Assembly (NCBI GenBank): GCA_033980235.1
Contig: CM067069.1
Span: 31,855,041-31,919,040 of the forward strand
DNA from: Diadema setosum
Lineage: Eukaryota; Echinodermata; Echinoidea; Diadematoida; Diadematidae
Direction: 5' to 3'
Length of the DNA: 64,000 nucleotides
The notes under the pieces are model-generated. The model worked only from the letters and a program-made list of their open reading frames with translations. It was not told where the DNA came from and made no database searches. Each line of letters starts with the position of its first letter. The first letter of the stretch is position 1. The translations under genes and the position numbers were made by a program. Below are positions 1-64,000 of this stretch, piece after piece.

Positions 1-3000
1 GGAAATCAGGAATTCCAATACATATCAAGTTCCCTATTATGGTAAAAAAGATTTCACCATACTTCTAGGATTCTGAATCTGAATCCTGGTGAGACGAATC
101 CTGCATTCTTGAGGGTTTTGGGATATTCAAAATGGCCCCAAGAATGGCAAACTGAAACAAAAATTTCTATGTTTTCCATATAGAGGAGAAAAAAATCGAG
201 AATAAAAATATGTATTTTTTATCATATTTCGAGGGCACTAAATCCGCATCTGGTTGTTCCAACTCTCCCATTGACTTAAATTCCTTGAGGGTTTTCGCGA
301 TATTCAAAATGGCGGCTATCATGTCCATTAAAAACAACAGCAACAACAAACATCATTTGATAATTAGAGAATGTAGATTTGTTTTGTTTTTTTCAGTAGT
401 ACCTTTTTGCTGTATCTTGAAGCTGAATTCGAATCTGGATTATTCAACTCGTGGACGAAGGTTAAACACCAGTGATTTGTATTTTCAAACGTACAGTTTG
501 TCAAATTAATAAGCCAAAATGGTGCCTCATAGGGTGTTTTCATGGATGTTAGGATTGATGTTATCATTCTGTCTAAATGATATAACTCTAACACGAACGC
601 AAAGATATGGCAAATGATTATATTTTGCCAAAAAGACATGAAATGATGACTTGCAAAGTAATGGCCGTCAGGATGGAGGTCAAGATGTGAAGTGTACCTT
701 GTACTGTCTGGTTTGTGACATGTGAAAAAAAAAGTATCTTTTAACTGACAGAGTAGTCAATGATGACTGGACACATTTATTCTTTTTTAATTATTATTTC
801 GATGAAGACCATCTTACATTCTGATTCAAATGTCTGTAGTATGGCCACCATTCTTTAGATAATGAATATTCCGCGCTGATGAAATTTGAATTAGTTTTTG
901 CGCACAATTAAATTGGACCTCCTGGATGATTTTTATGCTTTTACATTTGAACGACTATAAATTAGATAAAATGGGTACAGAGTTTCAGAATTTATAGTGA
1001 TTGGAAACAGGAATGAGAATGTTATCAAAAGTTATAACAAATTGCAATGAACAAGGATGATGACATGGCAGCCTCACCATAAAAAAAGCATGACTTGTGT
1101 TGGGGCTCAAGGAAGCTGAACAAAAGAGGAAGGCATGCATGGATTGTTGAGCAATAGGTTTTGTAATGGAATTACACTGCTACATTTCTAAAGTATGTGA
1201 GGCTCTGTGTCTTAAAACTGTTCAGTATAATTTGTTGAAGATTTTCAGTTTATTGGTTTATCTCCTCAGGGACTGCATTAAATTCCACGAATCTATTTAT
1301 GGAGCTGTCGATTTATGTACTACGTGGTGTAAAATTATGAAAATTATCCGGAAAACCTCTTTAAACTTTCTCGAAAATTCAAACGATATTCCTGCCTATG
1401 CCCTATATACTACTTCTTTGTTAAAATTTATTATCATGTGTAAGTTTTCAACTGGTTGATATTACTTCGTGGGCAAAACTACAAAATCAGTCCTTCGTGT
1501 GCGTTGTTTGTTACAGCTCCAAAACGATTAATCCTTGTCCTCCCATGAAAGCTCAAGTTTTCAACAGATGATCTCCATGCTATTCACGACTATTATGATA
1601 CTTGAGCATACACGTAGGTCCTACATTCTGAACTTTATCGGAGATTACTTTTGGCTCTTACCACGATGACATATGTACAATAACCTGCTCTACAGATAAT
1701 TTGGTCACCGTCATTACGCCAGTCTATCCAAATTGTAAAGCTATTATGCATGTCTTCTTTCATCATTAAGGTATTAGCCATATTTTTGGGCGGAAAGATT
1801 TCAAGTCTTTGTCTCTTTAAAATAACCCGAAACGTTTCTGCTGACCTGTACATACGAACAAATATTAAAGATCATTCATCCTAATCCTAACTTATATGAT
1901 AGTACGGAGGAGTGACTGTCTTCATTCATGAGCAATGAAGTTGGTTGATTAGCTAGTAATGCTGATGGTCTTATAGACATTTTCATGACACCATATTTGG
2001 GCATTTCCATACACTGTATACTCACTATAGTATTCGGTTTGCTTCTTTGTTTGTTTTGGGGTTTTTTTCTGCGATGAGTGGTTGGAGAAACTACAGGTCG
2101 CCTATGACAAAACAACAGCAAGAGCATAAGGAAGCATGTTGATAGTAGGCCTACGGTACTCACTAATTATGCTTATGAAGAATATTTTCGTGACGATCTA
2201 TACACAACGGTCATGGATTACAGCCATTTCTAATGTAATCAGAATATAACCCAGGTTTCAAAAGAATACGAAACGAATGCCAACATTCACACTAATTTTA
2301 CTGAATTTGTGGGTCTAACAATTTACTCCACATAGTAACAGATCACGAAATTTACACTAGCCGAAATGTAGTAATTTTATATTTTGGGAACCATTATTAT
2401 TGGCGACCATATTACTGTACATGAGGGATAACAGTACCGGTATATATCTCGACCTTTCTTCAATAATTAGAACTCTACAATATACAACTCCCAAAATGAT
2501 TTTGTAATATTGAATTAATTAATAATCATATTATATGTATAATGCAGCTCAGATTCAACATATACGTGTATACACATATTTTTCTTCATCACGGGGTGTA
2601 TTTCATTACACTGGTTAATATGAATCCTGATGCTTTATTTTGGTTGGGTTATGCATGTCATAACGAATATTCAAAAGCTTTAGTTCGCATTTTATGCATA
2701 GCACAGTAATAGGATGAATAAGATAACATCGAATATTAAATATGGATTCATCGTGTCACCTCTAAGAAAGACGCACTAAACAATTTTCGTCGCTCAAATT
2801 AGATGTTAAAGAAAGAGTTAAACCGAATCATTCTTTCCTCTATACAGTTACAGCTCATTTACATGATCTAAATGAAAGGCATCCATCATGTTCAGTGACC
2901 TTATAAAATAAATTTGGACGATTAGATTATTCAACTTCGATAATCGGGAGCCAAGATTCATGAATATTATTCCATTAGGGGCGATGATTTGTTTATTGAT

Positions 3001-3455
3001 ATGTAAGTTGTATTAACCTGAAACACATGAAATAAGTTACTGTAACGAGTATCATAATGATGGATGCTGTTATTTACGCTAAACATTTGAGAAATATCAG
3101 GAGGTAACAGATTGTGAAAATGCAGATATCCAATTATTGCTGTATAATATAAAAATAGATCATGTAAATTCAAAATATTTAACTGTTTAAATAAAGGGGC
3201 TGAATGTGCAAAATAATCACTGCCAGTGTAAAGTTACAAAGTAAAACGGTCAAAGTAAAAAAAATAACGTTTTCTCTACACATGTATAAAATAAAAAGAA
3301 AAATCCCGTGGATATTCCCAGATTAAAGTACATTATGCGCCATAAAAGGCGTCATCTAGATGACATGCATGCGACGAGGTAAAACACTGTTACATGTGTC
3401 CACATGCGTGCGTATGATAATGGAACCTTGATTTACTCATACTTTCATTGTCTAG
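1..3455. other. Upstream region of the Ig-NACHT gene, no supported coding exon
   Basis: AT-rich sequence with no ORF showing domain similarity I recognise. It should hold the promoter, 5' UTR and signal-peptide exon of the Ig-NACHT gene, because the first Ig exon begins in phase 1 without its own convincing start. The short reading frames here look random in composition. One weak signal-peptide candidate is listed separately at 519-602. Confidence 0.6.
519..602 (+). other. Weak candidate signal-peptide exon for the Ig-NACHT gene
   Basis: An ATG in good context (A at -3, G at +4) opens a short frame beginning MVPHRVFSWMLGLMLSFCL, which has a basic n-region and a hydrophobic core. A possible but poor GT donor (GTCTAA) after TTC T at about 572 would leave phase 1, which is what the first Ig exon at 3456 needs. 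The phase match has a one-in-three chance of being accidental, and the donor is far from consensus. An alternative start is the in-frame ATG at 3404, directly upstream of the Ig exon. Confidence 0.15.
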
Positions 3456-3761
3456 CCTCAAAGGTGGGAACTGCCCCAAACGTTCTGGGTTGGAAAGGGG
3501 AAAACATCCGATTACAGTGTCACATAGAGGGGGAGCCGCTCGCTGTGGTCTGGGACAAGAAGACCATCTCTCATCAGCCGTTGACCAAAGCTAGATACTT
3601 CGATGGGATGTTTGTGAGCGTGGAGGAACGGTTTGACATCGACAAAAACTTCAGCCTCGTCATCACAGACTTGAAGGTTGCTGACGAGGGTCGCTACCAT
3701 TGCCAAGTTATGCTGATAAATCATGAAAGTTTCTCAAATTCTACCCAAGTGACAGTTAGCT
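3456..3761 (+). CDS. Exon: first immunoglobulin-like domain
   Basis: The acceptor TTTCATTGTCTAG precedes the exon and the donor CT^GTAAGT ends it; both boundaries are phase 1, the classic Ig-domain exon arrangement. The 102 residues show the Ig landmarks: cysteine in IRLQCHIEG, tryptophan in AVVWDKK and the DEGRYHCQV motif with the second cysteine, so the fold is V/I-type. Sequons NFS and NST suggest extracellular glycosylation. The frame stays open upstream to an ATG at 3404 (MRAYDNGT...), which lacks a clear signal peptide, so I place the exon start at the acceptor. Confidence 0.8.
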
Positions 3762-6700
3762 GTAAGTATATACTTTGTCAAAATACATTCGTGCTACGCT
3801 TTCCTACTGGGTCGGGATCTAATGAGGAAATATATTTCAAGTAAATTAAGGGAAATCAAAGCAAATCAAAGACAGAGTGATTAACAGTACATTATCTATC
3901 ACAGGGTATTTTTCGATACATTAATAGTGAAGATACTATAATCATTATTGATTTGGGAGTAGTCTATTTGCCAGGTTAGTGATTTTGCAACGCATAAACA
4001 TACCATGTGAATCAAAGAGATCCGTCTACACATGATGTATGGGTAGGAGAAAAAGACACACGACTATGTAAAGAATCCATGTCCATAAGCAATCATGGTG
4101 GTCAGTCTCATCAATTCGGCATATTCCAACATCTTAAAAAAATAGAGCTTTACGTCTGGCAGAATTTCGTTGCGATATAATCCTGGTACGTAAAGATAGG
4201 CTGATTAACTGTACCAATCACGACATTCGATTGGGTAATAATCTGACTAATTTACAACCAGTGGCGTATCTAGGGGGGGGGGGGCAAGGGGGGCACGTGC
4301 CCTGGGCGCCACTCCCCGGGGGTGCAAAAAAAAAAAAACGAAGAAGAAGAAAAAAAAGGGGAAAAAAAAACGAAGAAGAAGAAAAAAAAAAAAGAGAAGA
4401 AGAAGAAGAAAAAAAAAAAAAAACTCGCCCGGAAAAGGGGGGGGGGGGCAGAAAACCAAATCAAACAAGACAAAAAAAAACAAAAAAAACATGATGCCGC
4501 CGACAAAATGACAAGTTTATTGTGTTCACACAAGAATTGTATGATGTGTAAGTAAGCTGAAGTACAAAAATTTTCGGCTAGCTCGATGCGCTCGCTCGGC
4601 AAAATTTATATAAAAAAGAAGGTAAGAACAAAACGTGATGATGACATGGACAAAATACCAATGTCTATTGTGTTCACACATGTCACTTTATATTTAGCAG
4701 GCAAAATGTTTCACGGAGCAGCGGCTGCCATTTCTTTCGTTCTGAAGCGATCGCCAATTGGATCAAAAGAAGGCGCCAACGGTTTCGAACATACGGGGGG
4801 GGGGGGGTGTGGGCGCAAAAAAAACCCCAAATCAAACAAGATAAGAACAAAACGTAATGATGACGGGGATATATACAAATTTCGGCTCACTCGCTCGTAC
4901 TAATTTAGAGTATTTTTTAAAGTCCTCAGTTTGTTGGTATAAATAGTTATCTATAAGGTCGTCACTATATCTTGTAAGAATTGTAAAATCTAATAAGCAA
5001 AAAATGACAAGAATTTCATGTTTTGTAAGCTGAAATACAAAGTTTTTCGGCTCGCTCGCCAAAAATTTATCCTCAAAAAAGAGATAAGAACAAAACGTGA
5101 TGATGACGCAGAAATATACAAATTTCGACTCACTCGCGCGTACTAATTTAGAGTATTTTTTAAAGTCCTCAGTTTGTTGGTATAAATCGTTATCGTCGTC
5201 ACTATATCTTGATTAGAATTGTAAGATTTAATAAGCAAAAAATGACAAGAATTCCATGTTTTGTTAGCTGAAATACAAAAATTTTCGGCTCGCTCGCTGC
5301 GCTCGCTCGCCAAAATTTATTTAAAAAAGAGATAAGAACGAGTCGTGATGATGCCGCGGAAATATACACATTTCGGCTCACTCGCGCGTACTAATTTAGA
5401 GTAGTTTTTCCAAGTCCCCAGTTTGTTGGTATTAATCGTTATCTATAAGGCCGTCACTATATCTTTATTAGCATTGTAAAATTTGATAAGCAAAAAATGA
5501 CAAGAATTCCATGTTTTGTTAGCTGAAATACAAATTTTTCGGCTCGCTCGCTGCGCTCGCTCGCCAAAATTTATAAAAAAAGAAATAAGAACAAATCGTG
5601 ATGATGCCGCGGAAATATACAAATTTCGGTTCACTCGCGCTTACTAATTTAGAGTATTTTTTTAAAGTCCTCAGTTTGTTGGTATAAATCGTTATCGTCG
5701 TCACTCAATCTTGATTAGAATTGTTAGATTTAATAAGCAAAAAATGACAAGAATTCCATGTTTTGTTAGATGAAATACAAAAATTTTCGGCTCGCTCGCT
5801 GCGCTCGCTCGCCAAAATTTATCAAAATTCATTACATTTAAATCACCCTCAAAAAGACCCCTTTTAAGTGCTTGAAAAAGTACATCATGTGGACTGTGTT
5901 TAAAGTCCCTACTGTGATGGGGTTGGGGAGGAACACTTTTTCAGAAATTAGGGGCGCAATTTTCGCGCTTGCCCCGGGCGCCGTTTTCCCTAGATACGCC
6001 ACTGTTTACAACACTTCAATTTCAGGTCTTGTTTAATATCTTAAGATTAATGTGTAGAATAGAAATATAATGATGTAACTGTTCTATTTGGATTAATGAA
6101 AGGAGAAATGTCTGCTTCGATTGCTTAAGGTATATTTGCTGGGGCGGTATGGTGGCGTGGTCGGTAGCGCGTCTGCTTTTCAATCAAATGGCTCGGGTTC
6201 GAGTACCATTACGTTTGGCCAGCGAGCAGTATACCCCTATGGCCTAGCTGAGTAATATGTTTAAATCGAAGTCATCCCACGAGACCGACTCCCCCGAGTC
6301 ATATAGCCCAAGAGCCCGACATCGAAAAAAGAAACCCCATTGAGTCATACGGCCAGCGAGTCATACAGCCCATGAGTTCGACACTAGGCATGTAAAGCCC
6401 AGGAGTTCGACACTTTAGATAAAAACAGCCCACAAGCATGACAAGTTCGACAGATTGTTGGCCTTGTTTGCTTAGCGTCGAACTCATTGGCTATATGACT
6501 CGTGGGCTGTACAACTCGTGGGTGTCTGTCTCGTATCGTTTGCAGCACGCCCTTCTCCCCCCCCCCCCCCTCTACACTGCGAAGGCAATTACACTGTCCC
6601 TTTGCTAAAGCAAATTCATGTTTCGTTTGTGAAGGAGTCACAACCACTTCTTTCAAAATAATTGAAAATACAAACCTTTAAAGGGATATACTCACGGCAG

Positions 6701-9700
6701 AACGCGAAAAATATCCACCTCTTTTGATTCTTCAAAGTGATTAGCAATAGTCAGCTTATTGGTGTCAACCCGTGCCACATGAAAACTAGGAGAAGATAGG
6801 GGAGGAAGAGGGGAAGGTATCTGCTTAATGAAGTTTTGAAATGAAAGAGACTTGTTATAATATCAAAATACGCCTGTATATATTGTTTTTTTTCCTTGTG
6901 TCCTAAGCTTTGGCATCAAAACACGAGATCCCGGAATGCGTCGATACAAGTCAGTTCCATCAAAGGCCATGTACATACCAAACTCCCTTCAATACTCCTT
7001 CCTTCAACCTTACCTGCGTCGTCAGTGGTTTCAAGCCTAACATTTCCATGCTGTGGACGGAGAAATCGGGGAAGAGACTTAATTCCGTGGCTTCGCAACA
7101 GACAAGACTATTTGACGACACATACGAGAGGTTCGAGACAATCACTGTTTTAGCCCAGCAAGTGACTGAGCAAACCTTCACCTGCATTGCTACTGGTGAC
7201 TCGCTGAATGGAAATTCCTCCTCAGAAATCACCGTTTTGCCAGTAGACCTCTCAGGTTTGATGAAATTTTGCCAATTTTGTGTTCCCAAATGATATTTGG
7301 GTTATGATAAAGCATTGTTGTTGATTCGGCTTTGGTTAGGGATGTTAAATCGCAGTGATCTCACGAGACCAACACCCACGAGTTCGACATTGAGAGAGAG
7401 AGAGAGAAAAAAGTCAATGAGTTACTAGTATACTGCCCACCAGCCATACAGCCCATGAGCTCGACGCTAGGCAAATAAGGCCCTTTAGTCCGGCAATAGG
7501 CATACAAGGCTCACGAGTCCAACTGTGGGAAGGTCCATCAATATTATTCTTGCTATTATTAGTATTCTCTGCGGGGGTGAGGGCAAACATTTTCAATAAA
7601 ACATACGTATGATCACGATGATTGGGATGAATTCAGAAAACGAGCACGCGACGAGTGACATTTATGGGCCGGTCTCACAAAAGTAAATTTCTACTCCCCG
7701 GAGGCATGTGAGCCCTAACGTATCACTCCTGAGGACAACATTTTCAATAAAACATACGTATGATCACGATGATTGGGATGAATTCAGAAAACGAGCACGC
7801 GACGAGTGACATTTATGGGCCGGTCTCACAAAAGTAAATTTCTACTCCCCGGAGGCATGTGAGCCCTAACGTATCACTCCTGAGGACAAAAAAGGTCCTA
7901 CACAGGGTAAACAAGGCCCATGAGCTATATCATCGGGATGGTCGGTCTCGGAGCTCTCTTGCCTCTTATCGAACTCGGGGGTCAAGTTTGCCTAATGTTG
8001 TACCGTTCTTTATTTTTTTCGTTTTTCCGAAGGTTCGTTATTCCGAAGGCTCTTTAGTCCGAAGATTCGTTATTCCGAAGGTTCGTTATTCCGAATTTCA
8101 TTTTCGGATTAACGAATCTCCGGAATAACGAACCTTCGGAATAACGCCACAAATGTGCGGATTAACGAAGCCTTTTTCATTTTCGGATTAACGAACCTCT
8201 AGATATAGGAAATTTGTGTGTTTCGGATTAACGAACCTTCGGAATTACGAACCTTCGGAATAGCAAACATTCGGAATAACGAACAGCATCCGTTGTACCT
8301 ACGGTTCTTTTTGTCCAGCTCATGGGCTGTATAACTCGTGAGCTATATGACTCGTAGACTGTAGGACTCGTGGTTGTCGGCCTCGTGACATGCAACTGCT
8401 TACTCGTTAAATTGTTTCGATAGATTGTTTGGTCATAAAATCAAATAGAACCGTTCCTATCAGACGTCAGATAGACATTCATATATAAGAAACCCTGCAT
8501 CTATTCTGGCTAGGAATCAATCACAGTCTTAACTGTGCCAAGTATGTCACAATCTATAATGTATCAAGGTTATACCCATTTAATTATCTACCTACTTCTT
8601 TTCTAAATTGGAACCACAAAACAATAATTTTTTTTTAAAATGATATAATTTTATCTTTATATTCATGTCTTCCACATTGTTAACACTTGAATACTGTCTT
8701 TGACTGTGTTTACTTCAAATATCAGGGAAACAAGGTGATCTGAGACTCACTTTCGGACTTGTCATTGGTCTACCTATTATTCTAGTCGTTCCTATTCTTC
8801 TTGTGGGAAAGTTTTTGCAAATGTACCATCCGGACTACTTACCCAGAAAAGGTGTGACAATAATATTTGTGCCGTACTTCACTAAAGCACCAAGTTAATG
8901 TTTGATGAGGGCAGACTTCAAGCTAAAAAATGATAAATGATGCATAACACAATACAAAGTAATTAACATTCTTAGCTTTTCTGAACGATAAAAAAGAAAT
9001 ACACATCCAGGAAAAGCGTTTACTGAGAAAACAGGATTTGAAGTTTCGGGTAAATTTATCGCTCACTTTGCCGTGCTCTGTGCAATGAATGAGACAAAAA
9101 CAGATCTTTAATCTCTATTATAGCCACAATGAAAATATTATCAGAATACGGCGAATGTTTTCACACTGAGTGTAAAGCACATAATTGTATCAATGAATAA
9201 TATCAACTTTAAGGCAGGAGCGCTATCCTTCGTAAAGCTATATGTACCACAGTTGAAAAAGTGGAATAATATATGAAAGATTTTTCAAGAAATGAAAAGG
9301 GGCCTTTACCTATTTTATCACACTATTCTATAAAATAATGCTGCAGAAAAACTGCAAAAACACACGTTTTTATTCTTTGCATTACTCTCGCGATTTTATT
9401 CTAAAAAAAAAAGAAGAGTGAACATTGAAGGAGTGAATAACAGAAAAGAGTGAGTGTGGAGTGAAATTGGAGTGAATTTTTAATGAAGATATGTTCATTT
9501 TCACTAATTTTGGAGTGACCTCAGGGATCACTCGTTCCACTGTCCTGTACGCAATCGCCCCAGGAGTGTTGTTTCTTTGTTTTGTTCGGCCACTAAACCT
9601 TGTGCGTATGCCCCTCTAAAATGGAAATCTCACACTTTGTTCACCGGATGGACAATTTTAACAACGGATAAGCAAAAAATATCGCCCGTTTCTTGTACGG

Positions 9701-9899
9701 TGGGTCTATCCGGCAAAGTGCGACAGGGTATAAGCCTCTGTAACAAAATTCCATTTTCACCGTTTGTGCATGCTTGGAGGTCAATTGACAAACAGGTGCG
9801 AAAGTACACTATAGCGCCTAACTTTAAAGCTAGATTCGACACTTAACGTAGAATTTTGATCACGGCCATGCGAAATAGCGAGTTAAGCAACAGATATAC

Positions 9900-9939
<40 letters not shown>

Positions 9940-12900
9940 GGGGGGGTTGTCTTAGAACTTTCAATTGGTCTAAATATCTTCATCATGAAGTTAAACTATT
10001 AGTTTTTTTTATGTAGCCTTACATTTTTTATTTTTTATTTTGTGTATTACAGGATGTGGCTGGAATCCCTGCTGGCGGATACCACATAGGAGACTCAGAG
10101 AGCGACCTGATGTGGAAGAAGAATTGATGATGGGTACGGGGAAACTGCATGATTTTTACAACCTATATATGCCACAAATAAGAAGTATATAGAAATTCAA
10201 AAAAAAAAATCCAAAGTGTGGATGGCTATTAAATTAATCGCTTCTGAAAGGATGCACATCACGATACCAACAACCACGAGTCATACAGCCAGAGATGTCA
10301 AGTTCAAAAAATTTTAATAAATGAGATGTTCATGACTCGGCGTCTCGACGCGAGCGCGAGCGAGGTAGCGAAGCGACCCGAGCGGAGGAGGAAGCTTTTT
10401 CAATTTGTGTTGGCTCAGTAAGTAGAGCGGCTGCCTCACAATCGGGAGGTCGTGGGTTCGAACCCCGGCCGCGTCATACCAAAAGACGTTAAAAGATGGG
10501 AGTTGCTGCTACCTTGTTTGCCGTTCAATAGTTGAAAAGGTTAGAGCAATGTCGATCTGGCGCTGCTCAGTGGTTGCCGGGCCCACGATCAATTGGGCAA
10601 AAAGAAGAATTTCCATTTTCGGACAATAAAATTTGGAGTTATGATGCGATCTGGTGCATACTTACGTGCCAATTTTTAACTTATTTTAAAAACAGAAGGG
10701 AAATATACCTTCAGTTGAAACTATCACTTTAATCCTTTAAGCTATGTTCCGATTCGTGAGAAAAATGGGTGTCATGCGTGAGATCGTGAGACGGACCCTA
10801 AATACCTTCTTTTTTTTTAGGAGGAAGAGGACTTTATCCTCCAAAGTCATCTGGTCCCTTCTCGCAGAACACACACTTTCTCAGAGTATAATGAAATAAT
10901 GACATGATGTGCATATTCAGAACAAACTACTTGACAAAAAATATTTGTAAAATGAAGTTTACAAGGAAATATTTCATAATAATGGTTGATGTGACGTGCA
11001 CATCTAATTTTCATGATTTGGAGTGGGCGTAGTCAACAGGGAAGGTGTGGATTTAGTACAAAATTACATCAAGTAACGTGTAACAAGTAACAGAGAGAAA
11101 AAGAATCTTGTATGTCAGGAGGATTTATCTGAATCCGATAATTCCCGAATTCAAGATTGTGTTTTGGTACTGGGCATGGTACTCCGCGGGGTTGTAACAA
11201 ACAGAGCGTAACTACATTAGGCTACTGTCTGATTGTTCGGACTTCGTTACTCTATCGGTATTAAAGCTATGGAACGTCAAGCAACGTCTTTTGAACGTGC
11301 AAGTTAGGTGGAATACGCTGAGTATTCGTTGGTTATACGCTTGTTGTTTTTTACGCTATCGTGTATTTGTTGTGCATTAATTGTTTTGGCACAGCTCCAT
11401 AAATGTACTGGGCGTAATTGGACAGCGAGCGAAAGAAACGTACATTCAGCTTGTGAAAAGTTCAAACAGCGAATGTTCAACATGTACATAGGATAATGAT
11501 TGATACGTTGTCCTCTGCCCAAGATTTTGAAAACGTCCCAAATAATGGAGAAAAAAAATTCTGCTTTGAACAGCGTTTCTCTGCGATTTCTCTGCGAATC
11601 CTTACACGAAAAGCTAATGAATACACCGCACCACAAATGTGTTATGCATAATCAGTATCAAAGAAATACGATCGTACCTCCATTTTTTTTTTGAAAACCA
11701 CGTTGAGCATGCATTGGCTCGATAGCCTATATAGCCGTAGATATTGTAATGCCTTATTATTCCCTACACCAAGGACCAGTCACTTTTAGAAGGCATCTTC
11801 TAATCTTCTAATTGTTATCCGTTGCTATACTGGAATAGTTCTTAAAATGTTTGACGTTCTTTGTATTATCAGCTATTCGAAGGGATTAGCAGAGATACTC
11901 CAGAGCCATTTTTTTTTTGGGGGGGGGGGGTGTTAATTTGAACATGTATCTCTGTGAATCCATTCTGATCTGATTTATTCTTCACTTTAATCCCCCCCCC
12001 CCTTCCTCCCCAAGCAGTTCTTCATTATCAATGAAATTGTGCTATTGCAAAGTGCTCGACTAATGGAAAACTACACAAACCCTTTTGTAATGGGTTATTA
12101 TGTCTGCGATGTCTTGATATCATTATTTGATTATTTGATCTTATCTATGCATTCCTAAACATCCATATTATCATCCACATAATAAATCACATATTACTTA
12201 TACGTATGTAAGGAGATTTGATTTGTCTGTTTTTTCGTTACTTCAAGGGTCATCACAATACTCAACCCCGCTTACAAAGGAGCATGTACAGCAATGCAAA
12301 CAAGAGCTAAAGGAATACTATAGTTTGTCACGACGCAAGATTACAGTGGATCCACTCGACTTCATTGAACGTGTTAACTTGGATGAAATCTATACAAACT
12401 TGAGCTTAATAGATCTTAGTGACATGCATAAGATCCCGCTATCGTACGAGGATATTTTGAGCAACGATGGAAGACTGTCAAAGCGCCTTCTGATTCAGGG
12501 CGAGGGAGGTGTCGGCAAAACCACACTTTGCGCTAAGATCGCCTGGGACTGGTGCCAAGGAAGGATTCTCGAGGATGTAGACATGGTACTTGTAATTCCT
12601 CTGCAAGATGTCACCGACGACAAAAGTATTGGTAGTATTATGAATAGATATCTTTCTGATTCAAATGCAGCCACACCTAGACAGTTGGACGACTATATCT
12701 CAAAGAATCCGAGTAAAGTTTTACTTGTATTTGATGGACTTGACGAGTTTAAAGGAAAAATAATAGAAGGAAAGAGCAGCAATGAGGTTATTCGCATTCT
12801 AGGACTAGAGCAATATAAGTCATGCAAGGTAATTGCGACCACACGACCATGGAGAACGGATGAATTCATGGAGGATAAGAATCTTGCTGACGCTTACACT

Positions 12901-15900
12901 TTTATCAGCATCGAAGGATTCAATAAGGAAAATTTAGCAATGTATATCAAGAGGTACTTTCGTATTAGAGAGAGGGACGTTCTCGCAGAAAGCTTGATTA
13001 GTTTCATGGAGGAAAATGATGTCATCCGGTCGAACATGGCCCCATTTCCCATCTACTGCGCGATGCTTTGCCTCATGTGGAAGGACCTTAGTAAAGAGAG
13101 ACGAGAAGAAATGCAGAAAATGAAAACTTTTTCAAGGATTTTTGGAGAGATGATCTTGTTTCTGCAGGAACACTATGCATCAAAAATGCTGAAAGCTGTA
13201 CATTACAGGAGCGTTACCAAGCATATTAAGGCAGCTGACAAGGCCATACAAGACATAGGTGAAATAGCACTGAACGGTTTATTGGACAGGAATCTTTCAT
13301 TTCCTGAAGAACAATTCAGCAAGTGCCGGGCTGCCATGGAAACATGCTGCAGAGTCGGGGTCTTGACAATAGAGAGAGATATCCTCAGTAGACAGGATCT
13401 GCGTGAAGTCAACATTTCATTTTCCGATGTGTCAAGTGTTTCGTTCCCCCACAAACTGTTCCAGGAATATATTGCAGGGATGCATATCAAGAATATATTT
13501 GCTCGTGATCGTGCGAAGTACGACATCCTGAAGGAAAAACTTCTTCTTCGATTTCAGGAGTTCCGTTTCGTGCTCTACTTCGCCTCAGCTTTAGAGAATG
13601 AGCTTGGCCTCGATATTATCCACGGCTTGATTAAATATGCCAAGAAGAATTTTTGCGTTGACGTTGCCTTTGAATGTCATACTGAGGAGGCAGCCAGAGC
13701 AGTGGGTGAAAAATGGAAAAAATATATACTATCATCGTATATATCAGAGCATACAAGGTCAGGAGTTATGTTCATGATACGCTGTAATCACGTGGTGAGT
13801 AATACAGATTTCCTTTAACTTGACAAGGACACAGAAACAATATACGTAATGTAGCATATGGCTTTGCAGTCCTGACGGTCTACTTTAGATTGAAATTTAT
13901 ATAGTAATAATAATGGTCTATGGTCTTGTACTTTCTTAGTGAAACTCAGTTATTTGAAACCCATGTTGGGATGTGTATGAAAGTCGTTATGTGATGCATC
14001 AATTCTCAAACATTTTATAACTGATCAGTCCTGAATTTGTGGAGATATAACTGTTCCGGTCTCAAAACATGCATAATGTATAAGGGGTAAATGGAATTGG
14101 AGTGTGAACAGATTCGAACTATCATCCCATTCGTTAATATGTCAAGCATGCTTTCTAAATTATTTTCTGTCTTATTGCTGTTGTTTCATTATATGTCTCT
14201 CCAGGAAACTTTGCTAAAAAAAAAAAGTGAATGGGACGAAAAAAATAAATTCATTGAGAAAAAAGTCTAAAAATGTGCTTTTTACGATTAAGTGAAATGT
14301 GAATATTAAAAAGTTACCCTTGCCAAACTGCAAGACACTAGTAGTAAACGTCTAAGTTTGAACATGCATGGTCATAGGCCCTACTGCTTATTATATGACA
14401 CTAGTAGTAAACGTCTAAGTTTGAACATGCATGGTCATAGCCCCTACTGCTTATTACATGATAAACTGTATATCTCGAAGAGAAACATATTTCGATTTCT
14501 GAAGCAGCTACATATAGAAACAGTATGAATGCTGAGGATGTCAACTTACCCCTCATTCATAGCCCATGTAGAACATAATGATTATGCTGCATGCACTCCT
14601 CCCGACCTCTCCCTACGAAATCATGCATTCGTGAAAGACATGGACGACGATAGCAACTGAATGTATAACATATTGCAAGCCCTGATTTTCATCACATTGG
14701 CTAGTATCGGTTTGACTATCTATCCACTACTATCTATCATTGTTCGTTCCCATTAGAAATCGTTATCTATATATGATATGAACTGTGGAAAGACTGTTTC
14801 ACGTGATGTGGCGGAGGGTATATGTTCCAGCAGTTCCCTGCACGAATTGCTGATAAATAACTCACACTTCCACAAGGACTTCTACGAAATCATCAGGGCA
14901 AAAGCTTCGACATGTCAGGTAAGACCATACCACCATAGCTACATAATACTTATGTTATGAGAATTGTAGTTGAAGATGGAATCTTAGTAGTTCATTGTCG
15001 AAAGGCTTAACACAATGTCCAGTGTTCTACCACCTATGAATATGAAATTAAATTCTGTATTGTCGATAAGCTTAATACTCACAAACAGGGAAGGTGAGTT
15101 TTCCCTGAAATTCCATCAGTGAAAGCAACTGATTAGTCTTCTGCTTGTTATACGTTGCACATGATAAAGATATGGTGCATTTTGATGTTATTGAGGCACA
15201 GTAGAATGTCAGTCATCAATGTCATCACTTTTTAGATCAAACATTTCCTTGGAGTATATCGATTTTTAATGATCATGTGTTAATGTTAAGGCATTCAAAA
15301 TGAAATACGTCCATCAAAATTGAAGCTCCATGGTCCAAGCCAGTCTTAACCTCAATCACACCAAGGAATTGACTGTTTTGTATCTAAAACAACAACAACA
15401 ACAAACAAACCCGAGTTTAATTGCCACCAATATTATTGTGGCAGTATAAAAACAGAAAAACAAAACAACAGCAACCAAGGGTTTCATCACGATGATGATT
15501 GCGCTAGATAACGTTGTTGGTGATGTTGTTGCTGTTGTTCTTGTTGTGTGTGTGTGTATGTGTGTATGTGTGTGTCCCCCCCCCCCACACACACACATTG
15601 ATCGCTTTTGCACCGCTTTTTGCAAAACTCAAGATTTAACCACGGGGAGGGGGGGGGGGGTGGCTGGGGGGTCTCGCGTTCACCTGAGTATTTTAAGTTC
15701 ACCTCCTATGTATCGTTGGAGACGATTACCTGTGTCATTTGCTATGTTTTATCCTTTGTATCAGATTAAAGATCTCAAGTGGTCTTTTAAACGCTTTGAG
15801 GAAAACTTACGGAATCAATTCTCCATGGGAGAACAGTTGGCCCTATGGGTGTGTACTATACCAAGTCTTTCGAGATTTAAGGCAGGGTGCTACCACTTGC

Positions 15901-18118
15901 CCGAAAATTTCCTCTCAACGGCCGCCACCGTAGCATCATTCTGTCAGGTATGTCAAGTGTAATCCTGAGTCACCATATTTGACCAAGAGTAACTTTGCTT
16001 GTGTTTTTAGAATATTTTTTTTTTTGGCCATTGCTGACCAGCAGGGACTGCTCATTTTTCCATAATGTCGAAGAAGGTTAGAATATAGAATCACTTGTAC
16101 GTGTATTTTCTTTATTTTTCTTAATCACGGGAATCACTTATTCACAGTTTTTGGTATATGTAAGCATTTTTAAAATTATGTTATACTTTTGATCGACTTT
16201 GGTTAATATATTTTGTCTTTCTTGTTACAGATTGAACAACTGACGTTGTCTTTATGGAACTCGGATGACGATTCTGAATATCAGTCGTCAATGGGAAGTG
16301 ATTTGGCAGAATGGGTTTGTGCTATGCCACGTCTGACGAATTTCAGTGTGAAATGCTACGACTTGTCTGATGAATTCTTCTCGTCAGCCTCCTACCGCGC
16401 ACAATCATGTCAGGTATACATGAATATAAAAAATCAGAGTTGAATCCTCAATCATCAGCTCATTACAATTTTCGACAAGTAATAAATGCAGAGGATGCAA
16501 TTTACAAACTAATAATAACTTTGCTTCATTTGATTATGTAATTTGGGTCTCTCATCATCTTTTCTTTCGCTTGCAATGAGGTTTCTTTATGCTCCTAAAA
16601 ACAACAGCACTGCAGCATGTCAGATGCGTTGTACCTGTAGAAATAGATTAATGTACACTGTAATTATAAGGACACAATGCGAGAAATCAAGTATCCCTGA
16701 AAAAGTGCTTTCCATTTTTTTTTTTAATTCCTCAGATCCAAGAGCTTTCCATGAAGTTGTATGGAGATTACATTTCAGAGAATGCAGCAGTGAATTTGGC
16801 TAAATGTCTGTCTCAACTGCCTCACCTCAAACGTGCTGTTCTCATATGCCGTAATCTTCATAAGGCATTCTTCAAAACAGTTGCGTCACTAGCAACACAC
16901 TGTAAGGTGAGTACATGAAAATCTATCAGGCGCTGTCAGACAGGCCAAAGATCGAGAAGTTTAAAAAATAATGATCTTTCAATCTCAAGTTTTGACCGCG
17001 CCTAGTGTGACCACAAACTCCCCGCGAAATTTCTCGCGAAGCTTCCTTCCCACCCCAACCAGAGATATTCCCCCACCCCCGTCAAACTTCTCGATCTGTT
17101 GCCAGTATGACCACTAGCCCACCACTTGTTTGCGGTCAGGGGGGCATTTCATGAAGCATTTTGTCCGACAAATTTGTTCTCAGTCAATCAGATGGAAGGA
17201 TTTCAACAGCTTATAACAATTTGTCAGAAAAATATCCGACCAAACTGCTTCATGAAATGCCCCCCACGTGTGCATTGTAACGTCACAAATCACTAGCCAT
17301 CAGACGGCGCGCTCTTTCTTCCTTGCGCGCTAATGACCCAAACTTCTCGGTTTGGCTGCTATGAGTGTGACCGCGTGACAAGAGATGGCGAAAACTGCTC
17401 GATCTTTTACAAAGTTTTGGTAAGTATTGAGGGCGACAACGATGCATAAGATCTTATCGAGGGCATTTTTACCCGGTAAAAGCAAATTTTACAGCATTTA
17501 TATATCCTTATGCCTCACGTATATAGCCGTAGGGGAGAGAGAGAGAGAGAGAGAAAGAGAGGGAGAGAGGGAGAGACAGAAGGCGTGGTCAGGCTGGCAA
17601 AAGATCGAGAAATTTAAGATCGCGATCTTCAAGATCTCAAAGTTTTGCCAGTGTGACCGCACGACAAAAGTTAGCGAAGACTTCGCGATCTTAACCTTCC
17701 GATCATTTGCCAGTTTGACCGCGCCTAAACAGACAGAAAAAAGAAGAAATAGAATAGGCTCTATATTGTATACACAACACAACTGAAGTTCGTATGATTT
17801 GCAACTTCCATTTCATAACTGTCTTTCAGTAAGTGAAACTATCCAAATCAAATCATAATAGAATATACCTTCAGGACCACAATCGTATGCGACAGCATCT
17901 ATACGCTGTAATGAAGCAGGTTTTCGTTTGAGAAAATACCAATCTATGATACCGGACATATTACAGATGCATTATTTATATTCCATCTACTTACATGATT
18001 TCTGATGTTTGATCGTTGTTGCTTTTTCGTCTCGTACATGCTACAGCTGGACGATATCAAAATTAATGGAGAACCGTTGAGCAAATTGCTCGGTGACAAT
18101 CAACAAGACTTGACAGAG
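3456..18118 (+). CDS. Membrane-anchored NLR-like receptor: Ig-Ig-TM-NACHT-LRR (10 exons seen, ends incomplete)
   Basis: Ten exons (3456-3761, 6908-7255, 8726-8851, 10053-10133, 12248-13794, 14757-14918, 15765-15947, 16231-16413, 16736-16906, 18047-18118) join with consistent phases (1-1-1-1, then 0-0-0-0-0) into about 1059 residues. The order is two Ig-like domains with paired cysteines and N-glycosylation sequons, one transmembrane helix, a basic juxtamembrane stretch, a NACHT ATPase (Walker A GEGGVGKTT, Walker B LLVFDGLDEF, TTRPW), an NLR winged-helix motif (FPHKLFQEY) and irregular LRR-like repeats. The glycosylation sites and the positive-inside rule predict Ig domains outside the cell and NACHT-LRR in the cytosol. 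NACHT proteins are usually nucleotide-switched innate sensors, so an extracellularly triggered immune receptor is an inference. The exons could instead belong to two neighbouring genes, but the joined phases and the lack of a stop between them argue for one. The first exon is unknown and the last is ambiguous. Confidence 0.75.
4259..6004. mobile_element. Nonautonomous hAT-like DNA transposon, 1746 bp
   Basis: Perfect 17 bp terminal inverted repeats (CAGTGGCGTATCTAGGG at 4259-4275 and its complement at 5988-6004) are flanked by identical 8 bp direct repeats, TTTACAAC, on both sides. An 8 bp duplication and a CAGxGGCG-type end are hallmarks of hAT elements. No transposase ORF is present. The interior has a G-run, a polypurine GAA/A tract (about 4325-4490) and tandem units of about 243-252 bp. 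It sits in the intron between the two Ig exons. Confidence 0.88.
4619..5830 (+). repeat. Tandem repeats of about 250 bp inside the hAT-like element
   Basis: Units begin near (g)ataagaac at 4621, 4840, 5083, 5331 and 5583, giving periods of about 243-252 bp for the later ones. Each unit carries TTTCGGCTCACTCGC, TCCTCAGTTTGTTGGT, an AAAAATGACAAGAATT block and, in the later units, a GC-rich palindromic box, GGCTCGCTCGCTGCG. Copies differ by small changes. The short frames read through them are artefacts. Confidence 0.8.
6141..6245 (+). repeat. tRNA-derived SINE-like fragment
   Basis: A pol III B-box-like motif GGGTTCGAGTACC (6195-6207) follows an A-box-like GTGGTCGGTAGCGC about 30 bases upstream, in tRNA-like spacing. 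No complete cloverleaf is apparent, so it is called a SINE head rather than a tRNA gene. Confidence 0.5.
6276..6537. mobile_element. Inverted-repeat MITE (family A, copy 1)
   Basis: The left end CACGAGACCGACTCCCCCGA is mirrored at the right by a stretch ending GGGTGTCTGTCTCGTA. The interior consists of reiterated short phrases such as CATACAGCCCATGAGTTCGA and their complements. No ORF. A second member of the family lies at 7358-8392 in the next intron. Confidence 0.6.
6908..7255 (+). CDS. Exon: second immunoglobulin-like domain
   Basis: The acceptor tract TTTTTTTTCCTTGTGTCCTAAG precedes the exon and the donor CTCAG^GTTTGA ends it, phase 1-1. Joining to the first Ig exon gives VTVSS-LASKHEIPE with no stop. 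About 116 residues include an Ig/C1-like core: cysteine in FNLTCVVSGFKPNIS, tryptophan in SMLWTEK and a second cysteine in QTFTCIATG. Sequons NLT, NIS and NSS indicate an extracellular location. It continues as VDLSG into the transmembrane exon. Confidence 0.8.
7586..7887. repeat. Exact tandem duplication, 2 x 151 bp
   Basis: The block beginning AACATTTTCAATAAAACATA occurs at 7586-7736 and again at 7737-7887. I see no difference between the copies, which points to a very recent duplication or an assembly duplicate. Confidence 0.9.
8028..8286. repeat. Clustered TTCGTTATTCCGAA inverted-repeat array
   Basis: Phrases TTCGTTATTCCGAAGG and the complement CCTTCGGAATAACGAA are repeated many times, changing from one orientation to the other around 8100-8130, which makes a hairpin-prone array. 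Variants include GGATTAACGAA. No coding potential. Confidence 0.75.
8726..8851 (+). CDS. Exon: transmembrane helix
   Basis: Acceptor TTCAAATATCAG, donor AAAAG^GTGTGA, phases 1 and 1. The 42 residues contain one long hydrophobic helix, LTFGLVIGLPIILVVPILLV, followed by GKFLQMYHPDYLPRK. The acidic/polar side faces the Ig domains and basic residues follow the helix, so the positive-inside rule puts the C-terminal NACHT part in the cytosol. This exon is the physical link that makes the protein membrane-anchored. Confidence 0.78.
8852..10052 (+). other. Intron with (GT)n microsatellite
   Basis: No exon supported. It holds a GAGTGA-rich stretch (about 9412-9490) and a (GT)n run at 9902-9936 followed by a G-run. 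The frame at 9577-9846 has no recognisable domain and is treated as spurious. Confidence 0.6.
10053..10133 (+). CDS. Exon: basic cytoplasmic juxtamembrane segment
   Basis: Acceptor TGTGTATTACAG, donor GATGATGG^GTACGG, phase 1-1. It encodes about 27 residues with GCGWNPCWRIPHRRLRERPD then VEEELMMG. The cysteines and arginine cluster just inside the membrane fit a palmitoylation or lipid-contact region, but that is inference. The join to the NACHT exon at 12248 keeps phase 1. Confidence 0.65.
10411..10600 (+). repeat. tRNA-derived SINE
   Basis: The head reads TGGCTCAGTAAGTAGAGCGG (A-box region) and GGTTCGAACCCC (B box, 10455-10466), followed by a tRNA-unrelated body (AAGACGTTAAAAGATGGG, TTGCTGCTACCTTG). 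The layout of a tRNA-like head plus a constant body is a SINE, and it sits in an intron of the Ig-NACHT gene. A GC-rich, CGAGCG-type block lies immediately upstream at 10338-10395. Confidence 0.72.
10821..10885 (+). other. Possible optional exon, frame does not fit
   Basis: A strong polypyrimidine acceptor (CTTCTTTTTTTTTAG) is followed by an open stretch, GGRGLYPPKSSGPFSQNTHF, in the phase left by exon 10053-10133. It ends at a GTATAA donor in phase 0, which would shift the NACHT exon's frame. It could be an unused acceptor or an alternative exon giving a truncated product. Confidence 0.15.
10886..12247 (+). other. Intron before the NACHT exon
   Basis: No supported exon. It contains a poly-G run near 11920-11931 and a poly-C run near 11993-12002. 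Frames at 11304-11694 on both strands overlap each other and show no domain. Confidence 0.6.
12248..13794 (+). CDS. Exon: NACHT ATPase domain with winged-helix region
   Basis: One intronless exon of 515 codons begins after the acceptor TTTTTTCGTTACTTCAAG and ends at CACGTG^GTGAGT in phase 0. It opens with a helical linker (QELKEYYSLSRRKI, LDEIYTNLSLIDL) of the kind that precedes NACHT in invertebrate NLR-like proteins. Walker A is GEGGVGKTT (12499-12525), Walker B LLVFDGLDEF (near 12718-12750) and the sensor-like TTRPW sits at 12838-12852. The motif FPHKLFQEYIAG (13444-13479) matches the NLR winged-helix/superhelical region. All key ATPase residues look intact, so it should bind nucleotide and switch conformation or oligomerise, as the family does. 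The frame is also open for some codons upstream of the acceptor, with no in-frame ATG. Confidence 0.92.
13795..14756 (+). other. Intron with a 63 bp tandem duplication
   Basis: No exon seen. A 63 bp unit (14334-14396) beginning GACACTAGTAGTAAACGTCT is repeated at 14397-14459 with two substitutions. Confidence 0.75.
14757..14918 (+). CDS. Exon: LRR-like repeat 1
   Basis: Acceptor TTCGTTCCCATTAG, donor TGTCAG^GTAAGA, phase 0-0, 54 residues. The pattern KSLSIYDMNC...VAEGICSSSS-LHELLINNSHFHKDFYEII...ASTCQ has two strand-like LxxLxI segments about 28-30 residues apart, as in NLR leucine-rich repeats. It ends CQ just before the donor, like the next two exons. Confidence 0.65.
14919..15764 (+). other. 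Intron with CAACAA, (TG)n and C/G runs
   Basis: Holds CAACAA repeats (about 15388-15402), a TGTGTG stretch (15543-15572), a C-run and a G-run (15647-15660). No exon other than the flanking LRR exons is supported. Confidence 0.6.
15765..15947 (+). CDS. Exon: LRR-like repeat 2
   Basis: Acceptor TTTGTATCAG, donor TGTCAG^GTATGT, phase 0-0, 61 residues: IKDLKWSFKRFEENL... then LALWVCTIPSLSRFKAGCYH... ending SFCQ. It aligns by eye with the following exon (LAxWVC-xxPxLxxFxxxCYxL), showing internal duplication of a two-strand LRR module. Confidence 0.7.
16231..16413 (+). CDS. Exon: LRR-like repeat 3
   Basis: Acceptor TCTTTCTTGTTACAG, donor TGTCAG^GTATAC, phase 0-0, 61 residues: IEQLTLSLWNSDDD... 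LAEWVCAMPRLTNFSVKCYD... ending QSCQ. Same length and phase as the preceding repeat exon, so this looks like an exon duplication. Confidence 0.72.
16736..16906 (+). CDS. Exon: LRR-like repeat 4
   Basis: Acceptor TTTTTTTTTTAATTCCTCAG, donor TGTAAG^GTGAGT, phase 0-0, 57 residues: IQELSMKLYGDYISENAAVN-LAKCLSQLPHLKRAVLICRN... ending THCK. It is the most regular of the repeats, with clear L-xx-L positions. Confidence 0.75.
16927..17727. mobile_element. Inverted-repeat element in an LRR intron, with nested MITE
   Basis: The left end CAGGCGCTGTCAGACAGGCC with AAAGATCGAGAAG is mirrored, with mismatches, by CTTCCGATCATTTGCCAGTT with TGACCGCGCCTAA at the right end. An internal near-copy of the end occurs at about 17583-17615. 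The short MITE at 17139-17265 is nested in it, and a (GA)n run lies at about 17535-17575. Confidence 0.6.
17139..17265. mobile_element. Short MITE, 127 bp
   Basis: Perfect 20 bp inverted ends: GGGGGGCATTTCATGAAGCA at 17139-17158 and the complement at 17246-17265. No coding capacity. Confidence 0.8.
18047..18118 (+). CDS. Exon: short LRR-like half repeat
   Basis: Acceptor CTCGTACATGCTACAG, donor ACAGAG^GTATAA, phase 0-0, 24 residues (LDDIKINGEPLSKLLGDNQQ then DLTE). It resembles the first half of a repeat unit and is probably close to the C-terminus. Three downstream acceptors could supply the last coding exon in the same phase. Confidence 0.6.
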
Positions 18119-18627
18119 GTATAATTTGCAGTCTCAAAATTATGTTGCATCTTTCTGAACTCATCAACTGTAACATGGGAGAGAGGTGTTAGAATTTTAT
18201 CTAGATTTTCCCTGCTGAAATAACTGGCAGTGTTCGAATCTTAGGAATTTGGTGTAAACATTGGTGGTTAGTATGAATGTGTACATACAGAAGTATTGCA
18301 GATTATGCGTAATGATTCCATAAGAAGAAAACAAAATATCAATTTGAGGGGAGATCGAGATTGTATGTGTGTTACCTAAGCTAAAGCAAAATTCAAAAAT
18401 TCCACAGTTAGATACGAAAGTATCATAAATGGAGGGTGCAAGATGAGAAGAAAGTGGGATTTGAGAAATCAATCTACTGATTGCACGACTGTTTCGTGAA
18501 ATAGTATTACAATGTAGAAGCACTAACAATAATATTATATCACTTTAAACACAATGCATTACCGACTGCATGTGATTACATGAAGTTTTTACTATTATGT
18601 GAGGAGTGACCTTACCAATTTTCACTT

Positions 18628-18776
18628 CAGTGACGGATCCAGGGTTTGTTTGTTAGTTGTTTTTTTTTTTTGTAACAAAAAAAGAGAAAAAAAATGAGGA
18701 GGGGGAGGGGCGTGCGCCCCCTCTTTTAAATTTGTAAAGGCGCCTCCCCTTTACGGAATTCCTGGATCCGCCCCTG
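18628..18776. mobile_element. hAT-like MITE, 149 bp
   Basis: Ends CAGTGACGGATCCAGG and (complemented) CAGGGGCGGATCCAGG form a 16 bp inverted repeat with two mismatches. These are widespread hAT-type termini. I could not see a matching 8 bp target duplication. Confidence 0.7.
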
Positions 18777-19102
18777 CAGTTGGTCGGGAATATACTACTT
18801 CTTCACGCAATGTATTATACAATATTGTGAATAAATTATTCTTATTGTGTGTTTATAACAAGGTTTTGAATTAGTTGACTTGGTACCACGTGACAGTGAT
18901 TTTGTTGTAATGTACGCTCCTAAACTATAATACTCTTACGTTCTTGCACGGGGAAACCCTGTCTTAAACTCAACTTGTATTTAAGTGGAGATGGGACTTC
19001 ACCTAACTTTTTCCTTTTTAACCATGCAAAACATGATGGCCTGCATGTCGACATGCTTTGTGTGTATTTATCACTGTGGTCATTTTCCATTATCTTTTTC
19101 AG

Positions 19103-19114
19103 TTTAAAACATAG
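19103..19114 (+). CDS. Candidate terminal exon (FKT stop)
   Basis: A strong acceptor, TTTTCCATTATCTTTTTCAG, is followed in phase 0 by TTT AAA ACA TAG, which would end the Ig-NACHT protein as ...DLTEFKT. It is the nearest acceptor to exon 18047-18118. Alternatives at 21138 and 22473 fit equally by phase. Confidence 0.35.
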   Translation, partial: FKT

Positions 19115-21137
19115 AGGCACGATGAAGGCAGCAGCCGAGGAAAGGTTGATAGATTACACCGAGCCGCATAAGTGATGAAAGGACGAGGAAGGGCATGTAG
19201 ACATGCGCCAAGAAATGGGAAAAGGAAAGAACGAAGCCTAGGTATCAGAGGAGAATTAATCCAACCGAAAGGGCATGAGGAAGAGTCATGAAGTTATTCA
19301 TGGAATTGATGCCCTGGAAAAGGGTGGAGGAGAGCCCCCCCCCCCCCCAAAGAAAAAAAAAAACGGGGGGGGGGGATAAGTATATGGTGGGGGGGGGGGG
19401 AGAGTGTCACGAACAGGGGGAAATTTAACAGAGTATAATAGGGAAAGAATAGAAGGGACTAGGATAAACACGGAAGACGGATGCGAAATTGTAAGCAAGA
19501 GTTACAAGGCACTCTATTTGGATGAAGATATCTAGTACATGAGAACTCTCGAGATTTGAGGGAGGTATATACAGGTGGAAGTTTGTGTGAAACTCTAGCT
19601 ATGCAAAATATGCAATATAGTCCGAGTAGTGTTGAATAGACACTTCATAGAAATTTCAGGATTTAGTTGTTTATCATACTTCATGGACAGAATGATAAAT
19701 TTGTTTGACGTTTGACATTGGATCTTGATGGTAGCATTTAATGTATAGAAGTTTCCGCTTTCAGCATGGAACCAGTGAAATTTGATGTTCCTCTCATGTT
19801 TTAAATTTAAATGAACTCTGAAAATATGTCATTTGACATGTACTAATTTGCTATGATGAAAGTTGAATTGTGTTCTTAACAGCAAAGCTGCATCTACGAT
19901 TGTAGAAACGATGTTTAATTGTGTGTGGCTGTGATGGAGGGTGGGGTGGTTTGATCTATCTTGAATATAATTATGTTAGTATGATACGCATGGAACATAA
20001 TGTCAAACGATTGTTAACTGTGTAATAGGCAAATATATTGTTTATAATTAGCTTGATTCTTCTCATTTCAAAGCAAGATAAACGTAATCCATTCACACTC
20101 ATCTAGGAACATGCAAAATGTCCTCATAAATAAGAGTTTTCACATTCCATACTTATCAATTTAGGAATTCCGTAGAAGGAAAAGTTCCTTTTTCAGGTTC
20201 CTCCGAGGTCAGTTCAATACCTGTGAATCTGCATTATTTTGTTGTCAAAATGCTATCATTTTCATTGAATGTCTAATATGTAACAGATGTAAATTATGTG
20301 CTATGTACAAAAGACTCATTTTATCGTATAAATGTGCATCGTATCGTCAACTTACTGTTAGCCTTATTTCGAAATAGTAATTGGTATTTTGCGGGTGGAC
20401 TTAGGCATAATATGCCTTTCCAAGAAGTAATATTGGCAATTAAAGAGTACCCATACTATAAAAAAAAAGCAATTATGAATCATAAAATAGAGTTACTGTT
20501 GCTATACAATGTACTTTCATACATGGGAGACAAACTACAGAAACAAAATAATCTGTTATGACGGGGGCAAAGAGATTTATCTAGATTGCCATCTTTTTAG
20601 CGGATGACATTTTCCCCGAGCTGTGAAGTGTTAATGCCCACATGTCGTAGTTTTGACACATTATACTGGGGTACATTGCTAACGAGATAAGTTTGCAGAT
20701 CGAAACTTGGTTTTCTATTAGACATTCGTTGTATCAAAGTGACAGGTGTAATCAAGAAAACAGACTGCAGTAAACATTATTCTTTAAACTCTATCATTAA
20801 GAATAATATCAAGACTTGCAAAGTAAACTTTCAAGTCACAGGTATTGGTTTGTTGTATTTCTGTGTGTGTGTGTTTGTGTTTAAATCATTATCATTGTCG
20901 CGTGTGTGAGAAATAAGAATATCGTTATCAACAAGGCAAAATAATCCGTATTTTGAATGTCAATGACCCCACGTAAATGAAAAATACGATGAGTTCTGGT
21001 ACTGATTTTAATGAATGTTGACAAAGTGGAGCCATTATAAGATCTCTGTTTTGAATCTGTACATGTGTGCTGTAAAGAGACTTAAACTGTCATTTATTTT
21101 GCATGAAGTGTTTCATACATTATCTTTTGATTTGCAG
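19115..21137. other. Intergenic or 3' UTR sequence
   Basis: AT-rich with opposing G and A runs at about 19337-19400. No coding region recognised. It would be 3' UTR if the 19103 acceptor is used. Confidence 0.5.
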
Positions 21138-21179
21138 GTTAAAAGTTCAGACTACACTGCGCTAGGTCATGTGCTGTAA
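21138..21179 (+). CDS. Alternative terminal exon (VKSSDYTALGHVL stop)
   Basis: The acceptor TTATCTTTTGATTTGCAG is followed in phase 0 by 13 codons and TAA. Compatible with exon 18047-18118. No way to choose among the terminal exons without transcripts. Confidence 0.3.
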   Translation, partial: VKSSDYTALGHVL

Positions 21180-21681
21180 AATCTATCAAATGAGAAACCA
21201 TCAGACTTATGGTGAAATTGGTCTCACCATCTTGCAAAAAAAGACAACATCCAAACGAAATGAATCGGGTCACATAGAAATACCTCTTTTTGTTGTTGAT
21301 GGGACATGCCATACATGTTTTGAGGTTATTAGTACTTATTACTAGTTTTAATGTCTGCATATATGAATCGATTATCAGCTAGTATGCTCTGATTAACCCT
21401 GACCTTTCTCAACTTTCTATGTACATAAAATACTCGACATTAAATGCATGCAAATAAGACCCATAATTTTTGTACTGCCTTGCATAACATTGCGTGTTCA
21501 CTGAAAACGTTAAAAATATCAGCTCATTTGATTTTGTGCGATATCTATTGTGATATCCTTGCTTGAAGGTAAAATTTTCCTGGCCTTTCGTGCTTGAAAC
21601 TTACTTTAAAAAGTCAAATAACATGTTAGAATGATATTAATAGTAGTGGATTAACTCTTGAATTGAACAGCACACACTAGC

Positions 21682-24467
21682 ATATATGGGCAAGTCCAAG
21701 ATAATGTCCCCTCAGATGCTCAAAATTCATCTTGATTTTATCAAAAAGTTATTGATATCATGTTGTAGCCAAAGAGTTAAATCATATATTTCCAGCAAAG
21801 AAAATATTGAATTATGCAAATTTATGCAAGAAATATGACCTTGATTTGCATAAATCAAAAACAAACCTTACGTATGGGACAAATTATAAATATTCATCTA
21901 AAATCAGTTGAATTTGTCCTTGACCTAGTTCCTTTATGGACATGACCCCTGTATGAGTTAGTATAATCTGCAATTGGTAAGACAAGGTCAGCACATTAAT
22001 TATGCAAATTATGCACTTTCCCAGAACATAGTGTCCCATACGTAAGGATTTGAGTATGTTTTTTTAAGTTTTTTTCTGAAGATTTGTAACATTGACCAAT
22101 CATACTTTAGGAAGTTCTAATTTATTCATTTCAACTCCAGATTAGCAAAACTAAATGAGGAAATTTAATTAGTCCTTCATCTTATAACTAATTAAAGTTT
22201 GCTTACGTATGGGACAAATGCCTTACGTATGGGACATTACATGCAAAGTGAATGGGAAAACCGCCTTTTGACATGGATGCTATATGTCCTTACATTTGTT
22301 TGGTTTATGGTTATCTTTGCACCTACTCTGAAGGATATGTCTATATATCTGCCTCTCCTACTCAGTTGACCTCAGGGAGAGTGTAAGAACAGCATTATTG
22401 AGTCATTCTATGATTAAGAAAGGAAAATAAAGAATATTCATTTATACTTGTATTTTCTTATTTTCATTACAGGCTGTGCAGCTGGTCTTAAATTAACATT
22501 CCCTGTTAACATTTTGATATTGGACATTCTCTTAATTCAGTTATCATTTTCAACTTTACCTCTCTACAAAATGACTTTGTCCAAGAATGGGATTCTCTGA
22601 GTGTCATTTTAGGTGCAGTACACTGTTCAGCATGTACCACAGGTTGTACAGCCTCAAAAGCGAAATCAAAACAATTGTGCTTATGGCGCGCATCAATGAC
22701 AACATTATAGGTCTTACTGAAAAGAAAAATCACTGAAGGTGTGAGCAGGTAACTTTGTCATTACTAGAGTTGATAGCAAAGGAAAAACCCTATGAGAATA
22801 CTTTTTATTTTGATATGATTGTTAATATTTCAACTGCACACCCTCAGAATATGTCATGACTTATCAAGGTCATGAACATGATTTCTGAAAATCCTGTAAA
22901 ATGAAGACTATAGTTTACATTTGCTATAAACCACAATATCAATACTGGTTCTGTGGTTGGAGTGCTAAAAACACAAATTACACAAACAAATAGGGAATTC
23001 AATTTTCTTTTCTATTTTGTGTTTGAAGAGACAGATGTGCTCTGAGACACCTTCATCAACTCATACTTACTTTGTACCCCACATCTACACAATTATCAAC
23101 ATACATTGCAATCTGGTAGTGTATGATCAAATGAGGTTATTAGAATTTATTCAAAATTGTAATTTGCAGATCAGTGAGTTACTTTTCAGAAAGTGTTTCA
23201 AATCTAGATTTGAATGTGCAAATGATAATATTTCCTGTATCACTACACAAGCATGTATGTATGTACAAAGTAACACAAATTTTGTCATCTTTGGTTTCAT
23301 AGACACGAAGCCAAGCAATTTGAAAAAAAAAAAAAAAAAACAGCATTGGTACATACATTCTTCTATCTCCTTAAAATCTAAAACTTTCATTAAAATTTGA
23401 TTGATTTCGCAGGTCAGCTAAAATTCACATGGCAAAACATGATGATTACAGAGCAAAATGAAGTACTCTTGTTGTTGTTGTGTTTTGTGCTGCATTTCAA
23501 ACAATTATAAAGCTTTATAAAAACTTAGACAACTTGCAGTTGAGGTAAGCTTAGAGCTACTGAAAGTACCCACTTCAAACTGTATGCAAATTACATTGTA
23601 TTATGTACATGACATTTGATTCTAAAGTTGAAATTATCAAGACTACAAATTAGTTATTGTACATGTACATGTATGCTATATCAAGGTCACAAGCTAGAAT
23701 TCGCTCATTTTTTTTTTTTCATGATGAAAAAATATTGACTAGAGTAATTACAAATGGGCTAGAAATAGAGTGTCAGTATACTATATCTGTATGTGTAGAC
23801 ATCATGAGGACAGTGTTAATGCATGACGGAATCCAAACTAAGACATTTAATTGTAAATTGGTCATTACTTTTATTTGTTTTATTTTAGCTTTTGCTAGGT
23901 ACCTGAACCGGGAAAGTACCCACTTAGAAGTCTATTTCATTTGTTACATGTTGTAGCATGATTTGTGGAACTGAATATGACACTATGGGGAAATTTAAAG
24001 TCATTCCCATGAATGCATTTGTGCACTAAAGACAAATGTCCCATACGTAAGTTGAGCCATGTCCCATACGTAAGGTGTACTTTCATTAATTAAACCAACT
24101 TCATGAAAATATGCTTTATTCTTTTGCAGTGAAACTTTGCTGAAATATACTTCAGTATTGTACCTTTCTTCACTTCCAAACAGAACTTGATCAGTAAGGT
24201 ACTTTCAGAGAATTTTCAGTTCAAACTTTATTTTGAAAAATCCAGTTTTTCTCTGGTCCCATACGTAAGTTGGCATATTTTTCTTAATAAAACCATTAAT
24301 CCAAGGTCAGATGACATCAAACTTAAACACAATATTCTTCTCAAGGATACCAGTCCTCCTGATGATAAACAATAAAATCCAAGTTCTCCTTCATTACTTT
24401 TCAGAGGTTTGAAATCTCTGAATGTCCCATACGTAAGGTGCGCGATATCTTGGACTTGCCCATATAT
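21682..24467. mobile_element. 2.8 kb nonautonomous TIR element with eight 14-mer iterons (element A)
   Basis: Perfect 22 bp inverted ends lie at 21682-21703 and 24446-24467, containing GGGCAAGTCCAAGATA. Flanks are AT-rich (ATAT both sides), so the exact target duplication is ambiguous. The 14-mer CTTACGTATGGGAC occurs at 21867, 22202 and 22222 and inverted at 22033, 24038, 24061, 24256 and 24424, that is, clustered towards both ends. No ORF longer than about 130 codons. Repeated subterminal motifs are typical transposase-binding sites, and that role is inferred. Termini resemble those of the element at 59842-62887. Confidence 0.8.
22473..22496 (+). CDS. Alternative terminal exon (AVQLVLN stop)
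   Basis: A very good acceptor, TATTTTCTTATTTTCATTACAG, precedes GCT GTG CAG CTG GTC TTA AAT TAA in phase 0. It lies inside the 2.8 kb element, so using it would mean a transposon-derived C-terminus. This is the least likely of the three options on distance. Confidence 0.15.
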   Translation, partial: AVQLVLN

Positions 24468-24493
24468 AATACACTACATGGCCTACTTAATAT

Positions 24494-25102
24494 ATAAAGG
24501 GGAAACAAAGTCTAAATATAAGTTTGTCTGATTAGAAAAAGTAAAATATTATGAGTTCAACGGCACAATATTTGATCGAAATCGGGTGAAAATATTAAAG
24601 TTATGACATTTCGAATTTTCGCTAATTTTTCAGGAAACAATTCTTGAACAGTCAATATGAATATGCAAATGGCAAAGCATGTCATTCCCTCACAACGTGC
24701 CATATAGTTTGTGCATAATATTTTGAAATTTGCAGTTTTTCATTCAAACGCAATAATGCCCGAGGCTCAAATCCTGGTATATCCAACTGATCACTATTCT
24801 GAAGTTGTAAAACAAGGGATAACATCATGTTTCAAACTTCAATGACAAAAACATTGGATTTTTGTCATTTTTATTTGTACACGATTAATGGAAAATTGTG
24901 AGGGTATGACATGGTTAGCTCATTCATTTGCATATTCATACCCACTGTACAAGAACTGTTTTGCAGAAATTAGCAAAAGCTTCAAAATGTCATAACTTCC
25001 TTATTTTTCATCCCATTTCAGTCAAATTTTTATCATTGAATTGGTACGATTTTACTCTTTCTTATCAAACTAATTTTTATTTGGCCTAGATTTCCCCTTT
25101 AA
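24494..25102. mobile_element. Fold-back (imperfect palindrome) element, about 610 bp
   Basis: The ends AAAGGGGAAA and TTTCCCCTTT are inverted. The arms keep matching inward, for example AATATGAATATGCAAATG (near 24655) against CATTTGCATATTCATA (near 24927). The whole block can fold into one imperfect hairpin. It directly abuts the 2.8 kb element. Confidence 0.65.
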
Positions 25103-26912
25103 CATCAAATATTTCAATATTTTTTGTTAAAGTGTATTTCCTTATCACATTACAATTGTATTATTATGGGTGTATGTACTTATGCGTGGTATTTCCAATG
25201 CAAACATGGTATCTTTGAAAAGAGAGGAAAATACATTGTCAAAATTCAATTTCTCAATGACTTCTTCAATATCTACAAATTTCAAAAATTCTGTTTTCAA
25301 AAGACAAAACAAAAACAAAAGCATGATTAAAAAAATTGTTCATTGCGAACTGAACCTAAAACTGCAAATGGTGTCTAGTTCTGTTTTGTGTTTGTTTTTC
25401 TACCACCCCCCCCCCCCCCCCCCCCCCAGTAGTCTTTCCAGATCTGGAGCATGCATCTACATGTAGATTGTGCAGTAGAAACTCTCATTGTTCAAGGCTT
25501 TTGTTTTGAAACTTGCATTTACTGTACTTTTGAATATTTACTAACGATTGTTTTTTTTTTTCTACAGTAGAATGGACATTAGGCAGTGTGAACAATTTAC
25601 AGCATTCTACAAAGCTGTGTTGTTAGTAGTTTATATTCGTATGCATAAATTTACGACTCACGTCACCATAGTGTAAAACTGTGGAGATTGATTGTTATTG
25701 TCATGTAGAATAGAAAACACAGATGAATGAAATAACACACATTTTCAGAAGTGTTATGTTCTCATTTGATCTCTGTAATATCGAAAGCCAACAAAATCGA
25801 AGGATTGCACATAAAAATTGACAGATGTACAGCAGAGATGTAAAAACAAAACGATTTTTAAAAATGCATCACACAAAGAAAACATTTATGACATTTATTC
25901 ATGATAAAGTAAAACAAAGATTGCCCATCAACGGTATTTTCCACATCATGCTTTTTCAAAAGGAGCCTTATCAATCTGAAGTCTGTTGCATTTCCTTTGG
26001 GGTACGAAATAGAAAAGTGATAACATTAAATTGTTACAACATCTAAGTTAATCCCAGTTATCTTAGGTCTCCATCAATGCAACCTGTTTTATAACATGTC
26101 ATCACTGAGAAAAAAATATTTTTTTCATAGCATACCTTTATATCTTTTCCTCATTTCTCCTTCAGTTAATCCATGAGATATGTAAAAAACTCAAAACCAA
26201 AAATTATCATGATATTAAATCAACGCAACATGGTCTTTACCGTTGCAATCTGCTGGTTACAGCAAAAACAAAAACAAAAACAAACACACCTGCCAATTAA
26301 AAGCAATTAACAATCAATGCCTCTCCTTCAATAACCAAAACAAATTTCAAACATATGACCAATGTCAATGACAATAATAAATCTTGAAGCATTGGACTAA
26401 ACTTTGCACACTCTCAGCCATGACCACTTTGAAGGTGGCAGCCTTCATTCTGTAAAAATAATTTAGGAGACTTACAGAATATACATTTGTTGGGAAGAAA
26501 TTCATTCAGTTGGTACAAAACCTATATTTTGTCGTAAGTCACTATTCAAACTTTAACGCCTGAAGTGTAATCCCTCTGTAGCCATCAAAGTAATATCCAT
26601 ACAGTAAAAAAAGTCAGTTAAAGATATTGTGATAAAATCACATTTCTGAAGAAAGGAAGAAAGAGCAGGCATTGAAACAAATAGTATAACAGTACACTGA
26701 GGTATCAACATTTGTGCATATGATTAACCCCATCCATATGAAATCAAAATGATGAGTTTAAAATGATGAAATGTCCCAATACCTTCCTTAAAAAAAAAAA
26801 AAAAAAAGAGTCAAAAGTCTTCCTATGTGATGGCTGACAAATAGTATACCACTGATACATATGCATGGAAAAGGAGAAAAAAAAAGATATAATAGGCATC
26901 TTTTTTTTCTTA
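25103..26912. other. Intergenic sequence, no gene seen
   Basis: Contains a poly-C run at about 25406-25427 and A-rich stretches. Short reading frames lack domains. Confidence 0.6.
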
Positions 26913-27129
26913 GGTTACATGATATTTGCTTCTGCAACAATTGTTCTGCTTTGATTTTCCCAAAGCATTTAGGGTTTATAGGGTTTGTGATAGGGCTTTA
27001 ATCTAGTTTGATGTATGTGTATTAGCATGAGGAGTAGGGTTATATTTGTGGGTAGGAATTTATGTTTCGCTTATTATGCAGATATTTCATGGGAGTAATT
27101 ATTGTTGCAGGACTAAATATCATGGAACC
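26913..27129. mobile_element. MITE with telomere-like interior (family B, copy 1)
   Basis: The left end GGTTACATGATATTTGCTTC is mirrored by the right end reading ...GGACTAAATATCATGGAACC, and the match extends about 38 bases with mismatches. The interior has TTTAGGGTTTATAGGGTTTG-like G-rich repeats. Two relatives lie at 31525-31735 and 45528-45735. Confidence 0.7.
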
Positions 27130-27262
27130 ATATTCATATTATCACTATCATTATTTGGTGAGTGATTAGGGTTTTAAGTAGAGGATGGGGACACCCCTGT
27201 TCATAATACACTAATGGTCAAGATCAATAACACATTGAGCTCCATCATAACAAAAAGAATAA

Positions 27263-27938
27263 ATGTCACTGTGCATCACAAAACCAACAAAAAGTTGCAC
27301 CCCTTGATTTTATGTGAGGACTCAAAAAGGCTAAACAGGTTTACCAAGTCAATGTTAGGTTTTTCATGTTTTCTGAAAGACTTTTTCCTCTTCTACAACA
27401 TTCCTAATTTAGAATCATAAAATGGATTGGAAAGTGTGTTTTCAGCAATTTTTTCCACAACCCCTTTTTCATAGAGTAGTGTGATCAACTATGTTGTAGA
27501 GACCCCTTTTCATTTCACGAATATCTTTTGCACACTCTTTACTCTCAACTCAAATAACTTTTGAAAGCAAAACGCTACTGCTTTGAAAGTTGGCATTAAT
27601 AATGGTCAGAATAAGTAAATACAGCTTACCCAATTTCAGCTTAATTTAATAATCCCTTCATTGTTGTTGCTCGGGTGGTTTACATCCTCATTTTTGTCCA
27701 ACCATTGAACAGCTTGCACAGCTTGGTCAGGATTGAGCACTTGATTGGACCTTGTACTTGAGAGCCTCTTTTCTCAGTTCACACTTTTCCACAGTGCATG
27801 CTTTCTTCCAATATATAGATAGGTTAGGAGAGTCTATTTCATTTGAGTTATATATCACTTTAAAGCTTTCAGAATCTGTCCTTAACTAAAAATGCATGTC
27901 TGGCGACTTTTTGTTAGTTTTGGGATGCAGGGTTACAA
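27263..27938. mobile_element. GTGACC-type TIR element (family C, copy 1), about 676 bp
   Basis: Ends carry ATGTCACTGTGCATCACAAA and AACCAACAAAAAGTTGCA at the left and the inverse (ACTTTTTGTTAGTTTTGGGA, TGCAGGGTTAC) at the right. The interior matches the element at 40923-41591 in opposite orientation, for example the TTTCTCAGTTCACACTTTTC block. No ORF. Confidence 0.72.
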
Positions 27939-30900
27939 ATTGCACATGTCTTTACGAAGCATGCAACATTAACAGATTTGACAAGTTGTCACCACTTTGA
28001 AAAATACCGCCTACCAACATTTGGTATGTCTGGCAAGTTCAGACAGAGATGAACATCCATTTAAATACTCTTACATTCAATATAACTGTCAGTAATCAAT
28101 ACATTATGTTATCATGATTTGTGATTGATACAAAAGGCACCTATTAATACTGTACATTAGTAGATCGAATTTGAAAGAGATGTATACGTTGACTGACCAA
28201 AAGAGCCAATGATCATATGATGTATATTTCACATTTTCAGCATTGCAGTTAATTTTCAAGATTTCAAATCACATGGTAGTAACAATATCACTCTCTGTAG
28301 AATATTGTCTATATGAACATGACAGCAAAATTACATGAAGACCAATCACAGTGGTTTAATTCTAACATATGACAACTATCCTTTTGCCAAAAGTGCTCCA
28401 ATTGCTGTACTGGTGCACAAGAAGAGTATTATAAGCACATCAGGGTCAATAAAGCTTGTGCCGTTAGGGTTGCACAGCATAGGATTTCTCTGAATCATAT
28501 GAATAATAATCACAATCGCAAGTCTTCAAAAGGTCAAAGCATCAACAAGCTCAGCTCAGGCTGTCAAGCTTGTCACTCACAAAAACGCAGCGCCAACAAC
28601 AGCTGATAACAGGGTCTTTGATAAAGACTACCCCCATGATGAGACTTGTGAAACCACAAGATAAATCAATGTATTGCCCCACATGATTTTTCAGTTTCCA
28701 AGCACAGTGAATATCATTCTTTATTTTCATATCTCTTCCTCATCACTAGAACTGGAATCAATTTCACTTAATTCAAATAGCACACTGAATACATGTATAA
28801 CATTAACTCTTGCACAAGACATATCACAGACAAAATGCCAAGGCATTGGGCCATGTCGGCCTACAAGGAGTTGACTGTATTATTGATATCTGTATCTCCG
28901 GTAACAAATTGTTTCACATATCTACATGTAGGTCCTATATATGTCATACAAACAAGGGTCACAATGAATGACCAAGAAAAAAGAGCTGTATGGAAATATG
29001 TTCAGGGAGAAAGTAGAAGGAAAACACAGTTGGTCTGAATGTTTCTTCTTTTACCAATTGATTACCAATAGCAAGAAATTATAGAATGATTATTTTCCTT
29101 CTGAAATTGCAGTTATGAATATCACAGAGGCTTGTGTTGACTTGTCGCATGGTAGTGTGATCCACAGTTACAATGACAAAAGTAAAAAGCATGCAGAAAA
29201 AAAAAAAGAAAATTCTATACATTCATCTCCAACACTGACACAGTGGTTCCCACACACAGCTGCTGCACATGGGGGCTGTACTAAACCTCAGAATAATAAA
29301 GTTTGGAAAGTTTTTATATTCATCTTCAAACCCAGCTGAAGATGTTGTGCACCTCTCTGCACAGTTTATGTACAAGTACAATAGCTATTTACATCATTGT
29401 GCAGTTATCACATACACAATACTTTGCATTGAAAATCGGTTCATGTGGTTCAGAGTAAATGGATAGCAACCACATCTGCCATAAAAAGATATACTGAGAG
29501 ATTTCCATAATATTTATAAATGACCCGGAATCCAACAAGGCAAGATATGGGTCTCCTGTTTGCTCCATGAAGAAAACTATCACAGCACATTTGTCTCTCA
29601 ATGCTAAAATAAAACATTAGTGCTGTCTTCAGAAAGACCTTTTAACTGTTCTCAGAATAAAGATGAACAACTTCCCATTCTCAATTTCCTTTGATTTGTA
29701 TGTACGTGTACATACTGCAAAGCAAGTCTAGAATGGCAGTGATCCGGCTCATCAATACACTCAATGTTACTTCTTCAACCGAGATTTACTATCATCTCAT
29801 ATGTTAATCTGTTACACCCTGCCATATATATAGTCTTTCCATCTCATGATATGAACACTGTATTCTCCTTCCATTCCACCACTGTATGTATCTGATCCTT
29901 GCCTCTGAAATATGACTTGTTCTTCTCTTCAGTGTCATGTTTACCCTTCTCACTCTCCACATTTCCAGTATCACATAGCATCACAGTTAAATTGAACACT
30001 ATTTACATGGTATATCTGGTATGTGGAGTCAAAAAATAATATCATTTGTGCAACCTTTTATAATGATTAACTCTGTGCTTGACATTGCCAATTGAAAGTG
30101 CTTGTCCACAAAGTCTAATGGTATTTTGATTTTTTTTTGATGGGGTACAGCATTTCATCGAGTATGGGTTCCTCTGCTTCAATGCTACTCTAATTTGCCC
30201 AGTCATAAAGCACATATTCATCAATAAGTTATTAATATTCCACGCAAATTCATCTGTTTTGCTTTAAAACGCACTTGATGCCATTTTTACTCCTCCTTCC
30301 ATTCATTCTTTACATCAAACTTAAACAAGTCAGCAAGTAATGTACACACATGAGTGTCTTGTCCACAAGAAACTAAATTAGCATATTTTCATCTCATCTT
30401 CAATGACAATGGGTAATTCAGTGAAAGATTTTAGCTTTTAGGAAAGGAATTCTGACATCACAAGCTAAACTCAAATTGGGACATCTGACTTGATAAAAGC
30501 GATGTGACCCTTGTATGCATAAATGCACTCACAATTTGTCATGTCTGGATAAGAATGCAGTTTGAAAGCGAGGTAGTTTAGTGCTGTATTTAGTGATGGT
30601 GATGACGACAGCTTCATCAGGCTATGAGACTATATCGGGGGGGGGGGGGGGGGGGCTTACTCGTTTGCTTTAGCGAAACTAGTAGGCAGAGTTTATACCT
30701 AAATAAACTTGACTTATACAGTAAGTGTTAAAAATAAGAAGTAGGTTTAAGTACATACAGTAAGGCAAGTTCAACATGAAACATAATCATCAGAGATTGT
30801 GGACTAAACCATTGATTTAGTTCAACACCAGAATATAACTGCCATTCAAAATCAGTTGAAAGAGTTTGCCACATGATAAGAACAAATTCTGCGTAAGACA

Positions 30901-31524
30901 AATGCAATTTCTGTATGTCTTTGAATGCTAAAAGTATGAGAAAATATAACTTTGCCAGCAAAGTTTTCAACCTGAAAAAAATAATGGAAAATGACATATT
31001 TCGTTTTGAATATCAAAAATGAATCACAGCAGAATTTATATTTGTGCAAAATCAGGAAAACTTTCAGTCCTAAAACCATTTGGGTGTCTGAATCTCAACT
31101 AATATGACATGAAGTCTCATCTTAACCCACGGCATGCCTACAAAGAACATGGTAGGTTATACACAAAGTCTACAGGGATATCATAATCTACCTATTAAGA
31201 GGAAATGGGTAATAATAAGAGTTGCGGTCACTTGATGGAGACATTGCTTGTCCATGCTACAACCAACGTTACTTTGCCCATAACATGGCACAAATTATAC
31301 CTTTTCTAGAAAGATGCACATCATTATTAAAAACATCATTATCTGACACAAATACTAAGCAGGAAGGTGAGAGATTGTTATCTGACTTTTAAACATTGGT
31401 TTGTATACTTACCCAGTGTATCATTAGTTGGTTGATTTTGCATAGATTTTCACTGGAATGCAGGTTCATATACAAGTATGAGGGGGCTTACTTTAATCTC
31501 TGGGTCTTATTCTTTGAGAGATTC
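27939..31524. other. Intergenic sequence, no gene seen
   Basis: AT-rich, with a G-run at 30639-30656. It may include distal 3' UTR of the KCNT gene on the - strand, but nothing in the sequence proves that. Confidence 0.5.
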
Positions 31525-31735
31525 TGCACAACATATTTTCTCCTGAGAAATGATTTGCTCTGGTCTCAGTTCTAACAAGGACTTAGGGTTAGGGTTGTAA
31601 TAGGGTTTTAGGTGTAGTTTGATCCCAGGATTATGATTAGGGTTTATAGGGTAATGTTTGTGGGAATAACTCGTGTTTCGTTTACTGCAGATATTCCATG
31701 GGAGCAATTGTTGCAGGAGCAAATGTCATGGAACC
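31525..31735. mobile_element. MITE with telomere-like interior (family B, copy 2)
   Basis: The right end GGAGCAATTGTTGCAGGAGC with AAATGTCATGGAACC closely matches the right end of copy 1. The left end is a diverged inverse. The interior reads TTAGGGTTAGGGTTG and GGGTTTATAGGG. Oriented like copy 1. Confidence 0.65.
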
Positions 31736-32142
31736 TATTCATCTACAATCTGAGATATTATAGGCAGTTGTAATTTTGATGCTTGTCAATGGAACATTAT
31801 TCTCCTTCGATTTGAGCTTATTTTGAGTGTCATATTTGTGCTTTTATCCCACTTGGTTGCAAAATTGTGGTCTCAATTCATAATAAGAGTCCCATGTCTT
31901 TTGCATTGTTTGCGTGCACTGGCACATTTTAGAAACACATGCAACCATTTCTGTGCCAGCTTAAAGGCCACTCAGAGAAAACCTGTGGAATGAACTGTAA
32001 GATGCAGATTAACCTGTCAATAGGCAAGAGTGCTATGCACAGAGCACATCAAACTATAATGCCTGGTCTGTACCTCAAGACACTGTCCATTTGCAAACAA
32101 AATAAAGTCCAACCAGTCCAATCTGTCACCCATTCTCAAAAC

Positions 32143-32148
32143 TTTATT
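32143..32148 (-). terminator. Candidate poly(A) signal of the KCNT gene
   Basis: AATAAA on the - strand, about 475 bases beyond the KCNT stop codon, followed on that strand by a GT-rich stretch (GGACTGGTTGGACTTTATTT). It is the nearest good candidate found, but longer 3' UTRs are common for channel genes. Confidence 0.3.
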
Positions 32149-32621
32149 AGAAAAGTTTCAAATACCACCAAAACTAAAATCCAACTTACAGCATCTTCAC
32201 ATAAATGGACTTGGAGGAGAGTCTTCTGTGTCTTCTTGTATTGATGAGCTCATGTATTCTCTCAAAATCTCACACTACTTGGCTCTTAGCAGGGTATGTG
32301 ACTATACCTCTCATCCAACATCTCAGTGTTGCCTAGCAACACCAGCAAAACTGATGCTGTCCCTTCTCTGCATCAGTACTTGGTCCCACGACTCCTCTTG
32401 GTTGGCTGTGATGTAATAATAAATGCCACGTCTGCACCTCCCTGTTTTGTGAGTGTGTTGCCCAGCTGATGGCAAGAAAGCACCTTGTGGCCTGCGCAAC
32501 ATCACACGGGAGCAAATAACCGAGATGTCAGGGTTGAAGTTCCTGACACTCAAAAGCACAAGGATGAAAAGCTAAGCCACTTCATGGTTTCATCTGCTAT
32601 CATCAGCGGCAGAAGAGGGCT

Positions 32622-32763
32622 TTACAGCTTGGTATCCACGTTGGGCCCCTGTGGGTCTGGCTTGGGCTCGGTGTTCCTTGGCTTAACCCTCCGACTGCTA
32701 AACTTTCGCCTCGGTGGCATAGGTGAAGGTGTCTTGGGTCCCCCAGCTGGCCGGATTATGAAT
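32622..32763 (-). CDS. KCNT last exon (C-terminus)
   Basis: Encodes [11 protein letters not shown], a basic proline-rich tail ([15 protein letters not shown]) and ...VDTKL followed by TAA (32622-32624). It completes the DDI-IFIIRP strand of the vertebrate DIVYLIR segment. The end T-x-L is a class I PDZ-ligand form, comparable to ETQL of vertebrate KCNT1. Confidence 0.9.
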
Positions 32764-35700
32764 CTTTGGGGGAAAAAAATAAAACAAAACAAAAGATGAA
32801 ATTCAAAAATATAAACCCTCATAATTTCAATTGAATATCAAATTGATATATTTAGAACATGAAACAAAATGTACACTTCTGCAACAAATGACTGCATCTT
32901 TTCTGAGAGTTAAATCTTCACTGCTACTGTTTCTTTTATTTTGGGCCATCTATTCATTTCTCCTCAAAAAAAATTAAAAAATGTATGCGTAATCTCCTAG
33001 ATCCTCAATTCTCTCTAGAATAAGTGTAACAAATGCACTGTTTTCAAGCAAGTTTGTGTGTTTTGTGGATGTTTTATTCATGGTAATAAATCTGTGTAAA
33101 AAAAAATAAATGTCACAGAACTATTAGATATCTTCAAAAGGGAATTTTGATTGATTTTACCCATCTAGTCAAAACAATAATCAAAACGCTGCTGTGTGAT
33201 TTTATACTAACCAAATCACATGGCAATGTGTTATTGTACCAATCACTGCAGCAAAACTGTTTACCTTGATACATGTATTAAAGATTAAAATGGTACTTGA
33301 ATGTTACTAGAACTTTTTTCAGTCTTTGATTACACCTCCATTACGTCTATGCAATTCCCCCTCCCACAAAAGAAAGAAACAAACAAAATGCACACATATG
33401 TAATAATCATCACACAGATTCAGACTGAGAAATTGAGACTGGATACCCAAGCACATTCTCCATCAATAGGAGACCAGAATATGACTCTGGCTGTGTCAAA
33501 TACTTACATGATATCATCAACCTCCAGTTTTGTCTCAAAGCTTGGGTTGATCAAGACATAGGAGATCTTGTTCCTCTTCTCACTCACTTCACTGTCTGTA
33601 AATTCAAAAATGAATGAGAGAAATAAAAAGAAGAAAATATATTGTGAGGCATGCAGATTGACATAACAGTTTCTTCACACTCCACAATACCTTGATAAAA
33701 TATTTGTTATCATTTTTTTTTTAACCAGAATCAAAACAAAAATTCAAAGGCAACAAGCAACATCCCTAGTTTTCTAATGTATAATAAAGCTATGGCTCAA
33801 TACACTTTGTTTCAAGGACTGTAGATAAAAGGAAAAGCTACTATATGTGAGTACTCCTTCTTTTTTTCAAAACACACCTACATTTGATGGAGGAGCAAAT
33901 TCGTTATCATGAAAAAACTCTTATCATTAACATATTGTTACTTGAGAAAATACATATTCATCTACCTCAATGACTTGACTAGGATAGAAATATGATACAT
34001 ATGTTTGACAGAGTAAAATGAAGCTACATTTTGTATAGTGTTCTTTGCATTACACAAGATTTCTAAATGCAAAGATGCTAAAAGTAAAATTCAACCACCT
34101 CTCTCTACAGTACCTCTTGCCACTATAAAAAGCTAAATACAACAGAAACAATAACATGTCATCATTTCTGAAAATTTCAGATCTTAGTGCGAACACTCAC
34201 CAATGTTGGCAGCAGAAACTGCAGTTTTGGGTGATATGTAAATACTGCATTAAGTTTTCCCATTTTCATGTTTACAGCTTCAGTTCATTGGAAATTAAAT
34301 GATATTTCATTTCCACTGAACAGAAGCTGTAAACATGAAAATTGGAATGTATTTTACATTAGAATTTATATTCTTATCACCATTTTTCCTACCGTATTCC
34401 TCAGGAGGAATTTCCAGCTTCTTCATCTTCTGCCTGACAAGGTGGGCGATCTCTTTCCTCTCCTCTGATTGGCCGGAAGAAGAGCTGTCATCGTCCTCTA
34501 TCGTCACTGACAACTAAACAGACAGACGGACAATCACAGACATATAAACAGACACACAGACACATTGATAAACAGACAGACAGACAGACAAACAGAGATA
34601 GGATAATAAGGCAATTAGGATACTTGGGTTTCATGTCTACGCCTCTGACCTCACTCCATCCTACCACAACTGGTTAACATTACAACACGACAGGTCCTGT
34701 AAAAGTGGAAATTTTCGCGGTGTTGAGATTTTCGCGCATTTCGTGCAACCAGAAACTAGCACGAAAATAAGAGCACGCAAATATCATTGCTTGCCATATG
34801 GTCCTGTGCGTGATGTCTTGATTCCGTGGATTTAAAAATACGCAAAACTCTTCTTAACTGGCCAAGCACGAAAAATTAGTCGCGCGAAAATATCCACTTT
34901 TACAGAAGAAGAGTTTGTTTGCAAAAACCGATAAGTTCATTTTTGAAGATTTTTAAGTGCGGTTTCTGTCATAAAGTACAAAATAATTCCTTTTAAATGA
35001 TATATTGGTCACTACATATAAAGGCACATTTTTGAAGTTATGGTCAAAAGAAGCAAAAATTTTCTTGTAATTCTCTTTATTTTTCTTGACATTTAATCGC
35101 AAATAATGATAGATAGGTTACAATGTTTGGAGAATACACTAAACTGAGTACAATTAACAATACAACTTCAATGCAACAGGTCTTGTTTTCAAGCAAACTT
35201 TGTGATCATACCTCTGACTTGTTGTCCGAGTGTGTGTGGGTCTTGTAGAGACCAATGGGGATCTCATGGGTGGTGGAACAGAGCTTCTGGTAGAGTCTGC
35301 CATAGGTCCTAATCCACATGTCCTCTTGGGTTATCCTCAGCTGTATAGGATGGACAGATAAAATGATTGAAAGAGGAGTGAATGGAGAGATGATAGGTAA
35401 AAGGATTTGCATTCATTGCACCTATTTTTGACTGTACCAAATGGATAAACCTCATGTAGACATTCTGGTAGATCTCATTAAACCAGCAACTCAAAGGTCT
35501 ACCTTATACAAACAGCTCAACAGACACAACTCACACAAAGAGCCTAAAAGGCCTACCTCACACGAATGACTCAGTTAAACCATGCCTTGCATAAATTATG
35601 ACATATCTTCAAAAAACATTATAAAATGGGTTCAAGAATGTAGCCAATTGGAACCGCTGAAATGAGTCACGTGTGCGTGCATTAATTTCTTAGTAAATGC

Positions 35701-38700
35701 ACTAAGAAGAGTCTCTCTTCCACCTCCCTGGCCTGACGTACGTCACAATGTTTACATTAGCAGTGCGCACTCAATCAGTTGTTACAAGTGCGTCACGCGC
35801 TACTATACGCGCTGTCAATCCTGTAAACAACTTCTAGTTCGGGCCGCGGGCTGCCACAACAGCCGGCGGCCTTTCTTGTGCATAACACGTGGCGGACGTA
35901 TACTCTTATACGTACGTACAGTACTTATGTGCAGGATTTCCGAGTGCGCGACGTGCGTAAATGTTTGGGACGAACATCTTCGGACATCTTGACTTTTGAG
36001 CGAGCGCTACATGTAGCTGACTGGTATTGACCCACAAAGGTACGTGAATAATGCTGTTAGTTTTCGACCCATTTTATAAAACAAATGATGCACAGGATTA
36101 TTTCGTGGCTTCACTAACACACTCTATCCTGTGCATCATTTGTATAAGAGCCCACTATCTCACTCAACTACCTGTAGCTATTAAAGTGAACCTATTTGAT
36201 ACACCTCTCAAACCAATCAAGAGGTAATCACCTAACTATTTAAACATAAGTAGTGAATTAGACCTACTTCATAAGACTACACCAATAAGACTTACCCTAT
36301 ACAACTAGCCAACAATCCCAATCACTAAATCAAAACTGGAGTCTAATTCACATAGCTTGCTTCACAGCCCTATACAGAAATAAGTAGCCCATCAGCAGAC
36401 CCTTTCCATGATAAAACAAAGAGAAACACATCTACAAGTACCTTGAAGGACTTGATTTACAAAACAACCCTAAATGGTATACTTCTCAAAAGTTATGTGA
36501 TAGACCATACAGTCATATAACAAGGGCCAGCATAATGGACTTGCTCAAAAAGCCCCAATGGACTTATTTTCCCACACAGCTAGTCTAAATTCACCTACAT
36601 ACCTCACAGAGATATCCTGACCCTGGTGCCTGGTCCAGGCCCAGTAGCTGCCTGGTGAAGCTAATCATGTAGTCCTTGACGTAGGACTGGTAGAGTAGCG
36701 TGTCCAGCATACTGGCACTGAAGACGTTGCCTGCTGAGAACGGAAGCCGGAACATGTAGGAGATGTTGGAGCCTTTCTCCTTCTCCTTCTGTAAATGACA
36801 TAAGAACCACGAGGGGGTTAAAAAAAGTAGTCACATATCAAAGAAAATGTCAGCTTGATCACTGCTACAAAATCAATTTGGTACCTGCATTTCAAAGAAA
36901 TATTTCTCAGCTAAATTTTGTTGTAATTTAACATGCTATGAAAATATCTGACTTGTTTCTTGTGTTAACCCTAACTTACCTGGGCTATTTAGCAAGCTTG
37001 AATTCCTGGGGGGGGGCCATTATGGCCCCCCCATCAGATCTCGGCCGTTGATCGCGCGATCGCCGCAAAATTTTGCATGAACATAAAGCCGGATGTAATC
37101 TACAAGACTGCTAAGTTAGATTTTCAAAAAATTAGCATTTTTTATTTTAAATCAATTAATTATGCAAATATATGCAAAAGACCTCATTTTCGTCTGTAAT
37201 TGGCTTATAAAAGCTTATGGAATGCTGATTTTTGGTGTAAATATTCCTAGTGACATTCCAAACATTGGCGCGTAAAAAAAAATTCAGTATCAAAATTAAT
37301 TTCTTATGTTTTTTATTGTTTTATCAATTTTTTATGTATTTCCTTGTTTTTTCGAACTTTTGTTTTTGTTGTTTTTTTCAACAGAATTTGTCATACACAT
37401 TTTTTGAAGCATAACTATACTAAAATGAATTGATTTCAGCCATTAAAATGAAAAATATGAATCTTTATATGAATTAATTGAAAAAACACAATTTGTATTG
37501 ACTTTGTACACAAAATCACATTTTTGAGCGATTTTGGGGTTGACGAAAATTTTTTGAAGGGGCGTGGCTTCGGAACGGTATGCCCGGACGCAACAAATTT
37601 GGTCTCAAAAGTTGCGCGAGACTTGAAAGTAAAAAGTCAGCGAGCGGCGCGGTCAAAAAATTTTGCACGCCGGAATGGTCGCGGAATTTGTCGAGGGGGG
37701 GGCCATTATGGCCCCCCCCAGGTAAGTTAGGGTTAAGCGATTTGATATGGTTAAGTACACCTCAGTGCAATTTAAACACTCAACTTCAAATCTATTTTGA
37801 ATAGCTACTCATACTGTGAAGTGACAGACATTTGTTAAAAAGGAACAGAATGAAGTAGCATCATTGCAGCATTGTATGTCTATCTTATTTAAACATTACC
37901 AAAAATGTCATGCATATACATGTATGGTGTATTCATGACTTTAATAGTTATTAGAACATAATATCTGAACAATTATATTGATTAATTGTTCTATGCTGCA
38001 CCTCTTCAGAAAGAAAATCCCCCAGAGCATCAGGTTTGATGGTGTGAATGATTGCATGATTGACTGAACAGTTAAATTGGTGATCAAATTCAGTAATATA
38101 AAACAAATACCCAGTCAGTTGATCAATGAATTAATGAATGAGTTCATTCAAAATACAAATGTAAATAAAGACACAAAAAAGGAACAAAGACTGGTAATCA
38201 TACACTTTTTTTTTTACAGTAAATTATCACGTATGTGTCAAGAATTGCTTTAGAATTCATTAAAGAATAAAAAAATTAAAGTCATTAATGAATACCACGG
38301 AAAGAAGTACCAAAGCACACATTCTAGTAATGGAAAATATATTCTTTTTTGTTGAGAGCATACCTTCTGTTTTTCAGCCATTTTGAGTGCATAGAAATCC
38401 TTGGCTCTGAACTGCATGAACCTCATGTTGGACGGATGAGTGAGCTCGGTGATGATACTAATGTGTGGGAACAACCTACAAGGAGCAGAGGAGACATTAA
38501 AACAAGCTTTATATATCTATCTATCTAAGCTGTATGCTAAGAGGTAATGAAAGAAATTCATTTGCATAGTAAAAGACAATAAAGAACAGTGACTATTCCC
38601 AAGCTTGTGAGTTATATCACATAAAGACATGATGAAACAATAATTACCTTGGAATCAGCTGCCAGGAAACACTATCATACACTGTAATACTGTGAAAAGA

Positions 38701-41700
38701 CGTCATCACACCATCGTCTTTAAATCAGTTTCCCATAATATCACAATAATATCCAAATGTTGAACATATATGCCTTTTCTATTTGCCATGTTCTGATGTT
38801 TGAATTCAAATCATTTTCACCACAATTGTTTGATTGTGTAACAACAACAGTAGTTCACTTTGGTTAACTCACTCTTGTTATAGAAATTATTAATCATCAA
38901 CATCTGCTTGACAGAACCACTTTCAATGAATTCATTGTTTTCCATGGAGCCCTGTGGTTCCTATTCAAATGTAAAATCATGATGACATTTTGGAACTACA
39001 CTGGTAAAGACAGGGGAGCTCACTTGAACAAATACTGCGCTGCAACTATTTGGTTTGCATCAGCCATGTAGTCTTCCTCCGCTAGCTTGGAGGACTCCTT
39101 GTCCACCACTACTACTGTGTCTGATTGGAGGATACCGGCTCGAAGGATGTCATCCAACCTGGTGGTGCAAAGACATACAGTGAAGAAAAGGAGCATATTA
39201 AATACATTGAGTGCATATATTCATATATCCACATGTTTACATGGAAATATTCATATTATATTCATATATCTATATATTTATATATTTATATCTTTACATA
39301 TTTATATATTTGTATATTTATGTATATATTTGTAGATTTTTTTATATATTTACATATTCATATATTTACATATTTACATATTTATATATTTACACATTTA
39401 TATACTTTAATATTCTTATATTTTTACATTTATTAAAACACACATTTATTTTTTTATTCATCATTATTCAATAAATTATTGAAAGTTAGCAAAAGGATTT
39501 AAAAATATAAAGAGACATTGAGAAATTCTTACACATCTATGTTTCCAATCATGTAGTACACCATCGGGAAAGCTGCAATGCACTCAAGGAAACAGGTGTC
39601 TGGTCTGCTCAAAGAGAAATACAGTGGAAAAAGTGAAGAATATTACACCTGCAAGCTCATTTTCAAAAAGTTGTGAAACTCATGTGATCTCATAAGTCAT
39701 GACATCATCTGCTTAGCATTGCTTAAATTGATTTCCATTGAAATCACTCTTAATTTTCATCATTGCTGATAGAAGAGAAAAGTGAATGTGACCCAAGAGA
39801 CCAATCCGTTGTGGTACCACATTAGAATCGATGTTTATCATGCATTTACTATATGCCTGCGCACAGGGGATGCCCCAGTGATGGTGATGCATGTGCTGCC
39901 AAGTTGATTCAGTCTATCAAACAGTTCATCTTTAATAGTCATATAAGTAGAACAATTTTAAACTCTCTTTGGATGTTCCTGTAGAATCAGGAGATGATTG
40001 CTATCAAGATATACATTTCATTCTCAAAATGTCTTCATTCCCCTCCTCCACCCACATAAATACGTGTACACACACTTGCATGATATTCTGGAAAATGGAG
40101 TTAGCACTTCCAAGCTTTTGAATATATCATAAAGAGCAGGGAGACAAGCATGTACCTCTTCTCTACAAGGATGACTATGGGCTTTAGAGTGTGTTTGGGT
40201 CTCCAGTGGGCCCGGAGAGGTACGATGAAGTCCACCATGCTCATGGCTGCATACTCCACGGCAAGGATGATGCAGTTGTTGGGCCAGTTGTACTCCGCCG
40301 CATGTCGCCAGCTGGAGTGTTCACAAGGCTACAAAAGGAGGAGTCCAGAAATAAAAATGAACAGGTTGAGCAGAACACTGGAAAATGGCACATAGTGTGA
40401 CACAAGACCTTGTTGACATTCACAAATATAAAGGCATCTGTAGTGAGATTATCTGCAGAAAAATGCTGTGAAATAATAATTTCATGCATGGAAAAAAGAG
40501 AAGAAACAAATTTAAAGACACACACTGGAAGAACAGGGCTAAACAGAGGACATTGTGATGCAACAATGATTTCAATGTACCCTGCAAATTACAGATTAAT
40601 GTCAGGACAAAGTTTGACCTAGGTGGATGGATACCCAAGGACTAAATCGGTGTTCATTACTCTATCAACAGTACTTTAATCTCAGTTGGTGGTTTAGTTG
40701 GGGTTTCTTCAGTCAATACAGGACACAGAACGGATGATGTTTACCTGATCTAACTCCAGACAGCACATTCCTTTTGGCTTAGAGAGGAGATGACAATTTC
40801 CAGGCTGGTATCCAATGAATGGGATGAGGGGAGGTGGTCCTTTGGTCCAGCTGGAGAAAAATAAAAACATGTGATTGAGAATTTTCTTTTACGTTCCATT
40901 TTCTCCCAATCAAGTATTATACATATGTGACCCTGCATCACAAAACCAACAAAAAGTCGCCAGATATGGATTTTTAGTTAAGGGCAGATTCTGAAAGAGC
41001 AGACTCTAAGCTTTAAAATGATGTATAACTCAATTCAAATGGACTTCCCTAGCCTATCTAAATACTGGAAAGAAAGCACACGCTCTGGAAAAGTGTGAAC
41101 TGAGAAAAGAGGCTCAGAAGTACAGGGTCTATTCAAGCACTTAATCTTTACCAAGCCGTGTTAGCTGTGTGATGAGAGGGACAAAACACAGGATGTAAAC
41201 AACCGGAGCAACAACAATGAAGGGATTACCAGATTAAGCTGAAAATGAGCATGCTTTATTAACATATTCTGTCCATAATTAATGCCAACTTTCAAAGCAG
41301 CAGCATTATCCTTTCCAAAGTTATTAGACTTGAAAGTGAAGAGTATGCAAAGGATTTCAAAAAATGAAAGGGGGCCTCTAAGACATAGCTGATCATTCTA
41401 CTCTTCTCCCCAAAAGGGTTGTAGAAAAACTGCACAAAACACGCCGTCCCATTCATGTTATGATCCCAAATTTAAGAATAATGTTGAAGAAGGATAGCTC
41501 TATTAGAAAATACAATTTCACCTTTTTTGAGTCCTCCTGTAAAATCAAGGGGTGCAACTTTTTGCTCATTTTGTGATGCACGGTCACATATATTCATTAA
41601 AGCCATTTATATTCATCCAAGTGAATTTTATTTTCTATAGCACATTTTTGTTGTCAAGTACCAGGAAAACAAAAACAATAGGATTTATGATGGTTAATGC

Positions 41701-44700
41701 TAATGATGTTTTGTCCTCCGCTATGAAAAAAAAGTTCATAAGAATTATTTGGATTGAGTAACTTTCTTTTTTCAAACCTTAAAATTCTAATCATACAGAC
41801 TGTTACAGATTACTATTTCAAAGGCTTTTATGGCATATTTTGAAGAATTTGTATTACTTGGTTATTAGTCATCATGTTGGTTGTCTTCCTTATTCGTAGG
41901 TGTCACTTTTGCTATTTTAAAGCAGTTTGGGCATGTATCTTACAAGAGGGATAGATTGAAATGCTGAACATTTACTTGAAGTTAATTATGAATAGTGCAC
42001 AGATACAAACCATGTTTGTTCGTTCTTTTAAAGAAAACTTAAATATCCCAGAGAGACAATCCCTTATCTATTTGATTACATATTGTGTATTCAAGCAACT
42101 ATATACTTACGGATCCTCCTCATCCCAAACTGAAACGTCTTCTGTTTCTATGGCAACCTGCTTCTGTGCCTGGAGCGGCCTATCATCCCTCACTTGGTCA
42201 TCCTCCGGATCAGATGACATCATCTCCAGGACCGGCATGATAGACGGCCGACGCCCCTCCCTCCCCCTGGGCGGGGCTGGTTCCCCGACATCTGCTGGTG
42301 GCCCAATATGAAAGCTCACGCCTCCACCGGAGTCGTCGCCACCAGGGGGCATGAGATGGTTGCGATCCATGGCCTGATCCATGGAGCTTCTTGGTGGGAT
42401 GTCAACTCTAAGGCCCGCTGCAAAAAGGAAAAAATAAATAATGACAATTACTTGAAGTTTCACTAACCAAAGTCCTGCTGGCATCATGAATGCATCAGAT
42501 GAGGATGTGTTTTAAAGTTTTGTTTTATTTTTGGTAGTTTTTATGAGGCAACAGTATAACCATTTATATTCGGGTAGTCAATGTGATAATCATTACAGAA
42601 TTATTATTTTTTTTTTTTAAGTCTGCATCAGAGCAGAAAAAAACAAAAGATGAGATGTATAATCATGTAATGATGTTAAAGTGAAATGAAAGTCAAGGAA
42701 AACATTTCGAGGTTTCATGGTTCCTATAAATTACAATCTCTATGGAAAATGTAAATTGTCCAAAAAGAGAAAGAATGTATTTTCTAAACTGTGATAGAGC
42801 CCAGCTACCTGGAAACATGTAACCATGGCAACAAATCATAGGGATGGCATCATCTGGGGACACTTTAATGACTTACTGGCTGCGCTCCTCCCAAGGGGAG
42901 GCTCCTCCTTGGATCTTGCTTCCAGCGTTGAGCCCCCGGGAGAAGGGGACGTTTGCCCTCCTGTGCTGGATCGTGTGCTGCCAAAATGGTGCAACTCCAA
43001 GGCCATCGACCCTTTCATGATGACAGGATTTAAAAGGGCAATCAATCATATGCACAATTAATGATGTCACATACTCATATGTTCATCACACTTGAATGGA
43101 TGCCAGCCACAACACTGTCACTACAACCACAACTACTATTATGTACTGCCACTACTCCTACAGCTACAACTACTACAAGTACAATTTGTACTACAGCTAC
43201 TATTTCTATATACTGCTATGTACCTCTGCTACCACTACAGACATCCTTCAATATCTAACCTTAACAACATCACTACCATTCTGACACATTGTTACTTTCA
43301 TTATTCTGATTTTGATTTGATTTGATTTGATTTGATTTCTGAATTCCTTTTTATACGTAAATGAAATACAAGTCAATTGAATGACCTAATAGGGCACGGT
43401 ATACAGGTAATTTGAATCTGACAGTTAAAACAAATAAATGATTAATTCAAATATCCAACATTTTTTTCTAACACAATGCAAAATGAAAACAAACAAGCAT
43501 TATTTTATGCATATATTTATTCAAACATAGGATCCTGTTTATCATTCAAAGACAAATTAAGCAACTCTTGATGTACAGAAATTCAAGAGAACATCATCAC
43601 AAGCAAATGCTTGATGAGGACAATGGCCTCAGAAATCATAGTCTAAACATCATAATCACCATGATAAAAAAATTCACATCCTGACTAGTACGTGTCAATT
43701 TTCTACAGCATCAGATCAAATGCTCACCGACACTCGCGATGGCGCTCTCCACGCGGGACGTGCCGGTGCCGTTGCTGTCGTAGATGTAGCTTGGCGACTT
43801 ATCCATCTTGCTCTCCTTGCTGTCCTTCTCCTCGTTGTTAGGGTGACGGAGGATGAAGGAGGAGTTCTCCTCCGCCGTGATGTTCATGTAGTAGCAGGTG
43901 TCGGAGGCACGCATGATGTGCCTTGGTCCCGGGTTCAGCTGAATCCTGGCTGTCTCATCACTCTTCTTAATTCCCACCAGGGATACGCCATATCTGAAGT
44001 TGTGGAACCAATCAAAAGGTACTACAATTCTCCTGTAGTTTCTCAAGCAGCCTTTTCAACTTATTAAGTCCAAATCCATTGTTAATATCAATGTCTGGAA
44101 GACATAGAAAGTGCAATATTCAGATATACCACAGTATCTTTTTAATAGGTAGAATGAGTGCATTCTAAGAGTCTCACTATTATCACTATTATTATTAGTG
44201 TTTTACATAAACAGGAGACTTGAGATGTCTCGACAGTATATAGCTAAGAAATTTGAAGAGCAACAACTCAAAAAGAAGGAGATTCCAATATTTATATTTT
44301 AAAAGAAAGTAGTATAGGGAAATTAGCATTGATGAATGACGCATCAAAGAAACAACAGTAGTGATATACTTATGTTCTGTTTGTCTTGCAAAATATTGTG
44401 AATTTGAAAATAATCCATATTTACCCTGATCTCAGAGTTTTATCTGTCAAATCATGCCTGTCACACATAGTGAGATTATATAAGCAAAAAAGGAGAGATT
44501 TACAGAGTACTCACTACAAAAGCTTTAACAAAAGTTTATGATCATATAGTTACATATAACCAACAAATTAAAATAGGCTCTGACATGAACATACTTACTT
44601 TTTATGAGCATGAAAGGATGCGTATGTGAAGCTCTTCCCTTCGTATTCACTGAAAAACTTGCTGTTGCCGAGGACAATGTGATAAACTTCGTTGCCAGAG

Positions 44701-47700
44701 CAACGACCGTAGCTCCTCTGCCACTGAGAAGAGGCATCACAACCCTCTCTGATGAGGAAACAAAACATTGATAAAAGTGACAGGTTCAAAGCTGACCCTT
44801 TTTTGGGAGATGAAAGATGATTATGCATCATTTCTTTTTTTTTCTTTTTTATCAAAGGCCATTTAAACCTATTTGATTTGCCAACCTTACCCCGAGAGAT
44901 CATACAATCCTAACAAACTTTGTATAGATTAACTCAGATTCCCACAGGAAATGGGCTCAATATTGATGAATAGAATACAAGAATTTCGGAAAAAAAAAAT
45001 GATATGCCTTGTCCGTCTTGGACAACTTAACATAACAATGTAGGAATTTTGGTGCTGGGGTATTTGTTCCATGTTCATCGTGTCACTGCCGGCAACCAGG
45101 GACAGCCTGGTGGTAGTGTCGCTGCCCAGAAATGAGTAGATGACAGGTTCAAGTCCCACTGGTTCCATTTTTCCGACATGTTTGTTAATTTACAGATCAG
45201 CAGTTGGGATCTTAACAATTTTAATTTGTTGAGGGAGACAAATTGAAGAAACTCACACCTGAGCTTTATTCCTCTCTAAAAGCTGTTAATGATATTCATG
45301 AATATCAATAAGCATCGGATGATATGCATATTCATAACCAAGAGCAATATTCTCACTTCTACATGTGCTTCTACTTACACTCCTCTGGATGTATGGATGA
45401 GCAGGGTAACAAAGGTGGACGTCCCAGGGCACAGACAGTTGTTGGCCAGCAGGGCATACTTGAATTGATCCTCACAGACCACATGATCTGAAAGAGGAAA
45501 ATAAGTCAGAGCAATAAGATCCAGTGGGTCTAGGGCAATTACCCTTTGGGCAAATACCCCAGACCCTTCCCCTGATCCTAATCCTCATCCTCATCCTAAA
45601 CCTGAACTTAATCCTAACCCTAGCCCAGACTCCAATAACTGTAAACCTAACCCCAACCCGAATCTTTACTTTAACCTTTTGACTAACCAGCATTTTAGCC
45701 AGGGGGTATTTGCCCTCACAGGTAATTGTCCTGACACGCCTCCAGTTCCTCATCGTTCTTTCTCTATTCTCTTTGTAACCATGGGAACAAAGACTTGCTC
45801 ACAACTCCATGAAAAGAAAACATAATCTGTTCGTTAAAGATGTCAGATTAACTCTTTATGTGCCATGGTGGAAACCCCCTGTGTGCCACATTATTCCGAG
45901 ACACAAAGACATAAATTTTTCTGTTAAGCTGGACATAATAGTGAGCAAAGAGGAATGCCAAACTTTGCTTAAAATGTATAATGATTCTATTTTCAATTTT
46001 TCTTTTGAACTACCAGTTGCTACATTACTGTAAAGGCATGTCTTTTGCACATTAATAATGACAGAAACTTACAATGTACACGCAAATCTAATTGGGAACA
46101 CCGCTTGATAGTCAATCACTACATAGAATGCAAGCCGTATGTGACTCAGAGGAACAAAAGCGTGAGAAACGCTTTGATTGTTACCGCGGGATTAGCGATT
46201 TATCGATCGGTTTTGGTGGCTTTGTTTGTTGAGCAGAATATGCGAAGTTGGCACGCCATCGACTGAGTCGGACGTGCGAACGTGGCACATAAAGAGTTAA
46301 AATGAGGGCAATTGTAGCCGTAGACACTGATGAAGATGTCAGACTGATCATAATACTGACTGCTGTGATGCTCATATTTGTTGGAAGAACTGTAGTAATA
46401 GTTGCAAAGCTGGGTAACAGTAATAGATGTAAAACTAGTAGTAGAAGTGGTGACATCATTGGTAGCAGTCTGAGTCAGTATAGTTAAAGTGATGGAAGTA
46501 CTAACTAGTAGCAGTGGTAATTGTATGATGTAGTTAGAATTAGTAGTAGTTTATGTGGTAGTGACAGAAATTTCACGAAAAGCAGTATCACAACAGTGCA
46601 CACATATTCATATTATTATAGAGAAGATTGAAAAATCTGACAACCTTGGCCTATGTGTCAAGAAGCCACCTAAATTTTTAAGAATTTGATGGATACAGAT
46701 TTTATGGCAATGAATATATATCATATTTATTGCATCTACATGAATTTGAATATACTCTTTTTAGGTGCAGAAATTTGGCATGGCACATTTAGAACCCTCT
46801 TGAAAGTTATATGTACCTGCAGTATCCCCCCCCCCCCCCCTTTTGGATGTAGGTTTTAAATGGAGGTATGTATGGGTGGCCATCGTTAGACATTGACAAC
46901 TTTATTATACAGCTAATAATCACAACAAAATAATCATTAACAGCAATGAATGCAGAAAATCAGCATTCTAAATTAAAAAAGGTATTTACAAAGCAAGGAA
47001 AATTCATGGAGAATGCTTTGGAATGAGTCTTCTACCTGCAAACTGGACATGAAATCGGTTATCCGGCTTCAGGATCTGGATGTAAAGAGGGACACTGGGG
47101 GCAAAGTCCTTCACTGCCCACGTCCTCAGGATGGTCTGCTGGTCCTGAGAGGATATGACATCATAATGACATAAGGTTTGGGTCAAAGGTCAGAACATTT
47201 TCAACAGCTAATACATCAAATGCTTCACAGCATTATCAACATTATTATCCACATCATTTTTTTTTTTGGTATCACGAATGACTTGCTGTTGTTAAGTAAA
47301 CAATTTTTGTAAAATTTAGAAAATCTTGATCTCTTCTGAACTGACGAAACTAAAGCAAGGCATCAACATCATGCATCAACTCATATGTAAAAAAAAAACA
47401 ACAACAACAATGCATAAATGAATATGTAGAATAAAAACAAAGTAATGCATTTGCAGCACTAGCAAAAGCCATAACCAAAATTAAATAAAATGGTAAAGGT
47501 GACAACAAGCATGCTGGTAATATAATTTAGTTCCCACTGTTCTTACTAGAATACACATGATGCAATACAGTTGGGAAAAAAAAGGGGGGGGGGGGGGGAG
47601 AGGACTGGAGAAAAAATTCTTGGAGTTGAAGTGGAAGGTTGTTTTCAACATACTCAAAATTCCTGTAACGACATTGTGGTTTATCTACAATATAGCACCG

Positions 47701-49911
47701 AATAATATTACTACCAAAAATATGTTTTATTTCTTATGTTTTCTCACATATCATCACATATATTTCAATTATTTTCTCTCTTTTTCAACAGATGTAATTC
47801 TTAATATCTCAAATAGATAAAAAATGGATGTACTGGCTTTTCCATTTCAACTCTTTCATATACAGTATGCACACACACACATAAACTGCATATTTCCCTA
47901 TATTCCATTGTTTAAACTTCATAGTATTCCAGTCTCAAATCAGAAGGTAACCTTAATCATAAACCGGAGCTTGGACATGGGTCCTGTCAAAAATCCTGAC
48001 AAAAGAACAATCAGGAACACTCATTTTATCTCCTTGTCAATAGGTAAATCAAAGAGTCTTATTGCAAGATACAATTGTAACTGGCCATGGCAAGGTCTGA
48101 GTGTAAGTCACTTTATGAAATGTAAATTCAATGTTTGGACACATGTGCATAATATTCTAGCGGAAAACTTGACGAATATGCAAAAAATGTTTCAAAGCTT
48201 TTGTATATCATTCAAAATAATTAATGATAAGTGAATCAGATCATGGTATCAGGGTATATCAGGGTATATTTCAATATACATCTTCTCCAGGTACTTTTTC
48301 AAAAAGGTCTAATTAAGTCATTCTTCTTAACTATGAATTATAGCATGTATATTAGGTAGAAACTTGTTAAAGGTTATTTGGTAGACATACATCAAACTCA
48401 ATGTCCAAAATGTTTTGGTGCATACTATAAACCACTTCTTCAGTCAAACTGGTGTCATTCATAAATCACTTTGTGTTTACTATAGACTGTCAATTCTGAA
48501 TAATCTGAGTTGAATCACACCCTGCTTTATTGACAGTTGTACATTGTTTAATTCTACACCACAAGCTTGAGAAAGAGTAAGGTTGATGCATTTTTTCTCA
48601 TGATCCTTCACTTCCATCTACTTCTAATGTGAGTCATCCTTGAATTCATAACATGAGAGAAAACAACATTTTGCCACAGAAATTCAGACTTCAATTACTG
48701 AGGGGCTTTGTGATGTTTTCCTCATGATATTAATGGTTTTTATCTCTCTGTAATAAAGAGATTTCAGAATTTTCACAGAACAGTCATACATTGAAATTTT
48801 GAGCTTACTCTTTCAATATTATTACTTTTTTTTTTATCTGACTGCTCACTGAATACTGGTGTAACATATCATAAATGTATTGGAAATGAAACCTTGGTGG
48901 CAATTAAACACTTTATGTCAAAACTTGGACATAAAATGAAGACTTAATATATGTCTACCTTGCACACTGTATTGGGCAGACTTGAGTTTAACACATGAAC
49001 AAAATCCTCTACAAGCAATAAATTTCTCAAACTTGTTATTTGCACAAATTTCCAAGGTCGAGGGCTATTTGCAAATTTAACAAGAAAAATTACTAACTCT
49101 TATCCCGACATGAATGTGTTGTGCACACATACATTTCTCTGTTTATTACTGTACTCCATGATCACAAATTTAACCACTCTTGACATTGTTGTGAAGTCCT
49201 GATTACTGAAGAATTAGACCCACAAAATATATGGCATATACAGCGTCATATGACCTACACTCTGATGGATGTTCTCTTGAACTTCATGCTCAGTTTACTT
49301 TCATTTTCTTGATTCTTGTTATACCTTTCCAGACTTTCCTTTAATATATCGTAGACAGCAATTGCAATATAGTTGACATTGCTGCCACTGCGTCTAGCTA
49401 CAATTATAGTGCAAAGTAACATTAGAAAGATTTAGATTCGTGATGCTAGAAATAAGACATGCATGATGATTAGGTAAAAAAGGAGATGCTTAGCAAATGT
49501 GCAAGACAGCGTTTCCTACTGTCCAACTCAGCAGGAGGTGCCTCATAAACATTAGCATTGCAGATCTAATGCTTGCTATTGCCTCTATGGCTTCAACACT
49601 CTTAAAATTTTCATCGCAAGAATGAGGCTAAGCCCTGCGTGTCTCAGTCTAAAGCACGAAAGAAAAGCTGCAAAGATAGTTTGTGCCAATTAACTAACAA
49701 CTCTCTCTATTCAAGTCAATGTTGAGAGGGCTAGGGCCATGCTGATATATCTTGGTACTGGCAGAGGAAAAGAATGGAAAACGACAACTGGGCACAAATG
49801 ACAGGAAATTGGCATGATAGTTGAGCAGAGCCGTGATCTGGTAGAACAGGGTAATCTCAATTTTTGACATCTTTTACCTTTTATTCTGATTACTGCATTT
49901 TGATCAATGAT

Positions 49912-49951
<40 letters not shown>

Positions 49952-52900
49952 TATAATCATGTCTGAAGTATCCATGTACTGCATATTATACTTTTTCATT
50001 GTTAAGAAATTAGGCTATTTTTTTTTTTTAGCTGTTAGGGAACAATGATATCCCTTCAGTCAGTCCGCAGCACGTATGCTAATGAGCCGATCCAGCAAGA
50101 TTTATTCAGCACTCTCGTTGACGATCTTTGCGTTCGAAAGGTGTCTCGTCGTGCGAGATTTTGCAAGACTTTGATAGGGCTATGGTTTTCACAGTGTAGC
50201 GACTTGTACATACATTTGTCATGGCTACAAGTCACGGTAAATTGTTTTCCAGTCTTAGATCTTTATTTTGATACTAAATTTGGGTATAACATCAGATCTT
50301 ATCATGACTAAATAATCAGTTGAATTTGCGTAAATTTTACCAGCTTTTCATGGAAGATTTTGTCGTCTTTTTTGGTTCCTGACCGGATTAAGAAACTGTT
50401 GTTTCTGATTTTGGCTTTTTCGTAGAGAGGAAACTTAGATGCTCATCATATATTGGAGTCAAGGAGATGAAAGCATGATTTATACTAGTTTTTCCATTTT
50501 GAAATGTCTGTAAAATTCACTCCTAAGCCGGAAGTACGCTCCACACAAAGTCAACAGTGGGGCGATAAGAGCTCTCTGATTGGACAGTGCTTGCATTCAG
50601 CGCTCGTAGTACACGCGTGCCAAGAAACCGCAAGTGGCATGAAACCGTTATGTAGCAGCGTAATGACGTAATGCAAGCGCTGTCCAATGAGAGAGCTTAC
50701 TCTTGAGATTACACGGTTTCAAGCTGATCAGCACTGACATCGATGTATATTTTACTGGTTCCTGACCGGATTAAGCAACAAATTGTCAAGATATTTTCAT
50801 GGATACAAAGATTAGGAGATGGACTACCAAATAAAGCATTTTCATTGAGACGCAAGGTGAATTTGATATTTTTTTGACGTCTTGAACGTGTACTGCACGG
50901 ATTACTTTTTTCATCATTTTTCAAGCTCAAATTACGCTATGATATTTTTCATTTACAATAATTTGAGTAACATGTGACGATAGATTACATATTTTCCTTG
51001 AATTTGATACCAAATTTGTGAATATAAGGTGTATTTTTGTTGCCGAAAGCCCAAGGACAAAATCCCCTTACGCAGCTTATTACGTATGCAAGCGTAGAGC
51101 GGGCTTGCATACGAGTTGAATAAATACAAGCGAATTATCGGGTGCTGCGGACTGACTGCCTTAGCAGGCAAAAATACTTAAATTAAGAAACATTGCTCTT
51201 ACTAGAAATTGCTAACTTTGTTTCTTTCTTCTTCCTCTTTTTAGCAAATGCATGTTTAATTATAAGTTCTATGGTTTTGCAAGATCATTTTTCTCTACTG
51301 AGACAGTTTGTGTGGCTGGCAGAACTACATCTGTACCATCTCCAGGGTGTGCTGTAGGTGGTATTGGCTTAACGCCCATACCATACTTGAAACACGCTAC
51401 CAATTAATGGGATTTTAATGACCTGGCAAAAAGTAAGTGCGTAAATCCAGTTTCATAATGCACCAGCTGTACTAGAAATGCAAAATCTACAATATGTTGT
51501 TCTGCCCATTTTTAGCACACAAGTAATCATGGCCAAGGAAATGAATAACTGTATTATTTAGTGGCCTTGCAAAACTGCATATCTAAAACTTACATATATT
51601 TTTGCAGGTCATTCTGGCTGAGTGTAGGAATCCAGCACTTATCTGGCAGAACTACTGTCTTTGTAAACACTGCTAGATATGTTTAAACAGCTATCGTGAA
51701 TTCATATTTAGTTATACATTAGTTCTAAGAAAAAATATTTCTTCACTTTTGTTCTTACACACAATTCAAAACTATTGTAAATGATAATGAACAAAAGATG
51801 ACAAACTTTTAATTTTTATATGTAAACATCTGAAAATTGCCAAAAATGAGATTCACAATTTTGCCAGATCACAGCCACAATGCTGAAACAGGAATGAATA
51901 ATTGGCCACATACAAAGGGAAGTGAAGGTATATTGGAACATGCAATTGGCCAAACTTATATTCCTTAAAAATGATTAGAATAGTGTTGTCATTCCTTCAT
52001 GATTTTTTCTGTGTTTGAATATAAAATGAATATCATAAGGAGGATCAAACACATCTACTTCTGGTTTCTCCTCAATTTGTGTGAGGATGCAGGTATGCTA
52101 ATGTATGCAAACAAGATGGAAAATGCAGAGACTGATATTAGGAAAGAAGCAAAGTTTTTCTGATTGAAGAAAATTTGGAGAAAGTCACAAATGAATGATA
52201 GACATCACCATGATATTCTCTGCTTGAAAACCAGAAGGGCATCGTTACTTTTATTTATTTTTTTTAGGGGGGGGGGGGATACTGACTTATAGCTTTCATG
52301 ATCTCCTTTACATTATAATATCAATTTTAGATTTTTTTTTCCATTTCTATAAAATATTAGAAATTAAAATTCACAAGAGTTCCATTCTACACAGCATTTG
52401 GAACAATGCTTATAAATGTATATGCGTTTTTGATTGAAAAAACTCTTTATATGACAAAAATTGATTGTTTTGTTTTGTATACACACTCAAATCTTAGAAC
52501 CCAATAGCACCCTCCTGGATCTCAGCTGATGATATGGCCATGATAAGAGAAGAATAAATAATGAGATTTTTTTTTCTCACTTTTAAATGTCAGGATATCA
52601 TGTTTTGATCCTCTCTTTGTGCTTCCATTATTGGGTTAGATCCAGGACAAATACTGAGACATGTGGTCATCCCATTTTGGGACGATCATATGTTGCTTCT
52701 ATGTGGCAATATAATAACCATGTTCATATTTACATCTACTTTAATAAAAGTGAGGCCAATTACATAATACTGATCAAAAGAGGGCACTCTTACGCATCTG
52801 TCTCGCAGGGTTTGGACAGCCTGCCTAGTAGCAGTGCCACCCAAGTTATTGCCTCGCCCACTATTCACCATTGCCTGTATGAATATGAAAGCACACAGTT

Positions 52901-55900
52901 CCGATTTAGAGTCTACCGGGGCAAGCAAGAAAAATATCTTTTTAATTTGATATGCAAGGGAAGTATTTTAGGAATGACTTTGTGCATTGACTTCTTCACT
53001 CTACTGCTGATGGGAATACGATACACTACAATAAGGTAAAATGATGGACTGAGTTTTACTCTATGCACGACAAATCTGTACTTTCATGAATTCTGTTTAA
53101 GTCCTTTGTCTTTCAGGTATGTTAACTCTCCGCTATTCCTATAATGTACATACGGCTTTTTGTCGTGAGCGCATCAATTTTTTACCGAACGGATTAGTGG
53201 CTACGTATGAATTAGAACATTGTATATCTGCTTGTTATCATGAACTTACTAGGCGGAACTAGCAAAAAAGAAATTGCTCTCTCTATAACTGTACAAATTC
53301 CATCAGCATTCCTTTGTCATGCATGCTACATGCTGAAAGTTGTACACCAGGATTGTGTGCTTTTTATTTCTAGGCATTAGTTGCTGCTAAATCAACAAGC
53401 AACATGGAAAGCAATCATTAGGTAATATTTTGTGAAGGTGAGGAATAACAGACACGTTTGATGCAAAAGAAAAATAAAATGAATCATCTACCTCAAAGGT
53501 GTCAGAATTAATTCTCTGAATATCTCAATTAGATTAGTTCCTCTTACATGTACAATTAAACTGTCAAAGGATCAGCTTTAAAGGTAGGGGATACCTTTTA
53601 CAGACCTCCCAAAATGCAGCAAAACATTAAATATGAACCTCAGGGGACTTGTTTAGGCCACTGCTGAGAAATTTGGAAGTCAACAGTTATCTACAATTTG
53701 AATAATGCACAAAACTCAACTACTCAGTAGTTCTGTGTGTCAGCCACACTTAAGCATTTTTGTTGCAGTCTTCTGTATTTTTTTTATCTATAAACACAAA
53801 TCTAAAAGTATAAGAGCTGATGTAATAACATATAGAGTGTGTGGCAAGAATGTATATAGAAATGTTTGTAAGTTTTGATGAACTTTCTTCACAAAATATA
53901 CATGATGGACACACATGCAGTGCATGGGTCTGCAAAGGTAGCCTAGTAATGTACTGGAATTTACGGTGAGCCCCGAAAAAATTTCAATTCAAAATCTAAT
54001 GGTCAATAAAAGTGTACTAAATGTTACCTTCCACTTTCAATACTTTATGGGAGTTTCTGAAATGATACTCTCTTCAACATACCACTGTATTTATACAACT
54101 CTTCATTTAAGGCATGCAAATGGGATTCCCTACCTTTAAAAAGCCTTGGAGATTTCAAAGACATAACAAATTGCATGTTTTGCTGTATACCAAATAAACA
54201 AAACAACAGAGAACACTCCTCTATGAAAGAAAGAAAAAAATATAGGTTATAACTACTGAAGGATCTCAAAATGCAAAATGCATGAGACAGTATTGTTAGA
54301 TGTGTTTATCACAACACTAACACTTACAGTTAGTGGCAAGTACATTACAGGATTAAAAATTAATTGGTCATAACTTATACATTGAGGACATGCACAGGCA
54401 AAAGTGAATTCAATATTGGTCCAAAATAGGTTCCAACATTTGTACTATTTACAGACAGTAATAGGTATGTTAACAAAGTTTAGAAGCTTTAATTGTGCTC
54501 AAAAGCAAAGGAATGAATTGGTTGACTCTTGTCATGTAATGCATAATTTATACCAATAAATGTGATTCACACAAATCCTAAATTCTCCAAAAATCATAAA
54601 TTCTCCAATATCTTTTCTCTTCAAATAGCAAGAGATAACTGCACAAGTTTGCTTTTTTTTTTTCTAATTTCATGTCTAAGGCATTATTTACAGTTAGTCT
54701 ATGAAATGAATCTTAAGATATTTTGATGAGATACAAGTGTCTTAATCCCATAGCAGGTGACACTGCTGGAAGATTCCTGTTATTTCTGAGTTATTTCTTG
54801 TGCAGTATTCTTGGATGATTATATTTTCTAGTGCATCACTCCTTAAATTGAAAAAAAAAAATTGATGTTATCTAAATATTTTTACATATAGCAATTGATA
54901 GCGATTGTCAATCAACATCCGAGGAGTTGTTTCATTCTTACTGTGCCCTTTTCATTGACTGGAAAGCCTACTGGTATAATCTTTGCCTATTGGTTAAAGG
55001 GGATAGCTAGTGACTGATCAATGGGAATCAGTGGGAATGCTGGGGGATGATTCTTTCAATCCTTGTGGGATTCATTTAAGAGTACATTATATATCTATTT
55101 TTGTGTGAAAATTATTTGCCTCAGAATGGTCTCATATTCAAGTAATGTGCAGTTTAATGTTTCCAGGTTAGCATGCCTGTACAGTGACGGGGCATTAAAC
55201 TGCACATTACTTGAATATGAGACCGTTCTGAAGCAAATAATTTTCACAGAACAATAGATATACATGTGTATAATGTACTCTTAAATGATTCCCACAAGAA
55301 TTGGAACAATCATCCCCCAGCATTCCCACTGATTCCCACTGATCAGTGACTAGCCATCCCCTTTAAGATGTCAATTTGCCAATGAACAGAGATTATCTTT
55401 ACTTTCCCCATTAACCCATATTGTGTAACCTCGGTCATCTCTTTGGAGAGAGGCAAATTCTTGTGCCCAAGTGGCCAATTTTGATCAAGTTAGGAGGAAT
55501 TGTCCAAATGGCAATAAAAAAGCACAGAGCATAACAGCTATGAGCCTGGACACACAGAACGTTTATCTAAGTTTTCCATCAGCAAAAAACAATAACAGAA
55601 GAGTGTTCGCTTTGTGGAGAAGACTTGATGAGTTTACAATTATTCATACCAGGCACAGGCATGCACAAGTGCACAGTGCAAAAGTTGGGATTGTAAACTT
55701 TTCATTTTTTTTTTGCAGAAGCTAGTACTACAGTTCTAAAGCAATGAGAAACAGTTTGTGAACAACAAGACAGACATGAAAGCAATTACATAATGACAAA
55801 ATAAAAAGTCAATTTGTGACCCGCTACAACAAAAGGATCCTAAAGTCGCTGACGGGTGAGCCGAGCATGGCCCAGAAAAATGCTATTTTCAGGCCTTTCC

Positions 55901-58900
55901 TTTGATCATTTAGCTTCGAAATTTTGGCAGATGATAGAAGATACATTAGACTACAAAATTATGTTAAAACAGAAATCCGAACGTTTTGACAGATTTTGGT
56001 GATCTGACTTCAAACTCGATTTTCTCGGCTCACCCGTCAGCGACTTTAGGATCCTTTTGTTGTAGCGGGTCACATTTCCTTAAGACAAAAATAAAAATGT
56101 CAGAAAACAGCATAATACAGTAACTATGTCATCTACATGGACTGCACCAATATCCTAGTCCACATGTACCATCTGAATTGATGCATCTGTAAATTGCGGG
56201 CTTAACATTTTAATAATTTGATAGTCTACTTTTTCAATGAATGTGATGAATAACTGCAGATTATTGTTTCCAGTCTACTGCAATTGCCTTCTAATAAATT
56301 GTTGATACTGTGAATACGCATATTAATGACTGCTTGTGTTTACACATAAGCTCCATTTTCTATGGAAAGAAAAACAAATCAGTTTCTCTTGTTTGTTACA
56401 GTCATATCATTTGTCGTTCTGTTTGACATAAGGGAATATCACAATACCATCAATTATGTTCACAGAGCAAAAATGAATACAGTGTATACAGAAAAATTTA
56501 GCTCTTGTCAAAAACCCACACTAAATCTGTCTGTTGTTTTATAGTATTAGAGGCAGATAGGGGGAAAAAGGCAAAATAAATTGTTTTCAACTTCTGAGGC
56601 TCTAACCTCAAGATGAAATGGGGATTAGATAAACCGGAGATAAATCCGGATCAAAGAGACAGTGGAGATGAAATTTGAGTACTCACGGCCTCGCATCTGT
56701 CCATGAAGTTTCGTGGAGACAAAATAAAGCAAGCTTCAGCATCATCCATCCTGTAAGGATTAGACACAAGACAAGAAGGAAATAAAAGCCTTTGGAATCT
56801 ATGTGAAACTGACACTTATACTGCAGAAGTGTAGTCTGCAAACATCTCATAAAATATTGTAATTTTGGGGGAAGCAATTTTCTACAATAGGCTACTAGGT
56901 AAGATGAATTTCATTTGAATGTTGATTCCCTGGAATTGAAACACCAAATAATGTTACACATAACAATCAAACTCTATGCACAGTTTTATTGACATGCCAG
57001 TCTCTGGTTGCATGAAATGTGTGAATGATTTTGACACCATGAAAATGTTTGCTTTCAAAGTATTCTTATTTATGGTTTGCATTTTGAGAAGGATCTGAGC
57101 AGAAAAAAGAGAATAATCCATTGGATGTTTTCTTTTACTAATTTTGAAAGATTGGAAATTTACACCTCTACTTAATTCATTGTACTTTAAAAAAAAAATT
57201 GTTAATATGTTAATATTGTATTCTGATATGCTGATAGGCAATTGAAAATACAAAAAAAAGAAAGAAAACGAACTCTGAGTGAAATCATTAAAATTTTCTC
57301 TCTCGCTAGAAGGCATTGAGATTTACTTTTTAACCCAATTTCTCAATAGCCCTATCTTTATCACATTCTAAGAAAATAAGATATAAGATAATTAATTTCA
57401 TTCATGATAGTATAATTTTTGTTTTTATGTCTATCAGAAACAACAAAGACCTACATACTTCTCAGAAAACGATCTATTAATACAAATTTTCTAAAGAGAC
57501 CTGCAAAATATGCTTTAGGGAATATTTTACCCCTTCCCTAAAAGAGTCTGAAGTCCCCTGAGACCCTGTGGAAGACCTACCAGGTTTCCATAGGCAATAG
57601 GATTACAGAATAAACACTACAAATGCCTGAACATATCCTTGATGTATATACATGGCACAACTTATTCTCACATCAGAATTTCCAGTATTCTCCCATTTTT
57701 TTTTTCTCTCACAAAACATTGATTACCATGGTACATAGAACAGATGCCAATGAAGTGTTCTGGATTTTTTTGATTAGTTATTGCACTTATGTTGAAAGAA
57801 GCTAGCATCTCTCTTTTCTTCTTGCATTTTAACTCTTCTATAGTCTATCATAACAATCATTTGTGACAAAAGACAGGTACAAAATATACACAAACATATA
57901 TTTTCCTTATGACTTCAACATAAACTGATTAGATACTGCTAATTGTTAAAAAAAAAACAACTACAACCAAACACACACACACAACAACAATCAAGAAAGA
58001 TGCCCTAAAAATAATGGTGCAAGTCTTTTCACTTTCTACTTCTATTTTCAGGAAGCAGATACACCCCCCCCCCCACAAAAAAAAAAAAAAAAAAATGAAA
58101 AAAAAAAATAACCCCACTGCCTCTCCCTTTCATAACAAGTTATATATTTCTCCATGAACACCACAAAGCAACCCCGACATGTTCCTTTGAAAATCAGGCC
58201 TGAGAAGGCATCGGATGTTAGTGATGCAGACAGAAGAGAGGAGACAAATGTATCAAGTGTGTTGGTTACCATGGCAACTCCAGTTCAATCATCTCCACAA
58301 CGCAAGCTCCACTGTTACTTTGAAAAGTCACCAATTACTTGATTGACGAGGGGAGAGAGAATACCCATAGGTATTTGTTGTTTGGGGAATTGGACACTTC
58401 TTCAAACTTCTTTAGGCATTTTGCATAGAAGCCAAACAGGGAGGAAAATATGAAGACATTACTAATTTGCACCGAGAAAACACCTGACTCTAATATTACA
58501 TTTTCCTGCAGGAACAATAACACGCAATTTGTGTATGTGTACCGGGGCAGGCTGATTAGATGTCACTTCAAAACATTTTCTCAACTCTTTTCATTATCAC
58601 TTTGCCCCAAGCAACGCAATAACAAACTGCACAAGAAAGTGGGCATGTATGACTGCACAATAGTTGTCTGCGAAACCACACAATCCCATAAATTACGAGA
58701 CTGAAGTTTCATTTTGCAAGTCATCCAGAAATTATCTCAACAATGGTTGCACTGCAATCTACACTGTAGAATATATGCTACATTTATCCACTTGCCTTTG
58801 CAATACGATCAGCCCTTACATATTTGACACATTGTTCATTATATACTGTGGGTCAAACCCTCTCTGGCTATATGAGCTGAACATTTGCCATTATTTTCTT

Positions 58901-61900
58901 CTCACATTTCCTTTAAAGTGCAATCCCAGACCACATTCACATAGACTTAATTAAAGGAATTTAAACTCAAACCAATTGGGTGTTAGAAGTTTTAATCAAA
59001 TAAGACATAACATAAAAAACTCCTAGAATTCTAATTTTTCATACATTTTCATAAAAAAAGTGGTATACATGTATGGTAACAGTCAAATATGCAAATAAGA
59101 CAAAAATGAGATGTCATGGTCTCATGATTTTCACTGAGTTTCTTGGTTTCTTGGCATGAAATAAGAAATAGATAAACAAACTTTTGTACCTTTTGCACCA
59201 AACACTCGTTGTGATGTAATAACCTAGCAAACTAGAAAAGCACTCTGAGAGCGCAGACCCCCACCAAGCAGTTACTTTCCACTAATGATCTTGCTCTTCC
59301 ACAGAGATAAGTGATTTTCACCCACTGAAAAATCGCCTGATTTCCCAATATAGAAGCCTTTGTTACGTCATAAACCTTCAGATGCGCGGCGCGCCTCTCC
59401 CCAGCAGAAACTAGAGCATGCACTTTAGTGCGCACATGCAAACCTCAAATATGCGCAGCCTGAACTCCTATTAAGTTCATTGACCCTACCTGCCAAAAAT
59501 ATAAAAATCCTTCATAAATTCCCCCAAAGTTCTCGGATCACTTCCAAAAGTTATTTGTTTGTTACTTGTGTGATTCTCAACCTTTCCTGCAAGTTTCATC
59601 CCGATCCGTTCACTACTTTTTGAGTTATTTTGCACAAACAAACCAACGGCAACGAAAACATAACCTCCTCACTTGGCGGAGGTAATAATGACTTTTAGTG
59701 GGTGGGGTTTAAATATCATTTTCTGTTGCTTACAGTGATGATATAGATCCTGTATACACCACAGTGAAAGAGGTGATATAGTTACCTAAAGGTATAATAA
59801 CAATACAGTTACTTCAGCAATGATAATACTGTAAGTGTACAGGGCAATTCCATGATAACGCCGTGACACTTTTGAGTATAATTTCACTGATCAAATGTAA
59901 ATAATAATCAAAATGTAACACTTGGAAAAAAAAAATTATTGTGTATCTATGCATATCGTCATAAGCAATTTTGAAAACAAAAGAAAGGAAGAAAAACTGC
60001 TGTAGTAAATGAGTTATGCACGATTAATTACCACTGTAACACCGTGACGCAAAATGGACATGGGCTTTTGTGCACTTTGTTTACTGACAAAACTCTGTGA
60101 AGTTGATGAACATTTTGATAAGTGGATGTGTTCATTGGATGTACTAGAGACTCAATGATAATAATGAAGTAAAATCTTATTAAAGAATCAATTGACAGGA
60201 AAACTATAGATTTTAAATAAGTGCACCGTAACACCGTGACTGTAACACCGTGACCTCTGAAATGTGTGTAGAAAACCTATGGAGAATCCTGTTTTCTTAC
60301 TTTCAGCTCATAGTGTTTATGTTTTGAGACATAATTCACTCTATCATCACTGAAAGCTTGTTAAATATTTCTGAGTGAACTTTCGGGTTTACAACTACTG
60401 TTCAAAAGTCCAATTTGTATCAAAGATGACATACAAATTTGAAACTTTGATTTTAATACCTTTGGTCACAAAGCCAGGTGAACCCACTTAGCAATAAGCC
60501 AGTTCGGGGTTAGCTCATGGGCAAATGGGTACAAATGACCTTTCTTCTTTCTCAGTTGATTAGGCACTCCACTAGTTTCAAGCGACAGAAGGCATGAGCT
60601 TGCCCATGTAACAATTTATGGAATTCATCAGTCATGTTCAAATAAAGGATGAACTTGCATAGACCAGGTGACCAGAATGATCCTTCCATTGGCATTTTGG
60701 AAAGCATCCATTTCATTATTTTGCATTGAATGTATTAACAATCTCTTTCTGTTGATATTGTCAGACACCGCTTTTGCTGTCAGGTGGATGTGCTGGCAAG
60801 CACCACTTATAGGGATCACTTGAATAATCATTACATCACAGATGCTTATCTCAGTGAATTTAAAAACCACCATGCTCTGCTGGTACAGATGACCTTTTTC
60901 TGCTCATGCTCAAAGTGGAACCCCGAACTGGCTTATTTCAGTAGCAATAAAAAGAATCATTCAAGCAATTTGTGTGGTACAAAATGTATCATAATTATTC
61001 TTCTTTTTCAAAGATGTACTGGAAAATGAACATTATTAAATGATTACAATGCAAATTCTCATTCATACACATAAATCCTAGTGAGTGTGGCTCTTTTAAC
61101 TAATGGTGAAACTTGTAAGATTGTGCACAGCACCATGCACAGGAAAGTAGCATTCAAGTGAGATGAACTTTTGGTGGACTCATCAATCTAGCTTCAGTAT
61201 GCCCTAAATAATTCTTTAGGATACCAGGGAAGTTGCAGCAAGATTTCAGACTGTTTATCATATTAGGAACACATTTGAGTCTACAAAAGAAGAGTCAAAC
61301 CATGTGATAAAATGGTCAATTATGATAAAAATATTAAACAAAGGGTATCAACTCGACTGAAACTGTTGCCTTTACCGTAATTAAAAGTTCGAAACCTTCA
61401 GAAATGTTTGCTCTGGATAGTTATGAATCTGGTAGGTGGCACACTGTGAGTGGATTGCTTCCATTTTAACCCACCTTGTGCTCTGAGTGTTGATTGGCAT
61501 ATCAAACCCCACTGCATTGTAAACACAGTTCTCGATTTTTGGCACAGAAAGGGTTAAAATTGCATGATGCTAGCAACAAGTACAAGGGGTAATCTTTGTG
61601 GATGTACATTGTAGCTTGACCCAAATGTTATGAACAATCCTTGAAAAAACCTCTATCCTTTGAGTAAATGTGACAGAGAAATCAGATGGTCACTTCAACA
61701 GTTAATTATCATGTGAAATCCGGTATGTTTCCTGTGTTAACCCGTTCCTTCCGCAATTCTCTGAGTGCCTTTAATGCCCCCAAACGAGATTCTTTTCGCC
61801 CGTCGACAGAGAGGCACACAGGTTGGTAATTCAGCTGTGTGAAGGCAGTCAAGCGGTTCATTGTGTCCCCCTTTCTACGGTCAACTACATGTGCCCGTGA

Positions 61901-63413
61901 ACAATGGAAATATCGATCGGGTATGAGGTATGAATAGAGCATGCGCTGATGAGCTCTCAGAATCTTTTGTTCTACACAAAACCAGGTACCTGAATGAGGT
62001 GACTGGGGTCAGCGAACCCGCATTTCTAACTGATCTCAGCCTTGATCATTATGTACATGTTCGTACGAGTTTACAGCAGAACAAGCAAAAAACTAAATCA
62101 GGAAAAGGTACATAATACTGTAACAGCCCCTTTTTTTAAACAGCAGGAGAACAAATCGTGATAGAATAAACTCTGATCTTTTTATCAAACTCACTTTTCT
62201 GAGCATTTTAACACAAAGAAACATGAATTCAGGCCACTGAAGCAGGCACCCTTGTCGTCATCTTGGGAACCTGGTAAACCAGGTTCCCGTAAGGAACGGG
62301 TTAATGCAATGCAAGTCACGGTGTTATAGTCACGGTGTTACAGTTACTGTAACACTGTGACACAATTTAGTCAGCTTTAATTAATTAACAAAATGAGTTA
62401 CCATCATTTTAGTCTTTGTATATGGTAGCTACATGCGGTCATGATTTGGACTATCAAAATAAACCCTTTTGTGTTTGTAATTTTCAAACAATACTAAAAA
62501 CATCAGTTTTTACTGTAACACCATGACATTATTGATGATCGTATTTGCGATGTTCGCTGAAGTTTAACACATAGAAAATCTTGCACTTTGATGATTTGGT
62601 AATGATGTTCAACCCTTAAACTCTGAAAACAAAGGCAAAGTTTTTACCTCCTTTTTCATTTTCTCATGCTACATTCATTTAACTTCATTATATTTTTCAG
62701 ATAATTATGTCAAATTTAATTATGCTGATTTTATGCACATATTTAGCAAAGCAAATGATGCAATTTTTTAACAAGATGGTCAAATATGAAAAATTCAGTC
62801 CTTAAGCTTTCATTTGATACCAAAATGAATGAGATTTGACTATTTTGAAAATTTGATGGTCATGTCCACTCTATCGTGGAATTGCCCTACAGTCACTTAC
62901 ACTTAAATGTATTAATTATGACTTTTCTCATGGGGCTCACATACAACACATAAACAGATAGATTTTTCTTTAAGATGATATAAATGAGAGATATAACATA
63001 AAGCACACAAGACTTGCATGGGACCCACAGAAACTGACCATGTTCATGATAGTTCAGCATTTAATCACATTTCTTTTCAGGAACTCTTAATGTAGAACTT
63101 AAATTTTCTGTTGAACTAGAGTAAGGTACACACCTTACAAAATGTATATAGTTCCTCAAAAACTTTTTGTTGGTTTTGCGATGCAGGCGAGTCACATATA
63201 AGATACATACTGTACATAATACATGATGCAGACACAGGTCCAAACCTGGTCAATGAGAGTTCTAATCAAGTCCTACCTGCATCTGATTAGATCCTGGTCC
63301 TTTAAGGCAGACCCTTGAATGTAGATCACTCGTTGGGCCCAGAGTGGGACCATCAGCAAGGCCTTTAAGGCATTGTCCAGCTCACAGGGTGAGAGGAGAA
63401 CCACAAAGAAATC
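32622..63413 (-). CDS. Sodium-activated potassium channel KCNT/Slo2 (Slack-type), 3' 18 exons, partial at 5' end
   Basis: Eighteen exons on the - strand join in perfect phase into 846 residues. Family landmarks in order: RCK1 with [71 protein letters not shown] and LNPGPRHIM; a linker with [14 protein letters not shown]2 with [36 protein letters not shown] and [16 protein letters not shown]; then [36 protein letters not shown] and [18 protein letters not shown]; and a C-terminal DTKL. No calcium-bowl acidic run is present, which fits Slo2 rather than Slo1. The product is the cytosolic gating ring of a tetrameric plasma-membrane K+ channel. Voltage-sensor, pore and N-terminal exons must lie beyond the right edge. 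The introns are rich in MITEs. The RCK2 Na+-site residues are unusual (see findings). Confidence 0.95.
33508..33595 (-). CDS. KCNT exon 17 of the visible set
   Basis: Encodes [20 protein letters not shown] then [10 protein letters not shown], the conserved YVLINPxxxTxLExxDI strand of Slo2. Donor AT^GTAAGT; acceptor TTTACAG. Confidence 0.92.
34393..34513 (-). CDS. KCNT exon 16 of the visible set
   Basis: Encodes [15 protein letters not shown] then [20 protein letters not shown], a serine/acid-rich linker followed by a helix matching the RxEL..LV..RM..LG region of KCNT. It carries several possible phosphorylation sites (inference). Confidence 0.9.
34697..34905. mobile_element. MITE, 209 bp, in KCNT intron
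   Basis: Near-perfect ends: CTGTAAAAGTGGAAATTTTC at the left and the complement of CTGTAAAAGTGGATATTTTC at the right, both followed by GCG. GC/CG-rich short phrases inside. No ORF. Confidence 0.85.
35212..35340 (-). CDS. KCNT exon 15 of the visible set
   Basis: Encodes [20 protein letters not shown] then [20 protein letters not shown], the highly conserved [13 protein letters not shown]..EIPIG segment after RCK2. Phase 0 on both sides, 43 codons. Confidence 0.95.
35619..36081. other. CpG-rich block flanked by inverted repeats in KCNT intron
   Basis: ATTATAAAATGGGTTC at the left and GACCCATTTTATAA at the right form an imperfect inverted repeat around a markedly CpG-rich segment, in contrast to its AT-rich surroundings. 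It contains a TGACGTACGTCA palindrome and repeated TACGTACGT. A second stem (AATGATGCACAGGAT and its complement) follows at about 36084-36136. It is most likely an inserted element; an internal promoter is an alternative. Confidence 0.5.
36603..36788 (-). CDS. KCNT exon 14 of the visible set
   Basis: Encodes [20 protein letters not shown], then [20 protein letters not shown] and [14 protein letters not shown]. It matches the near-invariant [21 protein letters not shown] region of Slo2 channels. 62 codons, phase 0-0. Confidence 0.96.
36965..37736. mobile_element. piggyBac-like MITE, about 770 bp, TTAA-flanked
   Basis: TTAA precedes CCCTAACTTACCTGG at the left, and CCAGGTAAGTTAGGG precedes TTAA at the right: a perfect 15 bp inverted repeat beginning CCC with TTAA target duplications, as in piggyBac-type elements. 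Both ends also carry a GGGGCCATTATGGCCCC palindrome. No transposase. Confidence 0.78.
38364..38475 (-). CDS. KCNT exon 13 of the visible set
   Basis: Encodes (K)[19 protein letters not shown] then [18 protein letters not shown], the RCK2 [19 protein letters not shown] signature. The donor is K^GTATGC. Confidence 0.97.
39024..39158 (-). CDS. KCNT exon 12 of the visible set
   Basis: Encodes [20 protein letters not shown] then [20 protein letters not shown], corresponding to the [19 protein letters not shown]2 segment. Confidence 0.96.
39236..39440. repeat. AT-rich simple repeat (TATATTTACATATT-like)
   Basis: About 200 bases of imperfect TATATTTA/CATATTTA units in a KCNT intron. The tyrosine/isoleucine-rich frames read through it in every + frame are low-complexity artefacts. 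Confidence 0.85.
39533..39604 (-). CDS. KCNT exon 11 of the visible set
   Basis: Encodes [20 protein letters not shown] then GNID, equivalent to KPDHHFLEAICCFPMVYYM of vertebrate Slo2. The T and C here replace the two histidines; the first is part of the described Na+ site. Confidence 0.95.
40156..40328 (-). CDS. KCNT exon 10 of the visible set
   Basis: Encodes [20 protein letters not shown] then [20 protein letters not shown] and [10 protein letters not shown]. It matches the RCK2 NFIVPLRAYYRxxxELNPIVLLL strand-turn. The terminal VEKR aligns with the LDNK of the Na+ motif. Confidence 0.95.
40745..40850 (-). CDS. KCNT exon 9 of the visible set
   Basis: Encodes [20 protein letters not shown] then [16 protein letters not shown], equivalent to the GYPPxSPYIG...CHLL..K.P.CCLRLD region at the start of RCK2. 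Confidence 0.93.
40923..41591. mobile_element. GTGACC-type TIR element (family C, copy 2), about 669 bp
   Basis: The left end ATATGTGACCCTGCATCACA with AAACC...AACAAAAAGT is mirrored at the right (ACTTTTTGCTCATTTTGTGA, TGCACGGTCACATAT). The interior matches the element at 27263-27938 in inverse orientation. A single end of the family also occurs at 63160-63199. Confidence 0.8.
42111..42417 (-). CDS. KCNT exon 8 of the visible set: RCK1-RCK2 linker
   Basis: Encodes 101 full codons, low in hydrophobics: [16 protein letters not shown]..., [15 protein letters not shown]..., [19 protein letters not shown]. The RRPSIxPVLE motif is the conserved island of the Slo2 inter-RCK linker. Acidic and serine-rich, probably disordered. 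Confidence 0.93.
42877..43011 (-). CDS. KCNT exon 7 of the visible set: RCK1-RCK2 linker
   Basis: Encodes (G)[15 protein letters not shown]...[18 protein letters not shown], aligning with SVGTMAMDLQ of vertebrate KCNT and then diverging into a low-complexity linker. 135 nt, so its loss by alternative splicing would keep the frame. Confidence 0.88.
43728..43993 (-). CDS. KCNT exon 6 of the visible set
   Basis: Encodes [54 protein letters not shown] and a linker ending IASVG. The LNPGPRHI...DTCxYxNITxEENSxFI block is diagnostic of Slo2 RCK1. Confidence 0.97.
44599..44748 (-). CDS. KCNT exon 5 of the visible set
   Basis: Encodes [40 protein letters not shown] and TYASFHAHK, a near-exact counterpart of the vertebrate [12 protein letters not shown]...[17 protein letters not shown] segment. 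Confidence 0.98.
45070..45175 (+). repeat. tRNA-derived SINE-like element
   Basis: A B-box-like GGTTCAAGTCCCAC (45146-45159) is preceded by an A-box-like GCCTGGTGGTAGTGTC about 40 bases upstream. The 3' part of a tRNA-like head is clear, but a full functional tRNA fold is not. Confidence 0.55.
45379..45487 (-). CDS. KCNT exon 4 of the visible set
   Basis: Encodes [20 protein letters not shown] then [15 protein letters not shown], matching [35 protein letters not shown] of KCNT. Confidence 0.97.
45528..45735. mobile_element. MITE with telomere-like interior (family B, copy 3)
   Basis: The left end GTCTAGGGCAATTACC with GGGCAAATACCCC is mirrored at the right by GGGGGTATTTGCCC...GGTAATTGTCCTGAC. 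The interior is C-rich tandem CCTAATCCTCATCC-like sequence, the complement of the TTAGGG-like interior of the two other copies. Confidence 0.75.
45848..46300. mobile_element. piggyBac-like MITE, about 453 bp, TTAA-flanked
   Basis: TTAACTCTTTATGTGCCA at the left and TGGCACATAAAGAGTTAA at the right form a perfect 18 bp inverted repeat including TTAA at both ends, the target site expected for piggyBac-type insertion. The termini begin CTC rather than CCC, so the superfamily call is tentative. Confidence 0.7.
47036..47144 (-). CDS. KCNT exon 3 of the visible set
   Basis: Encodes [20 protein letters not shown] then [16 protein letters not shown], the conserved [17 protein letters not shown]...YVQILKPENKFHV block of RCK1. 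Confidence 0.98.
50057..51158. mobile_element. 1.1 kb TIR element in KCNT intron
   Basis: Perfect 16 bp inverted ends: CAGTCAGTCCGCAGCA at 50057-50072 and TGCTGCGGACTGACTG at 51143-51158. CCTT abuts both ends (a possible 4 bp target duplication). Inside are an inner inverted pair (CTCTGATTGGACAGTGCTTG near 50567 and CAAGCGCTGTCCAATGAGAG near 50674) and a direct repeat, GGTTCCTGACCGGATTAAG, near 50373 and 50758. No transposase. Confidence 0.75.
54994..55366. mobile_element. Near-perfect palindromic (fold-back) element, 373 bp
   Basis: Two arms of about 170 bases are inverse copies with few differences around a spacer of about 25 bases (near 55166-55190). Ends read TTAAAGGGGATAGCTAGTGA and the inverse ACTAGCCATCCCCTTTAA. 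The shared AAAGGGGA end and TTAA context resemble the fold-back element at 24494-25102. Confidence 0.85.
55815..56074. mobile_element. MITE, 260 bp, with 51 bp perfect TIRs
   Basis: The first 51 bases (TGTGACCCGCTACAACAAAA...) are an exact inverse of the last 51 (...TTTTGTTGTAGCGGGTCACA). The TGTGACC terminus resembles that of the family C elements. No ORF. Confidence 0.9.
56687..56750 (-). CDS. KCNT exon 2 of the visible set
   Basis: Encodes [20 protein letters not shown] then EA, matching [20 protein letters not shown] of KCNT. 64 nt; completes the split AG-G codon of the upstream exon. Confidence 0.97.
59480..59692 (+). repeat. Possible retroelement 3' tail
   Basis: TTTCATCCCGATCCGTTCAC..., CAAACAAACCAACGGCAACG and the terminal GGCGGAGGTAATAATGA resemble a dispersed repeat tail common in marine invertebrate DNA. 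This is by recollection only; the family is not assigned. Confidence 0.35.
61466..61557. mobile_element. Short TTAA-flanked MITE, 92 bp
   Basis: TTAACCCACCTTGTGC at the left and GCACAGAAAGGGTTAA at the right: imperfect inverted ends beginning CCC with TTAA on both sides. Nested in the 3 kb element. Confidence 0.45.
61737..62304. mobile_element. piggyBac-like MITE, about 568 bp, TTAA-flanked
   Basis: TTAACCCGTTCCTTCCG at the left and CGTAAGGAACGGGTTAA at the right (one mismatch). CCC ends plus TTAA duplications fit piggyBac-type transposition. Nested in the 3 kb element, so it inserted later. Confidence 0.75.
63160..63199. repeat. Solo end of family C element
   Basis: AACTTTTTGTTGGTTTTGCG then ATGCAGGCGAGTCACATAT matches the right terminus of the elements at 27263-27938 and 40923-41591. 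The other end is not seen nearby. Confidence 0.6.
63277..63413 (-). CDS. KCNT exon 1 of the visible set (first inside window)
   Basis: Encodes [20 protein letters not shown], then [20 protein letters not shown] and DLIRC. It matches YYVVILCPTEMD...[23 protein letters not shown], the first strands of RCK1 after the pore. The acceptor (CTTGATTTCAG) shows that further 5' exons lie beyond the window. Confidence 0.97.
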
Positions 63414-64000
63414 CTGAAATCAAGAAATATACATTCAAGTCAGCAGTTTTTTTACGTGATTATGTACATTCAGACACTTTTCCTTGAATGTTAGACTATA
63501 AAAACAGCCAATCTACAGACCTCATGAATGACATCACCTCTGCAGGTCACAATGCTTCATGTTTGATAATCAAAAGAGATGATATTTCTTTTTTTTTAAA
63601 ACCAAAGATATAAGGTTGCTTATCAGGCAAGATTAAAACATACTAATCTCTGGGAGAGTCTTGTTGGCCATACACCATAAAGACATAATATTGATAGTCA
63701 GATGGCCTTATGCTTGATTGTATTTTCATAAAATATCAAACTATTTGACATTCCTCTCATTGAGAGTATTAAAAATCACATTTAATGAAAATAAAGTATC
63801 ACTCTTAAGTGTTTGCAGAAAGAGAAATAAGGAATCATGAATATACTTGATTTGAAAACAAAAAATCGTATGTATGTTGCATAGCCATCAACTTGTTAGG
63901 GATCACTTTTCCCAGGTATAGTAGTTGAAATATCTCCAGTGCAGTTTCTGCACTAATTGAATTTCTCTTTTGAAATGTCAAATTTATTAAGGGAACTCGA
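63414..64000 (-). other. KCNT intron, runs off the window
   Basis: No exon or recognisable repeat seen. The pore and membrane exons of the channel must be further along on this strand. Confidence 0.7.

Follow-up and report, generated by a model that had tools for sequence, protein, structure and literature searches.

A 64-kb stretch of the Diadema setosum genome (64,000 nucleotides, C11:31855041-31919040, hereafter the window) carries a gene in which two Ig domains, a transmembrane (TM) segment, a NACHT NTPase and LRR-like exons follow one another in a single open frame (Table 1). We propose, with a probability of roughly 0.6, that it is an intact member of a large germline family of Diadema genes and would encode a type I membrane receptor, built from a signal peptide, a V-set domain, a C-type Ig domain, a TM helix, a basic linker with the motif CGWNPCW, NACHT and LRR-like repeats, that serves recognition at the cell surface; of the architecture itself we are nearly certain. 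NLRs are generally regarded as cytosolic, and vertebrate NLRC4, NOD2 and NLRP3 are cytosolic proteins with an N-terminal CARD or PYD. V-set receptors such as JAML, CD2 and 2B4 are not known to contain NACHT.

Table 1. Exons of the window gene and loci of a related module; positions are counted from the first base of the window unless a contig is named.
Feature	Position	Strand	Evidence
Signal-peptide exon MDTRYDLILLLTLTAYMIRYPRAT	C11:31854276-31854348, outside the window (-765..-693 relative to base 1)	+	HMM match
Ig domain 1, V-set	3456..3761	+	Pfam V-set 2.4e-12
Ig domain 2, C-type	6908..7255	+	Pfam C1-set 8.3e-6; splice sites
TM exon, 126 bp, symmetric phase 1-1	8726..8851	+	hydropathy 2.75 over 19 residues; at least 150 genome matches
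Juxtamembrane linker exon, 81 bp, CGWNPCW motif and basic stretch	10053..10133	+	splice sites; dN/dS 0.34 among 8 genes
NACHT NTPase with HD/winged-helix region	12248..13794	+	Pfam NACHT 4.3e-21; sub-threshold NOD2_WH; NLRP3 and NOD2 in PDB sequence search
LRR-like exon 1	14757..14918	+	tblastn 85% to P0001; splice sites
LRR-like exon 2	15765..15947	+	tblastn 97% to P0001; splice sites
LRR-like exon 3	16231..16413	+	tblastn 98% to P0001; splice sites
LRR-like exon 4	16736..16906	+	tblastn 54% to P0098; splice sites
C-terminal exon, LDDIKINGEPL...	18047..18118	+	splice sites; similar peptide by eye in P0003
Possible 12-base terminal exon, FKT-stop (tentative, weak)	19103..19114	+	acceptor and frame only
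Ig-Ig-TM(-linker)-GTPase loci	C16:4.1-4.4 Mb, C16:24.1-25.5 Mb, C28; L034:1-1724	same strand	TM/GTPase exon pairing

The Ig, Ig, TM and NACHT exons lie where the initial annotation had placed them, and Pfam, hydropathy and splice sites agree on this: the Pfam matches lie in 3383-3841 (V-set), 6907-7290 (Ig C-type) and 12139-13815 (NACHT), and the top 19-residue hydrophobic stretch (mean 2.75) and all 12 best hydropathy windows fall in the exon at 8726-8851. All junctions of the spliced model are GT-AG, the phases run 1-1-1-1 and then 0 as had been claimed, and the frame contains zero stops. The earlier argument on topology stands in one half, as the basic linker residues after the TM segment fit Ig domains on the outside; its other half, sequons on the Ig side, is weak because five N-glycosylation sequons precede the helix and five follow it. 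By eye, the introns at 4260-5990, 7560-7870 and 8030-8290 contain repeat-like sequence (a block of repeated units, a direct duplication with nearly identical copies and a short stretch of inverted repeats) that is probably left over from transposable elements.

Position 3456, where the initial annotation begins, is the start of an internal exon. No signal peptide was found within positions 1-3455 of the window; an HMM of 43 family N-termini, whose common form is MDRRYDLVLLLTLTA, found the signal-peptide exon further upstream (E 4.5e-7 over 40 kb), with the donor CAG|GTAAGT in phase 1 and reading in frame into the Ig1 exon. With this exon in place 765 bp before the window begins, the gene looks complete from its sequence, the 3' end being less sure. 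With signal peptide, V-set Ig and single TM, the predicted product has the features of a type I Ig-superfamily membrane protein. tblastn matched no other family copy in the 64-kb window outside this gene. Two tandem neighbours lie upstream of the window, at C11:31800835 and C11:31835164, of which the nearer has the full Ig1-Ig2-TM-linker-NACHT order and the farther at least TM and NACHT.

The NACHT exon has Walker A (GEGGVGKTT) and Walker B (LLVFDGLDE) motifs and reaches 74.4 bits against a Pfam cut-off of 26.7, and a winged-helix/HD fold follows the NBD, as in an NLR. Pfam gives zero LRR matches in the window model; the C-terminal exons are called LRR-like on a paralogue model and a fold match, helix-strand repeats in the AlphaFold model of P0028 aligning with NLR chains up to residue 1022. 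Death, CARD, DED and TIR are absent from the Pfam domains listed at E 0.01, the N-terminus being occupied by the Ig domains and TM, and ITIM-like motifs gave a few pattern matches in five proteins inspected.

The protein table used below holds gene models only, and the DNA was therefore checked directly. Ten NACHT loci were sampled (ranks 1, 6, ... 46 of 102 scored). Six have a family-type NACHT, and in 6/6 of these it is preceded on its own strand by Ig1, Ig2, TM and linker in this order; the other four (31-36% identity) have none of Ig1, Ig2, TM or linker within ~18 kb. A phase-1 acceptor was called for 28/30 exons of the six genes, the linker and NACHT of paralogue r46 being without a call, and in two linkers another acceptor scored better for pyrimidines. 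Genome-wide, 102 of the 150 scored NACHT exons are preceded on their own strand, within 25 kb, by a family TM exon, against 1/150 downstream and 2/150 on the opposite strand in the controls. Sorted by identity to the family consensus, the pairing holds for 59/59 NACHT exons at 80% or more, 33/48 at 70-79% (15 without a scored upstream TM exon), 10/31 at 60-69% (21 without) and 0/12 below 60%. Genome counts are lower bounds, because part of the candidates was scored (102 of 203 for NACHT by Pfam, 150 of 172 for TM and 150 of 178 for NACHT protein), and some loci score identically, so that near-identical ones may be assembly duplicates. Since the exon order is found again at other loci of the genome, the layout is not chance, and judged by these exon matches the window gene is one of a germline family of about a hundred predicted Ig-TM-NACHT loci.

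The initial annotation knew of no well-described receptor class with this layout, which is wrong in part, two sea cucumber receptors having been published. AjNLRC4 of Apostichopus japonicus (accession MN607598), studied by experiment, is an Ig-Ig-TM-NACHT receptor reported on the coelomocyte membrane, whose Ig domains bind microbes and which promotes actin-dependent phagocytosis (PMC8699970, 2021); a second paper reports that upon internalisation its Ig part recruits a homologue of caspase-1, which results in cleavage of MLKL (PMC11932488). AjNLR-new of the same species also has Ig, TM and NACHT in one protein, with a reported inverted topology, NACHT outside, Ig inside and two TMs (PMC13133943, 2026), whereas the opposite, conventional arrangement is proposed for the Diadema gene. 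A sponge study mentions putative membrane-bound NLRs. No publication on the Diadema family was found in a literature search whose coverage excluded most subscription journals.

The window gene could on this background be a direct orthologue of AjNLRC4 by common descent, that is, a known family in a new species, and the two are alike in order and phylum, with two N-terminal Ig domains outside, a TM, NACHT inside and no CARD (PMC8699970); V-set NLRs are reported in Chiridota heheva too. We think this unlikely. Compared by published description, the maps differ, AjNLRC4 having a TM at 483-503, a second at 776-795, no LRR and longer spacing (PMC8699970), and the Diadema gene LRR-like exons, one evident TM and ~100 loci. 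The nearest NACHT relatives also argue against it. A search for which the long paralogue P0004 supplied the NACHT query, covering proteins in the length band of that query so that shorter relatives are missing, gave 109 proteins: 57 are from Diadema, 35 belong to other sea urchins and 17 are more distant. The 35 (P0125-P0159, from S. purpuratus, L. variegatus and L. pictus, including isoforms of a single gene) are the nearest non-Diadema NACHTs listed, at ~33-45% identity to the family consensus, and 0/35 have similarity to Ig, TM or linker; 31/35 carry a Death annotation (PF00531). The 17 distant relatives (one a crustacean) have no Ig in the Pfam annotation column, and no protein named for A. 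japonicus is among the matches listed, either the 120 of 181 in the homologue table or these 109 (16 without a species name).

A NACHT tree of hand-picked rows (the window, 27 Ig-TM proteins, 19 Diadema proteins without Ig and 11/35 from other urchins) joins the Diadema rows in one clade (100/100) against the 11 other-urchin rows. The deepest Diadema rows are without Ig, placed there by nodes of modest support (84/43, 85/75), and one of them, P0118, is a Death-NACHT protein (28.1 bits, cut-off 22.6), the 1/9 no-Ig Diadema proteins scanned that reaches the Death cut-off (P0056 was omitted for size and P0095 put in). Some no-Ig Diadema rows nest within the Ig-TM group; these may reflect loss or incomplete gene models. 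From this tree and these annotations, it was probably in the Diadema lineage that the Death domain in a cytosolic NLR of Death-NACHT type gave way to the Ig-Ig-TM phase-1 exons. By its predicted architecture, the Diadema family is a much expanded variant of a receptor kind known from sea cucumber; new are its LRR-like repeats, the number of its loci and the way in which it seems to have arisen.

Among gene models, the homologue table lists 120 of 181 matches, 77 from D. setosum and 43 from D. antillarum, with no other species among those listed. The order Ig (one or more), TM, NACHT is found in 79/120 listed homologues of the two Diadema species, and both Ig types occur with TM and NACHT in 70/120 (49 D. 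setosum, 21 D. antillarum); the remaining listed homologues have Ig and NACHT without TM (9/120), no Ig (28/120) or no long NACHT match (4/120). The initial annotation would have been undone by the absence of the fusion from related species, and D. antillarum has gene models with the fusion as well. In a tree of the two species (68 proteins with one near-complete NACHT, Ig1 and Ig2, plus the window model), D. setosum and D. antillarum interleave, at least nine label changes being forced by supported branches, and the Ig-TM-NACHT layout therefore seems older than their split. Ectodomain length varies, as some homologues (P0005, P0006, P0010, P0112, P0119 and P0120) carry between four and six tandem Ig domains, and these differences probably arose by Ig-exon duplication.

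The best database match of the window gene, the D. setosum protein P0001, has 912 identities over 976 columns, 42 of which are the TM exon skipped in P0001. Its model leaves this exon out in frame and joins Ig1 to LRR-like exons at the N-terminus, and the skip could be an error of gene prediction or reflect an isoform that is soluble or cytosolic. If the symmetric 126-bp TM cassette were skipped in the main transcript, the product would mostly be a soluble or cytosolic Ig-Ig-NACHT-LRR protein. That P0001 omits exactly this exon fits such a case, as do P0049 and P0072, which pass from Ig2 to the linker without TM, and the nine listed homologues with Ig and NACHT but no TM; we nevertheless regard it as improbable, given that 148/150 genomic TM-exon matches are free of stops in the matched part and that Ig, TM and NACHT stand together in the 79 listed homologues above.

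A decaying or decoy copy in the window, without signalling, is less probable again: large families contain pseudogenes and one of the six sampled family loci is broken (r46, with a stop in the linker match and a broken NACHT frame), yet the open frame, Walker motifs, signal peptide and splice sites of the window gene are all intact, and 912/934 gap-free aligned residues are identical to the D. setosum protein. Pooled over eight genes, the perhaps broken r46 among them, dN/dS is 0.45 for Ig1, 0.30 for Ig2, 0.44 for TM, 0.34 for the linker and 0.30 for NACHT, and a linker so constrained makes most sense with TM and NACHT in one protein. That an Ig-TM receptor and an NLR are two neighbouring genes, only seemingly fused, has very little left in its favour, for tandem clusters exist, gene predictors fuse adjacent genes (P0001 seems to be a case) and four of the 120 listed homologues have Ig-TM without a NACHT match, but the closest NACHT exons have an upstream same-strand TM exon in 59/59 cases, the constrained linker exon separates TM from NACHT and has a phase-1 acceptor in 5/6 sampled genes, and Ig and NACHT identities in the set of 68 proteins and the window model correlate (rho 0.64, 2346 non-independent pairs). 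Kept exon order, phases, signal peptide and purifying selection across paralogues bear out the reading of one membrane-anchored Ig-Ig-TM-NACHT-LRR gene with which the annotation began.

V-set receptors commonly bind through the GFCC'C'' face. Mapped on the AlphaFold model of paralogue P0028 (pLDDT 73.9), this face takes 21/23 of the most variable Ig1 columns while making up 53/102 columns (Fisher p 1e-5), and its dN/dS is 0.62 vs 0.30 elsewhere in Ig1. Bootstrapping of columns gives 0.46-0.88 for the face and 0.19-0.46 for the rest, ranges that just touch, and in seven closer pairs the contrast shrinks to 0.58 vs 0.38. The GFCC'C'' face changes faster than the rest of the V domain, short of positive selection. 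Positive selection on Ig1 was considered and set aside, the dN/dS of 1.32 behind it having come from columns chosen by entropy, which is circular, while the face chosen by structure stays below 1.

For an intact type I receptor of this family, the following mechanism can be outlined. The GFCC'C'' face of the V domain would bind microbial or other ligands outside the cell, and recognition by this face is a step to which we give somewhat better than even odds. Receptor clustering would then lead to nucleotide-dependent oligomerisation of NACHT beneath the membrane, a switch that we judge evenly balanced between holding and failing, and the LRRs may keep it off or sense a second signal. The output may be coelomocyte activation or uptake, as reported for AjNLRC4; by that analogy, a phagocytosis-type response is suggested tentatively, with less confidence than the steps before it.

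The TM exon also occurs away from NACHT. No family NACHT lies within 25 kb downstream of 48/150 TM-exon matches, and on C16 and C28, a restriction chosen after the locations of the GTPase matches were seen, 22/22 NACHT-less TM exons are followed on their own strand by an exon for a small P-loop GTPase, in 17 cases at less than 2.7 kb; four of these 22 also have a GTPase exon upstream, as expected of tandem arrays. Among gene models, P0112, P0121 and P0122 combine Ig and TM with parts of the GTPase, and P0123 has another tail after the linker. P0122 scores 22.1 against Pfam MMR_HSR1, just above the cut-off of 21.9; the best hit of the GTPase part in a PDB sequence search has E 0.21, and the predicted structure of an Ig-TM-GTPase protein is unusable (pLDDT 36). 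We know of no receptor with an Ig-TM-small GTPase layout. Downstream of the other 26 NACHT-less TM exons, which include 13 on C26 and eight at C4:34.9-35.2 Mb (L035), neither NACHT nor GTPase was found.

In Diadema, Ig-Ig-TM may be a portable phase-1 module, placed before NACHT-LRR at ~100 loci and before a small P-loop GTPase at ~20 loci. The two would then make up one large system of germline-diversified surface receptors, which arose when a Death domain was replaced, separately from the Ig-NACHT receptors of holothurians; we would wager neither for nor against this wider scheme.

An NLR switch beneath a variable surface Ig domain offers a direct test of whether an extracellular ligand can drive NACHT oligomerisation. 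The Diadema family suggests that a Death effector was exchanged for a surface sensor. Mass mortalities have struck Diadema sea urchins, and given these, their repertoire of surface receptors would be of practical interest.
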